A program made the translations under genes and the position numbers. Below are positions 1-64,000 of a stretch of 64,000 bases of DNA, piece by piece. The notes beneath the pieces were generated by a model. The model worked only from the letters and a program-made list of their open reading frames with translations. It ran no database searches and was not told the origin of the DNA. The stretch comes from Nautilia sp. PV-1 (GTDB lineage: Bacteria; Campylobacterota; Campylobacteria; Campylobacterales; Nautiliaceae). The DNA is taken from contig NZ_CP026530.1 of the NCBI RefSeq assembly GCF_004006315.1, positions 1,478,501 through 1,542,500 on the forward strand, written 5' to 3'. How positions within the stretch are numbered: the stretch's first letter is position 1; each line of letters opens with the position of its first letter.

Positions 1-9
1 GAATTATAG

Positions 10-1685
<1,676 letters not shown>

Positions 1686-1698
1686 GTATAACACACCA

Positions 1699-1711
1699 AG
1701 TGTCAGGCACC
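1699..1711 (+). repeat. Dispersed 13-bp imperfect palindrome, copy 1
   Basis: AGTGTCAGGCACC, an interrupted palindrome. Related copies lie at 1803-1815, 41192-41204 (minus orientation) and 44896-44908, all between genes. Function unknown. Confidence 0.5.
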
Positions 1712-1802
1712 AATAAATATTCCTTATCAAACTAATACACTAATTGCAGATTCAATTCCACTTGTTTAAACAAAACAGATAACTATAAAATAGAAATAAT
1801 TT

Positions 1803-1815
1803 AGTGTCAGACGCC
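1803..1815 (+). repeat. Dispersed 13-bp imperfect palindrome, copy 2
   Basis: AGTGTCAGACGCC, 104 bp from copy 1 in the same orientation, in the groEL-rplS intergenic region. The DNA between the two copies (1712-1802) shows no other feature. Confidence 0.45.
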
Positions 1816-1824
1816 AAATAACAC

Positions 1825-1858
1825 AAAAAAGAAGAAAAAGAAGAAATTAATCTCTTCT
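1825..1858 (-). terminator. Probable terminator of rplS
   Basis: Read on the minus strand, AAGAAGA and a TTTCTTCTT arm flank the rplS stop codon and are followed by a long T-rich run. It is an AT-rich hairpin of the kind seen in low-GC epsilonproteobacteria. Confidence 0.55.
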
Positions 1859-2203
1859 TTCTTTAATTCTAGCTTTTTTACCAGTTTTTCCTCTTAGATA
1901 GTAAAGTTTAGCTCTTCTAACTTTACCTTTTCTAACTACTTCGATTCCTGCAATGCTTTCGCTGTATAGAGGGAAAATTCTTTCTATTCCGATATTGTTA
2001 GCACCGATTTTTCTAACAGTAAATGTTTTTCCGGCACCTTTACCTTTAATGGCAATTACAACACCTTCAAAATTCTGAATTCTTTTTTTGTCACCTTCTT
2101 TAATTTCAACTGCCACTCTTACAGTATCCCCAGGTCTGAACTCAGGTACTTCTTTACCTTCGATTTGTTTAGCTTCAAAAGCTTCAATATATTTATTGAT
2201 CAT
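1847..2203 (-). CDS. rplS: Large ribosomal subunit protein bL19
   Basis: Ribosomal protein bL19 of the 50S subunit, located at the 30S-50S interface. The sequence from [13 protein letters not shown] to the basic C-terminus is the full family pattern, with FRPGDTVRV near residue 30. I start it at 2203 (118 residues, the usual length) because AAAGGAG stands just upstream. The reading frame is open 13 codons further to an ATG at 2242 with no ribosome-binding site, so that extension is probably leader. Unusually, it is not joined to trmD: a sensor gene on the opposite strand separates them, and rplS has its own promoter. Confidence 0.95.
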
Positions 2204-2259
2204 TTCGTCTCCTTTGTGCCATTGGCCCTTTTGGGCATTCACACTTAATTTGAAGCGAA

Positions 2260-2265
2260 ATTATA
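2260..2265 (-). promoter_or_regulatory. -10 element for rplS
   Basis: TATAAT on the minus strand, about 57 bp upstream of the chosen rplS start. The implied leader contains a small GCCC/GGGC hairpin (2226-2237) and a 13-codon in-frame upstream segment. Confidence 0.5.
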
Positions 2266-2336
2266 CCAAAAATTATAATTATTTTCAAAATATTATTTTT
2301 GTATTAATTTTTTCAATATTTGATTATCAACTATGT

Positions 2337-2342
2337 TATAAT
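2337..2342 (+). promoter_or_regulatory. -10 element for the REC-PAS-EAL gene
   Basis: TATAAT preceded by ATGT (extended -10), 22 bp before the ATG at 2364, implying a very short leader that carries the AAAGGAG box. The intervening DNA from 2204 is a divergent promoter region with no gene. Confidence 0.5.
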
Positions 2343-2363
2343 TTTTTGTAACAAAGGAGCTTT

Positions 2364-4328
2364 ATGAATAATGAAATACTAAAAGAATTAAAAAGATTAA
2401 ACCTTTTATTTGTTGACGATAATAAATTAATTACAGATTTGGGTAAATCTCTTTTTTCTGAAATATTTAATTCTATTTCAATAGCTTCGAACGGCGAAGA
2501 AGCATTAGATTTATTAAAAAACAAATCTTTTGATATAGTAATCACTGACATTAATATGCCTAAAATGGACGGATTTGAACTTGTCAGGCATATTAAAAAA
2601 AACTATCCGGAGATATTAGTCGTTTTTTTATCTGCTTTTTTTGATACCGATACGCTTTTAAAAGCGATAGAACTGGATGTGGACGGATTTTTATTAAAAC
2701 CTTTTGATTTGGACAAATTTTTTTCCACAATGTACAATATTCTTTATTATAAGCTCGAGCTTCAAAAACAAATACACTTGTTACAGCAATATAAACATAT
2801 TGTCGACGACAGTCTGATTGTTTCTAAAACCGACTTAAAAGGCAACATAACTTATGTAAATGACGCATTTGCAGACATTTCCGGATTTACAAGAGAAGAA
2901 TTAATTGGCAAACCTCACAATATCGTCAGACATCCGGATATGAAAAAAGAGGTCTTCAAAGAACTGTGGGAGACTATTTTAAATAAAAAAACCTGGAAAG
3001 GATTAATAAAAAACCGCAAAAAAAACGGAGAAGCCTACTATGTTGAAAGTGTTGTCAAACCGATATTTGACAGAGACGGCAATATAAAAGAATTTATTGC
3101 TTTAAGAAAAGACGTTACTAATTTTATAAACGCTGAAAAGCTTATAAACGATAAACTTCAGGTTTTAAACGAAGCTCTTTTAATTTTAATCAAAATAGAT
3201 AATTTCAGCAATATAAAACTTGTATACGACGAGGACACTATTACCAAACTTAAAACAAGACTGACCAAAAGAGTTAAAAATCTACTAAAAGAGCATTTCG
3301 GAAACATTGAAGAGTATTCCGTACAAGATGATATGTTTGGATTTTTAATAGAAAATTTTCAAAAAGAGAATTTGCATAATATAATGCAAGATATCGTAAA
3401 AAACGTTCTAAACCATCCTATTATCATTAACGGTTTCGAATATTACCCGTTAATCAAAATCAGTTATGCTTACGGGAAAATACATCTTTATGAAAATGCC
3501 ATAACAGGATTTGACGAAATTGAAAACACAGAAGAAAGAGTAATCCTCGCCAACGGTCTTTGCGCTAAAAAGAAAATAGAAATTTTAAAAAATATGGAAA
3601 CGCTGAAACTTATAAAATACGCTATTAGAAACAATAAAGTAATTTCACTTTTTCAGCCTATAGTAAACAATAAAGACAATACTATTGCCAAATATGAATC
3701 TTTAATTAGAATAATTGACCACGAAAACAATCTTTTAACTCCTTACCACTTCCTGGAAATAGCAAAAAAAGCCGGCCTTTACGGAAGCCTGACACTAAAA
3801 GTGTTAGACAATACGTTTAAAACATATAATGAAAAACATGTTCCTATTTCTATTAATTTATCTCCAAGCGATATTTTAATAGAATCAATAAGAAACTATA
3901 TTTACGAACTTTTAGAAAAATACAAACCGGAAAAAGGCATGATAACTTTTGAGCTGTTAGAAGATGAAATTATCAAAATACAGCATACTATCAGTGATTT
4001 TATTAAAAATGTTACGAAATTAAACGCTGATGTGGCTATTGACGATTTCGGAAGCGGTTATTCGAATTTCACAAGAATTATTGAGGCTAAAGCCAGTATT
4101 ATTAAAATAGACGGCGTATTAATAAAAAACATCGATAAAGACAAAACGAAAAGAGATATCGTAGAATCAATCGTAAATTTTGCAAAAAAAGAAAATAAAC
4201 AGACCGTTGCCGAATTCGTAGAAAACAAAGAAATATATGAAACTATTAAAAGCTTAGGCGTGGATTATTCACAAGGATATTATTTCAGCAAACCGATACC
4301 CGCAGATCAGATTAAATCCGGCCTGTGA
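2364..4328 (+). CDS. Response regulator with PAS, degenerate GGDEF and EAL domains (c-di-GMP phosphodiesterase)
   Basis: Cytosolic signalling protein of 654 residues. The receiver domain spans about 14-125, with D18/D19, phospho-acceptor D62 and K112. A PAS domain follows at about 150-260, with an Aer-like IVRHPDM segment. The region at about 270-405 looks like a GGDEF domain that has lost its motif (DDMFG-type sequence at the expected place). The EAL domain (about 415-650) keeps the likely catalytic set: ESL in place of EAL, INLS, FELLEDE, IDDFGSGY, IKIDG, AEFVEN and YSQGY. I infer an active c-di-GMP phosphodiesterase controlled by phosphorylation and by a PAS signal, possibly redox. No histidine kinase is adjacent. 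Its 3' end overlaps trmD by 22 bp, tail to tail. Confidence 0.9.
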   Translation: MNNEILKELKRLNLLFVDDNKLITDLGKSLFSEIFNSISIASNGEEALDLLKNKSFDIVITDINMPKMDGFELVRHIKKNYPEILVVFLSAFFDTDTLLKAIELDVDGFLLKPFDLDKFFSTMYNILYYKLELQKQIHLLQQYKHIVDDSLIVSKTDLKGNITYVNDAFADISGFTREELIGKPHNIVRHPDMKKEVFKELWETILNKKTWKGLIKNRKKNGEAYYVESVVKPIFDRDGNIKEFIALRKDVTNFINAEKLINDKLQVLNEALLILIKIDNFSNIKLVYDEDTITKLKTRLTKRVKNLLKEHFGNIEEYSVQDDMFGFLIENFQKENLHNIMQDIVKNVLNHPIIINGFEYYPLIKISYAYGKIHLYENAITGFDEIENTEERVILANGLCAKKKIEILKNMETLKLIKYAIRNNKVISLFQPIVNNKDNTIAKYESLIRIIDHENNLLTPYHFLEIAKKAGLYGSLTLKVLDNTFKTYNEKHVPISINLSPSDILIESIRNYIYELLEKYKPEKGMITFELLEDEIIKIQHTISDFIKNVTKLNADVAIDDFGSGYSNFTRIIEAKASIIKIDGVLIKNIDKDKTKRDIVESIVNFAKKENKQTVAEFVENKEIYETIKSLGVDYSQGYYFSKPIPADQIKSGL

Positions 4329-4963
4329 AATTTAGTTTTATATTCAGCTAGTTTTTTTTGCCAATTTTGAATTTTTTTGTGATTTCCGCTTTTTAGAATT
4401 TCCGGAACTATACCGTCTTTAGAAAACTGAGGAGGTTCAAGAAGTCTGTTTCCAAAGCTCTCCCCCTCTAGTGAATGAATATTGCCAAGCACTCCTTCTA
4501 CATTTCTCAAAACGGCATCGGCAATTACTAAAGCTCCAAGCTCACCGCCGGTAAGTATATAGTCTCCTATACTTAAAACCTCATCGGCAAAATCCTCTAT
4601 CAGTCTTTCATCAAACCCCTCATACCTTCCGCATACAAGTATTAAAACTTCTTCACCGGCTAAACGCACCGCGTCTTTTTGGTTAAACTTTTTCCCCACA
4701 GGTGTTAAAAATACAGTTTTAGAATTTTTATATTTTGTTTTTAAAGACAAAAGACACTTTCTAAGGGCAGTGTTGTCGATTATCATACCGGCACCGCCGC
4801 CCACTAAGGGAGTGTCTACCCTGTTATATTTATTTTCTGCGTATTCTCTGAAATTAACGAATTCTATTTGAAAAAGAGCTTTTTCTCTTGCTTTTTTTAA
4901 AATGGAATCTTCAAAATAACATTGAATTAAATTTGGAAAAAGAGTTACGAAGACTATTTTCAT
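4307..4963 (-). CDS. trmD: tRNA (guanine-37-N1)-methyltransferase
   Basis: SPOUT methyltransferase that uses S-adenosylmethionine to make m1G37 in tRNAs and prevent frameshifting. Signatures are VDTPLVGGGAGM (about 49-60), CGRYEGFDER (111-120) and the knot segment SIGDYILTGGELG (131-143). At 218 residues it is slightly short for the family, trimmed at the C-terminus. It overlaps rimM by four bases (ATGA), indicating translational coupling. Last gene of the ffh-rpsP-KH-rimM-trmD run. Confidence 0.96.
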   Translation of the reverse strand: MKIVFVTLFPNLIQCYFEDSILKKAREKALFQIEFVNFREYAENKYNRVDTPLVGGGAGMIIDNTALRKCLLSLKTKYKNSKTVFLTPVGKKFNQKDAVRLAGEEVLILVCGRYEGFDERLIEDFADEVLSIGDYILTGGELGALVIADAVLRNVEGVLGNIHSLEGESFGNRLLEPPQFSKDGIVPEILKSGNHKKIQNWQKKLAEYKTKFHRPDLI

Positions 4964-5481
4964 AACAGAGAATCAAGCAGTTCTTTTGCACCTGTGGCTT
5001 CAATTTTTTTGTTTTCTACATCTACATCTTTAACGTTTCTTTTAAAATCGATTAAAAATCTTTTAGGATAGCCTTTTTCTATAAAAGCCTCGTCGGTGTT
5101 TATAACAAGATAATCGGTTTCATTGGCTCTTTCAATTTCTTTGACCCTGCCTAAAAGCTCACCGTTTTCATATACATCACATCCGATAATATCAAACCAA
5201 AAATACTCGTCTTTTTTTAATTTAATATTTTCTTTTGTCGCTTCTTCAGTCGTATAAAGCATTCTGTTCGTAAGTTTTTTAGCATCTTCCGGCGTATCCA
5301 CGCCTTTAAACTTAACAAGTCCTCTTTTTAAATCCAATTTTTCAATTGTAAGTGTAGTTTTATCTGATTCAAAAGTTGTATTGGGTTTGAACTGTTCTGG
5401 AAAGTCAGTTAAAAGGTGGATTTTTTGCCACCCTTTAATTCCGTAGCTTTTACCTATTTTCGCAATAGGAATTTTATTCAT
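4960..5481 (-). CDS. rimM: Ribosome maturation factor RimM
   Basis: 16S rRNA processing factor that binds uS19 during 30S assembly. The N-terminus IAKIGKSYGIKGWQKI is the RimM signature, and the C-terminal half contains the PRC-barrel region (YFWFDIIGCDVY...GELLGRVKEI). 173 residues, normal length. It overlaps the upstream KH gene by 8 bp and trmD by 4 bp. Confidence 0.95.
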   Translation of the reverse strand: MNKIPIAKIGKSYGIKGWQKIHLLTDFPEQFKPNTTFESDKTTLTIEKLDLKRGLVKFKGVDTPEDAKKLTNRMLYTTEEATKENIKLKKDEYFWFDIIGCDVYENGELLGRVKEIERANETDYLVINTDEAFIEKGYPKRFLIDFKRNVKDVDVENKKIEATGAKELLDSLL

Positions 5482-5716
5482 CTTCAGTTTTCACCGTTAT
5501 TTTATAATTTTTATTTTCTTTTGCTCTGCATCCGCTTATAACGGTTTTTATTGCTTTGACCATTGAGCCTTCTTTGCCGATAATTCTTCCCACATCGGCT
5601 TTTTTTGCATATATTACTATTTCATCAAAATCTTCGTGAGGCACTACTTCCACCTTCACATTTTCAGGTTCATATGCCAGTAATTTAGCAAACTCCGTAA
5701 CGAAATCAACAACCAT
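5474..5716 (-). CDS. KH-domain RNA-binding protein (KhpA/YlqC type)
   Basis: 80-residue single KH domain with the RNA-contacting loop GRIIGKEG at 43-50. Members located between rpsP and rimM are conserved in many bacteria, are called KhpA in Gram-positives, and bind RNA globally. The ATG overlaps the rpsP stop by one base (TAATG), so it is translated by coupling. Confidence 0.88.
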   Translation of the reverse strand: MVVDFVTEFAKLLAYEPENVKVEVVPHEDFDEIVIYAKKADVGRIIGKEGSMVKAIKTVISGCRAKENKNYKITVKTEDE

Positions 5717-5961
5717 TAAGCGTTGTTTTCCTCAGCTATTTTTTTAAGTTTAGTAACTCTTTCACTCATTTGAGCGCCAACACCTAACCAGTAGTTAAGT
5801 CTGTCTAAATCCATTTTAACTGTTGCAGGTTCAGTCATTGGGTTATAATATCCGATTGATTCAATCCATCCTGAATCTCTTCTTTTTCTGCTATCTGTTA
5901 CAACTATTCTATAAAAAGGTCTTTTTTTTCTACCAAATCTTGCAAGTCTTACTTTTACCAC
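5716..5961 (-). CDS. rpsP: Small ribosomal subunit protein bS16
   Basis: Ribosomal protein bS16, needed for 30S assembly. [20 protein letters not shown] is the diagnostic N-terminus; 81 residues is normal. The start codon is GTG (5959-5961) with a TAAGGAG box just upstream. It follows ffh in the same leftward unit. Confidence 0.97.
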
Positions 5962-6036
5962 GTTTACTCCTTAGTTTATTTTGTTTAATCCCGCCCAAAC
6001 CTACCCATATACAAATTAATTCGGAATTTTAATATA

Positions 6037-7386
6037 TTATTTAGGAAAATTCAAGCCCTGAGTCATTTTCATCAGCTCATTCATATTAGGCATTTTCTTT
6101 CCGGCAAATTTTTTCGCCATCTTAGCGGCGTTTTGGAACTGTTTGTTTATTCTGTTTATTTCCTGAACACTTAGCCCGGCACCCTGTGCAATTCTTCTTC
6201 GTCTGCTGGCACTCTCTTTAATAAGTTCAGGATGTTTTCTTTCTTTTGAAGTCATTGAACTGATCATTGCTTTTATTTTTTTAATTTCTGCAGAATTTTC
6301 TAGATCAATGTCACCGAGCTGTTTTAGCATATTACCCATCCCCGGAATCATACCTAAAAGGTTTTTCATACTTCCGAGTTTTTTCATCTGCTCTAGCTGA
6401 TTTAAAAAGTCTTCATAGTTAAACTGCCCTTTTTTTAACTTTTTAGTAAGTTTTTTCGCTTCTTTTTCATCAATAATCGCTGAAGTTTTTTCAACAAGAC
6501 CTTCAATATCACCGGCTCCCATTATACGGCTTACAATTCTGTCAGGAACGAATACTTCAATATCCTGTACTTTTTCTCCCGTACCTAAAAATCTTAACGG
6601 TTTTCCAACCTGATGTGCGATGCTCAGCGCAACTCCGCCTTTTGAATCACCGTCGTATTTCGTAAGTATAACACCTGTAATGTCAAGTTTTTCGTCAAAC
6701 TGTTTTGCTGTATTTAAAGCGTCTTTACCGGTAAGAGAATCGGCTACATAGAAAATTTCATCAGGATTTACCTCTTTTTTGATTTCAATAAGTTCATTCA
6801 TAAGCTCATCATCAATCGCTAAACGCCCGGCTGTATCTATAAGCACAACGTCATAAAATTTTTCTTTAGCGTATTCCACGCCTCTTTTAGCGATATCCAC
6901 GGGATCTTTTGAATTTTCGTCATAAAATATGTCAAGACCGTTCTGTTCCGCTAACTGTTTTAGCTGTTCTACCGCCGCGAGTCTTTGAAGGTCGGCTGCA
7001 ACCATTAAAACTTTTTTCTTTTTAAACTGTTTGAGATAATTCGCAAGTTTTGCGGTAGTAGTTGTTTTACCGCTACCCTGAAGACCTGTCATCAATACGA
7101 CTGTAGGAGGTTTGTTTGAATATACAAATCCGTAGTTTCCGGGTGCAGTTAAAATGTTGGTTAAAGATTTATCTAATGCTTTTAAAAAGTTAGCCTTCCC
7201 TATTCCGGCTCTTTTTGTTTCAATCTCTACTTCTCTTAAAAGATCTTTGACTACTTTAAAATGTACATCTGATTTTAAAAGACTTTTTTTCAACTCATCC
7301 AATGCTTTTTTAAGCGCTTTTTCATCGTCTTTCATTCTTATTTTGTTAATAGCGCTTTTAAAGCCGTCGCTTATTTTGTCAAACAT
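6037..7386 (-). CDS. ffh: Signal recognition particle protein Ffh (SRP54)
   Basis: GTPase that binds signal peptides and 4.5S RNA and docks on FtsY (also in this window, at 26657). N domain at about 1-90, then the G domain with GLQGSGKTT (101-109), DTAGR (184-188) and TKYDG near 243. A Met-rich M domain follows, with MIPGMGNM and the RNA-binding SRRRRIAQGAG. 449 residues, standard length. AAAGGAG precedes the ATG. Confidence 0.98.
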   Translation of the reverse strand: MFDKISDGFKSAINKIRMKDDEKALKKALDELKKSLLKSDVHFKVVKDLLREVEIETKRAGIGKANFLKALDKSLTNILTAPGNYGFVYSNKPPTVVLMTGLQGSGKTTTTAKLANYLKQFKKKKVLMVAADLQRLAAVEQLKQLAEQNGLDIFYDENSKDPVDIAKRGVEYAKEKFYDVVLIDTAGRLAIDDELMNELIEIKKEVNPDEIFYVADSLTGKDALNTAKQFDEKLDITGVILTKYDGDSKGGVALSIAHQVGKPLRFLGTGEKVQDIEVFVPDRIVSRIMGAGDIEGLVEKTSAIIDEKEAKKLTKKLKKGQFNYEDFLNQLEQMKKLGSMKNLLGMIPGMGNMLKQLGDIDLENSAEIKKIKAMISSMTSKERKHPELIKESASRRRRIAQGAGLSVQEINRINKQFQNAAKMAKKFAGKKMPNMNELMKMTQGLNFPK

Positions 7387-7402
7387 TACTCTCCTTTAAA
7401 TA

Positions 7403-8167
7403 CTATTTCTTTTTCTTTTTTTTCTTATAGGTATTTACTTCTTCCTGCATTTTAAAGTCGCTCGGTTCAGGTGATGTGAAATTATAATCAAATATTTTGA
7501 ATTTATGATGATGAAGCATTACTCTTTTAAAAGGTTCTCCTCCGTATTTTTCATCTCCTAATATCGGATGGTCCACCGCTTTTAAATGAGCTCTTATCTG
7601 ATGTGTTTTTCCGGTATGGATAACGGCTTTTACTTTTGATTTGGTCCTAAACGCCAAAATCGGCTCAATTTCGGTTACGGCGTCTTCTCCGTCTTTTGAA
7701 ATTTTAGCAAGTGCCCCGCTTTTTGTTTTTATTACTTTTATAGGCAGATCTATCGTCATAGGTTCCGGCACAATTCCGCTTACCCATGTTATGTATTCTT
7801 TGTATACATTTTGTTTTTTAAATTCTTCAATAGCTTTTTTTCTAAAAGTTTCATTTTTTACCAAAATTAAAATTCCGCTTGTCTCTTTATCAAGTCTATG
7901 AAGAAGATCGTAACCGAATATTTTTGAAACCTCTTCACTGGTAATATAAGGAGGTTTGTCAACCGCTATTAAATTCTCGTCTTCGAAAATTTTTTTAGGT
8001 TTGGGAAATTTAAGTACTTTAAATTTTGTATTTGTAGGAAGCAGTCCTCTTGCTATTTTAATTTTTTTGTCTTTTGCAAATACAAGCCCTCTGTCAATAA
8101 GCTCTTTTGCGGCTCTGTTTGAAATGCCTTCCTGTTTTGCTAGAAGTATATAAGCTTTCTCGTTCAT
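7403..8167 (-). CDS. RluA-family 23S rRNA pseudouridine synthase
   Basis: An N-terminal S4-like segment (about 13-45) is followed by the RluA catalytic motif HRLDKETSG (90-98), with D93 as the nucleophile. The C-terminal motifs HTGKTHQIRAHL and HPILGDEKYGG are typical. The family isomerises uridines in rRNA or tRNA; which site is modified cannot be read from the sequence. 254 residues. The C-terminus is a run of seven lysines encoded by A-rich DNA prone to slippage. It sits 16 bp upstream of ffh and probably heads this operon. Confidence 0.9.
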   Translation of the reverse strand: MNEKAYILLAKQEGISNRAAKELIDRGLVFAKDKKIKIARGLLPTNTKFKVLKFPKPKKIFEDENLIAVDKPPYITSEEVSKIFGYDLLHRLDKETSGILILVKNETFRKKAIEEFKKQNVYKEYITWVSGIVPEPMTIDLPIKVIKTKSGALAKISKDGEDAVTEIEPILAFRTKSKVKAVIHTGKTHQIRAHLKAVDHPILGDEKYGGEPFKRVMLHHHKFKIFDYNFTSPEPSDFKMQEEVNTYKKKKKKK

Positions 8168-8180
8168 TTTAACCTTTTTT

Positions 8181-8210
8181 AGTTGAAATTATAACAAAAG
8201 ATTTTCAACT
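8181..8210 (-). promoter_or_regulatory. Promoter and inverted repeat upstream of the pseudouridine synthase gene
   Basis: Minus-strand TATAAT at 8188-8193 is flanked by a perfect 8-bp inverted repeat, AGTTGAAA (8181-8188) and TTTCAACT (8203-8210). Promoter plausible; operator role is conjecture. Confidence 0.4.
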
Positions 8211-8320
8211 CTGAATTTACATTAATATATATAAGGGAATGATTAACATAACTTTAAGTTAACGTTATTATATTGTTATAAATTTTTTTTATATTAAGCA
8301 ATCTTTAAGGAAAAAAGAGT

Positions 8321-8326
8321 TATGAT
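8321..8326 (+). promoter_or_regulatory. -10 element for the 8375 exported-protein gene
   Basis: TATGAT, placing transcription start near 8333, immediately before the 20-bp palindrome at 8336. Confidence 0.45.
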
Positions 8327-8335
8327 ACACTTTGA

Positions 8336-8355
8336 GAATGAATTAATATTCATTC
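8336..8355 (+). promoter_or_regulatory. Palindromic operator candidate GAATGAAT-N4-ATTCATTC
   Basis: Perfect 8-bp arms with a 4-base centre, lying between the predicted -10 and the ribosome-binding site of the 8375 gene. The size and symmetry resemble operators of TetR-type repressors. No regulator gene is nearby, so the assignment is inference. Confidence 0.55.
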
Positions 8356-8374
8356 GAATATCAAAGGGGAAGAA

Positions 8375-8719
8375 ATGAAACTCAATCGTTCCAGTTTAAT
8401 TGCACTAGCACTGACATCGCAATTGTTTGCAATAAGCCCTTATATTGACGGATACAGGGCATATATAAGATACGTCAAGCATATCCCAAAATATGGCATA
8501 AAAGCTCCTGAACTTTTGAAAAAACTAAACGTTAGAAATGAAGAAGATCTGCTAAATCTCTTCAAAAACAATGCAAAGCCGCTAATAGAAAAAACCAAAC
8601 GATTTAACCCAAAAGCTGCTGAAGGTTTGGAAAAAATAATTAAAAGAGGTAAACTCAAACAACTTAAAGTATTCCTTTTCAATGTTTTAAACGGCGAAAT
8701 ACCTGCCGGTTGTATGTAA
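8375..8719 (+). CDS. Small exported protein of unknown function
   Basis: 114 residues. The N-terminus (basic start, hydrophobic core to about residue 18, SQLFA then IS) looks like a Sec signal peptide with cleavage near LFA-IS, leaving about 95 mature residues. The mature part is Lys-rich and mostly helical in appearance (KAPELLKKLNVRNEEDLLNLF), with one Cys next to the C-terminus. I do not recognise the family. AAAGGGG lies seven bases before the ATG. It has its own promoter with a palindromic operator candidate and precedes the DUF3373 gene by 121 bp, which carries a separate promoter. Confidence 0.75.
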   Translation: MKLNRSSLIALALTSQLFAISPYIDGYRAYIRYVKHIPKYGIKAPELLKKLNVRNEEDLLNLFKNNAKPLIEKTKRFNPKAAEGLEKIIKRGKLKQLKVFLFNVLNGEIPAGCM

Positions 8720-8747
8720 TTAAATTAGATTATATTTAAAATTATTA

Positions 8748-8776
8748 TTGTGTAGCAAAAAGTTTTATATTATAAT
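8748..8776 (+). promoter_or_regulatory. Sigma70-like promoter of the DUF3373 gene
   Basis: TTGTGT (8748-8753), a 17-bp spacer and TATAAT (8771-8776). A 7-bp hairpin (TTTCGGG 8789-8795, CCCGAAA 8809-8815) would lie in the leader; it is not followed by a T run, so it is a leader structure rather than a terminator. Confidence 0.6.
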
Positions 8777-8840
8777 TACTGCTGTCACTTTCGGGTTTCA
8801 TTCTTCCCCCCGAAAAATAAAAAACACTTAAGGAGATAAA

Positions 8841-10382
8841 ATGAAAAAATTACTACTTTCAGCTACAGTAGTTGCAGGACTATTTGCAGCACCGACTGTT
8901 GATTCTCTTCAAAAACAAATCAACGACTTACAAAAACAATTAAAAGAACTAAAAGCAGAGCAAACTGCTCAAAATACAAGATATTACAAAAAAGTTGCCC
9001 CTGTTGTAACAAACAGCCATCTATACTGGAGTTATGATTTAAGAACAACTTTCGATTTCATTAAAAAAGAAACAACTGGTGGCTTCGTTATGGACGGGGC
9101 AGTAAACACTGGTCAATTCGGTCCAACATTTACTGACAAATCACCATTTATTATGTATAATGGTCATATGGTTTCTGGCCAAAAATACTACGGAAGAGTA
9201 TTTTCAAACAGAATTATACTTACAGGCGTAGTTAAACCTAGTGATAACCTTAAAGCAACTGTAAGAGTAGAAGCAAATAAAGTCTTCGGTTTTTCAAATA
9301 TCAACGGATTCCAAGAGCCTTATCAAAACGTTGACTGGGTTACAAATGAAACACCAGACGATGCTAACATAAGAATTAAAGAAGCCTTTTTCAACTATTG
9401 GTTCGGACCTGACAATGCGCTTATGTTCAGTGCGGGTAGAAGACCTGCAACAGAAGGTTTCCCTGCAAACTTAAGAGAAGGAGATCCTGCAAACTCACCG
9501 CTAGCTCACTTAATCAACATGGAATTTGACGGATTCAGTTTTGAAATAGGAAATCCTATCTTCTCAAAAATTTCTGATAAATTTGCTGACTGGGGAACTT
9601 GGTTAAAATTCTGTGCCGGTAGAGGTTATTCTAATACAAACGGTAAATGGTCATTTACATCAAACCCTGATTATACAGCTGATGATAATTTAAAAGATTC
9701 TGATTTTGCCGGATTCATTCTAGTTCCATATGATGACGGTCAGTATTCAATTAAAACTGAAACTGTATGGGCATTTAATTTAAGAGGTTTCAGACCAAGT
9801 GGAGAATATAACGCAACAACTGGTGTATATGGATATGCAATGCCAACAGTTGGTAATTATTTCGGTGAAAACATTGTGCTAGCTGCAAACGGTATCGGAA
9901 ACGACAATTTCAGCTCAGACGCAGTTAACGATTTCTTAGACGGTACAACAGCATTTATTTCATACGCATACTCTCAAACAAGACCAAAATCAGGTCAAAA
10001 AATGTTAGGAAGTGCTGATAAAAAATCTGGTCACAGCTGGTGGATCGGTGCAGATATGCCTGGATTCGGAGATAATGACCACTTCGGTATCAGTTATGTC
10101 AAAGGAAGCAAATACTGGAGAAGCTTTACTTACGGTGAAGACACTTTAGCAGGAAGCATCGCGGCTGTTAGAGGTCATGCGATTGACACATACTATAACA
10201 CACAAATTATTCCTCATTTAACAGCGGGAATTAGATACACTTATATCAAATATGATTATCCTGGAAGTGATGCATTCTTTGGAGACATGGGAGATCCTTC
10301 AACAGTTAATGCATATGGTTATCCAGTAAATTACGTAAAATCTGCAAAAGATATTAGAGTATTTGTTAGATATAAATTCTAA
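8841..10382 (+). CDS. DUF3373-type outer-membrane beta-barrel protein
   Basis: 513 residues with a Sec signal peptide (MKKLLLSATVVAGLFAAP), a short coiled coil at about 22-45 (LQKQINDLQKQLKELKAEQ), then a long alternating hydrophobic/polar sequence rich in Tyr, Trp and Gly ending in Phe, as in outer-membrane barrels. It resembles the DUF3373 proteins common in sulfur-metabolising Campylobacterota, from memory of the family. A good AAGGAG box and its own promoter suggest strong expression; a strong terminator follows. It lies directly before the molybdenum reductase operon, so a porin role for sulfur compounds or nutrients is plausible but unproven. Confidence 0.8.
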   Translation: MKKLLLSATVVAGLFAAPTVDSLQKQINDLQKQLKELKAEQTAQNTRYYKKVAPVVTNSHLYWSYDLRTTFDFIKKETTGGFVMDGAVNTGQFGPTFTDKSPFIMYNGHMVSGQKYYGRVFSNRIILTGVVKPSDNLKATVRVEANKVFGFSNINGFQEPYQNVDWVTNETPDDANIRIKEAFFNYWFGPDNALMFSAGRRPATEGFPANLREGDPANSPLAHLINMEFDGFSFEIGNPIFSKISDKFADWGTWLKFCAGRGYSNTNGKWSFTSNPDYTADDNLKDSDFAGFILVPYDDGQYSIKTETVWAFNLRGFRPSGEYNATTGVYGYAMPTVGNYFGENIVLAANGIGNDNFSSDAVNDFLDGTTAFISYAYSQTRPKSGQKMLGSADKKSGHSWWIGADMPGFGDNDHFGISYVKGSKYWRSFTYGEDTLAGSIAAVRGHAIDTYYNTQIIPHLTAGIRYTYIKYDYPGSDAFFGDMGDPSTVNAYGYPVNYVKSAKDIRVFVRYKF

Positions 10383-10403
10383 TAATTAACATAAATTTAA
10401 CTT

Positions 10404-10440
10404 ATAAGTGCCTCCCGGCACTTATTTTTAATTTTTTTTT
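10404..10440 (+). terminator. Strong Rho-independent terminator after the DUF3373 gene
   Basis: Perfect 9-bp stem ATAAGTGCC/GGCACTTAT with a TCCC loop, followed by a T-rich tail. It separates the DUF3373 transcript from the psr operon. Confidence 0.92.
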
Positions 10441-10477
10441 GATACTATACTTGAGTAAATTCCTAAAAGGAGAATAA

Positions 10478-13171
10478 ATGTCTGAAATTATTAATCTCAA
10501 AAGAAGAAACTTTCTAAAAGGCTCGGCTGCAGCGGCCGCTGGTGTAGCAGCTGCAACTACTCCGGCATTTGCTTTTAATCCTTATGAAGACGCGATTAAC
10601 GCTAAGGAAAAAAAAGAAAATGAAATCAAAAACGCAACATTCACTCCTTCAATCTGTGGTATGTGCGTTAACATGTGCGGTGTAATAGCTAGAAATGTTG
10701 ACGGTAAAGTTGTAAAAATAGATCCAAACCCTCTATACACTAAATCAAGAAACTTTATGTGTGCTAGAGGTAATGCCGGACTAGGTGCGGCTTACGATCC
10801 TGACAGAATCAAATTCCCGATGATCAGAGTCGGTGAAAAAGGTAGCGGTAAATTTAGAAAAGCTACATGGGAAGAAGCGTTTAATTACATAGCTGAAAAA
10901 ATGGTTAAAATCCTGGATGAAGAAAAAGACAACAGAAGTACGTTCGCATTCGGTGCGGGTGCGTCTACAGGTAATATGGGAGACCCTATATTTGCAAACT
11001 TCCTAAACGGTGTAGGTAGTGCAAACTTCGTTGACCACTTTACAACATGTTTCGCTCCTTCATTTATGGCAAACAAACTTATCTTCGGAAGCTGGGGTGT
11101 AGGTGACTTCCAAAGAACAAAATATCTTTTAAACCTCGGTGCGAACAGAGCTGAAGGTATCGTTACTCCTGACACTCTTGACATGTTCAGAAGAACACAT
11201 AAAAGAGGTATTGAAAAAATAGTTTATATCGACGTAAGATATACAAACACAGCAGCTCACGCTGATGAATTTATTCCTATCAAACCTGGTACAGACGGTG
11301 CTTTAATGCTTGCAATGGTATGGGAAACTATCAATAAAGGCTACCATAAAACACCATATAAGAGCGAATACCTAAAACAAGTTGACGGTCTTGAAGAACT
11401 TGAAGAATTCTTTACTAAAGGTGAAGGAAGCAAATATACACCTGAATGGGCAGCGAAAATTACTGATATTCCTGCAGAAACAATCAAAAGATTAACTAAA
11501 GAATTCTCTGATGCTGCGGAAAAATACAAAGGTGCGGCAAACTGTTACAGAAGTAGAAAATCAACTTGGTATTATCAGGATTTCGAATTCAGACGTGCAC
11601 AGGCTATTTTCAACGTATTACACGGATGTGTAAACAGACCGGGAGGTGTACTTCTTGGAAGAGGTCTTAAACTTGAAAAATATGAATATGAAGATTTTCC
11701 TATTTATGACAACGCTAAAACAAGAATCGATATCTCAAAAGTAAACAATACTCCTGGAGAATATCCTCTTGCTAACCCAACAAAAGGTTCATGGCAAATA
11801 TTCAGAGATACAGTACTTGATATCAATACAAGATGGAGAAAAGGCGAAAAATTAAAAGACTGGGAATACCCTGTAAGAGGTATGTTTATTTATAAACAAA
11901 ATCCTATGCAGTCAGTTCCTGATTACGGTAAAACAGCTGAAATGTTCAAATCTATGGATTTGGTAGTTACTATCGACATTATCGTAAACGACACTGCTTA
12001 CTATTCTGATGTAATCCTTCCGGATGTAAGTTATCTTGAAAGAGAATCTCTTGTAAAATCATTCGGTACGCTTCCTGAGCCTGTAATCGCTTGGAGAAGT
12101 CAGGCAATGGAACCTATGTATGGATGCAGAACTATTTACGATATCGTAAAACCGTTATCTGAAAAAATCGAAAAACCATTCGCAGCAATTACATTCAAAT
12201 ACACTTGGGATGCAGATGATTTAGGTGTTGAACTTCCAAAAGACTTTAATCTAGACAAATACCTAAACGACGACTTTACTATAGATGAAGCTAAATTAAG
12301 AGCTGATATAAAAGACGAAAAACTTGTAAAAGCTATTCTCGAGCATGCAAGCGAAGACGATTTGGGAATTCAGGACTTTAAAATTTCAAAAGCATTCGAA
12401 AAAACTATTCCTGAATTTAACGAAGAAGTAATGACTGAAATATATGGTAAAAAAGCTGCTGAAATTGCAAAAGAATACGGTGCTTACTGGCCTGGTATCG
12501 AAAAAGCGGTTGAAGCTGGAATCATTGATGAGCACACTAAAGCTCTTAAAAAAGATTATCCTGATAAAAATCAGGCACCATATGAAATTTATAAAAAATA
12601 TTCAACACTTAAAAACAATCCTGATGGAACTCCGTTCTATATTGTTCCTAAAAAAGGTAAATGGATTACGGTAGCGCTTAGAAACCTAGAAGGCAAACCG
12701 TTCAAAAACCCTATTACAGGACAAGAAGAAAAACTTGGAATGTTCCCTAAATGGAGAGATTCATTATATATTGAACCGAATCATCAAAAAGGTGAAGTAA
12801 GAATTGTGCTTGGAAGACACGCTTACTTTACACAAAGTGCAAACCCTAACAACTACTTACTGCTTGATCTTATGAATTACAACTATGTATGGATTAACGA
12901 CGATCTTGCAAAACAGTTAGGACTTAAATTCAAAGACGATGTAGTTTTAGTAAACAGAGACGGAACAAAAATTAAAGCAAAAGTTTATCCGACAAAAAGA
13001 ATCAGAAGAGACACAGCTTATATAGCTACTGGATTCGGAAGCAAATCTAAACTGTTAACTCTTGGATACGATAACGGTATTTCTCAGGCTGAAGTATGTG
13101 ATAACAGCATTGACCCTATTATCGGATCAGCAAGTATGAACGAAACTTTTGTAACAATTAGAAAGGTGTAA
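10478..13171 (+). CDS. psrA: Molybdopterin oxidoreductase, polysulfide/thiosulfate reductase catalytic subunit (PsrA-like)
   Basis: Periplasmic catalytic subunit of a DMSO-reductase-family enzyme, 897 residues. A twin-arginine signal RRNFLKG (9-15) with AFA cleavage near 32 sends the folded protein out. A 4Fe-4S cluster is held by C60, C63, C67 and C95, and C191 (FTTCFAPSF) is the likely Mo ligand, the Cys type used by PsrA/PhsA. A segment at about 560-720, rich in charged residues, makes it about 130 residues longer than classical PsrA. It is followed 3 bp later by a PsrB-like and then a PsrC-like subunit. Polysulfide or sulfur reduction is favoured by the neighbourhood; other sulfur or arsenic oxyanion substrates cannot be excluded. 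Confidence 0.85.
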   Translation: MSEIINLKRRNFLKGSAAAAAGVAAATTPAFAFNPYEDAINAKEKKENEIKNATFTPSICGMCVNMCGVIARNVDGKVVKIDPNPLYTKSRNFMCARGNAGLGAAYDPDRIKFPMIRVGEKGSGKFRKATWEEAFNYIAEKMVKILDEEKDNRSTFAFGAGASTGNMGDPIFANFLNGVGSANFVDHFTTCFAPSFMANKLIFGSWGVGDFQRTKYLLNLGANRAEGIVTPDTLDMFRRTHKRGIEKIVYIDVRYTNTAAHADEFIPIKPGTDGALMLAMVWETINKGYHKTPYKSEYLKQVDGLEELEEFFTKGEGSKYTPEWAAKITDIPAETIKRLTKEFSDAAEKYKGAANCYRSRKSTWYYQDFEFRRAQAIFNVLHGCVNRPGGVLLGRGLKLEKYEYEDFPIYDNAKTRIDISKVNNTPGEYPLANPTKGSWQIFRDTVLDINTRWRKGEKLKDWEYPVRGMFIYKQNPMQSVPDYGKTAEMFKSMDLVVTIDIIVNDTAYYSDVILPDVSYLERESLVKSFGTLPEPVIAWRSQAMEPMYGCRTIYDIVKPLSEKIEKPFAAITFKYTWDADDLGVELPKDFNLDKYLNDDFTIDEAKLRADIKDEKLVKAILEHASEDDLGIQDFKISKAFEKTIPEFNEEVMTEIYGKKAAEIAKEYGAYWPGIEKAVEAGIIDEHTKALKKDYPDKNQAPYEIYKKYSTLKNNPDGTPFYIVPKKGKWITVALRNLEGKPFKNPITGQEEKLGMFPKWRDSLYIEPNHQKGEVRIVLGRHAYFTQSANPNNYLLLDLMNYNYVWINDDLAKQLGLKFKDDVVLVNRDGTKIKAKVYPTKRIRRDTAYIATGFGSKSKLLTLGYDNGISQAEVCDNSIDPIIGSASMNETFVTIRKV

Positions 13172-13174
13172 AAA

Positions 13175-13843
13175 ATGGCTAACTACGCAATGGCATTAGA
13201 ATATCAAAACTGTATAGACTGTAGAGCATGTGAGGTAGCATGTAAGGATGAAAATGGTGTAATGCTTGGTGCTGACAAACAAAGAATCTGGGTAGGTATT
13301 GTTGAAGGCGGTACAACTCTTGCCGATGCGTTTTTAAACTTCTATCCTAGCCAGTGTAACCATTGTGAAGAAGCGCCTTGTATTACTGTTTGTCCTACAG
13401 GGGCTTCTCATTTTGCTGAAGGCGGTATAGTAAAAGTTGATTATGATATGTGTATTATATGTAAAGGTTGTATGGAAGCATGTCCATACGAAGCAAGATT
13501 TGTAGACGAAACAAAACATGCAGTTGACAAATGTACATTCTGTGACGGAAGAATTCAGGAATACGGAACAACTGCTTGTAGTGCGACTTGTCCTACTAAA
13601 GTTAGAACATTCGGTGACTTGGAAGATCCGAATTCTGATATTGTTAAAACACTTAATAAAAGAGAGTTTTTCGTTCTTAAAGAAGATGAAGACACAATGC
13701 CTAAACTGTTCTATCTTGTACCTGAAAACGAAGAATATGCAAAAAGAACTCTCGGTAATGTAAAAAGACATAAATGGGCTGATTTTAAAGCCAAATATGA
13801 AGCTCAGGCCAATAAAAATAAACCTGAGTGGAAAAAAGCGTAA
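13175..13843 (+). CDS. psrB: Four-cluster ferredoxin subunit (PsrB-like)
   Basis: Electron-transfer subunit linking the molybdenum subunit to the membrane subunit. Four Cys clusters are visible: C13/C16/C19/C23, then the CNHCEEAPC group with a following CP, then CIICKGCMEACP, then CTFCDGR with downstream CSATCP. Together these bind four 4Fe-4S centres, as in PsrB, PhsB and DmsB. 222 residues, slightly longer than average because of a charged C-terminal tail. It lacks a signal peptide, as expected for export with the Tat-carrying PsrA. Confidence 0.9.
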   Translation: MANYAMALEYQNCIDCRACEVACKDENGVMLGADKQRIWVGIVEGGTTLADAFLNFYPSQCNHCEEAPCITVCPTGASHFAEGGIVKVDYDMCIICKGCMEACPYEARFVDETKHAVDKCTFCDGRIQEYGTTACSATCPTKVRTFGDLEDPNSDIVKTLNKREFFVLKEDEDTMPKLFYLVPENEEYAKRTLGNVKRHKWADFKAKYEAQANKNKPEWKKA

Positions 13844-13852
13844 GGAGCTATT

Positions 13853-15154
13853 ATGAATGAATATATTAATTGTTGCGGGCTTAACATAAGAAAAGTTAGT
13901 ATCGGTCAGTTGCTTTTTAATAAAACAATGCTGATCGCATACGTTTTACTTGCTATAGGAGTAGTGGGTTGGTATGAAATTTTTGCATTAAGATGGGCTC
14001 ATGATTTCATCAACAATGCCGGTGTTATTGCGGCAGCCGGACATTTAGGTGAAACTAAACAGGTTGCAATGGCTTTAAAAGAGCAGATTTTTAATTTACA
14101 TGAAATAGAAGAAGTAAACAAGGCAGAGCCTTGGGGTATATTTGTTACTCAGTATACTTATCTATTATACGGCGGTAGTGCTTTAATTTTCTTAACTGCT
14201 TTAGCAGAACTTTTCCATGTAAAAATAGCTCCTAAAGTTGCTGCTGCTTTCATTACATTTGGTATTTCAATGGTATTCGGCGGTTTAATTTCAATCTTTA
14301 CAGACTTAGCAAACCAATTACATATTTACTGGATGGTATTAAATCCTCAACCTCAAAGCGGTATGTGGTTAATGCTTCCTTTATATGCTGTTTATATTCC
14401 GTTTACATTTATTGAAATTTATTTCTTAATTACAAACAACAGAGATATGGCAAGAAAAATTGCAGGTGTACTTGTAATATTAGGTATTATCATTGACGTT
14501 GCTGAATTTTATATCCAGGGTCTATTATTCAACTTAAACGATCCTAGACATTTATGGACAGACATTCCGTTCTTATGGTTATATTTCTTAGTTACAGGGG
14601 CATTAACTGGTGTAGCTGGCGCTATGGTTTACAGTTTCTTAGGATTAAGAGATAAACCTTATTATGAAAACACAATGAATTTATTAATTAAAGCAGGTCT
14701 TGTAATTGCAGTGCTTGCAGGTTTATATGAAATCGTTAACTATATGACTGTTGATCCTAAATGGACAAAACTAATGACTAGCGGTTCTCCTGTTGCGACA
14801 ATGTACTGGACTTGGATTGTACTTGGATTAGCTGTACCTGTTGTATTATGGCTGACTAGAAACAAAACTTTGGCTGTAATCGGCGGTATTTCAGCTATTA
14901 TCGGTACTTTCTTTATGAGACAGGCATTTATTTACGGTGGTAACGTAGTACCTATGACTGCAAGGGTTGACGGATTAGGACCTCAAGCTACAAGCGTTTA
15001 TAATCTTGATGCTGTAACACCTTACGCTTATGTTCCGGCTCATACAATGGAAATTTTAATCGTAATCGGATGTTTAGGATTAGGTCTTGCAATTTACTCA
15101 ATTCTTGACTCTCTTTTTGCAGTAAGAGACGTTAACGACAACGTAGACCATTAA
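13853..15154 (+). CDS. psrC: NrfD/PsrC-family membrane anchor subunit
   Basis: Quinol-oxidising integral membrane subunit of 433 residues. I see about nine to ten hydrophobic segments (first about 25-45, last about 395-415), an acidic loop between the first two, and a NrfD-type core. It is longer than short PsrC proteins, closer to ten-helix anchors of the family. TAAGGAG lies before the ATG, and a 9-bp gap from psrB shows co-transcription. It would pass menaquinol electrons to the PsrB clusters. Confidence 0.85.
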   Translation: MNEYINCCGLNIRKVSIGQLLFNKTMLIAYVLLAIGVVGWYEIFALRWAHDFINNAGVIAAAGHLGETKQVAMALKEQIFNLHEIEEVNKAEPWGIFVTQYTYLLYGGSALIFLTALAELFHVKIAPKVAAAFITFGISMVFGGLISIFTDLANQLHIYWMVLNPQPQSGMWLMLPLYAVYIPFTFIEIYFLITNNRDMARKIAGVLVILGIIIDVAEFYIQGLLFNLNDPRHLWTDIPFLWLYFLVTGALTGVAGAMVYSFLGLRDKPYYENTMNLLIKAGLVIAVLAGLYEIVNYMTVDPKWTKLMTSGSPVATMYWTWIVLGLAVPVVLWLTRNKTLAVIGGISAIIGTFFMRQAFIYGGNVVPMTARVDGLGPQATSVYNLDAVTPYAYVPAHTMEILIVIGCLGLGLAIYSILDSLFAVRDVNDNVDH

Positions 15155-15241
15155 AACCCTCCTTCTCTCCCTTTTGGGATATAATTTAAACTTATAACTT
15201 TTCTCCTTTTTTAATCAGTTTTCCTTAATTATATTTTTTTT

Positions 15242-15290
15242 TTTGCATATTATTATAATTAAGATAAAATATATCAGAATAATATGCAAA
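15242..15290 (+). promoter_or_regulatory. 13-bp inverted repeat overlapping the sqr promoter and ribosome-binding site
   Basis: TTTGCATATTATT (15242-15254) and its exact reverse complement (15278-15290) are separated by 23 bp. TATAAT at 15254-15259 starts at the last base of the left arm, and the right arm ends in the AAAGGA box of sqr. It could be an operator or, if transcribed, an RNA hairpin hiding the ribosome-binding site. The rest of 15155-15241 is T-rich and shows no gene. Confidence 0.6.
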
Positions 15291-15299
15291 GGATAACAC

Positions 15300-16757
15300 A
15301 TGGCAAAAGTTGTAATACTTGGTGCTGGTATTTCCGGTCATACCGCAGCTTTGAACCTAAAAAAACTGCTTGGCAAAAAACATGATATTATTGTTGTTTC
15401 ACCTAATTCACACTATCAGTGGGTTCCTTCAAATGTTTGGGTTGGTACAGGGCATATGAAAGCTGATCAGGTTAAATTTCCTCTTGAAATACCTTATAAA
15501 AAAATGGGGATAATTTTTAAACAGGCATTTGCGAGAACAATTCATCCTGACGGTGATACAAAATCAGACATTCCATTTGTTATGATTGAATACATTGACG
15601 GCAAAAAAGAAAAAATAGAATATGACTATCTTATTAACGCAACAGGACCTAAACTTAATTTTGAAGCAACACCGGGCCTGGGACCAGATACAGGCAATAC
15701 TGTATCAATATGCAGTTATACCCACGCAACTGAAGCATGGAAAAAACTACAAAAAACAATAGATAAAATGAAAAAAGGTCAAAAACAAAAAATTGTAATA
15801 GGGCTTGGTCATGGAGGTGCGACATGCCAGGGCGCGGCAATTGAATATACACTGAATGTAGCAAGTCTGATAAAAGAAATGGGACTTCAGCAATATGCAG
15901 ATATAAAATACTTATCGAATGAATATATGGCAGGCGATCTTGGAATGGGCGGAGCTTATGTGAGAAATAACGGTTACGTAGCTCATACTAAAAATATTAT
16001 TGAATCGCTTTTTACGGAACTTGGCATAAAATGGTATATGAGAAATTCAGTTTATAAAGTTGAGTCTGGAAAAATATATTACGAACATATTGACGGCAGC
16101 GAGCATATTATGGAATATGATTTTGCAATGCTTATACCTGCTTTTGCCGGAGTTGGAATAAAAGGAATAGATAAAAACGGCAACGAAATTACTAACGGTA
16201 GTTTATTTAAGTCAAATGGTCTTATGACCGTTGATGCAGACTATGAAAGCACTAATAAACCTTATCATGAATGGGGAGGAGAAGACTGGCCTAAAAAACT
16301 TCAAAATCCGACATGGAAAAACATATTTGCAATCGGAATAGCATTTGCACCACCTCACCCTATTTCAAAACCTATGAAAACAAAAAGCGGCAGGCCGCTT
16401 ACTCCCGCACCGCCAAGAACGGGAATGCCAAGTGCAGTAATGGGTAATGCAGTTGCACATAATATTGCAGCAACAATTAAAGCAGGAGGAGAATATAAAT
16501 TTCCTAGAAGTGCAAGCATGGCTGAATTTGCTTCAATATGTGTAGTAAGTATAGGTTACGGCTTTAGAGGAATGGCTGGTACAATGAGTGTGTATCCTAC
16601 CATTCCTGATTATAAAAAATATCCTGACTTTGGAAGAGATTTAACATATACTTTAGGAGAACCTGGAATTGCCGGGCACTGGTTTAAGTATTTGATGCAT
16701 CATCTGTTTTTATACAAGGCAAAAGCCAATCCTGGATGGTGGTTGATTCCTGATTAA
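15300..16757 (+). CDS. sqr: Sulfide:quinone oxidoreductase-type flavoprotein
   Basis: FAD enzyme of 485 residues that oxidises sulfide and passes electrons to quinone at the inner membrane. The N-terminal dinucleotide motif is VILGAGISG (5-13). Only three Cys are present (C138, C176, C414), spaced as the active-site set of SQR, where the second and third form the sulfur bridge. The Trp-rich C-terminus (GWWLIPD) fits membrane attachment. It stands alone after psrABC behind a palindromic control region. Next to a polysulfide reductase it may run a sulfide/polysulfide redox cycle or detoxify sulfide. A more distant FCC-like flavoprotein is the main alternative. Confidence 0.85.
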   Translation: MAKVVILGAGISGHTAALNLKKLLGKKHDIIVVSPNSHYQWVPSNVWVGTGHMKADQVKFPLEIPYKKMGIIFKQAFARTIHPDGDTKSDIPFVMIEYIDGKKEKIEYDYLINATGPKLNFEATPGLGPDTGNTVSICSYTHATEAWKKLQKTIDKMKKGQKQKIVIGLGHGGATCQGAAIEYTLNVASLIKEMGLQQYADIKYLSNEYMAGDLGMGGAYVRNNGYVAHTKNIIESLFTELGIKWYMRNSVYKVESGKIYYEHIDGSEHIMEYDFAMLIPAFAGVGIKGIDKNGNEITNGSLFKSNGLMTVDADYESTNKPYHEWGGEDWPKKLQNPTWKNIFAIGIAFAPPHPISKPMKTKSGRPLTPAPPRTGMPSAVMGNAVAHNIAATIKAGGEYKFPRSASMAEFASICVVSIGYGFRGMAGTMSVYPTIPDYKKYPDFGRDLTYTLGEPGIAGHWFKYLMHHLFLYKAKANPGWWLIPD

Positions 16758-16797
16758 AATCAATTATAAAAAATAATATTAATTATAAGGAGAAATT

Positions 16798-16983
16798 ATG
16801 AGCGAACAAAAAAAAGGAAAAAACCTTCTGGCAACAAGCTGGGAAGAAAGGGCATATACAGACTGGAACTACGGAATGTATCCTTTAAGGGCAGAACTGT
16901 TCAGAAGAAAATGCATTATTTACCAGTTTTACAGATTTATAATTTTATCTGTAAAAATGTATATCACCGCATCAAAACACTAA
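16798..16983 (+). CDS. Small unknown protein downstream of sqr
   Basis: 61-residue ORF with a clear AAGGAG box and ATG, 40 bp after sqr and before a terminator-like hairpin. The N-terminal half is polar and conserved-looking (TSWEERAYTDWNYGMYPLRAELF), followed by RRKC and a hydrophobic stretch (IIYQFYRFIILSVKMYI) that may be a membrane or amphipathic helix. I do not recognise it. It could be an SQR accessory or membrane-anchoring peptide; alternatively it is the start of a longer gene truncated in this lineage. Confidence 0.6.
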   Translation: MSEQKKGKNLLATSWEERAYTDWNYGMYPLRAELFRRKCIIYQFYRFIILSVKMYITASKH

Positions 16984-17004
16984 ATTCAAAATTTATACAA
17001 AATT

Positions 17005-17030
17005 TCTCTTTAAATAAGAGATGTTTTGTG
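17005..17030 (+). terminator. Possible terminator between the small ORF and trxA
   Basis: TCTCTT/AAGAGA stem with a TAAAT loop, then a T-rich stretch. Short, so moderate support. Confidence 0.4.
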
Positions 17031-17031
17031 T

Positions 17032-17037
17032 TATAAT
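17032..17037 (+). promoter_or_regulatory. -10 element for trxA
   Basis: TATAAT, 26 bp before the trxA ATG, preceded by TGT (extended -10 style). AAGGAG is at the expected distance from the start. Confidence 0.5.
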
Positions 17038-17062
17038 CATTTAAAATTTTTAAGGAGAACTT

Positions 17063-17383
17063 ATGGCATTAGAACTAAATGCGCAAAATTTTGCGGACAC
17101 AATAAAAAACAACGAAGTAGTAGTAGTAGACTTCTGGGCGCCTTGGTGCGGACCTTGTAGAATGATAGCTCCTATTATCGAAGAGCTTGCTGAAGAATAC
17201 AAAGACAAAGGTGTAGTTGTAGGTAAAGTTAATACTGACGAAGCGCCTGAAATTGCTGGACAATTCGGAATCAGAAGTATTCCTACAGTAATATTCTTTA
17301 AAAACGGTGAAGCTGCTGACGCAATGATCGGTGCAGCTCCTAAACAAATGTATCAAGAAAAAATCGAAGCTCTTTTATCATAA
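17063..17383 (+). CDS. trxA: Thioredoxin
   Basis: Cytosolic disulfide reductase of 106 residues. The active site WCGPC covers residues 28-32 and the cis-proline loop RSIPT is near 73. It is reduced by the TrxB encoded 0.5 kb downstream. Strong AAGGAG box. The next ORF begins with TTG directly at its stop codon, so the genes trxA, the 17384 ORF and trxB are likely one unit. Confidence 0.97.
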   Translation: MALELNAQNFADTIKNNEVVVVDFWAPWCGPCRMIAPIIEELAEEYKDKGVVVGKVNTDEAPEIAGQFGIRSIPTVIFFKNGEAADAMIGAAPKQMYQEKIEALLS

Positions 17384-17815
17384 TTGAGAAATAAATTTTT
17401 TTATACCTTCAGCTCCTTTTTCGGAGCGTTGATGGTAGCAGCCTTCTTTTTCTACTATAATTATAAATTCAAAGAATATAAATTTTTAGATTTTAATAAA
17501 ATAATACTTTATGAAAAACATAATATTTTCGAACCTAAAGCAAAAGAATATACAGTAATAATATTTTCATCCAGAATGAACGACCTTCAAAACTTAACCT
17601 CAAAAATAAAAACAAAATACCCTATCCTGGCAATAGACATATACCAGCAAAGAAAAGATTACCCCGGTGTAATCTATACAACCGCCGGAATAAACACTAT
17701 AATTAAAATAATTCAGTTTTTAAATATTTATCAGGTGCCTGTAGTTTTAAATATTAAACAATACAACAAAAAATTGTATAAACAGGACAGTCCTCTAGAA
17801 GTAATACAAAATTGA
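17384..17815 (+). CDS. Membrane-anchored unknown protein between trxA and trxB
   Basis: 143 residues beginning with TTG immediately after the trxA stop. One hydrophobic segment (about residues 8-24) would anchor it, followed by a soluble domain with a beta-alpha-beta look (YTVIIFSSRMNDL, YPILAIDIYQQ, QVPVVLNIKQY). The YQVPVVL piece resembles the cis-Pro strand of thioredoxin folds, but there is no CxxC. Function unknown; a thioredoxin-like scaffold or partner is a guess from context. The start is uncertain because no clear ribosome-binding site precedes the TTG; it may depend on coupling to trxA. Confidence 0.65.
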   Translation: MRNKFFYTFSSFFGALMVAAFFFYYNYKFKEYKFLDFNKIILYEKHNIFEPKAKEYTVIIFSSRMNDLQNLTSKIKTKYPILAIDIYQQRKDYPGVIYTTAGINTIIKIIQFLNIYQVPVVLNIKQYNKKLYKQDSPLEVIQN

Positions 17816-17850
17816 CATTGATAAAAGGATCTTTTTCTTTTTATCAATGT
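17815..17850 (+). promoter_or_regulatory. 12-bp stem hairpin just before trxB
   Basis: ACATTGATAAAA (17815-17826) pairs exactly with 17839-17850 around a 12-base T-rich loop. It begins at the last base of the 17384 ORF and ends 18 bp before the trxB start. There is no T run after it, so an mRNA processing or stability element is more likely than a terminator. Confidence 0.55.
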
Positions 17851-17867
17851 TAATTTAAGGAGCAAAA

Positions 17868-18794
17868 ATGTATGACGTAATAATTATAGGAGCAGGTCCG
17901 GGAGGACTTAGCGCCGGACTGTACGCGGGAAGAATGGGTTTAGATACGTTAATCATAGAAAAACTCACACCGGGCGGACAGATAACTCAAAGCAGTGAAA
18001 TAGAAAACTATCCGGGAGTATGCGAAGTTAAAAGCGGCCTCGAACTTATGCAGTGCTGGCCGGAACAGACTAAGAGATTCGGAGCAAAAATAATAAGCGA
18101 AGAAGTGGTTTCTATTTCCAGATATGAAATACAAGACGATAAATACGGATTTATAATAAAAACTCCTAAAAACGAATACAGATCATTAGCCGTAATTTTA
18201 GCCACAGGCGCAACTCCGAAACGAGCCGGATTTAAAGGTGAAGAAGAATATATAGGCAAAGGTGTCAGCTACTGCGCGGTATGTGACGGTTATTTTTACA
18301 AAAACATGGATGTGGCGGTTGTAGGAGGCGGCGACAGTGCCCTTGAAGAAGCCCTGTATTTAAGCAATATTGCAAAAAAAGTATACTTAATACACAGAAG
18401 AGATGAATTCAGAGCGGCTCCGGCTACCGTTGAAAAAGTAAAAAACAAAGAAAACATAGAAATTCTTTACAATACTACGGTTGAAGAAGTAAAAGGAGTG
18501 CCGTTTTTAAATACAGCAGTTATCAATACTGACGGAGAAATAAAAGAACTAAAGGTTGACGGTATTTTCGTATTCGTAGGTATGAACGTAAACTCCGCCC
18601 TTGTTAAAGATTTATGCGAATTGAACGAATATAACGAAGTAAAAGTAGACTTAAATATGAAAACTACACTTGAGGGCCTATATGCAATAGGAGACGTAAG
18701 AGAAAACAGTGTAAAACAGGTAGTGGCTTCTGCCGGAGACGGTGCAGTTGCAGCTTTAAATGTGGTAAAATACGCTAAAAGTTTAAAGGATTAA
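17868..18794 (+). CDS. trxB: Thioredoxin reductase
   Basis: NADPH-dependent FAD enzyme, 308 residues, that reduces thioredoxin. FAD motif GAGPGG (8-13), redox pair C136/C139 in YCAVCDG, NADPH motif GGGDSA (153-158), and a C-terminal GD motif (YAIGDV) near 265. Normal length. TTAAGGAG precedes the ATG, and dapB starts one base after its stop. Confidence 0.96.
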   Translation: MYDVIIIGAGPGGLSAGLYAGRMGLDTLIIEKLTPGGQITQSSEIENYPGVCEVKSGLELMQCWPEQTKRFGAKIISEEVVSISRYEIQDDKYGFIIKTPKNEYRSLAVILATGATPKRAGFKGEEEYIGKGVSYCAVCDGYFYKNMDVAVVGGGDSALEEALYLSNIAKKVYLIHRRDEFRAAPATVEKVKNKENIEILYNTTVEEVKGVPFLNTAVINTDGEIKELKVDGIFVFVGMNVNSALVKDLCELNEYNEVKVDLNMKTTLEGLYAIGDVRENSVKQVVASAGDGAVAALNVVKYAKSLKD

Positions 18795-18795
18795 A

Positions 18796-19557
18796 ATGAA
18801 ATACGGAATAGTCGGCGCAACAGGCAGGGTTGGACAGCTGCTTGTTAATATTATTAAAAATTCGGAAGACAGCATCGGTGCCGTTATGTTTGAAGGAAAA
18901 CAGACTATCGACTTTGAACAAAACACGGTAATCACCAATGACGCAAAAACTTTGTTGGAAAATTCTGACGTTGTTATTGATTTTTCAGCTCCGGCAGCGA
19001 CTCAAAATCTTCTTGAAGCTGCATTGGAAAACCCTAAACCTTTAGTAATAGCTACTACAGGCCTAAACGACCATCAGCAAAATCTAATGATGGAAGTAAG
19101 CAAAAAAGCGCCTGTGCTTTATGCTACCAATATGAGTTTGGGTGTTGCAATATTAAATAAACTGGTATCAATGGTTAGCGAAAAGCTCCAGGATTTTGAT
19201 ATTGAAATAGTAGAACAGCATCACAGATATAAAGTGGACGCTCCAAGCGGAACGGCTCTTACTTTGGCTGAAAGCTGTGCAAAAGCAAGAGGTCTGGAAC
19301 TTAAAGAAGTTATGGTTACAGGAAGAAGCGGCCACGTAGGAGCAAGAACGAAAGATGAAATCGGAGTATTTGCCGTTAGAGGCGGAGACGTAGTCGGAAG
19401 ACACACTGTAGGATTTTATAACGACGGTGAATTTTTAGAACTTAACCACACGGCGACAAACAGAGAAACTTTTGCCAGAGGTGCTATAAAAGTTTCTAAA
19501 TGGCTTGTAAATCAAAATCCGGGACTTTATTCAATTAACGACGCTTTAGGAATATAA
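18796..19557 (+). CDS. dapB: 4-hydroxy-tetrahydrodipicolinate reductase
   Basis: NAD(P)H enzyme of lysine and meso-diaminopimelate synthesis. Nucleotide-binding GATGRVG (7-13), ATNMS (110-114) and the catalytic signature EQHHRYKVDAPSGTA (140-154). 253 residues, normal. Its ribosome-binding site (AAAGGA) lies inside the end of trxB, so it is coupled to the thioredoxin operon. Confidence 0.96.
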   Translation: MKYGIVGATGRVGQLLVNIIKNSEDSIGAVMFEGKQTIDFEQNTVITNDAKTLLENSDVVIDFSAPAATQNLLEAALENPKPLVIATTGLNDHQQNLMMEVSKKAPVLYATNMSLGVAILNKLVSMVSEKLQDFDIEIVEQHHRYKVDAPSGTALTLAESCAKARGLELKEVMVTGRSGHVGARTKDEIGVFAVRGGDVVGRHTVGFYNDGEFLELNHTATNRETFARGAIKVSKWLVNQNPGLYSINDALGI

Positions 19558-19575
19558 AAAAAGAAGGAAAAACAA

Positions 19576-20913
19576 ATGTGCTCTGTAGTAGGTATTTATG
19601 GAAATGAAAACGCAAGCAAACTGGCTTTTTACGCTCTATTTGCAATGCAGCACAGAGGTCAGGAAGCCGCAGGTATAAGCAGCAGTGACGGCAAACACAT
19701 TAAAACCGTCAAAGACAGAGGTCTTGTAACACAGATTTTCAAAGAAGACCATTTTAAGATTTTAAAGGGAAACATGGCTATAGGCCATACTAGATATTCA
19801 ACGGCGGGAGACGATTCTATTCTTGACGCCCAGCCTGTATTTGCAAGATACGGTCTAGGTGAAATATCTATCGTACACAACGGAAATCTGGTTAATGCAA
19901 AAGAAATAAGAGAAGAGCTTATTAAAATCGGAGCTATTTTTCAGACAAATATGGATACCGAAAATCTTATACATTTAATTGCAAAAAACTATGAGAAAAA
20001 AAGACTTAAAGACAGAATCATCGATGCGGTTAAACAGATTAAAGGCGCTTTTTCACTTGTTATTTTATCAAGAAGCAAAATGTTCGTAATACGCGATCCT
20101 TTCGGTTTCAGACCTCTGTCTTTAGGGAAACTTAAATCAGGCGGTTATATAGTGGCAAGCGAAACCTGCGCTTTTGAACTCGTAGGCGCGGAATACGTAA
20201 GAGACGTAAAACCTGGAGAGATGATTATTTTTGAACACGATGAAATAAAAAGCGAAATGATTTTCGAACCTACTCCTAAACAGTGTATTTTCGAATATAT
20301 TTACTTTGCAAGACCGGATTCAAACATATTCGGCAAAAACGTTTACAGCGTAAGAAAACAGATGGGAAGAGAACTAGCACGTGAACTGCCTGTTGAAGCG
20401 GATATGGTCGTTCCCGTTCCTGACAGCGGTGTTGCGGCTGCATTAGGTTACGCACAGGAAAGTGGAATACCTTTTGAAATGGCCATAATGAGAAACCATT
20501 ATGTAGGACGTACGTTTATAGAACCTACTCAGGAAATCAGAGATTTAAAAGTAAAAATGAAACTAAGCCCTATCAAACATAAAATAGAAGGCAAAAGACT
20601 TGTAGTAATCGACGACAGTATCGTAAGAGGAACTACAAGCAAAAGAATAGTAAGAATGCTAAAAGAAGCGGGAGCTAAAGAAGTACATATGAGAATCGCT
20701 TCTCCCGCTACCATAGGCCCTTGTTATTACGGTGTCGATACTCCGACAAAAGACGAACTTATAGCGGCAAAAAAATCCATAGAAGAAATCACAGAATATA
20801 TTGAAGCAGACAGTCTTGCATATTTATCAATCGATTCAATAGTAAAAGCGGTAAAAGATAAAAAAGAAAACTACTGTTTTGCATGTTTCGACGACAACTA
20901 CCCTATTCTTTAA
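19576..20913 (+). CDS. purF: Amidophosphoribosyltransferase
   Basis: First enzyme of purine synthesis: PRPP plus glutamine gives phosphoribosylamine. The glutaminase nucleophile is Cys2, exposed after Met removal. QHRGQEAAG and GHTRYST are glutaminase motifs, and the PRPP loop VVIDDSIVRGTT is near 343-354. At 445 residues it is of the shorter class without a long propeptide. Ends in a U-rich hairpin terminator. Confidence 0.96.
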   Translation: MCSVVGIYGNENASKLAFYALFAMQHRGQEAAGISSSDGKHIKTVKDRGLVTQIFKEDHFKILKGNMAIGHTRYSTAGDDSILDAQPVFARYGLGEISIVHNGNLVNAKEIREELIKIGAIFQTNMDTENLIHLIAKNYEKKRLKDRIIDAVKQIKGAFSLVILSRSKMFVIRDPFGFRPLSLGKLKSGGYIVASETCAFELVGAEYVRDVKPGEMIIFEHDEIKSEMIFEPTPKQCIFEYIYFARPDSNIFGKNVYSVRKQMGRELARELPVEADMVVPVPDSGVAAALGYAQESGIPFEMAIMRNHYVGRTFIEPTQEIRDLKVKMKLSPIKHKIEGKRLVVIDDSIVRGTTSKRIVRMLKEAGAKEVHMRIASPATIGPCYYGVDTPTKDELIAAKKSIEEITEYIEADSLAYLSIDSIVKAVKDKKENYCFACFDDNYPIL

Positions 20914-20932
20914 GAGATTTTTTCTCTTTTTT
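20912..20932 (+). terminator. Short U-rich terminator after purF
   Basis: AAGAGA/TCTCTT stem with an all-T loop and a T-rich tail, overlapping the purF stop codon. Weak stem, reasonable position. Confidence 0.5.
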
Positions 20933-20981
20933 CTTGATTAAATCTTCTCTTTTTGATATAAAGTGGCAAAAAAGAGGATAG

Positions 20982-21923
20982 ATGGATAGATTATATACAT
21001 TTGGAAAATATTTAAAGAAAAAATTTAAAACTAATGTTAAAAAAGTACCTATATCCATTCCGGGTTTCACATGTCCTAATATTGACGGAACCGTAGCAAG
21101 AGGCGGATGTGTTTTTTGCGAGAATGAAAGCTTTTCTCCAAACTTCACGAAAGAGAGATTTACTCTTAATCTCAATTCCAAAGAAAATCCTCTTCTCCAA
21201 AAACAGATAACGGCTTTAAAAGAACAGTTTTTCAATACTGTTCCTCTATTAAAAAAATACTACGGAGCTAATAAATTTATAGTTTATTTTCAAAGTTTTA
21301 CAAACACTTACGCACCTTTTGAAACATTAAAAGCCCTTTACGAAACGGCTCTTGATTTTCCGGACGTAATCGGCCTGAGTATCGGTACAAGGACTGACAG
21401 CATTACCGACGAAACGCTTCAGTACCTCGAGAAACTCAGCAAAAAACATGAAATATGGGTTGAATACGGAATACAGAGTTCAAACGACGAAACGCTGCAA
21501 AAGATCAACAGAGGCCATGATTTTCAAAATGTGAAAGAAACAATCAAAAAAACAAAAGATTTAGGCTTAAACGTATGCGGACATCTCATATTCGGTCTTC
21601 CGGGTGAAACACAAAAAGTTATGTTAAAAAGCGTGGACGATACTATTGAGCTTAATATAGATTCTATAAAATTTCATCCGTTATATGTTACAGAAAACAC
21701 CCTTTTGGCACTGGAATACAAAAAAGGAAACTTCACACCTATAGACGAACAGACTTATATAGACACACTAGTAAAATCAATAAAAAAACTGCCTGGGCAC
21801 ATATCAGTTCAAAGAATGACAGCCGGAAGTGAAAATCTTCTTGCCCCGCAGTGGTGCAAAAATAAAGCCAGACAAATGAGCGCCATACACAGAGCGCTAA
21901 GAGATGAGGGAATCAGACTTTAA
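20982..21923 (+). CDS. Radical SAM protein of the YhcC/YtqA family
   Basis: 313 residues. The 4Fe-4S cysteines C31, C43 and C46 form the CX11CX2C spacing of the YhcC/YtqA (TIGR01212) family rather than CX3CX2C. HLIFGLPGE near 206-214 is typical of the radical SAM barrel. The substrate is unknown; family members are widely conserved and have been proposed to act on RNA or translation. GAGG precedes the ATG. The next gene starts one base after its stop. Confidence 0.85.
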   Translation: MDRLYTFGKYLKKKFKTNVKKVPISIPGFTCPNIDGTVARGGCVFCENESFSPNFTKERFTLNLNSKENPLLQKQITALKEQFFNTVPLLKKYYGANKFIVYFQSFTNTYAPFETLKALYETALDFPDVIGLSIGTRTDSITDETLQYLEKLSKKHEIWVEYGIQSSNDETLQKINRGHDFQNVKETIKKTKDLGLNVCGHLIFGLPGETQKVMLKSVDDTIELNIDSIKFHPLYVTENTLLALEYKKGNFTPIDEQTYIDTLVKSIKKLPGHISVQRMTAGSENLLAPQWCKNKARQMSAIHRALRDEGIRL

Positions 21924-21924
21924 A

Positions 21925-22494
21925 ATGAAAAACAGATTCGATAAAGATGCAGTTACATGGGACGACCTGCCAAGACGGGTAAACCTTGCCAAAGCAGTTG
22001 TTAAAAACATTATTCCTTATTTAAAAGGAGATGAAAAAGTTTTGGAATTCGGCTGCGGCACCGGGCTTGTCGGAATTAATACCGCTCCTTATGTAAAAGA
22101 GCTTACCGGAATAGACACCTCCGCAAAAATGGTTGAAAAATTCAATCAAAAAGCTCAAAAACTGAACATTAACGCAAAAGCTATGGTTAAAGACATATTT
22201 GAAATCAGTGAAAAATACGATATCGTCATATCTTCAATGACTATGCATCATATAAAAGACATATCTTTATTGTCCGATAAACTGTCAGAAATAACGAATG
22301 AGGCTTTCTTGGCAGACCTTGTAAAAGAAGACGGAACTTTTCATACAAGAGGCAACGAAGACGTAGCACATTTCGGCTTTTCTTCAGAAGAGCTGAATAA
22401 ATATTTCGGCAGCTGGGATATTGATTATAAAATAATACACACAATAACTAAACACAGAGATTTTCCCGTATTTTTACTACATATTAAAAAGTAA
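21925..22494 (+). CDS. Class I SAM-dependent methyltransferase
   Basis: 189 residues from the ATG at 21925, chosen because it follows the upstream stop directly; an in-frame ATG at 21904 lies inside the upstream gene. SAM motif I is VLEFGCGTGLVG, followed by an acidic residue in TGIDTS; MTMHHIKD is a typical motif-IV region of small-molecule or UbiE-like enzymes. Substrate unknown. Its 3' end overlaps the opposing diguanylate cyclase gene by 11 bp. Confidence 0.85.
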   Translation: MKNRFDKDAVTWDDLPRRVNLAKAVVKNIIPYLKGDEKVLEFGCGTGLVGINTAPYVKELTGIDTSAKMVEKFNQKAQKLNINAKAMVKDIFEISEKYDIVISSMTMHHIKDISLLSDKLSEITNEAFLADLVKEDGTFHTRGNEDVAHFGFSSEELNKYFGSWDIDYKIIHTITKHRDFPVFLLHIKK

Positions 22495-23458
22495 AAGTGT
22501 TTTTTACTTTTTTTGACATATACAGTTTTTTGTCGGCTTCCATAAAACTTTCTTTTAAATCGCCTTTATATTCGCTAAAGCCGGAAGAGACTGAAATTTT
22601 CTCATTTTTAAATTTTTTACTGTCAAGTTCCCTATAAAGTTTTATAGCCCATTTTTTAATATCGGTCATTTCACTGTTTTCAAACAAAACTACAAACTCA
22701 TCTCCCCCTATTCTTCCTATTATGTCGTTTTTCCTTGTATTTTCTTTCAAAACATCTACAAAATAATTAAGATATTCGTCTCCGAACTTATGTCCATACT
22801 GGTCGTTTATCTTTTTAAAATTATCTAGATCAAACAGCCCTAATATACCTTTTCTGTTTTCTATGGCTTTAAAAAAGCCTCTTCTGTTATATACACCGGT
22901 TAAAGCGTCAGTATTTGCTTCTGTTTCCAAATCTTTGTTTTCTTTGACTATTTTCACTGTATATTTTTCCAGATTCAGTACAAAAAAATAACTGATAGAC
23001 GCCACAAGCAGATTAGAAAAAATATAAACAAAAAGATCCTGCAGCGTAATATCTTTAAATAATCCGTTAAAATAAGAGACCACTACGAATAAAAGAAAAT
23101 AAACAGAAAAAAATGTACCTACCTTTCTGCCGGCATATAAATAAACGAATGGAATCAAAGCTATAATCCACATAGTTCTGTATACCACATGCGTTTGAAA
23201 ATAAATTACAAAATGCAGATTCAACCCTACCGCTATAATAAAAAACACTATAAACAGATTATACGAAAGCTTGTCTTTAAGATACAAAAAATACAATAAC
23301 ACGAGAGAAACGATAGCAAACAGAGTGTATTTTTCTACAAAAGGATTAATAAATACCAACCCGTAAACATCAGACAGTTTATAAAACACAAGAATTAGAA
23401 GATACAGTATAAGAGGTACTTTTACAGTTTCCTTTTTAAATATTTCAATTGAAGACAA
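22484..23458 (-). CDS. Membrane diguanylate cyclase
   Basis: 324 residues. About six N-terminal hydrophobic helices (about 15-165) form an uncharacterised sensor module, followed by a GGDEF domain. IGGDEF is intact near residue 249, and RKND five residues upstream is an inhibitory I-site, so it should make c-di-GMP with product feedback. The start is TTG with AAGGGG upstream. It probably opposes the EAL protein at 2364, and the pair gives this organism local c-di-GMP control, perhaps of adhesion. Confidence 0.92.
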   Translation of the reverse strand: MSSIEIFKKETVKVPLILYLLILVFYKLSDVYGLVFINPFVEKYTLFAIVSLVLLYFLYLKDKLSYNLFIVFFIIAVGLNLHFVIYFQTHVVYRTMWIIALIPFVYLYAGRKVGTFFSVYFLLFVVVSYFNGLFKDITLQDLFVYIFSNLLVASISYFFVLNLEKYTVKIVKENKDLETEANTDALTGVYNRRGFFKAIENRKGILGLFDLDNFKKINDQYGHKFGDEYLNYFVDVLKENTRKNDIIGRIGGDEFVVLFENSEMTDIKKWAIKLYRELDSKKFKNEKISVSSGFSEYKGDLKESFMEADKKLYMSKKVKNTFTF

Positions 23459-23476
23459 CCCCGCCCCTTGTTATAT

Positions 23477-24058
23477 TTACAAATAATCCAGCCACATAGG
23501 CAAAAACGACTTGGCTTTATTTATAGTCGTTGTCGGTCCATGTCCCGGTAATATTCTCTTATCATAATTAATTTTGAGAAATTTTTCAATAGACTGTTTC
23601 ATTTTTTTTGCATCTGAATAAGGAAAATCGACTCTCCCTATACTGCCGTCAAAAATAAAATCTCCGCTAAACATTTCATCGCCTATTTCTATAGTAATGC
23701 TTCCGGGAGTATGCCCCGGAAAATGTCTGATCTGCACTTCATATCCGCCTATATTATAAATTCCTTCTTCCAAAAGCACATCAGGACTTACTTTAGGAGG
23801 ATTATATCCGAAAGGGTCGCTTTCAAGCATAAAAGCGTCTTCTTTATGTATATAAACAGGGATATTGAAATGATCTTTTATTTTTTTATCATCCCACATA
23901 TGATCAAAATGTCCGTGCGTGTTTATTATTGCAACCGGATTTTCAACATGCTCTTTAACAAACTCAAAAGCTCCGACTCCCGGGTCTATAATTATCTTTT
24001 TATCAATAATGTAACAGTTTGTATAAAACTCCCCGCATGGTTTTACCAAAATTTCCAT
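23477..24058 (-). CDS. Metallo-beta-lactamase-fold hydrolase (glyoxalase II-like)
   Basis: 193 residues with the binuclear zinc motif THGHFDH (H48, H50, D52, H53), a later FPGHTPGS near 113 and a terminal GHGP near 177. These short forms hydrolyse thioesters or persulfides in other bacteria; the substrate here is unknown. In a sulfide-rich lifestyle a persulfide dioxygenase-like role is possible but not shown. Clear AAAGG box. 18 bp upstream of the diguanylate cyclase gene. Confidence 0.85.
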   Translation of the reverse strand: MEILVKPCGEFYTNCYIIDKKIIIDPGVGAFEFVKEHVENPVAIINTHGHFDHMWDDKKIKDHFNIPVYIHKEDAFMLESDPFGYNPPKVSPDVLLEEGIYNIGGYEVQIRHFPGHTPGSITIEIGDEMFSGDFIFDGSIGRVDFPYSDAKKMKQSIEKFLKINYDKRILPGHGPTTTINKAKSFLPMWLDYL

Positions 24059-24087
24059 ACTATACCTTTACTGACTTAGAAAACTTT

Positions 24088-25647
24088 TTATGCCGCCGCA
24101 AAATTTACGGCTCTTTTTTCTCTTATGACGTTTACTTTAATTTCTCCAGGGAAACTCACTTCTTCTTCTATTCTTTTTGCTATATCCCTTGCAAGTAGCA
24201 CGGCTTCGTCATCGTTTATCAAATCGGCTTCCACAATAACCCTTATTTCTCTTCCGGCATTTAAAGCATACGCATTTATTACGCCTACATAGCTTTTGGC
24301 AATATTTTCAAGCGATTCGACTCTTTTTAGGAACGCTTCAAGCACTTCTCTTCTGGCACCGGGTCTTGCGGCGCTAAGAGCGTCTGCTGCACATACTGCC
24401 GCCGATTCTATACTTGTAGGCTCTACGTGTCCGTGATGGGCTTTAATCGCATTTAGCACCACTTCAGGCTCTTTATATCTTTTACATAAATCATATCCGA
24501 GAGTTACATGGTCTCCTCCGAAATCATGAGTAAGGGCTTTTCCTATATCATGAAGCAGCCCTGCCCTTTTTGCAAGCAGTTCGTCACCGCCCATTTCAGC
24601 AGCCATTATTCCGGCAAGATGAGCAACTTCAAGAGAGTGGGCAAGCGCATTTTGACCGTAACTTGCCCTGAATTTCAGCCTTCCTATAAGTTTTACGATC
24701 TCAGGATGGATTCCCGCATTTGACAGACCTAAATCAATTAATATCTCTTCGCCTTCTTTTGTGACTTTTTCTTCGAATTCCTGAGTCACTTTTTCATAAA
24801 TTTCCTCAATTCTTGCAGGCTGTATTCTTCCGTCTTCTACGAGTCTCTTAATCGTCTCTACCGCAATCTGTCTTCTGTAGATATTAAAACTGCTGACCGT
24901 TACGGCTCCGGGAGTATCGTCGATAATAATATCGCATCCCGTTACCATTTCAAGTGTTTTTACGTTTTTACCCTCTTTTCCGATAATTCTGCCTTTCATT
25001 TCATCATCGCCTATAGGTACAACGTTAATCAGTCTTTCTCCAGCAAAATCTCCGGCATATCTGGTTGTAGCCTGGGCGATTATAAATTCGGCTTTTCGTT
25101 TTGCGTCATTTTCAGCTTCTTTAAGAATTTTTCTTGTAAGGTGGGCTGTTTCGTCTCTTAATTCTTCCTTTGTTTTCTTAAGAAGTATCTCTTTTGCTTC
25201 TTCTTTGGTAAGCCCTGCACCGTTTTCTAGAATTTTCTGAGCTTCTACAAGTTTTTGTCTGTACTGTTCTTTTAATTTTTCAACAGCTTCTCTTTCTTTT
25301 GAAATTGCATCAAGTTTTTTTTGCAGCTCTTCGTCTTTTTTCATATGTTTTTCTATAAGCTCTTCAATTTCCTGCTCTTTTTTAAGTATCTCATTTAATT
25401 TGTTCTCATACTCCTGCTGAAGCTTCATTTCCTGCAGTTCATAAGCGTTTTTTGCCTCAAGCTCCATCTCTTTTGCTTTTGTTTTCGTGTTTTCAAGCAA
25501 AATTTCGGCTTCATGTTCTATAGCTTTTGCTTTTGCTTTAGCCTGCTCTACATAAATCTCATATTTCGCCGCATCCATTTTTTTTGCTATGACAAATCCC
25601 GCGAGAACGGATAATATCATAACGGCTAAAATTATCAGTACACTCAT
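24088..25647 (-). CDS. rny: Ribonuclease Y
   Basis: Membrane-anchored endoribonuclease that initiates mRNA decay. 519 residues: N-terminal transmembrane helix (about 3-22), long coiled coil (about 25-190), KH domain with GRIIGKEGKN near 215, and HD domain with HDIGKA near 364. Standard architecture and length. AAAAGGAG before the ATG. Its first 89 bases overlap the end of the upstream cycloligase gene in another frame. Confidence 0.97.
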   Translation of the reverse strand: MSVLIILAVMILSVLAGFVIAKKMDAAKYEIYVEQAKAKAKAIEHEAEILLENTKTKAKEMELEAKNAYELQEMKLQQEYENKLNEILKKEQEIEELIEKHMKKDEELQKKLDAISKEREAVEKLKEQYRQKLVEAQKILENGAGLTKEEAKEILLKKTKEELRDETAHLTRKILKEAENDAKRKAEFIIAQATTRYAGDFAGERLINVVPIGDDEMKGRIIGKEGKNVKTLEMVTGCDIIIDDTPGAVTVSSFNIYRRQIAVETIKRLVEDGRIQPARIEEIYEKVTQEFEEKVTKEGEEILIDLGLSNAGIHPEIVKLIGRLKFRASYGQNALAHSLEVAHLAGIMAAEMGGDELLAKRAGLLHDIGKALTHDFGGDHVTLGYDLCKRYKEPEVVLNAIKAHHGHVEPTSIESAAVCAADALSAARPGARREVLEAFLKRVESLENIAKSYVGVINAYALNAGREIRVIVEADLINDDEAVLLARDIAKRIEEEVSFPGEIKVNVIREKRAVNFAAA

Positions 25648-26194
25648 TTTTTCTCCTTTTATAAATATTAAAACTTATATATTCATCTGCCCTGACATCA
25701 AATATATCAGTAATCACATCTTTGCTGTAACATAACCTCAACTGCACAAAAACGATTCTGGGTTTGTATCCAAGTGCTGAAAAAAACCTGTCATACATTC
25801 CTTTTCCGAATCCAACACGCTTGAAACTGCTGTCTATTCCTACAACGGGAACAACAGCCAAATCAATTTTCTGCAAAGTTTTCTGTTTATTGACAGGTTC
25901 AAGTATTGAAAATTTTTTTTTAACAAGCGGTAATTGATATTTTACCATCTTAAAGCTTAAATCCTCCATAAACGGGACAAAAATATTCTTTCTTTCTCTT
26001 CTTAACTTTCTTAAAACCCAGTGAATATCCACTTCGGTATTCATCGGAATGAAAAAAAGAATATTTTTATGTCTTTTACAAACTTCATAAAGTTTCCAGC
26101 CGATTTTCTTAGAATAATAATACCTGTTGTATTTTGAGATTTTTAAACATTTTTTTCTGAATGTGTTTTTTTCATTCATATTTTCTTTTGCCAT
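25559..26194 (-). CDS. 5-formyltetrahydrofolate cyclo-ligase
   Basis: ATP-dependent enzyme converting 5-formyl-THF to 5,10-methenyl-THF. The signature DLAVVPVVGIDSSFKRVGFGKGMYDRFF (about 110-137) matches the family. 211 residues, longer than usual because the frame reads 89 bp into rny; the extra C-terminal tail (RRKNECTDN onward) has no family resemblance. The start could be Met1 or Met6 (26179). The rny/cycloligase/thioredoxin-lipoprotein/ftsY/radA neighbourhood is seen in other epsilonproteobacteria. Confidence 0.85.
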   Translation of the reverse strand: MAKENMNEKNTFRKKCLKISKYNRYYYSKKIGWKLYEVCKRHKNILFFIPMNTEVDIHWVLRKLRRERKNIFVPFMEDLSFKMVKYQLPLVKKKFSILEPVNKQKTLQKIDLAVVPVVGIDSSFKRVGFGKGMYDRFFSALGYKPRIVFVQLRLCYSKDVITDIFDVRADEYISFNIYKRRKNECTDNFSRYDIIRSRGICHSKKNGCGEI

Positions 26195-26237
26195 TTATTA
26201 TGCCTTAATATGATAAAATTACGAAAAAGGAGTTTAA

Positions 26238-26657
26238 TTGAAATATATTTTAACATTTATTCTTATAATTTTTATAGCGGGCTGTTCAAAAAACACCAAA
26301 CCGGCAGAAAATCATCAAAACATAGAAACAAACCAGTCACAGCAAAAAAAACCGCAAAAAGAAAACGACATAATAAAAATAACATTTGATAATTTCACAT
26401 TGAAGTTTAAAGAAAACAAACTTATTTACCCTAAAACAAAAACGGTAATACTTTTCGATAACAACAGCTCATATTCAAAGGCGCAGGAGCTGGTATTAAA
26501 AAAATTAAACGTAAAATATTATAAAACCGATTCAGCGTATTTAGAAAAATATTTTAATATACAGTACTACCCGACTATCATAGTACTGGATAAAAACAAA
26601 ACGGTAAAATATGAAAATTTTACACCGTATGAAATTTTAAAAGCGGAGGGATTTTAA
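26238..26657 (+). CDS. Thioredoxin-fold lipoprotein
   Basis: 139 residues from a TTG start with AAAAGGAG upstream. Signal peptide ending in lipobox IAGC (Cys16), a Lys/Gln/Asn-rich linker, then a small thioredoxin-like domain (TVILFDNNSSYSKAQELV, YYPTIIVLD with the cis-Pro). There is no CxxC, so it is not a classical oxidoreductase. Probably periplasmic-side and membrane anchored. Its stop overlaps the ftsY ATG by one base. Confidence 0.8.
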   Translation: MKYILTFILIIFIAGCSKNTKPAENHQNIETNQSQQKKPQKENDIIKITFDNFTLKFKENKLIYPKTKTVILFDNNSSYSKAQELVLKKLNVKYYKTDSAYLEKYFNIQYYPTIIVLDKNKTVKYENFTPYEILKAEGF

Positions 26658-27526
26658 TGCTTGGATTTATAAAAAAAGGTCTTAATAAAACAAAAGAGGC
26701 GCTTCAAAGCGTAGTAGGCAGCCAAAAAAAAGAAAAACTATCAAGAGAGCTTATAGAAGAAGCGCTTTTAGAATCGGATATGGATTATGATCTGGTTGAA
26801 AAAATCATAGAAAACCTTCCGGAAGAAGTAAGCAGGGAAAAACTGAAAAAAGAACTGTTATGGATATTTGACACTCCTAACAACGAAATAAAAATAGACG
26901 ACAAACCGTTTACATTTTTAATAATAGGCGTAAACGGAGCCGGAAAGACAACTACAATAGCAAAACTTGCCAACAAATTTAAAAAAGAAGGCAAAAGCGT
27001 AATTTTAGGCGCTGCGGACACATTCAGAGCCGCCGCTATAGAACAGCTTACAAAATGGGCGGAAATACTGGATATTCCCATCGTTAAAACCAAACAGGGA
27101 CACGACCCCGCAGCTGTTACATACGACACGATAGCCAGCGCAAAAGCAAAAGGCATAGATGTTGCGATAATCGATACGGCCGGAAGACTGCACAATAAAG
27201 TAAATCTTCAAAACGAACTTAAAAAAATCGTAAACGTTGCAAAAAAGGCATATGAAAAGGCTCCTCATAAAATCATTCTGATAATTGACGGAACACAGGG
27301 AAGCAGCGCAATAAACCAGGCAAAAGTTTTTAAAGAAATAGTCGGTGTCGACGGAGTTATTATTACAAAACTGGACGGAACCGCAAAAGGGGGAAGCGTA
27401 TTTACAATAGCAAATGAGCTCAGACTTCCTATACTGTTTGTAGGAGTCGGAGAAAAACCTGACGATCTTGTTAAATTTGATAAAGAAGAGTTTATAGAAG
27501 GAATTTTAGAGGGACTTTATGACTGA
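26657..27526 (+). CDS. ftsY: Signal recognition particle receptor FtsY
   Basis: SRP receptor GTPase, partner of Ffh. 289 residues, the short form without a large acidic A domain. G1 motif GVNGAGKTTT near 92-101, DTAGR near 175, TKLDG near 236 and a terminal GVGEKPDDL. Translation is coupled to the upstream lipoprotein gene (TAATG). Confidence 0.97.
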   Translation: MLGFIKKGLNKTKEALQSVVGSQKKEKLSRELIEEALLESDMDYDLVEKIIENLPEEVSREKLKKELLWIFDTPNNEIKIDDKPFTFLIIGVNGAGKTTTIAKLANKFKKEGKSVILGAADTFRAAAIEQLTKWAEILDIPIVKTKQGHDPAAVTYDTIASAKAKGIDVAIIDTAGRLHNKVNLQNELKKIVNVAKKAYEKAPHKIILIIDGTQGSSAINQAKVFKEIVGVDGVIITKLDGTAKGGSVFTIANELRLPILFVGVGEKPDDLVKFDKEEFIEGILEGLYD

Positions 27527-27764
27527 TATCATTTTTTATTTCGGATCAGTTGTAATAATTTTCGCTTTCATAGGGCTTGTAACCGTAAAATTTAAAAATG
27601 AAGACAACATAGATTTAAACGAACATAAATGGATTATTCTGCTTTATATTATTCTCCTTGTTGTATCGATAATCACTTGGAGAGTCATATATCTTCTGCT
27701 GATATCCAGCACACAGGAGATGATTAATTACAACCTCAACATACAAAGAGCGATAAATGGCTAA
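27519..27764 (+). CDS. Small two-helix membrane protein between ftsY and radA
   Basis: 81 residues with two hydrophobic helices (about 4-24 and 38-62) joined by an acidic loop. It overlaps ftsY by 8 bp and radA by 8 bp, so it is certainly in their operon. Family not recognised; a small membrane protein at this locus is found in related genera. Confidence 0.75.
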   Translation: MTDIIFYFGSVVIIFAFIGLVTVKFKNEDNIDLNEHKWIILLYIILLVVSIITWRVIYLLLISSTQEMINYNLNIQRAING

Positions 27765-29061
27765 GAAAAAAACAGTTTTTGAATGTATCGAATGCGGATA
27801 CAAAAGTGCTAAATGGATGGGAAAATGTCCGGCATGCGGCAGCTGGGAAACATTCGTAGAAGTAAGCGAGGATAAAGGAAACAAAAAATCTTCCTCGCCA
27901 AAAGCCGGTGTTTTAAAATTTGAAGAAATTGAAAAAGAAGAAATTGAAAGATTTACTTCCGGAGACAGCGAACTTGATTTGGTATTAGGAGGCGGTATAG
28001 TGCCCGGAAGCCTCGTTTTAATAGGAGGAAGCCCGGGAGTCGGAAAATCCACTCTAATGATGAAACTCGCCGGAAATATAAACAAAAAAGTTTTATATGT
28101 TGCGGGCGAGGAAAGCCCCGGACAGATTAAAATCAGAGCCGACAGACTAGGAGTTAAAAACAAAGATTTATATTTAATGCCGGAAATCATCGTAGAAAAC
28201 ATAATAGACGAAATAAAAAAAGGCTATGAGCTGGTTATTATCGACTCCATACAGACCATATATTCTGAAAACCTTCAATCCGCACCCGGAAGCGTGTCAC
28301 AGGTCAGGGAAGCCACATTTGAACTTATGAGAGTTGCAAAAGAGAGCAAAACACCGGTATTCATAATAGGACACATAACAAAAGAAGGCTCTATTGCAGG
28401 ACCGAGAGTGCTTGAACATATGGTGGACACCGTTTTATATTTCGAAGGAGACGCAAGCCGAGAGCTTAGAATTCTAAGAGCGTTTAAAAACCGTTTCGGA
28501 TCAACAAGCGAAATAGGAATATTCGAAATGACAAAACAGGGACTTGCCAGTGCGAAAAACAAATCGTTTTTCAGCAAAAAAGCTCTTCCGGGAAGCGCCA
28601 TTACCGTCATACTTGAAGGGACGAGACCAATAGTACTTGAAGTACAGGCACTAGTCAGTGAGAGCTACTCCATACCTAAAAGAAGCGCGACGGGATTCGA
28701 TCTGGCAAGACTTAATATGATTTTAGCCCTGCTTGAAAAAAAACTCAATCTCCCATTTAATCAGTACGACGTATTTATAAACGTAACCGGCGGTATCAAA
28801 ATAAACGAACCCGCAGCCGATCTTGCCGTAATGGCTGCGATAGTCAGCTCGTTTAGGGACAGAAAAATAAGCAAAGAAAGCGTTTTTATAGGAGAAGTAA
28901 GTCTTGTTGGCGACATAAGAGATGTGCCTGGACTTGATCAAAGAATAAAAGAAGCCGCCAATCTCGGCTTTTCAAAAGCAATTGTTCCGAGCAGACCTCT
29001 GGAAGAGAATATCAAATGTTATGAAGTAAAGGAAGTTGAAAAACTGCTTGAATGGATGTAA
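27757..29061 (+). CDS. radA: DNA repair protein RadA (Sms)
   Basis: Recombination helicase acting on branched DNA. C4 zinc finger C10, C13, C24, C27; Walker A GGSPGVGKST (90-99); the RadA-specific KNRFGST near 246; a C-terminal Lon-like domain (GGIKINEPAADLAV). 434 residues, normal. Stops exactly one base before the stop codon of the convergent dnaJ-domain gene. Confidence 0.97.
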   Translation: MAKKKTVFECIECGYKSAKWMGKCPACGSWETFVEVSEDKGNKKSSSPKAGVLKFEEIEKEEIERFTSGDSELDLVLGGGIVPGSLVLIGGSPGVGKSTLMMKLAGNINKKVLYVAGEESPGQIKIRADRLGVKNKDLYLMPEIIVENIIDEIKKGYELVIIDSIQTIYSENLQSAPGSVSQVREATFELMRVAKESKTPVFIIGHITKEGSIAGPRVLEHMVDTVLYFEGDASRELRILRAFKNRFGSTSEIGIFEMTKQGLASAKNKSFFSKKALPGSAITVILEGTRPIVLEVQALVSESYSIPKRSATGFDLARLNMILALLEKKLNLPFNQYDVFINVTGGIKINEPAADLAVMAAIVSSFRDRKISKESVFIGEVSLVGDIRDVPGLDQRIKEAANLGFSKAIVPSRPLEENIKCYEVKEVEKLLEWM

Positions 29062-29877
29062 TTATTTAACCTTTTGATTGTAATATTCTTCAAGAAGCTC
29101 ATAAGATTCTTTAACCCTTGTAAATTTTTTAGCGTAAATTTTCTGAATTAATTCCGGCTTTTGCCTGTGAACGTCGGGATGGTATTTTTTTGCGAGCCTT
29201 CTGTACTCTTTTTTGATTTTATCAAATTCATATATAGTAGAAACTCCAAAAAGCTCCAAAGCGTTTCTTACCTTGTTCAGATATTCTTTAAGCGAACCTT
29301 CCACACTGAACGACTTTGAATACGAAAACTCGTTTTCATCAATATTAAATATAATTTTATAACCCATAATCGAATGTTTTGAGGCCAGAGCGCTTACGAT
29401 TCGCTGAGACTCTTCATTAAAAGTAACGACAAGCCTGTCTGCAGACATATCAATAAGGTCAAACAGAAAAAGACCCTTAATATAATTGTAAACCGGCTTT
29501 TTGGGATTGGCAAAAAGTATTTCGAACTCTTTGCTTGAGAGTTTTCTTATTGTTATATAAATGGCTTTTTCATCAAAAGTAACACTGTATTTTTTTATTT
29601 TTATAACCAGGTCTTTTTTATAGTTTAAAAGAAGCTTATGCAGAAGATTTTCATCTTCCCCTTTTTGTTTTTTATACATATTGGCGACAGCCTGCAAAAG
29701 AAGCTTGTGTTTTCTGACGTTTTTTTTGTCAAAATAAATTTTATACTGATTGTCGTTTATTTCCAGTTTATTAAAAGAAAGTCTTATAAACTCTATAAAT
29801 CCTTTAATTTTAAACCTGGAATCTATAACAACTTCGATATTTTCAGCAATATTTATTTCAAATACTCTATCCGTCAT
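29062..29877 (-). CDS. C-terminal DnaJ-domain protein
   Basis: 271 residues. The N-terminal 200 residues have no recognised family. A J domain occupies about 208-268 with HPD at 233-235, so it should stimulate a DnaK ATPase. There is no G/F region or zinc domain, so it is a specialised co-chaperone. Overlaps ubiE by 11 bp and is last of the leftward superoperon. Confidence 0.85.
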   Translation of the reverse strand: MTDRVFEINIAENIEVVIDSRFKIKGFIEFIRLSFNKLEINDNQYKIYFDKKNVRKHKLLLQAVANMYKKQKGEDENLLHKLLLNYKKDLVIKIKKYSVTFDEKAIYITIRKLSSKEFEILFANPKKPVYNYIKGLFLFDLIDMSADRLVVTFNEESQRIVSALASKHSIMGYKIIFNIDENEFSYSKSFSVEGSLKEYLNKVRNALELFGVSTIYEFDKIKKEYRRLAKKYHPDVHRQKPELIQKIYAKKFTRVKESYELLEEYYNQKVK

Positions 29878-30592
29878 CTTTCTTCGCTATTATTAAAGTT
29901 GCGATAGGAAAAATAAGTTTCTGTTTTTTGACAATGCCAAACCCTTTTAAGTTTTTTATTATTTCATCCTCTTTAAGCGTATCGATACTCTTACCCAGCA
30001 ATTTATATTCCTCTTTCATTCCAAGCATCATCCCCGCTATTAACGGCAATATTTTATTCATATACCAAAGTATCAGTTTTGCAAAAAGGCTGTCGCTTTT
30101 CACCATTTCAACAATTGCAAAATATCCTCCGGGCTTTAGAGATTTTTTTAAATTTTCCATACCTTTTTCTAAATCATCAAAATTTCTAAGCGCCATAAAA
30201 GCCGTAATCAAATCCGCTTTTTCTTCTATTTTCACATTCTCAGCCGTATCTTGAATGATAATAATTTCTTTTTGGCCCTTTTTCATTCTGATATGAGGGC
30301 TCTCTTCAAACACTACTTCAAAATCCTCTTTTTTAAATCCGAGTTTTTGGAATTTTTCAACAATAACTCTTACCATTTCGGCACTCGGTTCTATCAGATA
30401 CATCCTGTCAAAATCCAAAGCCTTTGCCATCTCTCCCGTTGCGCTTGCAACGTCAATTAATATCCCGTTTTTTATATGCTTTTTTATCTCTTTTGCAAAC
30501 ATCCGTCTCCAAAGCTCTTCAATTCCGAAACTCACAATTTTTGTCGCCAAATCATATCTTTTTGCCAGCTTGTCGTATATTTTAACGTCCAT
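29867..30592 (-). CDS. ubiE: UbiE/MenG-type quinone methyltransferase
   Basis: 241-residue class I methyltransferase. The N-terminus YDKLAKRYDLATKIVSFGIEELWRR matches the UbiE family start, with motif I IDVASATGE and the later GGYFAIVEMVK. In an organism using menaquinone it would do the last C-methylation of demethylmenaquinone. The motif I sequence departs from the usual DLACGTGD, so the substrate is somewhat uncertain. Confidence 0.75.
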   Translation of the reverse strand: MDVKIYDKLAKRYDLATKIVSFGIEELWRRMFAKEIKKHIKNGILIDVASATGEMAKALDFDRMYLIEPSAEMVRVIVEKFQKLGFKKEDFEVVFEESPHIRMKKGQKEIIIIQDTAENVKIEEKADLITAFMALRNFDDLEKGMENLKKSLKPGGYFAIVEMVKSDSLFAKLILWYMNKILPLIAGMMLGMKEEYKLLGKSIDTLKEDEIIKNLKGFGIVKKQKLIFPIATLIIAKKDDG

Positions 30593-30593
30593 C

Positions 30594-31559
30594 TTATCTC
30601 CCGAAAATTATCAAATCATCCGAACGGTTTGTATGAAGTATCTCAAATTCGTCTTCGCTTCTGAAATTAAACCTGTTGGCAAATTTAGGGCTTACTATAA
30701 ACACTTTCCAGTCCACCGTATGTTTGATTTCGTTATAAAGCCTCTCTCCGCCTTCTATCATTATAAATTTGTAATCGTTCATTTTTTCCAGAGTCTCTTC
30801 GATAAAAACTTTCCTGTTTTTTACGTTAAAAAGAGGGATATCCCTTTCAATACCGTCATTTTTGGAATATATTAAAACATCCGGAGCTTTACCGTTTATT
30901 CTCCTGGCGTCAAGGGTCGGTCTGTCAATTCTGACCGTATTGCCTCCGATTACCAACAGATCTATTTTATCCCTTACCTGATGAACCCAATTAAGTGATT
31001 TATCAGAGCTTATATATCCGCCGGTAATTACCCCGTTCATTGTCAGAGCCAGTTTATAAAACACAAATCTTTTTTGCCATTTTATAAACGGCTCTATTAA
31101 ATCAAAACATCTTTTATCGTTTAATATTTCAACATCAATCCCTGCATTTTTAAGTATTTCCGCCCCTCCTCCGTGCCCTTTTACGGGATCCGGCCATCCG
31201 ATATTTACGCTTTTTGGTTTAAGATGTTTTAAAAGATTGGCACACGAAGGCGTCTTTCCTATATGAGAACAGGGCTCAAGCGTTACAAAAACATTTGCAT
31301 TATTAAAAAAGCCTTTATGGTTTTGCAGTAAAAATTCATGTATTTCATGTGAAGTTTTTAATTCGGGCGTTTTATGAAAAGCCCTAAAAGCTTTCCATAA
31401 CGCATTCACTTCCGCATGGGGTTCTCCCGCTTTTTTATGGACGCCTGTAAAAATCTGATTGTTTACTATTACGGCTGCTCCTACGGCAGGATTTGGATAT
31501 GTTAAAAACTGATATTTCCATGCTTCGTTTATAATCAGATCAAACATGTAATTCTTCAT
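30594..31559 (-). CDS. ribD: Bifunctional riboflavin deaminase/reductase RibD
   Basis: Second and third steps of riboflavin synthesis. Deaminase zinc site HAEV (48-51) with PCSHIGKTPSC (C97, C106), then a reductase domain from about 160 with VIGGNTVRIDRPTLDARR. 321 residues, on the short side. The ATG lies inside an array of 7-bp repeats and has no normal ribosome-binding site. Confidence 0.93.
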   Translation of the reverse strand: MKNYMFDLIINEAWKYQFLTYPNPAVGAAVIVNNQIFTGVHKKAGEPHAEVNALWKAFRAFHKTPELKTSHEIHEFLLQNHKGFFNNANVFVTLEPCSHIGKTPSCANLLKHLKPKSVNIGWPDPVKGHGGGAEILKNAGIDVEILNDKRCFDLIEPFIKWQKRFVFYKLALTMNGVITGGYISSDKSLNWVHQVRDKIDLLVIGGNTVRIDRPTLDARRINGKAPDVLIYSKNDGIERDIPLFNVKNRKVFIEETLEKMNDYKFIMIEGGERLYNEIKHTVDWKVFIVSPKFANRFNFRSEDEFEILHTNRSDDLIIFGR

Positions 31560-31584
31560 TTTTCACTTTACACTTTTCATTTAT
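31557..31584 (-). repeat. Heptamer array between rimP and ribD
   Basis: Four consecutive 7-bp units on the plus strand: CATTTTT, CACTTTA, CACTTTT, CATTTAT. The array includes the ribD start codon and the rimP stop region. Same unit family as the arrays at 35713 and 35947. Confidence 0.7.
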
Positions 31585-32026
31585 CTTCGTATTTGTAAGT
31601 ATTCCACTCAATATATGTTTTTGCTTTTTTTATATCATCGAAATTTACTTTTTCTTTGCCTATTTCAGCAACATTATCAATAAAGCTTTTAAGCTCGCCT
31701 TTTATTTTGGTTCCGTCGTTTGTCGTTATTTTTACTTTTTCACCGATACTTTTTTCAAAATGCTCTGGCTTACTGAGTTTTCTCTCAAGTCCTGGTGAGC
31801 TTACTTCAAGAAAATATTTTCCCTCAACCGGGTCTTCTATATCAAATATTGGAGAGATAAGATTGTTTATTTTGGCACAGTCGTTTAAACTCACTCCTCC
31901 TGGTTTCGTAATGTAAACTCTGAAATATTTATGACCTCCCTCTTCGCTGAGGTCTATATCATAAAGTTCGCATCCGTTATCTTCAACAATATTTTTAATA
32001 ATATCGTTTAATTCGCTTCTGTTCAT
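31577..32026 (-). CDS. rimP: Ribosome maturation factor RimP
   Basis: 30S assembly factor, 149 residues. Pattern CELYDIDLSEEGGHKYFRVYI, then GVSLNDCAKIN and YFLEVSSPGLERKL, all characteristic of the family. AAAGGGA upstream of the ATG. Conserved partner of infB and rbfA, here separated from rbfA by a HAD phosphatase gene. Confidence 0.95.
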   Translation of the reverse strand: MNRSELNDIIKNIVEDNGCELYDIDLSEEGGHKYFRVYITKPGGVSLNDCAKINNLISPIFDIEDPVEGKYFLEVSSPGLERKLSKPEHFEKSIGEKVKITTNDGTKIKGELKSFIDNVAEIGKEKVNFDDIKKAKTYIEWNTYKYEDK

Positions 32027-32086
32027 TCATTCCCTTTTTTATTTAATTATATCATTTTTGAGTGATTATAAAAATATTCTGAAGTT

Positions 32087-32893
32087 TTAGTTTATGTACT
32101 CAGAAAGATATTTTGCCACGGCGTCTTCGTCATTTGTATGCGGCAGGATTATATCCGCTCTTTTTTTGACTTCATCAAGAGCGTTTTTAACGGCAACGGA
32201 TTTACCCGCATATTCAAACATGCCGATATCGTTCAGACTGTCCCCGAAAACCGTTACGTTTTTTTTATCGACTTGCATAATTTCCTCCAGTTCCATTAAA
32301 GCATGCGCTTTGTCTCCTAAAGGATGTAAAAGCGTCAAAAACCAACACTCCATATACGGGTCTTTACTTAGTTTTGTTTCCAAATTAAAAAGCTCTTTTA
32401 CTTTTTTTTCAATTCTTTTAAGAACGTCTTCCTCACCTAAATACACCATCTTAAGATTATGTTTTAACGCCCTTAAATTTTCTATATTCAAAACCCTGCT
32501 GTCGTTTTTATAGTTTTGCAGCAGTTCTTCTTGATATTTGTTAATCTTCTTAGGATATAAAAATTTTTCGTCTCCGAAATTTTCAAATCCTACAATCAAA
32601 GGCCTTTCGTCAAACTCTTTTTCTATAATGTTTATTACTTCATCGCCGGTTTTTTTATCTATATCGTTAATCTTTATTATTTTTCCCTCAGGACTGGCAA
32701 TCATCGCACCGTCTAATAAAACTAAAGGATGTTTTAAGTTTAGACCGTTTAAAAGTGTCGTAGAGCCTTTAAAACTCCTGGCGGTTGCTATAGTTAAAGA
32801 AAAAGGAAAGGAGTTCCAGGTATTTTTAGTAAATTCGCTAAGCGAGAGATCACTCCGTAAGAGTGTTTTATCGAGATCCGTTACAAAAATCAT
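32087..32893 (-). CDS. Cof-type HAD phosphatase
   Basis: 268 residues. Catalytic DLDKT (D6, D8), a large cap domain (about 80-190) and the metal-binding GDSLNDIGMF near 216, as in the Cof subfamily of sugar or nucleotide phosphatases. Substrate unknown. Overlaps rbfA by four bases (ATGA), so it belongs to the translation operon although the function looks unrelated. Confidence 0.88.
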   Translation of the reverse strand: MIFVTDLDKTLLRSDLSLSEFTKNTWNSFPFSLTIATARSFKGSTTLLNGLNLKHPLVLLDGAMIASPEGKIIKINDIDKKTGDEVINIIEKEFDERPLIVGFENFGDEKFLYPKKINKYQEELLQNYKNDSRVLNIENLRALKHNLKMVYLGEEDVLKRIEKKVKELFNLETKLSKDPYMECWFLTLLHPLGDKAHALMELEEIMQVDKKNVTVFGDSLNDIGMFEYAGKSVAVKNALDEVKKRADIILPHTNDEDAVAKYLSEYIN

Positions 32894-33243
32894 TTATCTT
32901 TTTTAGATATTTTATTAAACAGATCTTCCATTTTATTTTCCTGCTCAAGCAGTTCGTCAAAAGTAAAACTGAGATTAGGAACTTTAAACCATCCGGTGGC
33001 TTTAAGACAGTAGTTTTGAATGTAGCCTCTGGCCTGTTTAAGCTGCTTTAAACTTGCACGCTGCTCTTTATCGTTCAGATAGCTTTTTTCAAGATAAACT
33101 TTAGCGTCGCTTCCGTCTCTTGAACATACTACATCTACCACGCTTAAGCCTCTTATTCTTCCGTCGTTCATTTGTGAAAGAGCTTCAGGGATAATTTCCC
33201 TTAAAACAGACTCTTTTCTTTGGACTTTAATACTTTTGCCCAT
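32890..33243 (-). CDS. rbfA: Ribosome-binding factor A
   Basis: Cold-adaptation and 30S maturation factor, 117 residues, with a type-II KH fold. Visible: the N-terminal RKESVLREIIPEAL, VVDVVCSRDGSDAKVYL and PNLSFTFDELLEQ near the C-terminus. AAGGAT lies before the ATG; located three bases after infB. Confidence 0.92.
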   Translation of the reverse strand: MGKSIKVQRKESVLREIIPEALSQMNDGRIRGLSVVDVVCSRDGSDAKVYLEKSYLNDKEQRASLKQLKQARGYIQNYCLKATGWFKVPNLSFTFDELLEQENKMEDLFNKISKKDK

Positions 33244-33245
33244 TA

Positions 33246-35696
33246 TTATCCTTCAAAAGAAGCTTTTTCTTCGATTTTTTTATACGTTTCAAGAATATCT
33301 CCGACTTTAACGTCATTGTATCCTTCTACCATAATACCGCACTCAAAGCCTTTTCCGACTTCTTTAACGTCGTCTTTAAATCTTTTAAGGCTGGCCAGTT
33401 TAGAATCGTAAATCACCACACCGTCTCTGATAACTCTTACAAAATCACCTCTGTGAACAACGCCGTCCTGAACGTAACATCCCGCAACTGTTCCTATTTT
33501 AGGAACGCTGAAAACGTCTCTTACTTCAATAGTGGCAGTTACTTCTTCAGTTACTTTAGGCGTCATAAGACCTGAAAGAAGCTCTTTTACGTCATCTATC
33601 AAATCGTAAATAATCGAATACGTTCTGATTTCAATACCTTCTTGTTTCGCTTTGTTTTTAGCTCCGCTTGTAGGACGCACATTAAATCCTAAAATAATAG
33701 CGTGAGGTTCGCTGGCTTTTGCCAAAATAACGTCATTTTCGGTAATGGCGCCTACATCGCTGTGAATGATATCTGCTTTAACCTCTTCATTTCTAAGTTT
33801 TGCAAGGCTGCCTTTAATAGCTTCAACACTTCCCTGAGTATCGGCTTTGATAATAACAGGAAGTTTTTTAAGCTCGCCTTCGAGTATCATTTTCTGCAGA
33901 TCTTCAAGAGTCGCTTTTGTTGATTTTGATTTTTCTCTTTCTTCTAAGAAAGTTTTCCATTTTTCAGCCGTTTCTTTTGCTTCTTTGTCGCTTTCGACCG
34001 CCACAAGGACATCACCTGCCATAGGCACTTCGTCAAATCCCGTAATTTCCGCAGGTTCTCCAGGTTTTACCTCTTTTTTCTGTTTGCCGAGATCGTCAAC
34101 GATTAGTCTTACTCTTCCGTATGTTTTACCGCATACAAAACTGTCTGCTTTTTTAAGCGTACCGTTTTTAACTATTATAGTAGCAACAGGTCCTTTTCCT
34201 TTTTCCACTCTGCTTTCAATTACAACGGCTTTCGCTTTTCTTTTCGGATTGGCTTTAAGCTCCATCATTTCAGCCTGAAGCAGAATAGTTTCAAGTAAGT
34301 CGTCTATACCCTCTCCGGTTTTTGCCGATACGTTTACAAATTCATACTCTCCGCCCCATTCTACAGGCGTAATTCCCATTTCGGCCAGTTGCGATTTAAC
34401 CAAATCAGGATTTGCCTGAGGTTTGTCTATTTTGTTAACAGCCACAATAAACGGAACTTCCGCCGCCTGAGCATGTGATATCGCTTCTCTTGTCTGTGGC
34501 ATAACCCCGTCGTCTGCCGCAACAACGATAATGGCTATATCGGTAACTTCGGCACCTCTTGCTCTCATTTCTGTAAACGCTTCATGTCCAGGAGTATCGA
34601 TAAAAGTAATTTTTTTGCCGTCTTTTTCTACCATATAAGCACCGATATGCTGTGTGATACCTCCGGCCTCTTTTGCTGCTACGCGAGAATTTCTGATTTT
34701 ATCAAGGAGTGATGTTTTACCGTGGTCTACATGACCCATAATTGTTACGATAGGAGGCCTTTCTACCAAATCTTTTTCATCGTCTTGCACTGAATCGTAT
34801 TTTTTAACATAATCAAATTCTGCCAAAGGATCATAAACTTCAACAGGCACTTCAAACTCTTCAGCCAGCGTTTCAATATATTCTTCGCCTAAAAAGTCGT
34901 TTTTGTCTCTTTCTTCGCCGAGTTCTCTTAAAGCTTCGATTACTTCTTCTAAAGGTTTGTTTATTGCTTCTGCAAACTCATAAACTCTTACTTCTTTAGG
35001 TATTGATATTGTTTTGATTTCTGCCTCTTTTTTCTTTTTTTTCTTTCTTTTTTTGATGCCCTCTTTTGTTATTCCGCCTTCACTAGGTTTTTTTCTCTTA
35101 ACGGGCTGTGTTTTTTTCTGTTTTTGCTGTTGAGTTTTAGTTTTTGCTTTTTCTTCAAGCTCATCGTCATTTTTCATGTTAATATCGTTAAAATAAAGAT
35201 CCAGAAGCTCTACCTGGTTTTCTTCAATAACATCCATATCCGCTAAATCGACATTAATCTGAAGCTCTTTTTCTTCTCTTTTTTTAGCCGGCTGCGGTTT
35301 CGGTTTAGGTTTAGGTTTTTCCATTCTAGGCTCAGTTTTTTTAACTTCTTCTTTTTTCTCAGGCTTTTCGGTTTTTTCAGGTTTAGGCTCTGCCTTTTTA
35401 ACAACCTCTATGCCTTTTTGAGTTTTTTTAACAAGGTCGTTAAAACTGCTTCTTCCTCTTCTTCTTCTTTGAGGTTTTTCTTCCTTAACTTCTTGTTTTT
35501 TAACTTCTTCCGGTTTTTTCTCCTGAGTCTTTTTCTCTTTGCCGGCATTTAAAAAATATTCCTGAATTTTTGCAGCTTCCATAGGAGTGATTTCACCCCT
35601 GGTTTTTGCATCTATCCCTATTTCTTTGGCAATATCGACAACCTCTTTCGCTTTTAATCCTAATTCTCTCGCAACAACTGATACTTTTATCTTCAA
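33246..35696 (-). CDS. infB: Translation initiation factor IF-2
   Basis: GTPase that delivers fMet-tRNA to the 30S subunit, 816 residues. N-terminal helix domain ([19 protein letters not shown]), a long Lys/Glu-rich linker (about 55-235), G1 GHVDHGKT near 320-327, DTPGHE, and the C-terminal IF2 domains. The start is TTG with AAGGAG spaced correctly, so even this core factor starts inefficiently; an internal start for a shorter isoform, as in E. coli, is possible. Heads rbfA-HAD-rimP-ribD. Confidence 0.97.
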
Positions 35697-35710
35697 GTAA
35701 ACTCCTTTTT

Positions 35711-35977
35711 TTAAATGTAAAATGGAAAATGTAAAATGTAAGATTTTGCTTTTTCTTTATCCGTTTTGCAAATCTTAGATATATAATTTACAAATTTTTT
35801 TTCGTTTACGCACTCTTTGCATACATAAAAACTTCTGCCTTTCCCTTTAAAAGGTATAAGCTTTTGATTTTCACACTGTAAACGAAAAAGATCGCTTTGT
35901 AAAAACCTGTTGCGGCAGACAATGCACATTCTTACAGGCTTTTTTACATTTTTCACTTTACACTTTACATTTTCCAT
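35711..35977 (-). CDS. YlxR-family (DUF448) RNA-binding protein
   Basis: 88 residues. Core YlxR motifs RMCIVCR (16-22) and [11 protein letters not shown] (about 56-66) are intact. The family sits beside nusA/infB and binds RNA; in Firmicutes YlxR is reported to affect transcription and RNase P. Its first 12 residues and last several residues are encoded by 7-bp repeats, so both ends look recently remodelled. ATG at 35977 lacks a clear ribosome-binding site of its own and directly abuts thrB. Confidence 0.85.
35713..35740 (+). repeat. Heptamer array at the 3' end of ylxR
   Basis: Four tandem units AAATGTA, AAATGGA, AAATGTA, AAATGTA. The ylxR stop codon starts two bases before it and shares its first base. 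Bases 35720-35735 are the exact reverse complement of 35964-35979 on the other side of ylxR. Confidence 0.75.
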
Positions 35978-35981
35978 TTAA
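35947..35981 (-). repeat. Heptamer array at the 5' end of ylxR
   Basis: Five plus-strand units CATTTTT, CACTTTA, CACTTTA, CATTTTC, CATTTAA. It contains the ylxR start codon and the end of thrB, in inverted orientation to the array at 35713. Confidence 0.75.
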
Positions 35982-36859
35982 TTGTATACTTTTACTCCTA
36001 CATTGTCAAATTGTAAGATTTTAACGGTAAAATCTTTAAAATTATCTCTTAGCACATTATATATACTGTATGCGTCGTCTTTATACGCAAGATTGAAAAA
36101 CGTCGAACCGCTGCCGCTTAAAGTCGACATAAGCGCACCTTCTCTGAGAGCAATTTCCCTGACTTTAAAAAGTTCAGGGACCGCTTTCATTCTGTTTTCC
36201 TGATGTATCTTGTCTTCAACCACGTTTCTTAATATTTCAAATTTCTCACTGAAAAACGCGGCCGTAATCATTGACGAACTTGATATATTGGTAACTATAT
36301 CTTTAAGCGAATAATGAGATTTCAGTGCATTCCTGCTTTTTTGAGTGGAAATTGTCCTGTTTGGTATAACAACCACAGCCCTTAAATAAGTCGGAATGAA
36401 TTTTTTTAAAAAATATACACGGTTTTTTCTAAGTTTCGCAACGCAGAATCCGCCTAAAGCTGCAGGTGTAATATTGTCCGGATGCGGTTCGTACTGAAGG
36501 GCCAGATTTATAATTCTGTCTTTTTTATAAGGCACCTGCGCCATTTCGTATGCCGCGGTAATTGCGGCTATTATTACCGCTGATGAGCTTCCGAGTCCTC
36601 TCGAGAGAGGAATTTTATTATTAAATTTAAATCTGAAACTGTCTTCTTTTCCAGTTAAATTTTTATAATGGTCGCTGAATATTTCTACAAAATAATTTCT
36701 TTTCAGCGTTCTTAAATATTCCGCGTTTTCCCCGTAAATTTCTATATTCGTATATTCGCTTTTCGTTATTTCTATTTCATTTCTTAAATTCAGCGCCAAA
36801 CCAAGCGTATCGAATCCAGAACCTAAATTTGCGCTAGTTGCGGGAACCGTTATTACCAT
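35978..36859 (-). CDS. thrB: Homoserine kinase
   Basis: GHMP-family kinase of threonine synthesis, 293 residues. N-terminal VPATSANLGSGFDTLGLAL and the ATP loop RGLGSSSAV near 89-97 are diagnostic; a C-terminal TLSGSGSTFF is also present. AAGAAGGG precedes the ATG. Confidence 0.95.
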   Translation of the reverse strand: MVITVPATSANLGSGFDTLGLALNLRNEIEITKSEYTNIEIYGENAEYLRTLKRNYFVEIFSDHYKNLTGKEDSFRFKFNNKIPLSRGLGSSSAVIIAAITAAYEMAQVPYKKDRIINLALQYEPHPDNITPAALGGFCVAKLRKNRVYFLKKFIPTYLRAVVVIPNRTISTQKSRNALKSHYSLKDIVTNISSSSMITAAFFSEKFEILRNVVEDKIHQENRMKAVPELFKVREIALREGALMSTLSGSGSTFFNLAYKDDAYSIYNVLRDNFKDFTVKILQFDNVGVKVYN

Positions 36860-36870
36860 TAAAACCCTTC

Positions 36871-37326
36871 TTACACTGCTTTTAAAATATACAGAGGCTC
36901 GACGTCTTCACTCATCTCATTCAGTTCAAGCCTCTTTGGCAGATGAAACGTACCTGGAGTTTCATCTTTTTTTAGTGTAATTATACCTTCTTTTTTTACA
37001 AAATAACTGTTTCCGACTGCTTTTATGGGAGTGTTGCCGTTAAAATAAAATCCGTCTTGAGCAAAAAGTCTGATATTTCTCGTAATAGAGAGGGTTTTAA
37101 AAAAGACATAAGCCAGTTTTATCGCCATAAACGACCCCGGCCCTTTCGAATACGAAATGGAGTTTATTTCATACTTTTTTAAGAGTTCGTCAAAAACTTC
37201 GGGAAGAACATCGCTTGTCATTCCCTCTTTTTGAATGGTTTCCGATAATTGTGAATTTTTATAAACGCCTATAAGCATAGGTTTTGAAATAACAACTGCA
37301 ACAATATCAACTAAAGGCTTTTGCAA
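36871..37326 (-). CDS. tsaB: TsaB-like tRNA threonylcarbamoyladenosine partner (divergent)
   Basis: 151 residues, about two thirds of usual TsaB. SYSKGPGSFMAIKLAYVFFKTLS (about 58-80) corresponds to the GPGSFTGLRIG region of TsaB, the inactive partner that scaffolds TsaD in t6A synthesis. The C-terminal half is reduced. TTG start inside the end of lpxC (20-bp overlap), preceded by AAGGGG. The same position between lpxC and thrB holds such a gene in other epsilonproteobacteria. Confidence 0.75.
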   Translation of the reverse strand: MQKPLVDIVAVVISKPMLIGVYKNSQLSETIQKEGMTSDVLPEVFDELLKKYEINSISYSKGPGSFMAIKLAYVFFKTLSITRNIRLFAQDGFYFNGNTPIKAVGNSYFVKKEGIITLKKDETPGTFHLPKRLELNEMSEDVEPLYILKAV

Positions 37327-38185
37327 CCGCTTTTTCCCCTTCTTTTTCGAATGTAACTATTTCATAAGCATTTTCAGCCAGTACTTTTTTTGTAAGCAGG
37401 TGATTTAAATGATGCCCGCTCGCTTTTGCTTCATAACTACCGATAAAATTAGCCCCTAAAAGGCTCATATCTCCGATAGCGTCCAATATTTTATGTCTTA
37501 CAAACTCGTCTTCAAATCTTAAAGAATCGTTTAATATTTTTTTATCATCAAGAACAATCGCATTTTCAAGGCTGCCTCCAAGAGCCAGACCTATACTTCT
37601 TAAATACTGCACTTCTTTTAAAAATCCGAACGTTCTTGCTCTTGCAATTTCTTCAACGTAATTTTTGGTAGAAAAATTAAATTTATATTTCTGATTTCCG
37701 ATAACAGGATGGTCGAAATTTATTTCAAAATCGAAATCTATTTTTTCGTTAGGTTTGATTTTTGCAAATTTTTCACCGTCTGTTATTTCAACTTCTTTTG
37801 TTATTCTCATAAACTGCTTAGGAGCGTCTAAATCTTTAACTCCCGCTTCTTCTATCATCATAACAAAACTCACGGCGCTTCCGTCCATAATAGGAACTTC
37901 GTCATTATCCACCACGATTCTTAAATTGTCTATCCCGAAAGCGTAAACGGCGCTCATTAAATGTTCGATAGTTGAAACTACGGCGCCTTCGCTGCCTATT
38001 ACCGTAGCCATTTTGGTATCAACGACATATTCCGGCTTTAAAGGTATACTAACCCCTTTGTCGCTTCTGTAAAAAACTATACCGCTGTTTTCACCCATCG
38101 GTTCAAGTCTGAGTTTGACAGGCACTCCTTTGTGCAAACCTATACCTATGGCTTCTACGGCTCTTTTGATTGTTCTTTGTTTCAT
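37307..38185 (-). CDS. lpxC: UDP-3-O-acyl-N-acetylglucosamine deacetylase
   Basis: Zinc deacetylase, committed step of lipid A synthesis, confirming a Gram-negative outer membrane. Zinc ligands: H75 in STIEHLMSA, then HKILDAIGDM (His and Asp), and the catalytic His in GHHLNHLL near 267. 292 residues, normal. Overlaps minC by four bases and tsaB by 20. Confidence 0.97.
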   Translation of the reverse strand: MKQRTIKRAVEAIGIGLHKGVPVKLRLEPMGENSGIVFYRSDKGVSIPLKPEYVVDTKMATVIGSEGAVVSTIEHLMSAVYAFGIDNLRIVVDNDEVPIMDGSAVSFVMMIEEAGVKDLDAPKQFMRITKEVEITDGEKFAKIKPNEKIDFDFEINFDHPVIGNQKYKFNFSTKNYVEEIARARTFGFLKEVQYLRSIGLALGGSLENAIVLDDKKILNDSLRFEDEFVRHKILDAIGDMSLLGANFIGSYEAKASGHHLNHLLTKKVLAENAYEIVTFEKEGEKAVAKAFS

Positions 38186-38709
38186 TCTAAAACCTTCTTC
38201 ATATTAACGGAAAATAAAGTTAGCTTATCAACGGTTCCGATATCGGCACCTTTGAATATAATCGTCCCCTTGACGTTTTTCTTAACGATTATATAATCGC
38301 CCTCGCAGACAACCCTGCCTTCACATTCGTCAAAAATTTCTATACTGCCGCTGCTGTATATCTTAGCCCCGGCATTTATTCTGTTTAAAAAGATTAAATT
38401 ATCTTCGCTTTTAATCTCTTCTCCGCTACGTATAATTTTATCATAAATAACGGTTTTGGATTTAATTTTTTTTACAATTTCTTTTTCTATCACTTTTATT
38501 TGAGGCGTTATTTCCTTTTCAGGAGTAAAACTATCCGAGTTGAGTATAAAAAAAGGAAGTTTTTTGTTTTTTAGAAACTCTTCTATTTCTTTATTATGAG
38601 ACTTTAATAAAAAATAGTGGTTTTTAACAAGCTCGTATTTACTTTCCACCACTTTTTTTAAATTGTCAAAATTATCTGCCTCAAAAACCCTTATAGTTTT
38701 CTGCCTCAA
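38182..38709 (-). CDS. minC: Septum site-determining protein MinC
   Basis: FtsZ inhibitor that keeps division at mid-cell, working with MinD. 175 residues: a short divergent N domain and the clear C-terminal beta-helix (SGEEIKSEDNLIFLNRINAGAKIYSSGSIEIF). TTG start with AGGAG upstream. minD is not in the window. Located between the M23 peptidase and lpxC as in relatives. Confidence 0.85.
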   Translation of the reverse strand: MRQKTIRVFEADNFDNLKKVVESKYELVKNHYFLLKSHNKEIEEFLKNKKLPFFILNSDSFTPEKEITPQIKVIEKEIVKKIKSKTVIYDKIIRSGEEIKSEDNLIFLNRINAGAKIYSSGSIEIFDECEGRVVCEGDYIIVKKNVKGTIIFKGADIGTVDKLTLFSVNMKKVLE

Positions 38710-38727
38710 AATTTTTCTCCTCTAAAA

Positions 38728-40056
38728 TTATTTGTTTATAATTTTTTTAGCTCCGTTAATCACATCTGTAATATTTAATCTTATCCAATTAGGGTCTATC
38801 CATTCAAAAGGGTTCACCGCATAACCCTGAACATAAACACCGAAATGCAGATGATCTCCGAATACCGCTCCGGTTGCTCCCGTTCTGGCTATTACCTGAC
38901 CTCTGCTTACGCTGTCCCCGACTTTTACGTTGTAAACAGACGTATGGGCGTATAATGTATAAAGTCCGAGCTGATGGTATACGATTAAAACATTACCGTA
39001 AATTCCCAGATATTTTTCCGCAGTGACTTTTCCGTAATTGCTTGAATATATTTTGGCTCTTTTTATCTTAGCAAGATCTATTCCCTTATGAATAGCAAAA
39101 GATATTTTTTTACCTTTATAGTAATATGATCTTTTTTCTCCAAAGTACGCTCTTACGGCGCTTCCAGGCAACGGATTGAATCTGGCTATTGAAAATCCGT
39201 TTATTTTGTTTTCATAAACTTTTGATGTAATGTTATGAATTTCCGTTTCATTCATTTTTCTTACAGTTTCATTTATTTTTTTAAAAATAGCAACAGGATC
39301 GTTAGGAATTGAAAGATTCATTTTTTCCAAAACTCTTTTTGCCACCGTATTTATAAATCTGTCGCTGATAGTTATTTTTGATTTAGGATATTTATACGTT
39401 CTCCAGTAATATGGAATATGTTCTTTTACCACATTTCCGGCTTTATCTTCAGCAACAAGTTCCGCGTCAAATGTTTTTTCATATACAGGCCATGCTATAA
39501 TCGCCGCATAATAATCTTTTTTTACAAACGGTGTTAGTTTAAATTTATATTTACCGTCTACCAAAATATACGTATATTTCAGGTTTTTATCTGCCACTTT
39601 AACTACGGCAGCCGCGCTTCCTCCGTTTCCGATAGCATATGAATTGTTAATAATCTCCGTCATAGGGGGAGTTGTATCAACCTGAAGCGTAATGCTTTTT
39701 TTCGCTTCGTTACCCGCAAAAAAATGCCATTTTGAATTATCAACAGCCACAACGTTTATTTTAATTTCTTTTGCGTTTGTCTCAGGAAGCTTAATATTTA
39801 AAACAACCTCTTTACCCATAGAAGGATTCGTAAGAGTCGCAAGCTCGCTTACATTACCGCCGGCTATCATGGTTACACGGTAATATTTTATACCCGAAGC
39901 ATCATCCAATATTATTTTTAAAGGTTTTTTCAGATTGGTATATCCGTTGCTTTCTATTTTAATGGTAGGCGGAACTTTTTCAAACATAGGTGAAAAATAA
40001 ACAAATCCGGCTCCGCCCGCGATTAAAAGTAAAATCAAAATCCATAATTTTTTCAT
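38728..40056 (-). CDS. Membrane-anchored M23 (LytM) peptidase
   Basis: Periplasmic murein endopeptidase of 442 residues. I start it at the ATG at 40056, which has AAGGACGG upstream, instead of a TTG six codons earlier. N-terminal anchor (KLWILILLLIAGGAGFVYF), two Ig-like or beta-rich regions, and a C-terminal LytM domain with zinc motif HKGIDL near 340 and HLHF near 404. Both zinc motifs are intact, so it should be active. Probably a cell-shape or division hydrolase given minC next door. Confidence 0.92.
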   Translation of the reverse strand: MKKLWILILLLIAGGAGFVYFSPMFEKVPPTIKIESNGYTNLKKPLKIILDDASGIKYYRVTMIAGGNVSELATLTNPSMGKEVVLNIKLPETNAKEIKINVVAVDNSKWHFFAGNEAKKSITLQVDTTPPMTEIINNSYAIGNGGSAAAVVKVADKNLKYTYILVDGKYKFKLTPFVKKDYYAAIIAWPVYEKTFDAELVAEDKAGNVVKEHIPYYWRTYKYPKSKITISDRFINTVAKRVLEKMNLSIPNDPVAIFKKINETVRKMNETEIHNITSKVYENKINGFSIARFNPLPGSAVRAYFGEKRSYYYKGKKISFAIHKGIDLAKIKRAKIYSSNYGKVTAEKYLGIYGNVLIVYHQLGLYTLYAHTSVYNVKVGDSVSRGQVIARTGATGAVFGDHLHFGVYVQGYAVNPFEWIDPNWIRLNITDVINGAKKIINK

Positions 40057-40111
40057 AACCGTCCTTTTTAACAAAATTGTACATAAGAGTGGTTAATTTG
40101 AGGTTAATACC

Positions 40112-41059
40112 TTAAACTATCTCTTTTAAATCTTCTTTTAAAATATTTTTTACTTTTTCAAAATCAAATTCATCTCTTATTGTGGCTCCCGCGGCCCTGA
40201 TATGTCCGCCTCCGCCGTGTTTAACTGCCACTTTGCTGACATCGGCGTAATTTTTGCTTCTTAAAGACACTTTTATACCTTCATCATCTTCTCTTAACAT
40301 ACATGCAACCTCAACAGGCGCCAAAGCCCTGACACTGTTGACTATCGTATCGGTATCGTCTTTAATGGCCCCGGTTATTTCCATCATCTCTTTAGTAACT
40401 TCTACAAATGCGACTTTCCCGTCGCAGCACAGTTCTATCGTTTCATAAGCTTTTGCCAGAAGCCTCAGGCGTGAGAGTCTGTCTCTTTGGAAAAGCATTT
40501 TAGCTACGTAATCGGGCTCGGCTCCGCATCTTACAAGATCGGCCGCACATTCAAACACCCTGTCGTTTACGCTTTCATACTGAAAACTCCCCGTATCAGT
40601 CACAAGAGCGGTATATATGCAAAGTGCGCTGTCTTTGTCTATTTCAATGCCGTTTGCTTTTAAAATATCATATACAACCTGTGAAGTCGAAGCATAATCA
40701 GGTTCTATCAAGTTTATATCACCGTATTTTGTATTTGATACATGATGGTCGATATTTATTAAAAAAGAAGGTTTTTCTTCGAGTCCCAGTCTGTCAAAAC
40801 TGCCGCAGTCAAAAGAAATTGTAAGATCTATTTTTTTAGGCAGATTATTGGTTACTTTATTGAAATTCGGCAGAAAATCCAGATACTGGGGCAGAGGTTT
40901 TGTTGCGTTGAATACAGTCACTTTTTTACCCATTTTTTTAAGAACGGGATATAAACTGAGCGAACTTCCAAGTGCGTCGCCGTCCGGATTTATATGTGCT
41001 ATAAGCATTATATTATCGGCTTTTTCTATTTCTTTCCATATCTGTTTATATATATCCAT
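40112..41059 (-). CDS. DHH/DHHA1 phosphoesterase (NrnA-like)
   Basis: 315 residues. DHH motifs: HINPDGDALGS near 21-31, DCGSFDR near 108, IDHHVSN near 125; the C-terminal DHHA1 motif GGGGHIRAAG near 280. NrnA-type enzymes degrade nano-RNA and pAp or hydrolyse pGpG from c-di-GMP, which would fit the other c-di-GMP genes here. Substrate is inference. Confidence 0.9.
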   Translation of the reverse strand: MDIYKQIWKEIEKADNIMLIAHINPDGDALGSSLSLYPVLKKMGKKVTVFNATKPLPQYLDFLPNFNKVTNNLPKKIDLTISFDCGSFDRLGLEEKPSFLINIDHHVSNTKYGDINLIEPDYASTSQVVYDILKANGIEIDKDSALCIYTALVTDTGSFQYESVNDRVFECAADLVRCGAEPDYVAKMLFQRDRLSRLRLLAKAYETIELCCDGKVAFVEVTKEMMEITGAIKDDTDTIVNSVRALAPVEVACMLREDDEGIKVSLRSKNYADVSKVAVKHGGGGHIRAAGATIRDEFDFEKVKNILKEDLKEIV

Positions 41060-41103
41060 TATAAAGCCTTTTTGTTGAAATTATAGCATTTATAACCGCG
41101 GAT

Positions 41104-41187
41104 GGTTATTAAAGTTACTGAGCTATTTGAAGTAACTGGTATATTGGTAAATTAATATATTAATATATTTGTAGGTAAATGTTTGCT
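41104..41187 (+). repeat. Degenerate heptamer array upstream of the DHH gene
   Basis: Recurrences of GGTTATT (41104), GGTAAAT (41146) and GGTAAAT (41174) fall exactly 42 and 28 bases apart, multiples of seven, in AT-rich DNA between the DHH gene and flhB. The units between them are degenerate. Confidence 0.5.
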
Positions 41188-41191
41188 TACC

Positions 41192-41204
41192 AGAGTCTGG
41201 CACT
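41192..41204 (-). repeat. Dispersed 13-bp imperfect palindrome, copy 3
   Basis: Reads AGTGCCAGACTCT on the minus strand. Same family as 1699, 1803 and 44896; here it follows the heptamer array. Confidence 0.4.
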
Positions 41205-41226
41205 ATCTCAATTCTCTCTTCACTCA

Positions 41227-41244
41227 AAAAGTCTTACGACTTTT
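41227..41244 (-). terminator. Hairpin after flhB, possible terminator
   Basis: AAAAGTC/GACTTTT stem with a 4-base loop, 46 bp beyond the flhB stop; on the minus strand the right arm ends in five T. Confidence 0.4.
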
Positions 41245-41262
41245 CAGGGACCCCGCTTTTTT

Positions 41263-41290
41263 AATTCTCAATTCTCAATTGTCCATTGAT
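41263..41290 (-). repeat. Heptamer array touching the flhB stop codon
   Basis: Plus-strand units AATTCTC, AATTCTC, AATTGTC, CATTGAT end on the first base of the flhB stop codon. Resembles the array at 51846. With 41104 and 41192 it fills most of the 230-bp gap at 41060-41289; no gene is seen there. Confidence 0.65.
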
Positions 41291-42345
41291 TAAACCTTCC
41301 CTTTTGCCTTATAAACAAACGCCAACACTTCCGCAACGGCTTTATAAAGTTTTTGAGGTATAAGTTCGTCAATTTCGACGAGTTTGTATAGTTCCCTTGC
41401 CAACGGCGGGTTTTCGACAATCATTATATCATGTTCCCTGGCTATTTCTTTTATTTTTATAGCCAGATTGTCTACGCCTTTTGCTATTACCCTAGGTGCT
41501 TCGTCTTTGGTTTTGTCGTACCTTATAGCTACGGCGTAATGCGTCGGGTTTGTGATGACGACATCGGCTTTGGGTACTTCGCTCATCATTCTTTTTTTAG
41601 CCATTTCTCTTTGAAGCTGTCTTATTTTGGCTTTTATTTCCGGATTACCTTCGGTTTGTTTATATTCGTCTTTTATTTCCTGCTTGCTCATACGCAGAGA
41701 TTTTTTATACGTATATCTCTGATATATAAAATCAATAGTGGCAAACACCAGAAAAACGGCAAGCATGGCAAATACTATAACCATAGCTTTTTCTTCAAAC
41801 CATTTCAGCTGTTCAAAAAAACTCATAAGCTCCAGTTTCGGTATTTCGTTTAAAAACTTCATAAACAGCCAGCCGCCAACGATAAAAGCCACCGCAACCT
41901 TTAGTGTCATTTTAACGCCTTCTACAAGTGTTTTGACAGAAAACAGCCTTTTTATTCCTTTTATCGGATTAATTTTGTCAAAAGAAGGCGTAATCGGTTT
42001 TGTAGTAAACAAAAATCCGAACTGCATGACGTTTCCGAGTATTCCGGCCAAAACTACCGCACCGAAAAGCGGAGCCATTAAAATAAAAAAATTCAAAACG
42101 GAATTAATCATAATTTCAAACACCAGGTTTTTGGTAAGCTCCACTCCCTCAAAAGAAGTATAATACCTGTAAAACCTCTCAAGGTAAAACGTAATATATT
42201 TAAGATAAAATATTATTACTATAATTGCCACAAACAGAACGATAAAACCGCTTGTTTCCATTGATTTAGGGACATTGCCCTCTTTTCTTGCATCTTCAAT
42301 TTTCTTGGGGGTGGGCTCTTCGGTTTTTTCTAAATCGTCAGCCAT
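41290..42345 (-). CDS. flhB: Flagellar type III export protein FlhB
   Basis: Export-gate switch protein of 351 residues. Four N-terminal membrane segments (about 30-205) and a cytoplasmic domain with the self-cleaving NPTH motif near 265-268 (VVITNPTHYAVAIRYD). Shows the organism is flagellated. AAGGGA upstream. It overlaps the preceding permease gene by 8 bp, so it is transcribed with it rather than with other flagellar genes. Confidence 0.96.
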   Translation of the reverse strand: MADDLEKTEEPTPKKIEDARKEGNVPKSMETSGFIVLFVAIIVIIFYLKYITFYLERFYRYYTSFEGVELTKNLVFEIMINSVLNFFILMAPLFGAVVLAGILGNVMQFGFLFTTKPITPSFDKINPIKGIKRLFSVKTLVEGVKMTLKVAVAFIVGGWLFMKFLNEIPKLELMSFFEQLKWFEEKAMVIVFAMLAVFLVFATIDFIYQRYTYKKSLRMSKQEIKDEYKQTEGNPEIKAKIRQLQREMAKKRMMSEVPKADVVITNPTHYAVAIRYDKTKDEAPRVIAKGVDNLAIKIKEIAREHDIMIVENPPLARELYKLVEIDELIPQKLYKAVAEVLAFVYKAKGKV

Positions 42346-43645
42346 TCATTCCCTTTCTCAAATCTTCATCAAGAATACTTTGCATTTTTTCACCCAGTCT
42401 GTAATAAATAAAACTGAACAGTATAACAAACACTATTACAAGAGCGCTGCTTACCAGACTTTCCGGCGAATTGTAAAAATTATATCCAATCAAAACTGCC
42501 GCGGCAATAAAACAAGATAAAGTACCTATAAAAGGAACGACAAAATTTGATTTTGTTATTTTTCGTAATTTCAGATTTGCATAATTAACAAGACCGAATA
42601 TGATTAAAAATCCGAAACTTCCAGCAACTGATATATTCTCAACGTTAAACGATATCGCGAATATAACAGAAAGCAGTCCTAAAATTATCATTCCCTCATA
42701 TCCGGCTTTTACCTTTTTGGCAAATTCGCTGGGAAGCTCTCCAAGTTTCGCTACCAGATACCCAACTCTTCCCCCTCCGTATAGCGTTGCGTTTATTGCG
42801 CTTGCCGTAGAAAGCAGAGCGGCTGCCGAAATGACAATAAAGCCCGCCTGACCGAAAAACGGCTTGGTAGCTATGGCTAATACGTAATCCTGGGCTTTTT
42901 TTGCCTCTTCAAAACTTACGTTTCCGACTGTAACTATCGCGATAGTCACATACAAAAATATTACAAACAAAACAGCGCTGTAATAAGCTCTTGGCAGAGT
43001 TTTTTCAGGATTTTCAACGTCTTTTGCCGTGTTTGCTATCAGTTCAAACCCTTCGTAAGCCAAAAATATTATCAGCCCCCCGGTAATTATTTTAATACCG
43101 CTTTCCCAGTATTCGGGTGAGAGTCTGTGAAAATCGGCGGTAAATATACCGACCGCTACAAACACCAAAAGAATCGTAACTTTTATAAACACCATTAAAT
43201 CTTCAGCTTTTCCCGTTAAAAAAGCTCCCATTAAATTTATAAGTACAAAAATTCCTATAACGCTGCTCGCCATAAGTTTATGAAACCACAGCACCTCTTT
43301 GCCCATAAAAAGAGCGCTCGCATAGCTTCCGAACGCATACGCATAGAGGCTGAGCATAATCACATAACTCATCAGCAGCAGATTGTTTATAACCGATGAA
43401 AAAAGATTATTTCCAAACGCCTGAACTATAAATTCTATACTTCCGCCTTCGCTCGGATAGGCAATTGAGAGTTTTACATATGAATATGAAGTAATCAGGG
43501 CAATAATCCCTGCAACCAAAAAAGCAATCGGAGCCGCACCTTTTGCCAAATCAATCGTAAGTCCCAAAACGGCAAAAATACCGCCTCCAACCATTCCGCC
43601 GACACCGATGCTGAACGCTTCTAAAAAACCTATCTTTTTTCTCAT
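42338..43645 (-). CDS. APC-family amino acid permease
   Basis: 435-residue transporter with about 12 hydrophobic segments. The first helix carries GVGGMVGGGIFAVLG, the Gly-rich substrate/Na site of APC carriers, and EGFELIANTAKDVENPEKTLPRA is the loop signature of the family. Substrate unknown, likely an amino acid or amine. AAGGAT box. Divergent from bioD across a 61-bp region holding a palindrome. Confidence 0.9.
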   Translation of the reverse strand: MRKKIGFLEAFSIGVGGMVGGGIFAVLGLTIDLAKGAAPIAFLVAGIIALITSYSYVKLSIAYPSEGGSIEFIVQAFGNNLFSSVINNLLLMSYVIMLSLYAYAFGSYASALFMGKEVLWFHKLMASSVIGIFVLINLMGAFLTGKAEDLMVFIKVTILLVFVAVGIFTADFHRLSPEYWESGIKIITGGLIIFLAYEGFELIANTAKDVENPEKTLPRAYYSAVLFVIFLYVTIAIVTVGNVSFEEAKKAQDYVLAIATKPFFGQAGFIVISAAALLSTASAINATLYGGGRVGYLVAKLGELPSEFAKKVKAGYEGMIILGLLSVIFAISFNVENISVAGSFGFLIIFGLVNYANLKLRKITKSNFVVPFIGTLSCFIAAAVLIGYNFYNSPESLVSSALVIVFVILFSFIYYRLGEKMQSILDEDLRKGMNG

Positions 43646-43669
43646 TTGAATCCTTCCGTATAAAACCTC

Positions 43670-43688
43670 TGTTATAATTATTATAACA
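43670..43688. promoter_or_regulatory. 19-bp palindrome with divergent -10 elements between the permease gene and bioD
   Basis: TGTTATAAT-T-ATTATAACA is a perfect inverted repeat with one central base. Each arm contains TATAAT, one for each direction, so the two promoters face each other on one symmetrical site. Confidence 0.6.
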
Positions 43689-43706
43689 CTTTTTTATTAA
43701 AGGCAG

Positions 43707-44333
43707 ATGATGAATATTTTTATTTCCGCAAACAACACAGGTAAAGGAAAAACACATTCCACACTTTTACTAATGGAATATTTAGCTCAAAAAGGGTATA
43801 AAATAGGCGTAATGAAACCCATAGAAACAGGAGTTGAAAATTTTCCTCAAGACGGGCTAAAACTGTTTGAAAAAGCAAAGGAGCTTAATCCGTTACTTAA
43901 TGCGCTTACAATAGATGATATAGTTCCCGTTCAGCATACTCTGCCTGCGGCCCCTATTGTCAGCGGTAAAGTCGATTTCGACAAAATAAAAAAAGCCTAC
44001 GATAAAATAAACCCGTTATGCGACATACTGCTTATAGAAGGCGCGGGCGGAGTGCTTGTGCCTGTAACCGACAGCTTTAAAATGATAGATTTTTTAAGTT
44101 TTTTTAATGCGAAACTTTTACTGGTAATAGGCTCAAATCTCGGAATGATTAACGATTTTCTTCTTAATAAGCACTATCTGGAGACAACCAACATAAACTA
44201 TACATATGCGGTAAATCTTTTTGATGAAAATGAGTATTTTAAAATATCGCATCCGTTTATGAAAAGGTATGATCCCTTATTTATACAAAAAGATTTAGAT
44301 AAAATAACACAGCAGTTACTGAAAAAAAATTAA
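43707..44333 (+). CDS. bioD: Dethiobiotin synthetase
   Basis: ATP-dependent closure of the ureido ring in biotin synthesis. 208 residues. The P-loop is present in ISANNTGKGKTHST (6-19), GVMKPIETGV near 35, and EGAGGVLVPV near 110-120. No other bio gene is visible in the window. An ATG three bases downstream (43710) is an alternative start. Confidence 0.9.
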   Translation: MMNIFISANNTGKGKTHSTLLLMEYLAQKGYKIGVMKPIETGVENFPQDGLKLFEKAKELNPLLNALTIDDIVPVQHTLPAAPIVSGKVDFDKIKKAYDKINPLCDILLIEGAGGVLVPVTDSFKMIDFLSFFNAKLLLVIGSNLGMINDFLLNKHYLETTNINYTYAVNLFDENEYFKISHPFMKRYDPLFIQKDLDKITQQLLKKN

Positions 44334-44358
44334 ATATAATTTTATATAGGAGAAAAAA

Positions 44359-44754
44359 ATGGAAACTCAAGAATTAAATACCCATTTAAAATTTAATAAA
44401 AAATTCGGACAGTTAATTGAAATAGGTGAAGAAAGCGCAAAAGTCAGACTGGAAGCGACTGAAGATATGGCTGTTGACGAAGAAGGTCTTATACACGGAG
44501 GTTTTACATTCGGAGCGGCTGATTTTTGCGCGATGGCGACAGTTAACGATCCTTTTGTAGTGCTTGTAAGAAGTCAATGCGAATTTATGGCTCCTGTAAA
44601 AGTCGGAGACGTAGTGGAATTTGTAAGTGAAGTTATTATGAAAGAAAAAAGAAAAGAAGAGATAAAAGTCGTAGGAACCATAAACGAAATAAAAGTTTTT
44701 GAAGGTATTTTCAGCTGTGTCAAACTTGATAAACACGTACTGAAAAAAAAATAA
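44359..44754 (+). CDS. Hotdog-fold thioesterase
   Basis: 131-residue PaaI-like hotdog protein. The central helix EGLIHGGFTFGAADFCAMATV (about 43-63) has the usual GG before the helix and an acidic residue (D57) at the catalytic position of acyl-CoA thioesterases. TAGGAG precedes the ATG. Likely hydrolyses an acyl-CoA; substrate unknown. Co-directional with bioD, 25 bp apart. Confidence 0.85.
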   Translation: METQELNTHLKFNKKFGQLIEIGEESAKVRLEATEDMAVDEEGLIHGGFTFGAADFCAMATVNDPFVVLVRSQCEFMAPVKVGDVVEFVSEVIMKEKRKEEIKVVGTINEIKVFEGIFSCVKLDKHVLKKK

Positions 44755-44895
44755 TCCCGCTCCTTAATTTTTACTCTTTTTTCTTAATAAAGCACATATA
44801 CTTTATTATATATATATGCTAATCATAATAAATCTTAATTTTAAAAACATAAATAAAGCTAAATGATACACTGTACACAATATTCAAAATTAAAT

Positions 44896-44908
44896 AGTGA
44901 CAGACACT
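44896..44908 (+). repeat. Dispersed 13-bp imperfect palindrome, copy 4
   Basis: AGTGACAGACACT, in the 185-bp convergent gap between the hotdog gene and the DEAD helicase. The rest of the gap is AT-rich with an imperfect hairpin (about 44796-44820). Confidence 0.45.
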
Positions 44909-44919
44909 TTATATAGACA

Positions 44920-44949
44920 AAAAAGAGAAAAAGAAGTATTTATCTTCTT
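44920..44949 (-). terminator. Terminator of the DEAD-box helicase gene
   Basis: Minus-strand AAGAAG/CTTCTT stem with an ATAAATA loop spanning the stop codon, followed by a T-rich run. Confidence 0.6.
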
Positions 44950-46343
44950 CTGCCTCTTCCGCCTGATCTACCGCCTCTGAAGTTTCCTCTTCTTCCTCTT
45001 TTTTTGTCTCTGTCGTTTCCGCCTTTTGAATTTTTACTTCTTTCAATAAGTCTTTTGGCTTCATTCAGACTTTTACCGATTCTCTCTTTTCCGTCGGCTT
45101 CTTTTTCAAAAAGCATGCTTGCAAATTTTGTCGCAATAGTAAACAGGTCAAAATCATTTTGCAATACTTCAACAATTTCAATTGATTTGTCATTAGGCTT
45201 AATACTGCTGATTTTTTCCATAATTTTTTGAATTTCTGTATTTTTAACGTCGCTTAAAGTCGGAACCTCTTTAAGTTCTATTTTAGAAATTTTCTGAATT
45301 TTGCTTAAAGCTCTGAATTCATGAGGCGTTACAAGCGATATCGCCATACCCTCTTTGCCGGCTCTTCCTGTTCTTCCGATTCTATGCACGTAACTTTCAG
45401 GATCTAGCGGTAAGTGATAGTTAAATACGTGTGTTACGTCGTTTACGTCAAGTCCTCTTGCCGCAACATCTGTAGCTACAAGGATTTCGATTCTGTTGCC
45501 TTTAAATCCTCTTATAACCTCTTCTCTTTTTCTTTGGTCCATATCTCCGTGAAGACCTTTTGCGTCAAATCCTACACCGCTTAAAAATTCAGCTACTAAA
45601 TCAACGTCTTTTTTAGTTCTGCAAAAAACGATAGCCTTGCTAGGCTGTTTATAATCGATAAGTCTTATTAAAGCGTCGTTTCTTTCATGTTCGTCAATCA
45701 CATAAAAATATTCTTTAATATTTTCGTTTGTAACTTCTTTTTTGGTAATCTGAATAAATTCAGGTTCTTTTAAAATTGTCTGGGCAAGACTTAAAATCGG
45801 TTTTGGCATAGTGGCGCTGAATAACAGTGTCTGTCTGCTGCTCGGAACGTATTTGAAAATTTCTTTAATATCGTCCAAAAATCCCATATCAAGCATTTCA
45901 TCCGCTTCGTCAAGCACTACGTATTCAGGTGCTATATCGATTTTACCACTGCTTAAAAGATCTATAAGTCTTCCGGGAGTCGCTACGATTACTTCCGAAT
46001 TTTTAATATGATTAATCTGTCTTGAATAGCTGCTTCCTCCGTAAACTGTTGCAGTATGAATTCCGAGATATTTTCCGAATCTGAAAATCTCTTCGCTTAC
46101 CTGAATTGCAAGTTCACGGGTTGGTGTAATAATTAATGCTTTTTGACCTTTTTTAAGCATATTAAGTATAGGTAGACCGAATGCCGCAGTTTTCCCTGTA
46201 CCCGTCTGGGCCTGAGCTACGATATCTCTTCCTTCTAATACTGCAGGAATCGCTTTTTCCTGAATCGGACTTGGTTTCTCAAAACCGATTTCTTCCAATC
46301 TTCTTAATAATTCTTTTTTTAAATTAAAATCTGTAAATGTCAT
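44940..46343 (-). CDS. DEAD-box ATP-dependent RNA helicase
   Basis: 467 residues. Q motif FEKPSPIQ, motif I AQTGTGKT (about 46-53), DEAD near 154, SAT, and HRIGRTGRAGK. The C-terminus is an RGG-type basic tail (RGNFRGGRSGGRGRRR) that binds RNA. Resembles RhlE/CsdA-like helicases acting in ribosome assembly or mRNA decay, and could work with RNase Y. Monocistronic with AAGGAA upstream. Confidence 0.93.
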   Translation of the reverse strand: MTFTDFNLKKELLRRLEEIGFEKPSPIQEKAIPAVLEGRDIVAQAQTGTGKTAAFGLPILNMLKKGQKALIITPTRELAIQVSEEIFRFGKYLGIHTATVYGGSSYSRQINHIKNSEVIVATPGRLIDLLSSGKIDIAPEYVVLDEADEMLDMGFLDDIKEIFKYVPSSRQTLLFSATMPKPILSLAQTILKEPEFIQITKKEVTNENIKEYFYVIDEHERNDALIRLIDYKQPSKAIVFCRTKKDVDLVAEFLSGVGFDAKGLHGDMDQRKREEVIRGFKGNRIEILVATDVAARGLDVNDVTHVFNYHLPLDPESYVHRIGRTGRAGKEGMAISLVTPHEFRALSKIQKISKIELKEVPTLSDVKNTEIQKIMEKISSIKPNDKSIEIVEVLQNDFDLFTIATKFASMLFEKEADGKERIGKSLNEAKRLIERSKNSKGGNDRDKKRGRRGNFRGGRSGGRGRRR

Positions 46344-46395
46344 TTTTTTCCTTATTTTATTATATTGTTATATTTACAACTGTGCTGTTTTACCT

Positions 46396-46430
46396 TGAAG
46401 CATACGCTTCATAACTTCACAACTTATCTA
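46396..46430. repeat. Hairpin followed by octamer array
   Basis: TGAAGC-ATAC-GCTTCA (46396-46411) runs into three 8-bp units CTTCATAA, CTTCACAA, CTTATCTA (46407-46430). The same octamer family occurs at 53023-53119. Confidence 0.6.
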
Positions 46431-46451
46431 TATAGCTATTTTAAAGCTAAA

Positions 46452-47006
46452 TTAATGGCAGTAGAGTTTATAGTTTAAGTAAGTGTTTTTAAAATATGGA
46501 GGATAAGGGATAATTGCCGAAAAGTTTTTAACTTCTCCAGGCAACAGTCCGTCTTTTATTATCACTCTAGTCGCTTTAATAGTATTAGGTCTGGACTGTC
46601 TTTTATCTTTGCTTCCGAATATATTCAAACCTCCCGGTTTAAAAAATGTTCCTTTGGTAAATCCTCCGCCCCAGCCGTTATTAACCAGTTTTATTTCCAG
46701 TTTGCAATAGTTTATTTTAAATTTACCTATATTTTTAACTCTACCTTTTAAAACTAACGTTTCATTGATCAAAACTCTTCTTTGCTTTACGTTTAAAAGC
46801 TCGGCTTTTTTGGTATATTTTTCCAAAATGGCAAGCCCTAATACCGCCCCGAAAGCAGTAACTACAAACGAAGCAAATATCATACTCAATAGCAGTTTAT
46901 TGTTATTACCGGCAGCTTTTATGGATACTATTATTAAAAATATAAATAAAACTAAAAAGAAAACTATGTCCAGCCAGTGAAGTATAGTGAAATAAGGAAT
47001 CATCAT
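46452..47006 (-). CDS. DUF2393-like membrane protein
   Basis: 184 residues with two hydrophobic segments (about 12-30 and 40-62) and a periplasmic beta-rich domain ([25 protein letters not shown]). It resembles the DUF2393 proteins of epsilonproteobacteria, from memory; function unknown. The ATG overlaps the hisIE stop (ATGA), so it is translated with hisIE. Confidence 0.65.
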
Positions 47007-47665
47007 TTTTTTCTGTTCCTTTTCTCTTCTATCCCGCTTACGCCTTCTCTTCTTTTAAGTTCTTCCAAAACGGCTTCCGGATGAATATTTTTTAAAGCTA
47101 ATGCAATTAATGTATGAAAAGCGAGATCCGCCGCTTCATAAATAATTTCTTTTTTGTCATTATCTTTAACTGCAAAACAAAACTCCGCCGCTTCTTCCGC
47201 TACTTTTTTAAGAAGTGAATTTTCACCTTTGTGGTATAATGAAGAAACATATGAAGTTTCAGGATTAGCATTTTTTCTATCAAGTAAAGTATGATAGAGT
47301 TCGTCGATGAAATTATACTCTATTTCTTTTACTTTGTCCAATATTATTTCATTTGAGTCGAGTTTTGTAAAAAAACAGGACTTTCTTCCAGTATGGCAGG
47401 CCACTCCGTTTTGCTTTACTTTCAGCAAAATCGTATCATTGTCACAGTCTATTAATATATCTTTTACTTCCTGCGTATGTCCGCTGCTTTCACCTTTTTT
47501 CCAAAGTTTATTTCTGCTTCTTGAAAAATAGTGAGCATATCCCGTTTGTTGGGTAAGTTTTAAAGCTTCTTCATTCATATAAGCCAGCATTAACACTTCG
47601 TTAGTATCCGCATCCTGAACAATAACAGGAACAAGACCCCCGCTTTTTTCGAAATCTACCATCAT
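47003..47665 (-). CDS. hisI: Bifunctional histidine biosynthesis protein HisIE
   Basis: Phosphoribosyl-AMP cyclohydrolase (N-terminal, DCDNDTILL and [10 protein letters not shown] zinc site at about 92-101) fused to phosphoribosyl-ATP pyrophosphatase (C-terminal, from about 113, with [12 protein letters not shown]). Second and third steps of histidine synthesis. 220 residues. Its ribosome-binding site lies in the end of the SPFH gene. Confidence 0.95.
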
Positions 47666-47670
47666 AATCC

Positions 47671-48741
47671 TTATTTATTTGTAGATATTACTTTTTTATT
47701 ATCGTCAATATTCATCCAAATATTAGGTACCGCCCCGCCTGGAGTTAAGAAAATTTTAGCGTCTTTATTCACTTTAAGAGCTTCATTAAACTGTTTTTGA
47801 ACTTCTAAAGCTTTTAATTTAAGCAAATTCGAGGTTAATGATTCGCTTATAATTTTATTCGCCTGTGCCTGAGCTTTTGATTCTATAAGCATAGCCTGCG
47901 CTTTACCTTTTGCTTCTATTTCTTTAGCCTGAGCGTTACCTAATGCAATCGCCGCTTTTTTCTCAGCTTCCTGTTTTGCTCTTAATACTTCGTATTTTGC
48001 TCTTTCGGCTTCCTGTTTGGCAATCTGCACTCTTTCAATTTGCGTTTTAATGTTTTGAGGAAGAATTATATCCCTTAACTGAAAACTTTCGAAAATAACA
48101 GGTTTATGAGGAAGTTTCGCCAGCTGTTCTCTCATTTTCGCTTCTATTAAAGTTGCTATTTCGTTTCTTTTTACAGGCAGTTCTTCAGCCGGATATTTGC
48201 CAATAACGTTTCTGACCACATCCCTTACCATAGGATTGATTATTTTATCTTCCCAGTTTTTACCGTATGTTTCAAGCGTATAGGCTGCTTCGTTCGGATT
48301 TAGTCTGTAGCTTACCGAAAGCTCAACTAGTATCGGAAGTCCTCTTGCGTCAAGCACGTTAATAGCAGGATATACTTTTATAGTGCCGTATCTGTCCGCC
48401 ATGCTTCCTGCTTCATTGCTTATTCTTTTATAATTAATCATATGAACTTTAGTATCCACTACATATACTTTTTGTATTACTGGTACAAAAAAATGAAGTC
48501 CCGGCATTAAAGGTTTTTGTTCAAATTTACCTGTAGTTGCCAAAATACCGACTTCTCCAGAATTAATTACAACCCACGGTTTAAAAAGCAGGCCTATTAT
48601 AAATATAGCAGCTATTATTATAATTCCGAAACCGCTGTTCCCCTGAATAAATTTAGGAGGCTCAAACTTGGGAGGTTCAAACTTATTTTCGTTTTTATTG
48701 TTATTTTTATCGTTCATCCATCCATTTAAATCTGCTGGCAT
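47671..48741 (-). CDS. SPFH/prohibitin-family membrane protein
   Basis: 356 residues. An Asn/Lys-rich cytosolic start, one transmembrane helix (about 37-55, [15 protein letters not shown]), then an SPFH (band 7) domain and a long Ala/Glu/Lys coiled coil (about 225-310, [19 protein letters not shown]). Such proteins form large rings that organise membrane proteins or regulate FtsH. Located just upstream of hisIE with a 5-bp gap, functionally unrelated. Confidence 0.9.
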
Positions 48742-48764
48742 TAAATTCCTTTTTATTTGTAAAT

Positions 48765-48797
48765 TAAGATTAAAAATCTCTTATTTGAGATTTTAAC
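48765..48797 (-). terminator. Terminator after ilvE
   Basis: AAAATCTC/GAGATTTT stem with a 6-base loop; on the minus strand the second arm continues into further T-rich sequence. Separates ilvE from the SPFH operon. Confidence 0.65.
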
Positions 48798-48806
48798 CTT
48801 TTTTTA

Positions 48807-49721
48807 TTATATATGTGTTAAATAATGTTTATAGCTTTTATCTCTTCCGTAAACAACGTCAAAATAAGCTTCTTGAAGTTCTTTTGTAATTTCTCCCCTT
48901 TTACCGCTTCCGATAATTCTTCCGTCAACCTCTCTGATTGGAGTAACTTCAGCAGCGGTTCCTGTAAAAAACGCCTCATCGGCAATATAAACTTCATCTC
49001 TTGTAATTCTTCTTCTCTCAACCGGAATATCTCTTTCCCTTGCAAGTTCAAGTACAGTTGCCTGAGTGATTGACTCAAGTGAGTTGTCGTTTGGAGGAGT
49101 GATCAGCACACCGTCTCTTACTATAAAGAAACACTCACCGCTTCCTTCGGCAATAAACCCTTCGTCATCAAGCATCAGCGCTTCTTCATATCCCGCTTCA
49201 ATAGCCTCGTATTTAGCCATTTGCGAATTTAAATAATTGGCAACCGCTTTTGCTTTTCCAAAATTCGCCTTTACCGGATTTCTTGTAATAGAAGAAACTT
49301 TTACCCTGATTCCGTTTTCAAGTCCTTCTTCTCCAAGATATGCACCCCACTCCCATGCGGCAATCGCAACATGAACAGGTGCGCCGATATGATAAAGACC
49401 CATTTTACCGTAACCTAAAAATATAAGAGGTCTGATGTAAACGTTTCCTTTAAAATCATTTTTTCTTAGCAGTTCAAGCTGTGCTTCTTCAAGCTCTTCC
49501 TGAGAAAAAGGAACATCGATTTTTACTATTTTTGCCGAATTTATAAGTCTTTTCGTATGATCCTGCAGTCTGAAGATAGCCAGACCGTCTTCTGTCTGAT
49601 AAGCTCTTGTTCCTTCAAAAACACCGTTTCCGTAATGCAGGGTATGAGTTAAAACATGAACTTTAGCGTCATTCCAAGGAATAAACTCGCCATCCATCCA
49701 AATCAGTTTTGCTTCATTCAT
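48807..49721 (-). CDS. ilvE: Branched-chain amino acid aminotransferase
   Basis: PLP transaminase for Val, Leu and Ile, 304 residues. LTHTLHYGNGVFEGTRAY near 25-42 and AVANYLNSQMAKYEA near 160 flank the PLP Lys; EGSGECFF and GTAAEVTPI are class IV motifs. AAAAAGGA upstream. Divergent from the aldehyde dehydrogenase gene. Confidence 0.96.
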   Translation of the reverse strand: MNEAKLIWMDGEFIPWNDAKVHVLTHTLHYGNGVFEGTRAYQTEDGLAIFRLQDHTKRLINSAKIVKIDVPFSQEELEEAQLELLRKNDFKGNVYIRPLIFLGYGKMGLYHIGAPVHVAIAAWEWGAYLGEEGLENGIRVKVSSITRNPVKANFGKAKAVANYLNSQMAKYEAIEAGYEEALMLDDEGFIAEGSGECFFIVRDGVLITPPNDNSLESITQATVLELARERDIPVERRRITRDEVYIADEAFFTGTAAEVTPIREVDGRIIGSGKRGEITKELQEAYFDVVYGRDKSYKHYLTHI

Positions 49722-49749
49722 TATTATATATCCTTTTTTGGGCTAATTT

Positions 49750-49765
49750 TATCAAAAATTTGATA
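49750..49765. promoter_or_regulatory. 16-bp palindrome in the ilvE/ALDH divergent promoter
   Basis: TATCAAA-AA-TTTGATA, symmetrical. It overlaps a minus-strand TAAAAT (-10 for ilvE) and lies just upstream of TATAAA (49773) for the ALDH gene, so one factor could control both. Confidence 0.45.
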
Positions 49766-49809
49766 TTATTACTATAAATACAACTTTTACAACCCTATAA
49801 GGAGCAAAA

Positions 49810-51228
49810 ATGGAACTGATAGCCAAAAAACTGATAGGCTCAAAAGAATTTGACGGAGAGCTTGGAGAAATAGTAAATCCTTACACCAAAAAAGTAACCA
49901 GCAAATATGTAAAATGCAGCGCTGATGATGCAAAAAAAGCCCTTGAAACCGCAAAAGAGGCTTTCAAAAACACTAAAAATTCGCCGCTTCATCAAAGAAT
50001 AGCATGGATTGAAGATGTCGCAGACAGACTTGAAAAAAGAAAAGACGAATTTGCCGAATATATAACGCTTGAAGTGGCTAAACCTATCTCCCAGTCAAAA
50101 GTGGAAGTTCAAAGATGTATAGAAAACCTTAGAATCTGTGCGGCGGAAGGCTACAGAATAGTAGGTGAAACTATACCTACGGATGCAACTGAGAGCGGAT
50201 TTAAAACTACCGCGTTTTATAAAAGAGTGCCTGTAGGCGTTGTGGTTGCGATTACACCTTTTAATTTCCCTCTGAACCTCGTAGCCCACAAACTTGCCCC
50301 CGCTCTGGTAGCCGGAAACAGCGTGGTGCTCAAACCTACTCCCGAAGCCCCTTATACCGCATACGCTTTTGCTAAACTTTTTATAGAAAGTAAATACGCG
50401 ATAAAAGACGCTTTAAGCGTCGTATACGGAGATGCCGAGGTCGGAAGCGCTCTTGTTACAAGCCCGATTCCGAGAAAAATATCTTTTACGGGAAGTGTAC
50501 CTGTGGGTAAAATAATACTTCAAAGCGCAGGAATTAAAAAAGTAACGCTTGAACTCGGAGGAAACGCCGCTACGTTTGTGGAAAGCACGGCGGACCTGGA
50601 CTGGGCAGCCAAGCGCTGCGCAATAGGAGCGTTTGCAAACAGCGGACAGGTATGTATATCACTGCAGAGAATATACGTAGATGAAAAAATATATGAAGAA
50701 TTTGCGGTGAAACTTGGCATTGAAGCTTCTAAACTTAAAGTCGGAAGCCCGTTTGAAGAAGATACGTTTATGGGACCGTTAATTAATGAAGAAGCTGCAA
50801 TAAGAGCCGAAAAATGGATTCAAAGCGCCGTAAACGAAGGTGCGAGAATAATAGCCGGAGGCAAAAGGGAAGGCAATATACTCTCACCTACCATATTGGC
50901 CGACGTAACCGATGATATGAACGTTGTATGCGAAGAAGTCTTTGCTCCAATTGTAAGTTTGGTAAAAGTTCCTTCCTATGAAGTAGCCGTAGAAAAAATG
51001 AACGATTCTCCATACGGACTTCAGTTTTCAATGTTCAGCAACAGAGTGGATCTGATGAACAGGGCCATTGACGACTTTGAAGCGGGAGGAGTTATAATAA
51101 ACGACATTCCGACTTTAAGATTTGACATCCAGCCTTACGGAGGAGTCAAACTCTCAGGCATCGGAAGAGAAGGTCCTAAATATGCCATTGAAGACATGAC
51201 GGAAATAAAATCTATCGTAATCCGTTAA
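49810..51228 (+). CDS. NAD(P)-dependent aldehyde dehydrogenase
   Basis: 472 residues. Catalytic Cys in NSGQVCISLQR (about C282), general base Glu in LELGGNA (about E248), and N in TPFNFPLN near 160. The sequence resembles lactaldehyde or succinate-semialdehyde-type enzymes, with glyceraldehyde-3-phosphate dehydrogenase (GapN) type as an alternative; the substrate cannot be read. Strong AAGGAG box. Confidence 0.92.
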   Translation: MELIAKKLIGSKEFDGELGEIVNPYTKKVTSKYVKCSADDAKKALETAKEAFKNTKNSPLHQRIAWIEDVADRLEKRKDEFAEYITLEVAKPISQSKVEVQRCIENLRICAAEGYRIVGETIPTDATESGFKTTAFYKRVPVGVVVAITPFNFPLNLVAHKLAPALVAGNSVVLKPTPEAPYTAYAFAKLFIESKYAIKDALSVVYGDAEVGSALVTSPIPRKISFTGSVPVGKIILQSAGIKKVTLELGGNAATFVESTADLDWAAKRCAIGAFANSGQVCISLQRIYVDEKIYEEFAVKLGIEASKLKVGSPFEEDTFMGPLINEEAAIRAEKWIQSAVNEGARIIAGGKREGNILSPTILADVTDDMNVVCEEVFAPIVSLVKVPSYEVAVEKMNDSPYGLQFSMFSNRVDLMNRAIDDFEAGGVIINDIPTLRFDIQPYGGVKLSGIGREGPKYAIEDMTEIKSIVIR

Positions 51229-51416
51229 ATAAGCCCCGCTTCATTTAAAATCGGAAGAATTTTTTCCCATATTTCTTCCAGTTTTTCTTCTATATATGAA
51301 ATACTTTTTTTCTCTTCATACCATTCTTTTAAATGATTTATTGCGTTTTCTTTTTCAAAATCGTTTAATGATTTGTCATTTTTTATTTTTTCTATTGCTT
51401 TATTTAGTTTTTCCAT
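51225..51416 (-). CDS. Small helical protein of unknown function
   Basis: 63 residues, highly charged and alpha-helical in appearance (KLNKAIEKIKNDKSLNDFEKENAINHLKEW...). No hydrophobic segment. AAAAAGGA precedes the ATG, and the gene directly follows the 51417 gene, so the two form a pair. Overlaps the convergent ALDH gene by four bases. Family not recognised; could be the small partner of the 98-residue protein. Confidence 0.6.
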   Translation of the reverse strand: MEKLNKAIEKIKNDKSLNDFEKENAINHLKEWYEEKKSISYIEEKLEEIWEKILPILNEAGLI

Positions 51417-51713
51417 TTAAAATCCTTTTTTACCGCATTTCCATCCGCGTCTGTTTTTAAATTCATCCGGAAATGTTATATCTAAATCCAAATCTTCAAG
51501 CTCTTCTAAAGAATTTATTTTCATAAATATTATACCATTATCCCTGAGTTTTTTAATTACATCCGAAGGCATCGAACGCCCTATTACCATCTTAATTCCA
51601 AGTTTTTCACATTCAAATTCAAGATTATAGCTTTTTCTTACTTCCCCGTTTACTAAAATATCCGCGGGATAATCGGCAAGTTCTCCGTCTTTAACAAGCA
51701 CTATTGTTTTCAT
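51417..51713 (-). CDS. 98-residue protein of unknown function, possibly NifX-like fold
   Basis: Soluble protein with beta-alpha-beta style segments (IVLVKDGELADYPADILV, KMVIGRSMPSDVIKKLRDNGIIFMKI) that loosely recall the dinitrogenase FeMo-cofactor (NifX/NafY) fold; similarity is weak. Ends with a basic tail containing one Cys (RGWKCGKKGF). AAAGGA box and ATG are clear. Followed without gap by the 51225 gene. Confidence 0.6.
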   Translation of the reverse strand: MKTIVLVKDGELADYPADILVNGEVRKSYNLEFECEKLGIKMVIGRSMPSDVIKKLRDNGIIFMKINSLEELEDLDLDITFPDEFKNRRGWKCGKKGF

Positions 51714-51729
51714 GTTTTCCTTTCATATG

Positions 51730-51785
51730 TTGGTTATTAGTATATTTGTTATGGTTATTTGTCCGGTTTTTAAATGGTTACAGGT
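51730..51785 (+). repeat. Degenerate heptamer array upstream of the 51417 gene
   Basis: GGTTATT occurs twice exactly 21 bases apart, with intervening units AGTATAT and TTGTTAT, then further degenerate units. Similar to 41104. The rest of the 144-bp gap to 51857 has no gene. Confidence 0.45.
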
Positions 51786-51845
51786 ATTCTGCCATACACT
51801 CTCTGTGCCCAAAAAATTTGCAATTTTTCTGAAACTACATTTTTC

Positions 51846-51880
51846 CATTCTTCATTCTCAATTCTCCATTATCAATTCTT
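51846..51880 (-). repeat. Heptamer array running into the lhgO 3' end
   Basis: Five plus-strand units CATTCTT, CATTCTC, AATTCTC, CATTATC, AATTCTT; the last three encode the C-terminal residues of the downstream oxidase (stop at 51858). Confidence 0.7.
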
Positions 51881-53006
51881 CAAGCACATATTTAGCAAAC
51901 GCAAAGCTCGCTGTAAAAGCAGGACTTACGGCGTTTAATATATGAATCTGGTTTTCTTTTCTCTCAACCAGAAAGTCCATAACAAGCTCGTTTGTGTTTT
52001 TGTTAAGCAGCTGCGCCCTGATTCCCGATGTCATAGGTTTAAATTCGCCTCTTAAATTTTTAACCAGCTTTTTAGCTTCGTTTATAAGGTTGCTTGGGAT
52101 ATAGTATCTCATCTCATACAGCGCCAGATCTCTGAAACCGAATGAATTTTTAATAAACAGTTTTGCTTCAAGAGATAAAATTTCTATCATTTCTCTGAAA
52201 CTAAACCTGCTCGTCATTGTATAGTTTTCCCTCCAAAACGCAGGTATCGCCGTAGGCCCTATTTTAATGGTGTTATCCGCCATAAGCGTGAAATGGACTC
52301 CCAAAAACGGATTTTTAATGTTAGGCACGGGATAAATCTGCGTTTTTATCCTGTCGCTTCCGAGATATTTTCTGTATAAGCCTTTAAACGGCAGCATCGT
52401 ATATTCAAGCCCCACTCCGTTTTGATGGGCTATTTTATCGGCGTAAAGACCTGCGGCGTTTATTAAAAAATCATAGCTTTGATTATATTTTTCATAAGGC
52501 GTATTAAATACGAATTTCACACCTTTTTCTTCAAGCTTTCGTTTTAATACCGAGCATACTTCCCTGGGATTTACCGTAGCGGTATTTGGAGAATAAAGGG
52601 CAAATTTGTATGTTTTGGCGTTCGGGTCTATTTTTTCGGCTTCTTTTTCGGTAATTAAATACGCTCCCGCGTTATTGGCAATGCTTCTTTTTGCAAGTTC
52701 GTGAAGTGTTTTGATTTCATCTTCGTTTTTAGCGACTACCAGCTTGCCCGTTTCATTGACACCGATACCGTTTGAATAGCAAAATTCTTTCATAAGCCTG
52801 TTGCCTTCGGCAGTCAGTTTCGCTTTCAAAGAATCGCTGGAATAATAAAATCCGGCATGTAAAACCCCGCTATTTTTACCGCTTGCGTGAAAAGCCTCGT
52901 GAGGCTCTTTGTCTATAATCGTTATTTCGTCGTCAGGATTTTTATTTATCCATTCATATGCCAGCGTCATTCCGATTATTCCCGCACCTACAACAAGTAC
53001 TTTCAT
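51858..53006 (-). CDS. FAD-dependent L-2-hydroxyglutarate oxidase family protein
   Basis: 382 residues. FAD motif GAGIIG (7-12), HASGKNSGVLHAGFYYSSDSLKA (about 40-62) which is the LhgO signature, and a C-terminal GIRAQL. The family oxidises L-2-hydroxyglutarate to 2-oxoglutarate and donates to quinones; other 2-hydroxyacids are possible. AAAAGGAG box. Its last residues are encoded by 7-bp repeats. Confidence 0.88.
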   Translation of the reverse strand: MKVLVVGAGIIGMTLAYEWINKNPDDEITIIDKEPHEAFHASGKNSGVLHAGFYYSSDSLKAKLTAEGNRLMKEFCYSNGIGVNETGKLVVAKNEDEIKTLHELAKRSIANNAGAYLITEKEAEKIDPNAKTYKFALYSPNTATVNPREVCSVLKRKLEEKGVKFVFNTPYEKYNQSYDFLINAAGLYADKIAHQNGVGLEYTMLPFKGLYRKYLGSDRIKTQIYPVPNIKNPFLGVHFTLMADNTIKIGPTAIPAFWRENYTMTSRFSFREMIEILSLEAKLFIKNSFGFRDLALYEMRYYIPSNLINEAKKLVKNLRGEFKPMTSGIRAQLLNKNTNELVMDFLVERKENQIHILNAVSPAFTASFAFAKYVLEELIMEN

Positions 53007-53022
53007 TATGCTCCTTTTAATT

Positions 53023-53062
53023 AAGTTGTGAAGTTGATAAGCAGATAAGTTGTTAAGGTTTT
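53023..53062 (+). repeat. Octamer array upstream of lhgO
   Basis: Five 8-bp units, AAGTTGTG, AAGTTGAT, AAGCAGAT, AAGTTGTT, AAGGTTTT. The first 11 bases are inverted at 53080-53090. Confidence 0.75.
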
Positions 53063-53079
53063 TTCTTCCCTCTTATATC

Positions 53080-53119
53080 CTTCACAACTTACCTACTTAC
53101 CCACTCACTAATTCATCAT
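53080..53119 (+). repeat. Octamer array at the recO 3' end, inverted to 53023
   Basis: Units CTTCACAA, CTTACCTA, CTTACCCA, CTCACTAA, TTCATCAT. The last unit overlaps the recO stop codon. AAGTTGTGAAG (53023-53033) and CTTCACAACTT (53080-53090) are exact inverted copies. Confidence 0.75.
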
Positions 53120-53733
53120 ATCCCAAGCTCCAAAATCTGCCACAGTTTTTCAATCTCTTCATCACTGAAAAGAAGCGTCTTTTTTTCATCAAAAAGAAGC
53201 TCTATTTTTTCCCTTTCAAACCCGTTACTCATGATACATTTCTCATGAGCCGGCAGATAGCTTCTTGCAAGGGCTACTTTTTCATTGATTTTATTTTCAC
53301 ATAAAAAACAGATAAAATCGTTATGAAGCCTTCCTTCTTTATCTAACAGATTTATATAATGTTCTATAACTGCTCTTTTTACATCTCTTTGATGTAAATT
53401 CTCACACAGTTCATATAGTGAATTATAATAAAATTCGTCTACTTTGCTCACATCTGTGAAATGCCTGTTTAACAGCTGTATATATCTTTTGAAAAAAATC
53501 GTTTTATTCATATCAAAAAGAAATTTAAAAGGTATCTGAGTAACGTGTCTTAATCGTTGTATAGTGGTTTTGGAGGTTTCTTCCACATGAAAATCAATTA
53601 AATACCCGACATTTATATATGAATGTCTGGCCCCGTAAAATCTGTAAAGACTCAACACTTCGTTTTTTGTCAAAATTCTGACAATTAAATCTTCATCCCT
53701 GACTCTTACAGTGCTTAATATAAAACCCTTCAA
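53116..53733 (-). CDS. recO: DNA repair protein RecO
   Basis: RecFOR pathway mediator, 205 residues, the short epsilonproteobacterial form. The N-terminal FILSTVRVRDEDLIVRILT OB-fold pattern, LYRFYGARHSYI and a Cys pair (CFLCENK) near 135 support it. TTG start with AGGAAG. It lies between the oxidase and the hydrolase genes. Confidence 0.85.
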   Translation of the reverse strand: MKGFILSTVRVRDEDLIVRILTKNEVLSLYRFYGARHSYINVGYLIDFHVEETSKTTIQRLRHVTQIPFKFLFDMNKTIFFKRYIQLLNRHFTDVSKVDEFYYNSLYELCENLHQRDVKRAVIEHYINLLDKEGRLHNDFICFLCENKINEKVALARSYLPAHEKCIMSNGFEREKIELLFDEKKTLLFSDEEIEKLWQILELGI

Positions 53734-53767
53734 TTCACTTCCTAGTTTTTGTGAATTATATAATAAT

Positions 53768-54586
53768 TCAATATTTAACGTGTAAGAGTATTTTGCTCCA
53801 GTCGCTGCTGTGTTTATAATTTTTTATAATTAAATATTTTATGTTTTTTTTATTTTTAAATTTATCGTAATATGAAAAAAACACTGCTTTATTAATATTG
53901 TTATCGCTTCCGCCTATTAAATGAAGCTGTTTTATATTCTCCAGTTTATCAGTAAAATCAGCCGGGTTTAAAGAGCACGTTAACGGAGTTAAATGATGTA
54001 TTTCACACCATTTTTTTGTATCAAGATTGCCCGCAACGGTAACAAGCATTGAAACATCGTTTCTAAAAGAGCTTATAAGGGCGGCAACCGCTCCTCCTCC
54101 TGAATATCCGATTAATACAAAAGATTTTATATCATATTTGTTTTTTAGCTGATTTAAAACATCCTGATAACTTGATATTACTTTTTTGGAAAACCTGCAA
54201 TCAGTCCAGTATTTGTAATTACATTGTTTATCATTTACGTATTGACAAGGCCTTGCCAGGTATACAACACATTTATGACGGTCGTTTAAAGCCAGTTTTA
54301 AACCTTCCGGATTTAAAGGAGTGGGATTTGAAGAAATTAAATCAGACGTAATCCATGAAAGACCGTCTCCTTCTATATAAACATATACTTTCTTACATCC
54401 TTTCAGGTTACCTTCATAAGAAAAAATCTTAAATTCTTTTGTATTGAAAATATGTTTTTTAAATTTATTGCCTGCAAGTTTATCTGCTTTCGCAAGTCTT
54501 TGGGAAGGGGAAGGAATATTATATCCGCACCCTATAAGAAATAAAAAAATGAAAAAATATATTAAAAAATATATTAATTTTCTCAT
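53768..54586 (-). CDS. Lipoprotein alpha/beta hydrolase
   Basis: 272 residues. Long hydrophobic signal ending in lipobox LIGC (about residue 20), then an alpha/beta hydrolase: oxyanion region YIEGDG, nucleophile GYSGGG near 162, acid in GGSDNNI near 227, His in NYKHSSDW near 261. Probably acts on ester bonds at the outer or inner membrane face. It starts 5 bp after the autotransporter stop without a clear ribosome-binding site, so it seems coupled to it. Substrate unknown. Confidence 0.82.
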   Translation of the reverse strand: MRKLIYFLIYFFIFLFLIGCGYNIPSPSQRLAKADKLAGNKFKKHIFNTKEFKIFSYEGNLKGCKKVYVYIEGDGLSWITSDLISSNPTPLNPEGLKLALNDRHKCVVYLARPCQYVNDKQCNYKYWTDCRFSKKVISSYQDVLNQLKNKYDIKSFVLIGYSGGGAVAALISSFRNDVSMLVTVAGNLDTKKWCEIHHLTPLTCSLNPADFTDKLENIKQLHLIGGSDNNINKAVFFSYYDKFKNKKNIKYLIIKNYKHSSDWSKILLHVKY

Positions 54587-54591
54587 TTTAA

Positions 54592-57500
54592 TTAAAATTT
54601 CATATTATATTTTGCAAATACGCTTCTGCTTGTAAATCCGCTTGTTTTTCTGTCTATATTAAATCCGAAACTAAAGGATGTGTTGTGTTGAAGTTTTTTG
54701 TCAACACTCATTCCTCCGTTAAATGTTGCCGCACTGTTTTTTATTCCGTCAGTATCAAACACAACATCGTTTGCACCCTGGAAACTTGCCGATACTGTCT
54801 GTCTGTCATTTTTAAAATTATAATCAATATTCGCATATGCTTCAAAATCGGTTGAAAGATTTAATTTATATGACAGTAATCCGCCTGTGCCTAATATCAT
54901 TTCTTCAGTATTATATCCTGATACATTTAAATTCAGTCCTCCGGCTCCAGTTTCACTGTAACTTGGGGTATGGTAATATTTATATGCAAATTTTATTTTT
55001 GGAATAAATGTAAGCTGGTCTTTAATCTGCATATTTTTATTCATTACAGTCTGTAAATAAAACAGTTTTGCGTTATATGATCCTGATGCAGTCTGCCCTA
55101 TTGCACTAATATATCTGCTTGTATTTACTTTCTGTACTCCGATACCTATCTGATAAGAAAGCATACTTTGATAATTAACTACCGGTTTTGAACCGTACAT
55201 AATAAATGTATATCCGTCTAAATCACTTGACTGAGGCAGATCATTAGTATTCACATCGCTTTTAGAATAAGCAAACGCCAACCCTAATCTTTTAGAATCC
55301 GAATACTCCCCGTCAATTCCCAATACAAATCCGTGTGTATGTGCGCTAAAACCTTTGTAACCGTCTTTATTGCTTTGTGTTGTATATGTATAATAAGGTT
55401 TTATCCATAAATTTCTGTCTTTAAACACTTTATTACCTGAGTTTAATCCTCTTTGTCTAGCACCTATTATTGAATTTATCATATTGCTCATTCTTAATGC
55501 TGCAACAGAAGTCGTCAATGTATTAACCGGTGTAGCTTCAGCCAAGTCATTTACTTTGTCTTCATCACTGCTTCTTGAATCAAGTGTTGTTAAAAATCCG
55601 TCTATATCTGCGTTTATTTTAGGCTGATTGAATATTGTATCTAATGCTTTTGCCGTACCAATCACATATGTATCTCCGGTATTGTTTACAAGTGTTTCAA
55701 GCCCTTCATCAGCTTTTCTTACGATAAGGTTCATTGCTGTCCCGTTGTTTTCTGCCGAAAAAGCTAAAAGTGCACTGTTATCTACAAAGTTCAAAGAATA
55801 TATGTCTGTACTGATATTCCCGTCTGTTGTTTCAGCTATAAGACCTTCTGAGTTGTTAAACTCTTTGTATCTAAGTTGGGAAGAATCGCTTAAAGAATCA
55901 AACCATTTTCCTATAGTGTCATCAGTTGTATTTACAAAATTAACTTTTATGGTTGAGCCTTCTTTAAATGTTATGTCTCCGCTTGTCTGGATATACGGCG
56001 TCTGTGCTGAAAGGGTTGTATTGTTTACTTCTATGTCCAGATCAAGTATTCCTTGTGCATTTTGGGTGTATGTTTTTGAATATACGGTATTGGAAATACT
56101 TAGTTTTAAATCTCCGTTGTTTATTACATCCACGCCTTTTGCGTCTATATCACCTTTAACTGTTCCGTTATTGGTAAATGTCCCTGATGTGGCAGTAGGA
56201 GCCTGGAATGTATATTCAGCTGTTATTGTTCCGTTGTTTATTACTGTTCCGGCTTCACTCCCTCCTATATATATACCTGTTTGTGCTGTAATATTCCCTT
56301 CTGTATCGTTTAATACGGTTCCGGTGTTTGTTGTTACTGATATACCCGTGTTGGATGTTATAAGATTGTTGTTTGTTACATTTGCATAGTTGTTTTCTAC
56401 GTTTATACCTTTTCCGCTTCCGGTTATAAGGGCGTTATTTTCAACCGTTGCATTGTTGTCTTTTACTTTTATACCGCTGTCCGTACTTGAAATATATCCG
56501 TTGTTTGTGATTGTATTCTCATTATTTATTATATAAATTCCACTATTCATAGAAGTTATATTTCCATCCGTTTCATTAATAACAAATCCATTATTAGTAG
56601 TTGCCATAATACCGGTATTAGACGAAATAAAACCATCATTTGTTATATTTTTATTATTATTGTTTACAAAAATTCCCGTACCGCTGTTTATATTGCCGTT
56701 ATTCGTAATTTCAGCATTGTTATCATTTACATTAATACCATATTCACTTGAACTGGATAAAGTTCCATTATTTGTTATATTTCCTTCATTGTCAGAAACT
56801 TCTATTCCGCTAATTGTTGAATCAATATTTCCGCTTATGTCATTTATAATTGATGCATTATTAGTTGTTACCAATATTCCCGTATGAGAATCGGAAGATA
56901 TTATATTTTGATTTATAACATCAGCAAAATTGTTTTGTACGTTTATTCCTGTTGTAGTATTAATTGTACCGTTATTTAAAACAGTATTATTATTATTTGT
57001 CACATAAATACCGCCGACACTTACTTCTAACGTTCCTTTATTTGCGATAGTACCGTTATTGTCTGTAACATTAATATCATAATCATTAGAACTTTCGATA
57101 ACTCCATAGTTTGTTATATAACCTTCATTATCAGCTACTTGTATAGAAGTTTTTGACGTTATTATTTGCGCATTTGTTGAATCATCTGATCCGTTTGTTA
57201 TCATTCCTTTATTCATTTCAACTTGTATACCCACATCCGAAGAAAGATTATAATAGTTCGTAATATTACCGTCGTTATTTGTTACGTTTATTCCTATGTC
57301 TCCATTGTAAATATAATAATAATTATTAATTTTTCCATTATTATTTACTACGTTAATTACAGAATTATTTGTTGAACCTAATAAATTACCAACATTATCA
57401 ATTTCACCATTATTATCAGTTACATTAATTACAGAACTATCAGAGCTGGACATTGTCCCGCCATAATAGTTTGAAATATAACCTTCATTATCAGCCACTT

Positions 57501-60432
57501 CTATTGCACTTTTAACAGTACTTATTGTCGCATCTCTATTATTAGAAATAGAACCGTTATTTGTTGTTACGCTTATACCGGTATCGGAAGTAATATTGCC
57601 GTAGTTTTTAATAACTTTATAGTTGTTTTCCGCATTTATACCGACTACTGAGCTGATTTCGCTGTTGTTGACAACACTGTTGTTATTATTAGTTACATTA
57701 ATTCCAATATTGTTTGAAGAATCAATAGTTCCGTTGTTTACTACTGTATTATTGTTGTTTTCAACATTTATTCCGTTAGTACTTTGGGCTATGGTTGCGT
57801 TGTTTTCAACTGTCCCGTTGTTGTCTGTTACATTTATACCGTTACTTCCTGAAAGATATCCGTTGTTTAAAACAGTGTTTTCGTTATCTGATACATATAT
57901 CGCATCGTTATTTGAAGTAATATTCCCATCTGTGTCGTTTAGAACTGTTCCGTTATTTGTGTTTACTGACATACCTGTATTTGAATTTATATTTTTTAAA
58001 TTAGTTATTGTTCCCACATTATTATTTACATATATTCCAATATCATTTGTAGTTACGTTACCATCATTTTGAATTAAACCGTTATTGCTTCCATTTATTA
58101 CAATACCTCTGCTGCTGCCTGAAGTGTCGTTGCTGTTAATAACACTATTATTTGTAATAGTATTATTATTATCATTTTGTACATATATCCCATAATATTG
58201 AACATCAATTGTTCCATTATTTGAAATCAATCCGATATTATCGCCATATGCTTCCATCCCGTTACCGCCGGTACTAGTAATTAACCCGTTATTAATCAAA
58301 CTTCCGACATTATTACCCTCTAAGTGTACAGCTGTAGACGTAGTATTAATATTGCCATTACTATCATTCAAAATAAGCCCGTTATTATTTCCGCTTAAAA
58401 ATATATCAATTGCTGCCGTCATACTGCTTGTATTTATAATATTACCATTATTGTCATGCTGTAAATAAACACCATAATGATTAGCATTTATATTACCGTC
58501 GTTAGTAATATTTCCTTCATTATTTCCATAAATTTCAATACCGTTATCATTTTCATTACTTATTGATCCATAATTCTCAATTACACCTAAATTATCACTT
58601 TCAATGTGTATTGAAGTCGAAGTCGTGTTTATATTTCCCCCACTATTATTTAAAACTGTTCCATTGTTCGTATTTATGTAAATTCCAATATTTCCGCTTA
58701 TTGAAGCATTATTAATTATATTACTGTTATTATTTATTACATTAATAGCGTTACTACTATTGGTAATAGTACCGTTGTTTTCTATTAAACCATTATTATT
58801 AGTCACTTTTATCGCACTGTCACCTCCTGACATATAACCTTTATTTAAAATACTGTTTTCATTATCTGATATTAACATTGATACATTGACTGCAGTAATA
58901 TTCCCGTCATTATCATTTAATACTGATCCGTTATTGGTACTTATATTTATTGCAGTAGGCGCATACATATATCCGTTATTAACAACACTGTTTTCATTAT
59001 CTGTCACTAATATACCGTAACTTGAACGATCAACCATTTTATTAGTGTTTTGTATAACTCCGTTATTAGTAACAACTTGTATACCCAATCCGGAATAAAT
59101 ATAAGCAATATTAGATATTAGATTATTATTATTTTGAACAAATATCCCCCCGTAGCCACCTGTTATTTGTCCACGATTTTCAACAAGACTGTAATTTGTA
59201 CCATTAACTTCTAAAGAAAATTTACCACTTGATATGGTTGCTCCCCAGTCGTTTAACAAATAACCGTAATTATCTGATACCAATATTGCACTATTAGAAG
59301 TAGACATTGTTCCATCATTTGAAACAGTGCCGTTATTTGTTTGAACTATTATTCCGTCATTATTAATTATTTCATTGCTATTTATAACACTACCGCTATT
59401 ATTATTCACATATATTGCGCCTAATGCAGCTGCATTTATTGAACCGTTGTTAATAATGTTTCCACTATTACTAGTCACTTCTATACCATAAGCATTTGTA
59501 CTTGAAATAGTTCCGTTATTAGTAATACCCCCTCCGTTATTTGATACTTTAATAGAACTTTCGCTAGAATTAATTTGTCCATCCGTATCATTTACTATAA
59601 CACCATTATTAATCATTGCTGATATTCCGCTACCATCACTGCTTGTAAGCGTTCCGTTATTTGTTATATTATTTTCATTATCATATACTAATATTGAAGA
59701 TTTTTTTGAGTTTATGTCTTTATAATTAATAATAGTCCCATTATTATCTTGTGTAATTTCTATACCGCTTCCCTCATCACTGTTTATTACACCATCATTT
59801 TGAATTCCTCCAAAAACACTGCCTATAACATAAACAGCACTTAAATTTGCATCAATTTCACCACCCGTATAATTATCTATAACTCCGTAAGTATCAAAAT
59901 TCACTATTCCGTTACCGGATATACTATTTAAAGTTCCTTTATTAGTTATAAACTGATTATTACTTCCTGTTGTTATTGCAGTTTTTTTTGATGTTATAAC
60001 GGCACCTACATCATTAAGTATTGTACCTTCATTGTATCCTCCAACAACAATACCTGAATCTACCATATCAACCAATGAGCCTTTATTAATAATTTCACCA
60101 TAATTATTTTCATACACTCCTATTGAAATTTGCGATGAATTAATTTTTCCGTCTGTATCATTGATTACAGTTCCATTATTGTCTTTTTCCAGATATATAC
60201 CAATACGATCGCTTGTAATATTTCCGTCATTGGATATTACATATCCACTTAACAGTGTGTCAGAAACATCAATACTACTTACACTAGTAGTAATACTTCC
60301 TGTATTAGTCACTGTTATATTTTCATCTCCTGCACTTGTTATTTGAGATGTAGTTGAAGAATCTATTGTCTGATTAGCCAATGCTATACATGCAACTATA
60401 CTTAATAAAAAGATTTTTTTTCCGACGTTCAT
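54592..60432 (-). CDS. Asn-rich autotransporter adhesin
   Basis: 1946 residues, type V secreted. Signal peptide (MNVGKKIFLLSIVACIALANQ). Passenger of degenerate coils of 21-24 residues, pattern GIxVxxNNGxVxNxGxI..., about 60 by eye, extending to about residue 1500. This fits a right-handed beta-helix. The linker holds a short helical region (SDEDKVNDLAE), then a C-terminal beta-barrel from about residue 1685 ending FAKYNMKF. The barrel ends in Phe, as needed for BAM. No protease or lipase motif is visible, so an adhesin or biofilm role is likely. AAAGG precedes the ATG. Confidence 0.92.
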   Translation of the reverse strand: MNVGKKIFLLSIVACIALANQTIDSSTTSQITSAGDENITVTNTGSITTSVSSIDVSDTLLSGYVISNDGNITSDRIGIYLEKDNNGTVINDTDGKINSSQISIGVYENNYGEIINKGSLVDMVDSGIVVGGYNEGTILNDVGAVITSKKTAITTGSNNQFITNKGTLNSISGNGIVNFDTYGVIDNYTGGEIDANLSAVYVIGSVFGGIQNDGVINSDEGSGIEITQDNNGTIINYKDINSKKSSILVYDNENNITNNGTLTSSDGSGISAMINNGVIVNDTDGQINSSESSIKVSNNGGGITNNGTISSTNAYGIEVTSNSGNIINNGSINAAALGAIYVNNNSGSVINSNEIINNDGIIVQTNNGTVSNDGTMSTSNSAILVSDNYGYLLNDWGATISSGKFSLEVNGTNYSLVENRGQITGGYGGIFVQNNNNLISNIAYIYSGLGIQVVTNNGVIQNTNKMVDRSSYGILVTDNENSVVNNGYMYAPTAINISTNNGSVLNDNDGNITAVNVSMLISDNENSILNKGYMSGGDSAIKVTNNNGLIENNGTITNSSNAINVINNNSNIINNASISGNIGIYINTNNGTVLNNSGGNINTTSTSIHIESDNLGVIENYGSISNENDNGIEIYGNNEGNITNDGNINANHYGVYLQHDNNGNIINTSSMTAAIDIFLSGNNNGLILNDSNGNINTTSTAVHLEGNNVGSLINNGLITSTGGNGMEAYGDNIGLISNNGTIDVQYYGIYVQNDNNNTITNNSVINSNDTSGSSRGIVINGSNNGLIQNDGNVTTNDIGIYVNNNVGTITNLKNINSNTGMSVNTNNGTVLNDTDGNITSNNDAIYVSDNENTVLNNGYLSGSNGINVTDNNGTVENNATIAQSTNGINVENNNNTVVNNGTIDSSNNIGINVTNNNNSVVNNSEISSVVGINAENNYKVIKNYGNITSDTGISVTTNNGSISNNRDATISTVKSAIEVADNEGYISNYYGGTMSSSDSSVINVTDNNGEIDNVGNLLGSTNNSVINVVNNNGKINNYYYIYNGDIGINVTNNDGNITNYYNLSSDVGIQVEMNKGMITNGSDDSTNAQIITSKTSIQVADNEGYITNYGVIESSNDYDINVTDNNGTIANKGTLEVSVGGIYVTNNNNTVLNNGTINTTTGINVQNNFADVINQNIISSDSHTGILVTTNNASIINDISGNIDSTISGIEVSDNEGNITNNGTLSSSSEYGINVNDNNAEITNNGNINSGTGIFVNNNNKNITNDGFISSNTGIMATTNNGFVINETDGNITSMNSGIYIINNENTITNNGYISSTDSGIKVKDNNATVENNALITGSGKGINVENNYANVTNNNLITSNTGISVTTNTGTVLNDTEGNITAQTGIYIGGSEAGTVINNGTITAEYTFQAPTATSGTFTNNGTVKGDIDAKGVDVINNGDLKLSISNTVYSKTYTQNAQGILDLDIEVNNTTLSAQTPYIQTSGDITFKEGSTIKVNFVNTTDDTIGKWFDSLSDSSQLRYKEFNNSEGLIAETTDGNISTDIYSLNFVDNSALLAFSAENNGTAMNLIVRKADEGLETLVNNTGDTYVIGTAKALDTIFNQPKINADIDGFLTTLDSRSSDEDKVNDLAEATPVNTLTTSVAALRMSNMINSIIGARQRGLNSGNKVFKDRNLWIKPYYTYTTQSNKDGYKGFSAHTHGFVLGIDGEYSDSKRLGLAFAYSKSDVNTNDLPQSSDLDGYTFIMYGSKPVVNYQSMLSYQIGIGVQKVNTSRYISAIGQTASGSYNAKLFYLQTVMNKNMQIKDQLTFIPKIKFAYKYYHTPSYSETGAGGLNLNVSGYNTEEMILGTGGLLSYKLNLSTDFEAYANIDYNFKNDRQTVSASFQGANDVVFDTDGIKNSAATFNGGMSVDKKLQHNTSFSFGFNIDRKTSGFTSRSVFAKYNMKF

Positions 60433-60583
60433 AGTTAACCTTTTTTTTATAAAGTTTTAATTCTATTTTAATAAAATAAACAAATTGATGCCATGACATT
60501 TCAGCTCAAAATTGAATTAGTTTATTTTTTATTTGCAGTAACTTTTTGAAGTAAAAAAAAGAGTGAAAGAAAAATTAATATAA

Positions 60584-63500
60584 TTAAATTTTTCCTTCTG
60601 TATTAATAATATTTTCTTTTTTCTGTTTTACGTCAGCATTAGGATTAGTTGTGTTTTGCAATTTATGATAAACAGAGAACAGAGTACTGTTATACATATC
60701 TATAAGAGTACCGCTTATAACTCTGTTGTTAAATACAATTAAATCCAAATTTATAAACGAATCGGACGGCAATAAATTACTAATCAAATAAGCTGACAAT
60801 AAATTTTTTGATTCTAATGCGGCAACATTGACTTCTCCTCCTGATAACACATTTAAAGGTGTATCAGGAGCACCAATAATACCGTTTAATGCAGTTAAAA
60901 GCACATCGTTTGAAGCTACAATATTATAAGGCAGTTTTTCATTAGGGAAAATATTTCCATCTTCGGAAGTTATATATGCATTTTTAGTTTCTATATAAGA
61001 TACAAGAACATCGTCTTTAGCATCGATATAAGTATTTGCTCCCAAAATTTCACTGCCGCTTTGCTGAGTGAACGCGCCGTCGGTTAAAATGTTAATATCT
61101 CCGTTTTTATTGTAAAGAGCATAACCGTCTCCGTCTATATCCGAAGCTGTAATTGATTTGTCGTTTCTGATATCGATATTGTTAGCCGCACTGTTATATG
61201 CGTCTATATAATTAACATCTGTATCCAGATATTTCTCATTTACCCCGTCATCTCCGATACCGTTTGCGGCTTTTGCTAATAAGCTGTCGCCTACGATATC
61301 AACATCTTCATCTCCGTCTTGAGTTATTGCGCCATTTTGTGATTCAAGAGATATCTCTTTTGGTGACTGAACATAATCGATATTCATATTTCCTGCGGAA
61401 TTCAATGCCACGTTTCCGTTATCAGAAACTATATTAGAACCTTTTGCCTGTGTAAACGTTCCGTCTGTTGAGAATGTAATATCTCCTGACGCCTGAAGTC
61501 CACTTAATGTTCCTACCGCTCCTACAACTGTGTCTTTGCTGTTATGTAAATTTATATTGCCGTTACTGCTTACTGCCGCAACCACATCCGCTGAAATTTT
61601 TATAGCTTCATTTAATACTGACTGAATGCTTCCGGCTGCCTGAAGCATTACATTGTCTCCCGCTATATTCATACTTGATGCGTCATCACCTGATATTGCA
61701 CCGTTTAACGTAGTAATATATGCGTTTTTACTTTGAAGGTCAGACAATAAGATATCGTCTTTGGCATTTATAGTCACATCCTGACCTGATATTTTTGTAG
61801 CACTTTGCTGAGTGAACGCGCCGTCGGTTAAAATGTTAATATCTCCGTTTTTATTGTAAAGAGCATAACCGTCTCCGTCTATATCCGAAGCTGTAATTGA
61901 TTTGTCGTTTCTGATATCGATATTGTTAGCCGCACTGTTATATGCGTCTATATAATTAACATCTGTATCCAGATATTTCTCATTTACCCCGTCATCTCCG
62001 ATACCGTTTGCGGCTTTTGCTAATAAGCTGTCGCCTACGATATCAACATCTTCATCTCCGTCTTGAGTTATTGCGCCGTTTTGTGATTCAAGAGATATCT
62101 CTTTTGGTGACTGAACATAATCGATATTCATATTTCCTGCGGAATTCAATGCCACGTTTCCGTTATCAGAAACTATATTAGAACCTTTTGCCTGTGTAAA
62201 CGTTCCGTCTGTTGAGAATGTAATATCTCCTGACGCCTGAAGTCCACTTAATGTTCCTACCGCTCCCACGACTGTGTCTTTGCTGTTATGTAAATTTATA
62301 TTGCCGTTACTGCTTACTGCCGCAACCACATCCGCTGAAATTTTTATAGCTTCATTTAATACTGACTGAATGCTTCCGGCTGCTTGAAGCATTACATTGT
62401 CTCCCGCTATATTCATACTTGATGCGTCATCACCTTGAATATCCCCGTTGCTGACCAGATACAAATCTTTACCTGTCAATGAGTCTATTGATAAAAGAGT
62501 CGGAGCAAACAGATAAATATTGTTACCGGTTGTAGCTTTTACAACACCGTTTGTATAAATAGGATTTTCCTGCGTTCCTATAGGAGTATCGTTCAACATA
62601 GTTAAAATTATATTTTTAGAATCTATTAAATTAGTTCCTAAATTATAAACACCGTTATTACCGTTTATTTCAGTAGTTCCACTTTGATTGTCAATATTTC
62701 CGTTTAACTGAACTTCTCCTCCGTTATTGCTGTTTACAACAACACTTCCGCTGTCATACCCCATACCGTTAAGTTCTATATTACTGTAGCTTTGCTGTTT
62801 AACTCCGTTGATATATAGTCCGTTATCCGGATTGCTGTTCGTATTGATTTCTTGTAAATTTACATTTTTACTTGTAAAGTTATTTACTGTAATATGAGTA
62901 TTACCGTTGACATAACTGACTTTTCCGCTGCCTTCAAATGTTGCATCGTTTAAGTTAATATTGACAGCTCCTCCAGGCTGAACGATATCTTTAAGATATA
63001 CTGTACTGTCATCAGAAGAAGCAATATAACGTGCATCCTCACTGTAAGGGTCAATATCGGAATAAATATTTACTGTCTGATCTGTAACACCGCTTTGCAT
63101 TGTACCGTCTAAAACTAAAGAAACGCCTTTTTCAGCATTAATATTTATATTGCCGTTAGCTGTAATATTATCAATATAATATTTTGATTCCGCCGCGGTT
63201 TGTAATATATTCTCAGTTGAAATTTGTTCTCCTGTATCAGGGTCGGTAGAATATGTGTAATATTTATAATATGTAGCTCCCGGATTAAGTGTTAAGAAAA
63301 GATCTCCTTCGGTTTTAATATTGCTTAAATCCAATCCGTCTATGACATAATCTTCATTTAACGGAACATCTGTAAGTTCACTCAGTTTCAATCCAAGATA
63401 AGTGTCATAAAAACTGTTTGTAGTTATAGAAGGATTATCGCTGTCGCTTTTTTGAAGTTCAATTTCTACAGGATTTTCACTGCTTCCGATTGAACCTTTT

Positions 63501-64000
63501 ACTGCGTTTATATTAATATTTTTTGACAGTAATAACGCTCCGCTGTTAGAATAAATATTCCCGTATGAATTATATACTGAAGTTTCTCCTCCGTAATTAG
63601 ACACAACGCCGTTAAACACAACATCTCCTGAACCGTAATTGTTAATGTTTACGCTATGGTCCACACTCATTGAATGATATACCGGAATAAACGGAACAAC
63701 ATCTTCACTCGGCACATAAGACATTTGTAAATTAGGCTCGTTTGCATTATCGCTTTCAACATTAATATTATTTAATTCTAAATTTTTATTCGAATAGTTG
63801 TTAATGGTTACATCAGGATATACATTTTGAATGTAAATATCGCTTGTACCTGTTATTTGACCGTTGGAATTAAGTTCTATCAGTCCTTTATCGTGATTAA
63901 TTAAATCATTAACAACTATATTGTCTCCGTCAGTTTGTGCTGAAATATCTCCACCCTGAGCGGTAATAGTGCCGTCGGCAGCAATATTAAGAGCTTGTGA
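60584..64000 (-). CDS. Filamentous-haemagglutinin-like adhesin, C-terminal part (truncated by the window)
   Basis: The frame stays open to position 64000, so the true start is beyond the window; a Met at 63724 is internal. At least 1138 residues are seen. Repetitive Asn/Gly/Ser motifs (SNGNINLH, GDITFSTDGTFTQ) and long stretches of alternating polar and hydrophobic residues are typical of beta-helical haemagglutinin domains. There is no C-terminal barrel; the end is a short Lys/Asn tail, so it is probably secreted by a separate partner not in the window. It carries two near-identical 211-residue copies. It ends 152 bp before the autotransporter. Confidence 0.8.
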   Translation of the reverse strand, partial: SQALNIAADGTITAQGGDISAQTDGDNIVVNDLINHDKGLIELNSNGQITGTSDIYIQNVYPDVTINNYSNKNLELNNINVESDNANEPNLQMSYVPSEDVVPFIPVYHSMSVDHSVNINNYGSGDVVFNGVVSNYGGETSVYNSYGNIYSNSGALLLSKNININAVKGSIGSSENPVEIELQKSDSDNPSITTNSFYDTYLGLKLSELTDVPLNEDYVIDGLDLSNIKTEGDLFLTLNPGATYYKYYTYSTDPDTGEQISTENILQTAAESKYYIDNITANGNININAEKGVSLVLDGTMQSGVTDQTVNIYSDIDPYSEDARYIASSDDSTVYLKDIVQPGGAVNINLNDATFEGSGKVSYVNGNTHITVNNFTSKNVNLQEINTNSNPDNGLYINGVKQQSYSNIELNGMGYDSGSVVVNSNNGGEVQLNGNIDNQSGTTEINGNNGVYNLGTNLIDSKNIILTMLNDTPIGTQENPIYTNGVVKATTGNNIYLFAPTLLSIDSLTGKDLYLVSNGDIQGDDASSMNIAGDNVMLQAAGSIQSVLNEAIKISADVVAAVSSNGNINLHNSKDTVVGAVGTLSGLQASGDITFSTDGTFTQAKGSNIVSDNGNVALNSAGNMNIDYVQSPKEISLESQNGAITQDGDEDVDIVGDSLLAKAANGIGDDGVNEKYLDTDVNYIDAYNSAANNIDIRNDKSITASDIDGDGYALYNKNGDINILTDGAFTQQSATKISGQDVTINAKDDILLSDLQSKNAYITTLNGAISGDDASSMNIAGDNVMLQAAGSIQSVLNEAIKISADVVAAVSSNGNINLHNSKDTVVGAVGTLSGLQASGDITFSTDGTFTQAKGSNIVSDNGNVALNSAGNMNIDYVQSPKEISLESQNGAITQDGDEDVDIVGDSLLAKAANGIGDDGVNEKYLDTDVNYIDAYNSAANNIDIRNDKSITASDIDGDGYALYNKNGDINILTDGAFTQQSGSEILGANTYIDAKDDVLVSYIETKNAYITSEDGNIFPNEKLPYNIVASNDVLLTALNGIIGAPDTPLNVLSGGEVNVAALESKNLLSAYLISNLLPSDSFINLDLIVFNNRVISGTLIDMYNSTLFSVYHKLQNTTNPNADVKQKKENIINTEGKI
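61059..61691 (-). repeat. Internal 633-bp repeat of the adhesin, copy A
   Basis: Matches 61803-62435 at an offset of 744 bp, with four base differences by direct comparison; the encoded residues are the same. The 111-bp segment between the copies is not duplicated. Confidence 0.92.
61803..62435 (-). repeat. Internal 633-bp repeat of the adhesin, copy B
   Basis: Second copy of the 633-bp unit, encoding the more N-terminal of the two identical 211-residue segments. The high identity, compared with the degenerate repeats of the neighbouring autotransporter, suggests recent duplication or gene conversion. Confidence 0.92.

Follow-up and report, generated by a model that had tools for sequence, protein, structure and literature searches.

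In hok, the 3' sequence of the mRNA folds back by base pairing onto its 5' end and shuts off translation after synthesis, and the Rickettsia palindromic elements are repeats which are tolerated in frame in protein-coding genes. Similar in anatomy to the locus described here is the intervening sequence (IVS) in the 23S rRNA of Coxiella, in which RNase III cuts a stem of 28 bp and tandem heptamers directly precede the S23p open reading frame (PMC4990558). Heptamers near start codons are also found in Beggiatoaceae, in which direct repeats of the unit TAACTGA lie, according to the abstract of that work, mostly just 5' of start codons and have been proposed to have a role in translation (MacGregor 2015, PMC4679880). 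The ylxR gene of Nautilia sp. PV-1 has heptamer arrays at both of its ends, inverted relative to each other, and is compared here with these systems and with the corresponding loci of its relatives.

The ylxR locus of Nautilia sp. PV-1

The gene lies in the order thrB, ylxR, infB, rbfA, with rimP farther along, in the window, by which is meant the whole 64-kb stretch of DNA that was analysed (Table 1). The predicted protein scored 28.3 bits with the YlxR family PF04296, just above the Pfam cut-off of 26.9, and 21.8 bits with the RnpM equivalog NF047356, under the curated cut-off of 80 bits for that model.

Table 1 Features of the thrB-ylxR-infB region, with positions in the window
Feature	Position	Strand	Remarks
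thrB (homoserine kinase), 5' of ylxR	35978..36859	-	TIGR00191, 262.6 bits; stop adjoins ylxR ATG
Predicted sigma-70 promoter TTGACA-17-TACAAT	35981..36009	-	Within the end of thrB (last codons); 11/12 matches
5' arm, sense heptamer array TGNAAAR	35942..35979	-	Spans junction of thrB stop and ylxR start; contains ylxR ATG 35977-35975; also in relatives
ylxR (YlxR/DUF448, RnpM-like, 88 aa), gene inside the bracket	35711..35977	-	PF04296
3' arm, inverted heptamer array	35713..35741	-	Codes for last YlxR residues; stops ~6 nt 5' of infB Shine-Dalgarno; also in relatives
infB Shine-Dalgarno AAGGAG (35707-35702) and TTG start (35696-35694)	35694..35707	-	Outside the predicted arm helix
infB (translation initiation factor IF-2), 3' of ylxR	33246..35696	-	PF11987, PF00009

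Both arrays have a period of 7, with 5.4 copies in the 5' arm and 4.1 copies in the 3' arm. They contain a perfect inverted repeat of 16 bp (35720-35735 and 35964-35979), which lengthens to 22 nt with 95 % complementarity (35720-35741 and 35958-35979) around a spacer of 216 nt. The ylxR stop codon TAA (35713-35711) has base 35713 in common with the 3' array. The initial annotation, made from the letters of the DNA, had placed the two inverted arrays here, had described the 16-bp repeat as perfect and had put the start codon within one array and the stop codon at a shared base of the other; the sequence reads as it described in all of these respects.

A chance repeat was ruled out by simulation, by comparison with other small ORFs and by shuffling. 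The ylxR pair was the single inverted repeat in the window with a score of at least 16 and a spacer of 20-900 nt, and none was obtained in three Markov simulations. Among 95 small ORFs from 464 kb of the genome, ylxR had the best complementarity between start and stop and the strongest bracket, an IVP gene being second. The duplex energy at the junction, -42.5, was reached by none of 500 shuffles, for which the value was -23.0 ± 5.7. A sample of 400 kb from elsewhere in the genome gave two matches clearly above the control, namely the bracket of an IVP gene (L230) and arrays within hypF (L219). No Rfam family of structured RNA matched positions 35400-36300 at E values up to 1, and no intrinsic terminator was found in 35600-36200.

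If the predicted promoter were used, the 5' end of the transcript would fall inside the 5' arm. The letters of this putative promoter also code for the conserved end of ThrB, and it is therefore treated as a lead only. At 21 of the 30 loci from the wider order, TATAAT or TACAAT occupies the corresponding place 5' of ylxR; in the other families (L097-L126) the TATAAT-like box is mostly 27-32 nt 5' of the conserved YlxR RMC motif, a placing that suggests a conserved promoter directly 5' of ylxR in most of these families.

Conservation, covariation and predicted fold of the arms

YlxR is present in all 21 Nautiliaceae genomes. Both arms, inverted and forming a near-perfect duplex of 22-25 bp, were found in 17 of the 20 species with a readable locus, neither arm in three (G002, G004 and G020) and one arm only in none; G010, in which the locus is broken by a contig end and a partly decayed 5' arm is visible, was left out of this count. 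A curiosity of one genome is thereby ruled out, and the supposition that relatives would have the arrays at ylxR, and have them inverted, was borne out.

In a tree of ThrB, YlxR and InfB, G002 and G004 were at separate places within the arm-bearing clade (support 98/96) and G020 was on a long outer branch. The simplest history would be one gain and two double losses, two of the three arm-less species representing independent losses of both arms. In these three species ylxR adjoins or overlaps thrB, crosses the infB Shine-Dalgarno and overlaps the infB start, and in other families of the order it usually extends into the infB start. In an inspection by eye for heptamer arms, none was seen in the 30 ylxR loci of the other families. 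A mobile ylxR was rejected, because the gene stays beside infB both in the array-free loci and in those of the other families. All three strict heptamer matches in the genome of G007 belong to the ylxR pair, and the pair therefore persists where arrays are otherwise absent; it is also kept in G003, G006 and G009, species with almost no other arrays.

The two arms vary together. The summed duplex energy of the species' own arms was -474, compared with -384 ± 15 when arms were swapped among species (p = 1e-5) and with -413 ± 16 when they were swapped within genera (p = 7e-5), a swap which lessens the effect of relatedness but does not remove it. In four related g2 species, both sides had changed at 4 of 20 pairs, with 98.8 % of the cells paired, and slid controls gave 0 such pairs. 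One compensated pair is U-A in G001, U-G in G006 and C-G in G005, and another is A-U in G001 and G-C in its sister G003. The family-wide alignment had both-side changes at 3 of 8 core pairs.

Since M(E/D)N at the start side and FPFSI at the end side of the protein recur, the conservation might be thought to lie in the ends of the protein (MENxK... and ...HFPFSI) rather than in the nucleic acid. Such an explanation is hardly credible: the residues vary at both ends while pairing is kept, changes have occurred on both sides in four related species, and the arm-less species have neither peptide end. The constant place of the pair beside the infB Shine-Dalgarno, the loss of the arms together and their persistence where arrays are scarce, as in G007, favour selection on pairing, as judged from the sequences compared. 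Against a helix are the three species that do without it, and covariation of the arms can also arise from template switching or from gene conversion acting on the DNA.

RNA folds were computed as single-strand models at 37 °C in which translating ribosomes were ignored. The predicted pairing of the arms was 0.93-1.00 in the 17 arm-bearing species and 0.01-0.04 in the three arm-less ones. Averaged over species, the ylxR start was unpaired at 0.21 in the full RNA and at 0.61 in the nascent RNA, a downstream GTG having been measured in G000 and G017; the ATG of Nautilia sp. PV-1, computed separately, gave 0.07 and 0.66, respectively. The infB Shine-Dalgarno was, again on average, unpaired at 0.79 with the helix and at 0.56 without the 5' arm. 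The models are thus in line with the proposal, made in the initial annotation, that the arms pair in the transcript upstream of infB and hide the ylxR start codon. Were most transcription to begin at the predicted promoter, the 5' arm would perhaps be only partly transcribed, and the modelled pairing of the arms in that case falls to 0.47. Cultured Nautiliaceae are thermophiles and the stem is AU-rich, and energies at 37 °C may therefore overstate its stability. The pattern of the folds fits a control of ylxR by fold-back in which infB is spared, and it also fits processing by RNase III.

Dispersed heptamer arrays and bracketed IVP genes

Strict TGNAAAR matches numbered from 0 to 139 per Nautiliaceae genome, with 27 in Nautilia sp. 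PV-1 and 139 in G019. After deduplication by hand, 52 array clusters were obtained, 46 on the coding strand, five antisense and one mixed; the arrays are thus ~90 % on the coding strand, and they lie at gene junctions. Each of the five antisense arrays faces a sense array within ~50 nt. Some arrays are in frame within genes, including hypF, an addB-like helicase gene and folC (L219, L155, L140, L056; gene names from reading the proteins), and in the hypF gene of PV-1 (L219:7440-8200) there is an array hairpin inside the coding sequence. Elsewhere in the window, another sense heptamer array (31557-31579) lies at the 3' end of rimP and the start of the next gene, and an array of TGGAGAA/TTGAGAA-like units covers the end of a gene for an oxidoreductase-like protein (51844-51879, minus strand), with no inverted partner seen.

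The arms, which had at first been taken to be particular to ylxR, are accordingly part of a dispersed heptamer family, and their anatomy is common to IVP/S23 elements. According to a model drawn from the initial annotation, the small RNA-binding protein YlxR would attach to the repeats that flank its gene and thereby regulate its own synthesis. In Bacillus subtilis, YlxR/RnpM does modulate RNase P and act post-transcriptionally (PMC11898665), but TGNAAAR arrays are also found around unrelated genes and in hypF, and the ylxR loci of other families are without heptamer arms, which makes this kind of autoregulation very improbable.

The wide dispersal of the arrays, at junctions and even in frame, would also be expected of repeats without function, spread by slippage or insertion at junctions, the arms of which are kept alike by concerted evolution at the DNA level through template switching between inverted repeats. 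That the few antisense arrays have a near sense partner, as if templated from it, agrees with such an origin. However, the ylxR pair persists in the four species almost without other arrays, holds its position relative to the infB Shine-Dalgarno and, where lost, has lost both arms, its spacer of 200 nt is long for template switching, and one compensated position has an intermediate U-G pair. On balance we consider the absence of a function at ylxR unlikely.

The same bracket anatomy, with a heptamer array across the start and an inverted copy after the stop, recurs around genes encoding four-helix-bundle IVP (S23) proteins (TIGR02436). In G018 and G001, two such brackets enclose a TIGR02436 gene between emrA- and emrB-like genes (named from reading the proteins). 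The unit type at emrA-IVP-emrB differs by species and does so on both sides together, being either TGGAAAA or TGGAGAA (L171, L174, L189, L194, L195, L200). This joint change is evidence of a concerted change of the arms, as far as the sequences of these loci go, and it fits a process at the DNA level, such as template switching or gene conversion, that homogenizes the arms of repeats. Most Nautiliaceae TIGR02436 genes are bracketed by inverted arrays with differing unit sequences, and brackets around such genes are also found in other Campylobacteria, on plasmids of Cyanobacteriota and, as single examples, in Bacteroidota, Gemmatimonadota and Azospirillum. In several phyla IVP genes are frequently flanked by inverted arrays of a 7-bp unit that is not the same at every locus, examples being GAGTAGG, GTCAGGA, TGGAGAA and TGGAAAA (L182-L204, L205-L212, L233-L249).

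With a strict ungapped score of at least 18, arms were detected at 17 of 46 IVP loci, compared with 2 of 95 control ORFs, which were ylxR and an IVP gene. The remaining IVP loci have weaker, gapped or no arms, and the association is therefore strong but not universal. Three IVP genes of one genome (G041:C1 584766, 869186 and 1474068) have identical scores, which suggests recent copying of an IVP element, and at G000:C1:1326872-1327156 (L204) an IVP gene with internal stops still has long inverted GTAGTGG-like arms.

Two traits of IVS/IVP elements, terminal inverted repeats that could pair into a single long stem enclosing a small ORF and heptamer repeats at the start of that ORF, are present at ylxR. 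The cargo, by contrast with the four-helix-bundle S23p/IVP of these elements, is YlxR (PF04296), and there is no unit inserted at an otherwise intact site, ylxR being native and only the arms extra. Since it carries a gene other than IVP, and one that occupied the site beforehand, the bracket is not an IVS element by membership; given the anatomy that it has in common with IVP genes and with the Coxiella IVS, it is most readily interpreted as a stem of the IVS type that encloses a housekeeping gene native to the site.

Proposed working and comparison with known systems

With moderate confidence, we propose that the two arrays pair over a long range in the mRNA, as a helix of 22-25 bp with a loop of ~200 nt that is built of heptamer material of the IVS/IVP type and has been kept by selection in the thrB-ylxR-infB transcript of Nautiliaceae, and that this helix closes the ylxR start and spares infB. 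Selection on an RNA helix, and every step of the working that follows, is what we infer from the comparisons above. While the message is being synthesized, the 5' arm alone would be present and the ylxR start would be open. The 3' arm would emerge ~230 nt later, fold back and close off the start of ylxR or, should the predicted promoter be in use, the 5' end of the transcript. The helix would end just short of the infB Shine-Dalgarno, which would remain open. YlxR would thus be made from the nascent message only, and IF-2 would continue to be made.

A helix of 22 bp would also be a possible substrate for RNase III, which could separate ylxR from infB. The helix might even be above all a processing site for this enzyme, at which the ylxR segment is cut out or freed, so that the thrB, ylxR and infB messages decay separately. 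The length of the helix and the position of its arms resemble the stem that is cut in the Coxiella IVS (PMC4990558), the anatomy is that of IVP elements, and RNase III is encoded in 20 of the 21 Nautiliaceae genomes; cleavage would, however, require the arms to be paired on a translated message, and the infB Shine-Dalgarno is very near the helix. Processing as the chief role thus seems rather improbable to us.

A wider interpretation is offered tentatively, as possible rather than probable: the heptamer-array stems of selfish IVS elements may constitute a transferable 'mRNA bracket' module, which in Nautiliaceae would have been domesticated around ylxR and would adjust the amount of YlxR relative to IF-2, either by co-transcriptional closure or by RNase III processing. 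If this were true, a covarying long-range RNA helix, with arms of the same kind of repeat as rRNA intervening sequences, would enclose a whole housekeeping gene in a core translation operon. It would link heptamer arrays near start codons with rRNA intervening sequences and with the functionally uncharacterized IVP/S23 genes, and give a simple, testable prediction of how bacteria could insulate one gene within an operon. Neither a link among these three nor that of the ylxR bracket with IVS/IVP was found in the literature searched, which was mostly without subscription journals and preprints, and a search on in-frame palindromic elements gave no useful match.

Among the described systems, hok also has a fold-back of the 3' onto the 5' end of a message, but it is a separate system, and at ylxR there is no sign of a toxin function or of an opening activated by processing. 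The Rickettsia palindromic elements are likewise repeats in frame, of other sequence, the Nautiliaceae arrays being tandem units of 7 bp. The TAACTGA repeats of Beggiatoaceae are, like the ylxR arms, heptamer arrays near start codons; they differ in being almost all direct, with one indirect repeat, and the abstract that describes them mentions no gene-bracketing pairs (PMC4679880). The 23S rRNA IVS with an S23p/IVP ORF, in Coxiella and Leptospira, has terminal inverted repeats that form a stem of ~28 bp around a small ORF, as well as the heptamers before the ORF in Coxiella (PMC4990558), but the ylxR stem is in a protein-coding operon and its cargo is native, and excision by RNase III would at ylxR be putative. 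In layout the locus also resembles the intergenic IVP (TIGR02436) brackets, which have a sense 7-mer array over the start and an inverted array past the stop, with the TGNAAAR unit itself at emrA-IVP-emrB; it differs from them in that the enclosed gene is ylxR, at its ancestral site with thrB on one side and infB on the other, and in that the bracket is shared between genera, whereas IVP genes are gained and lost.
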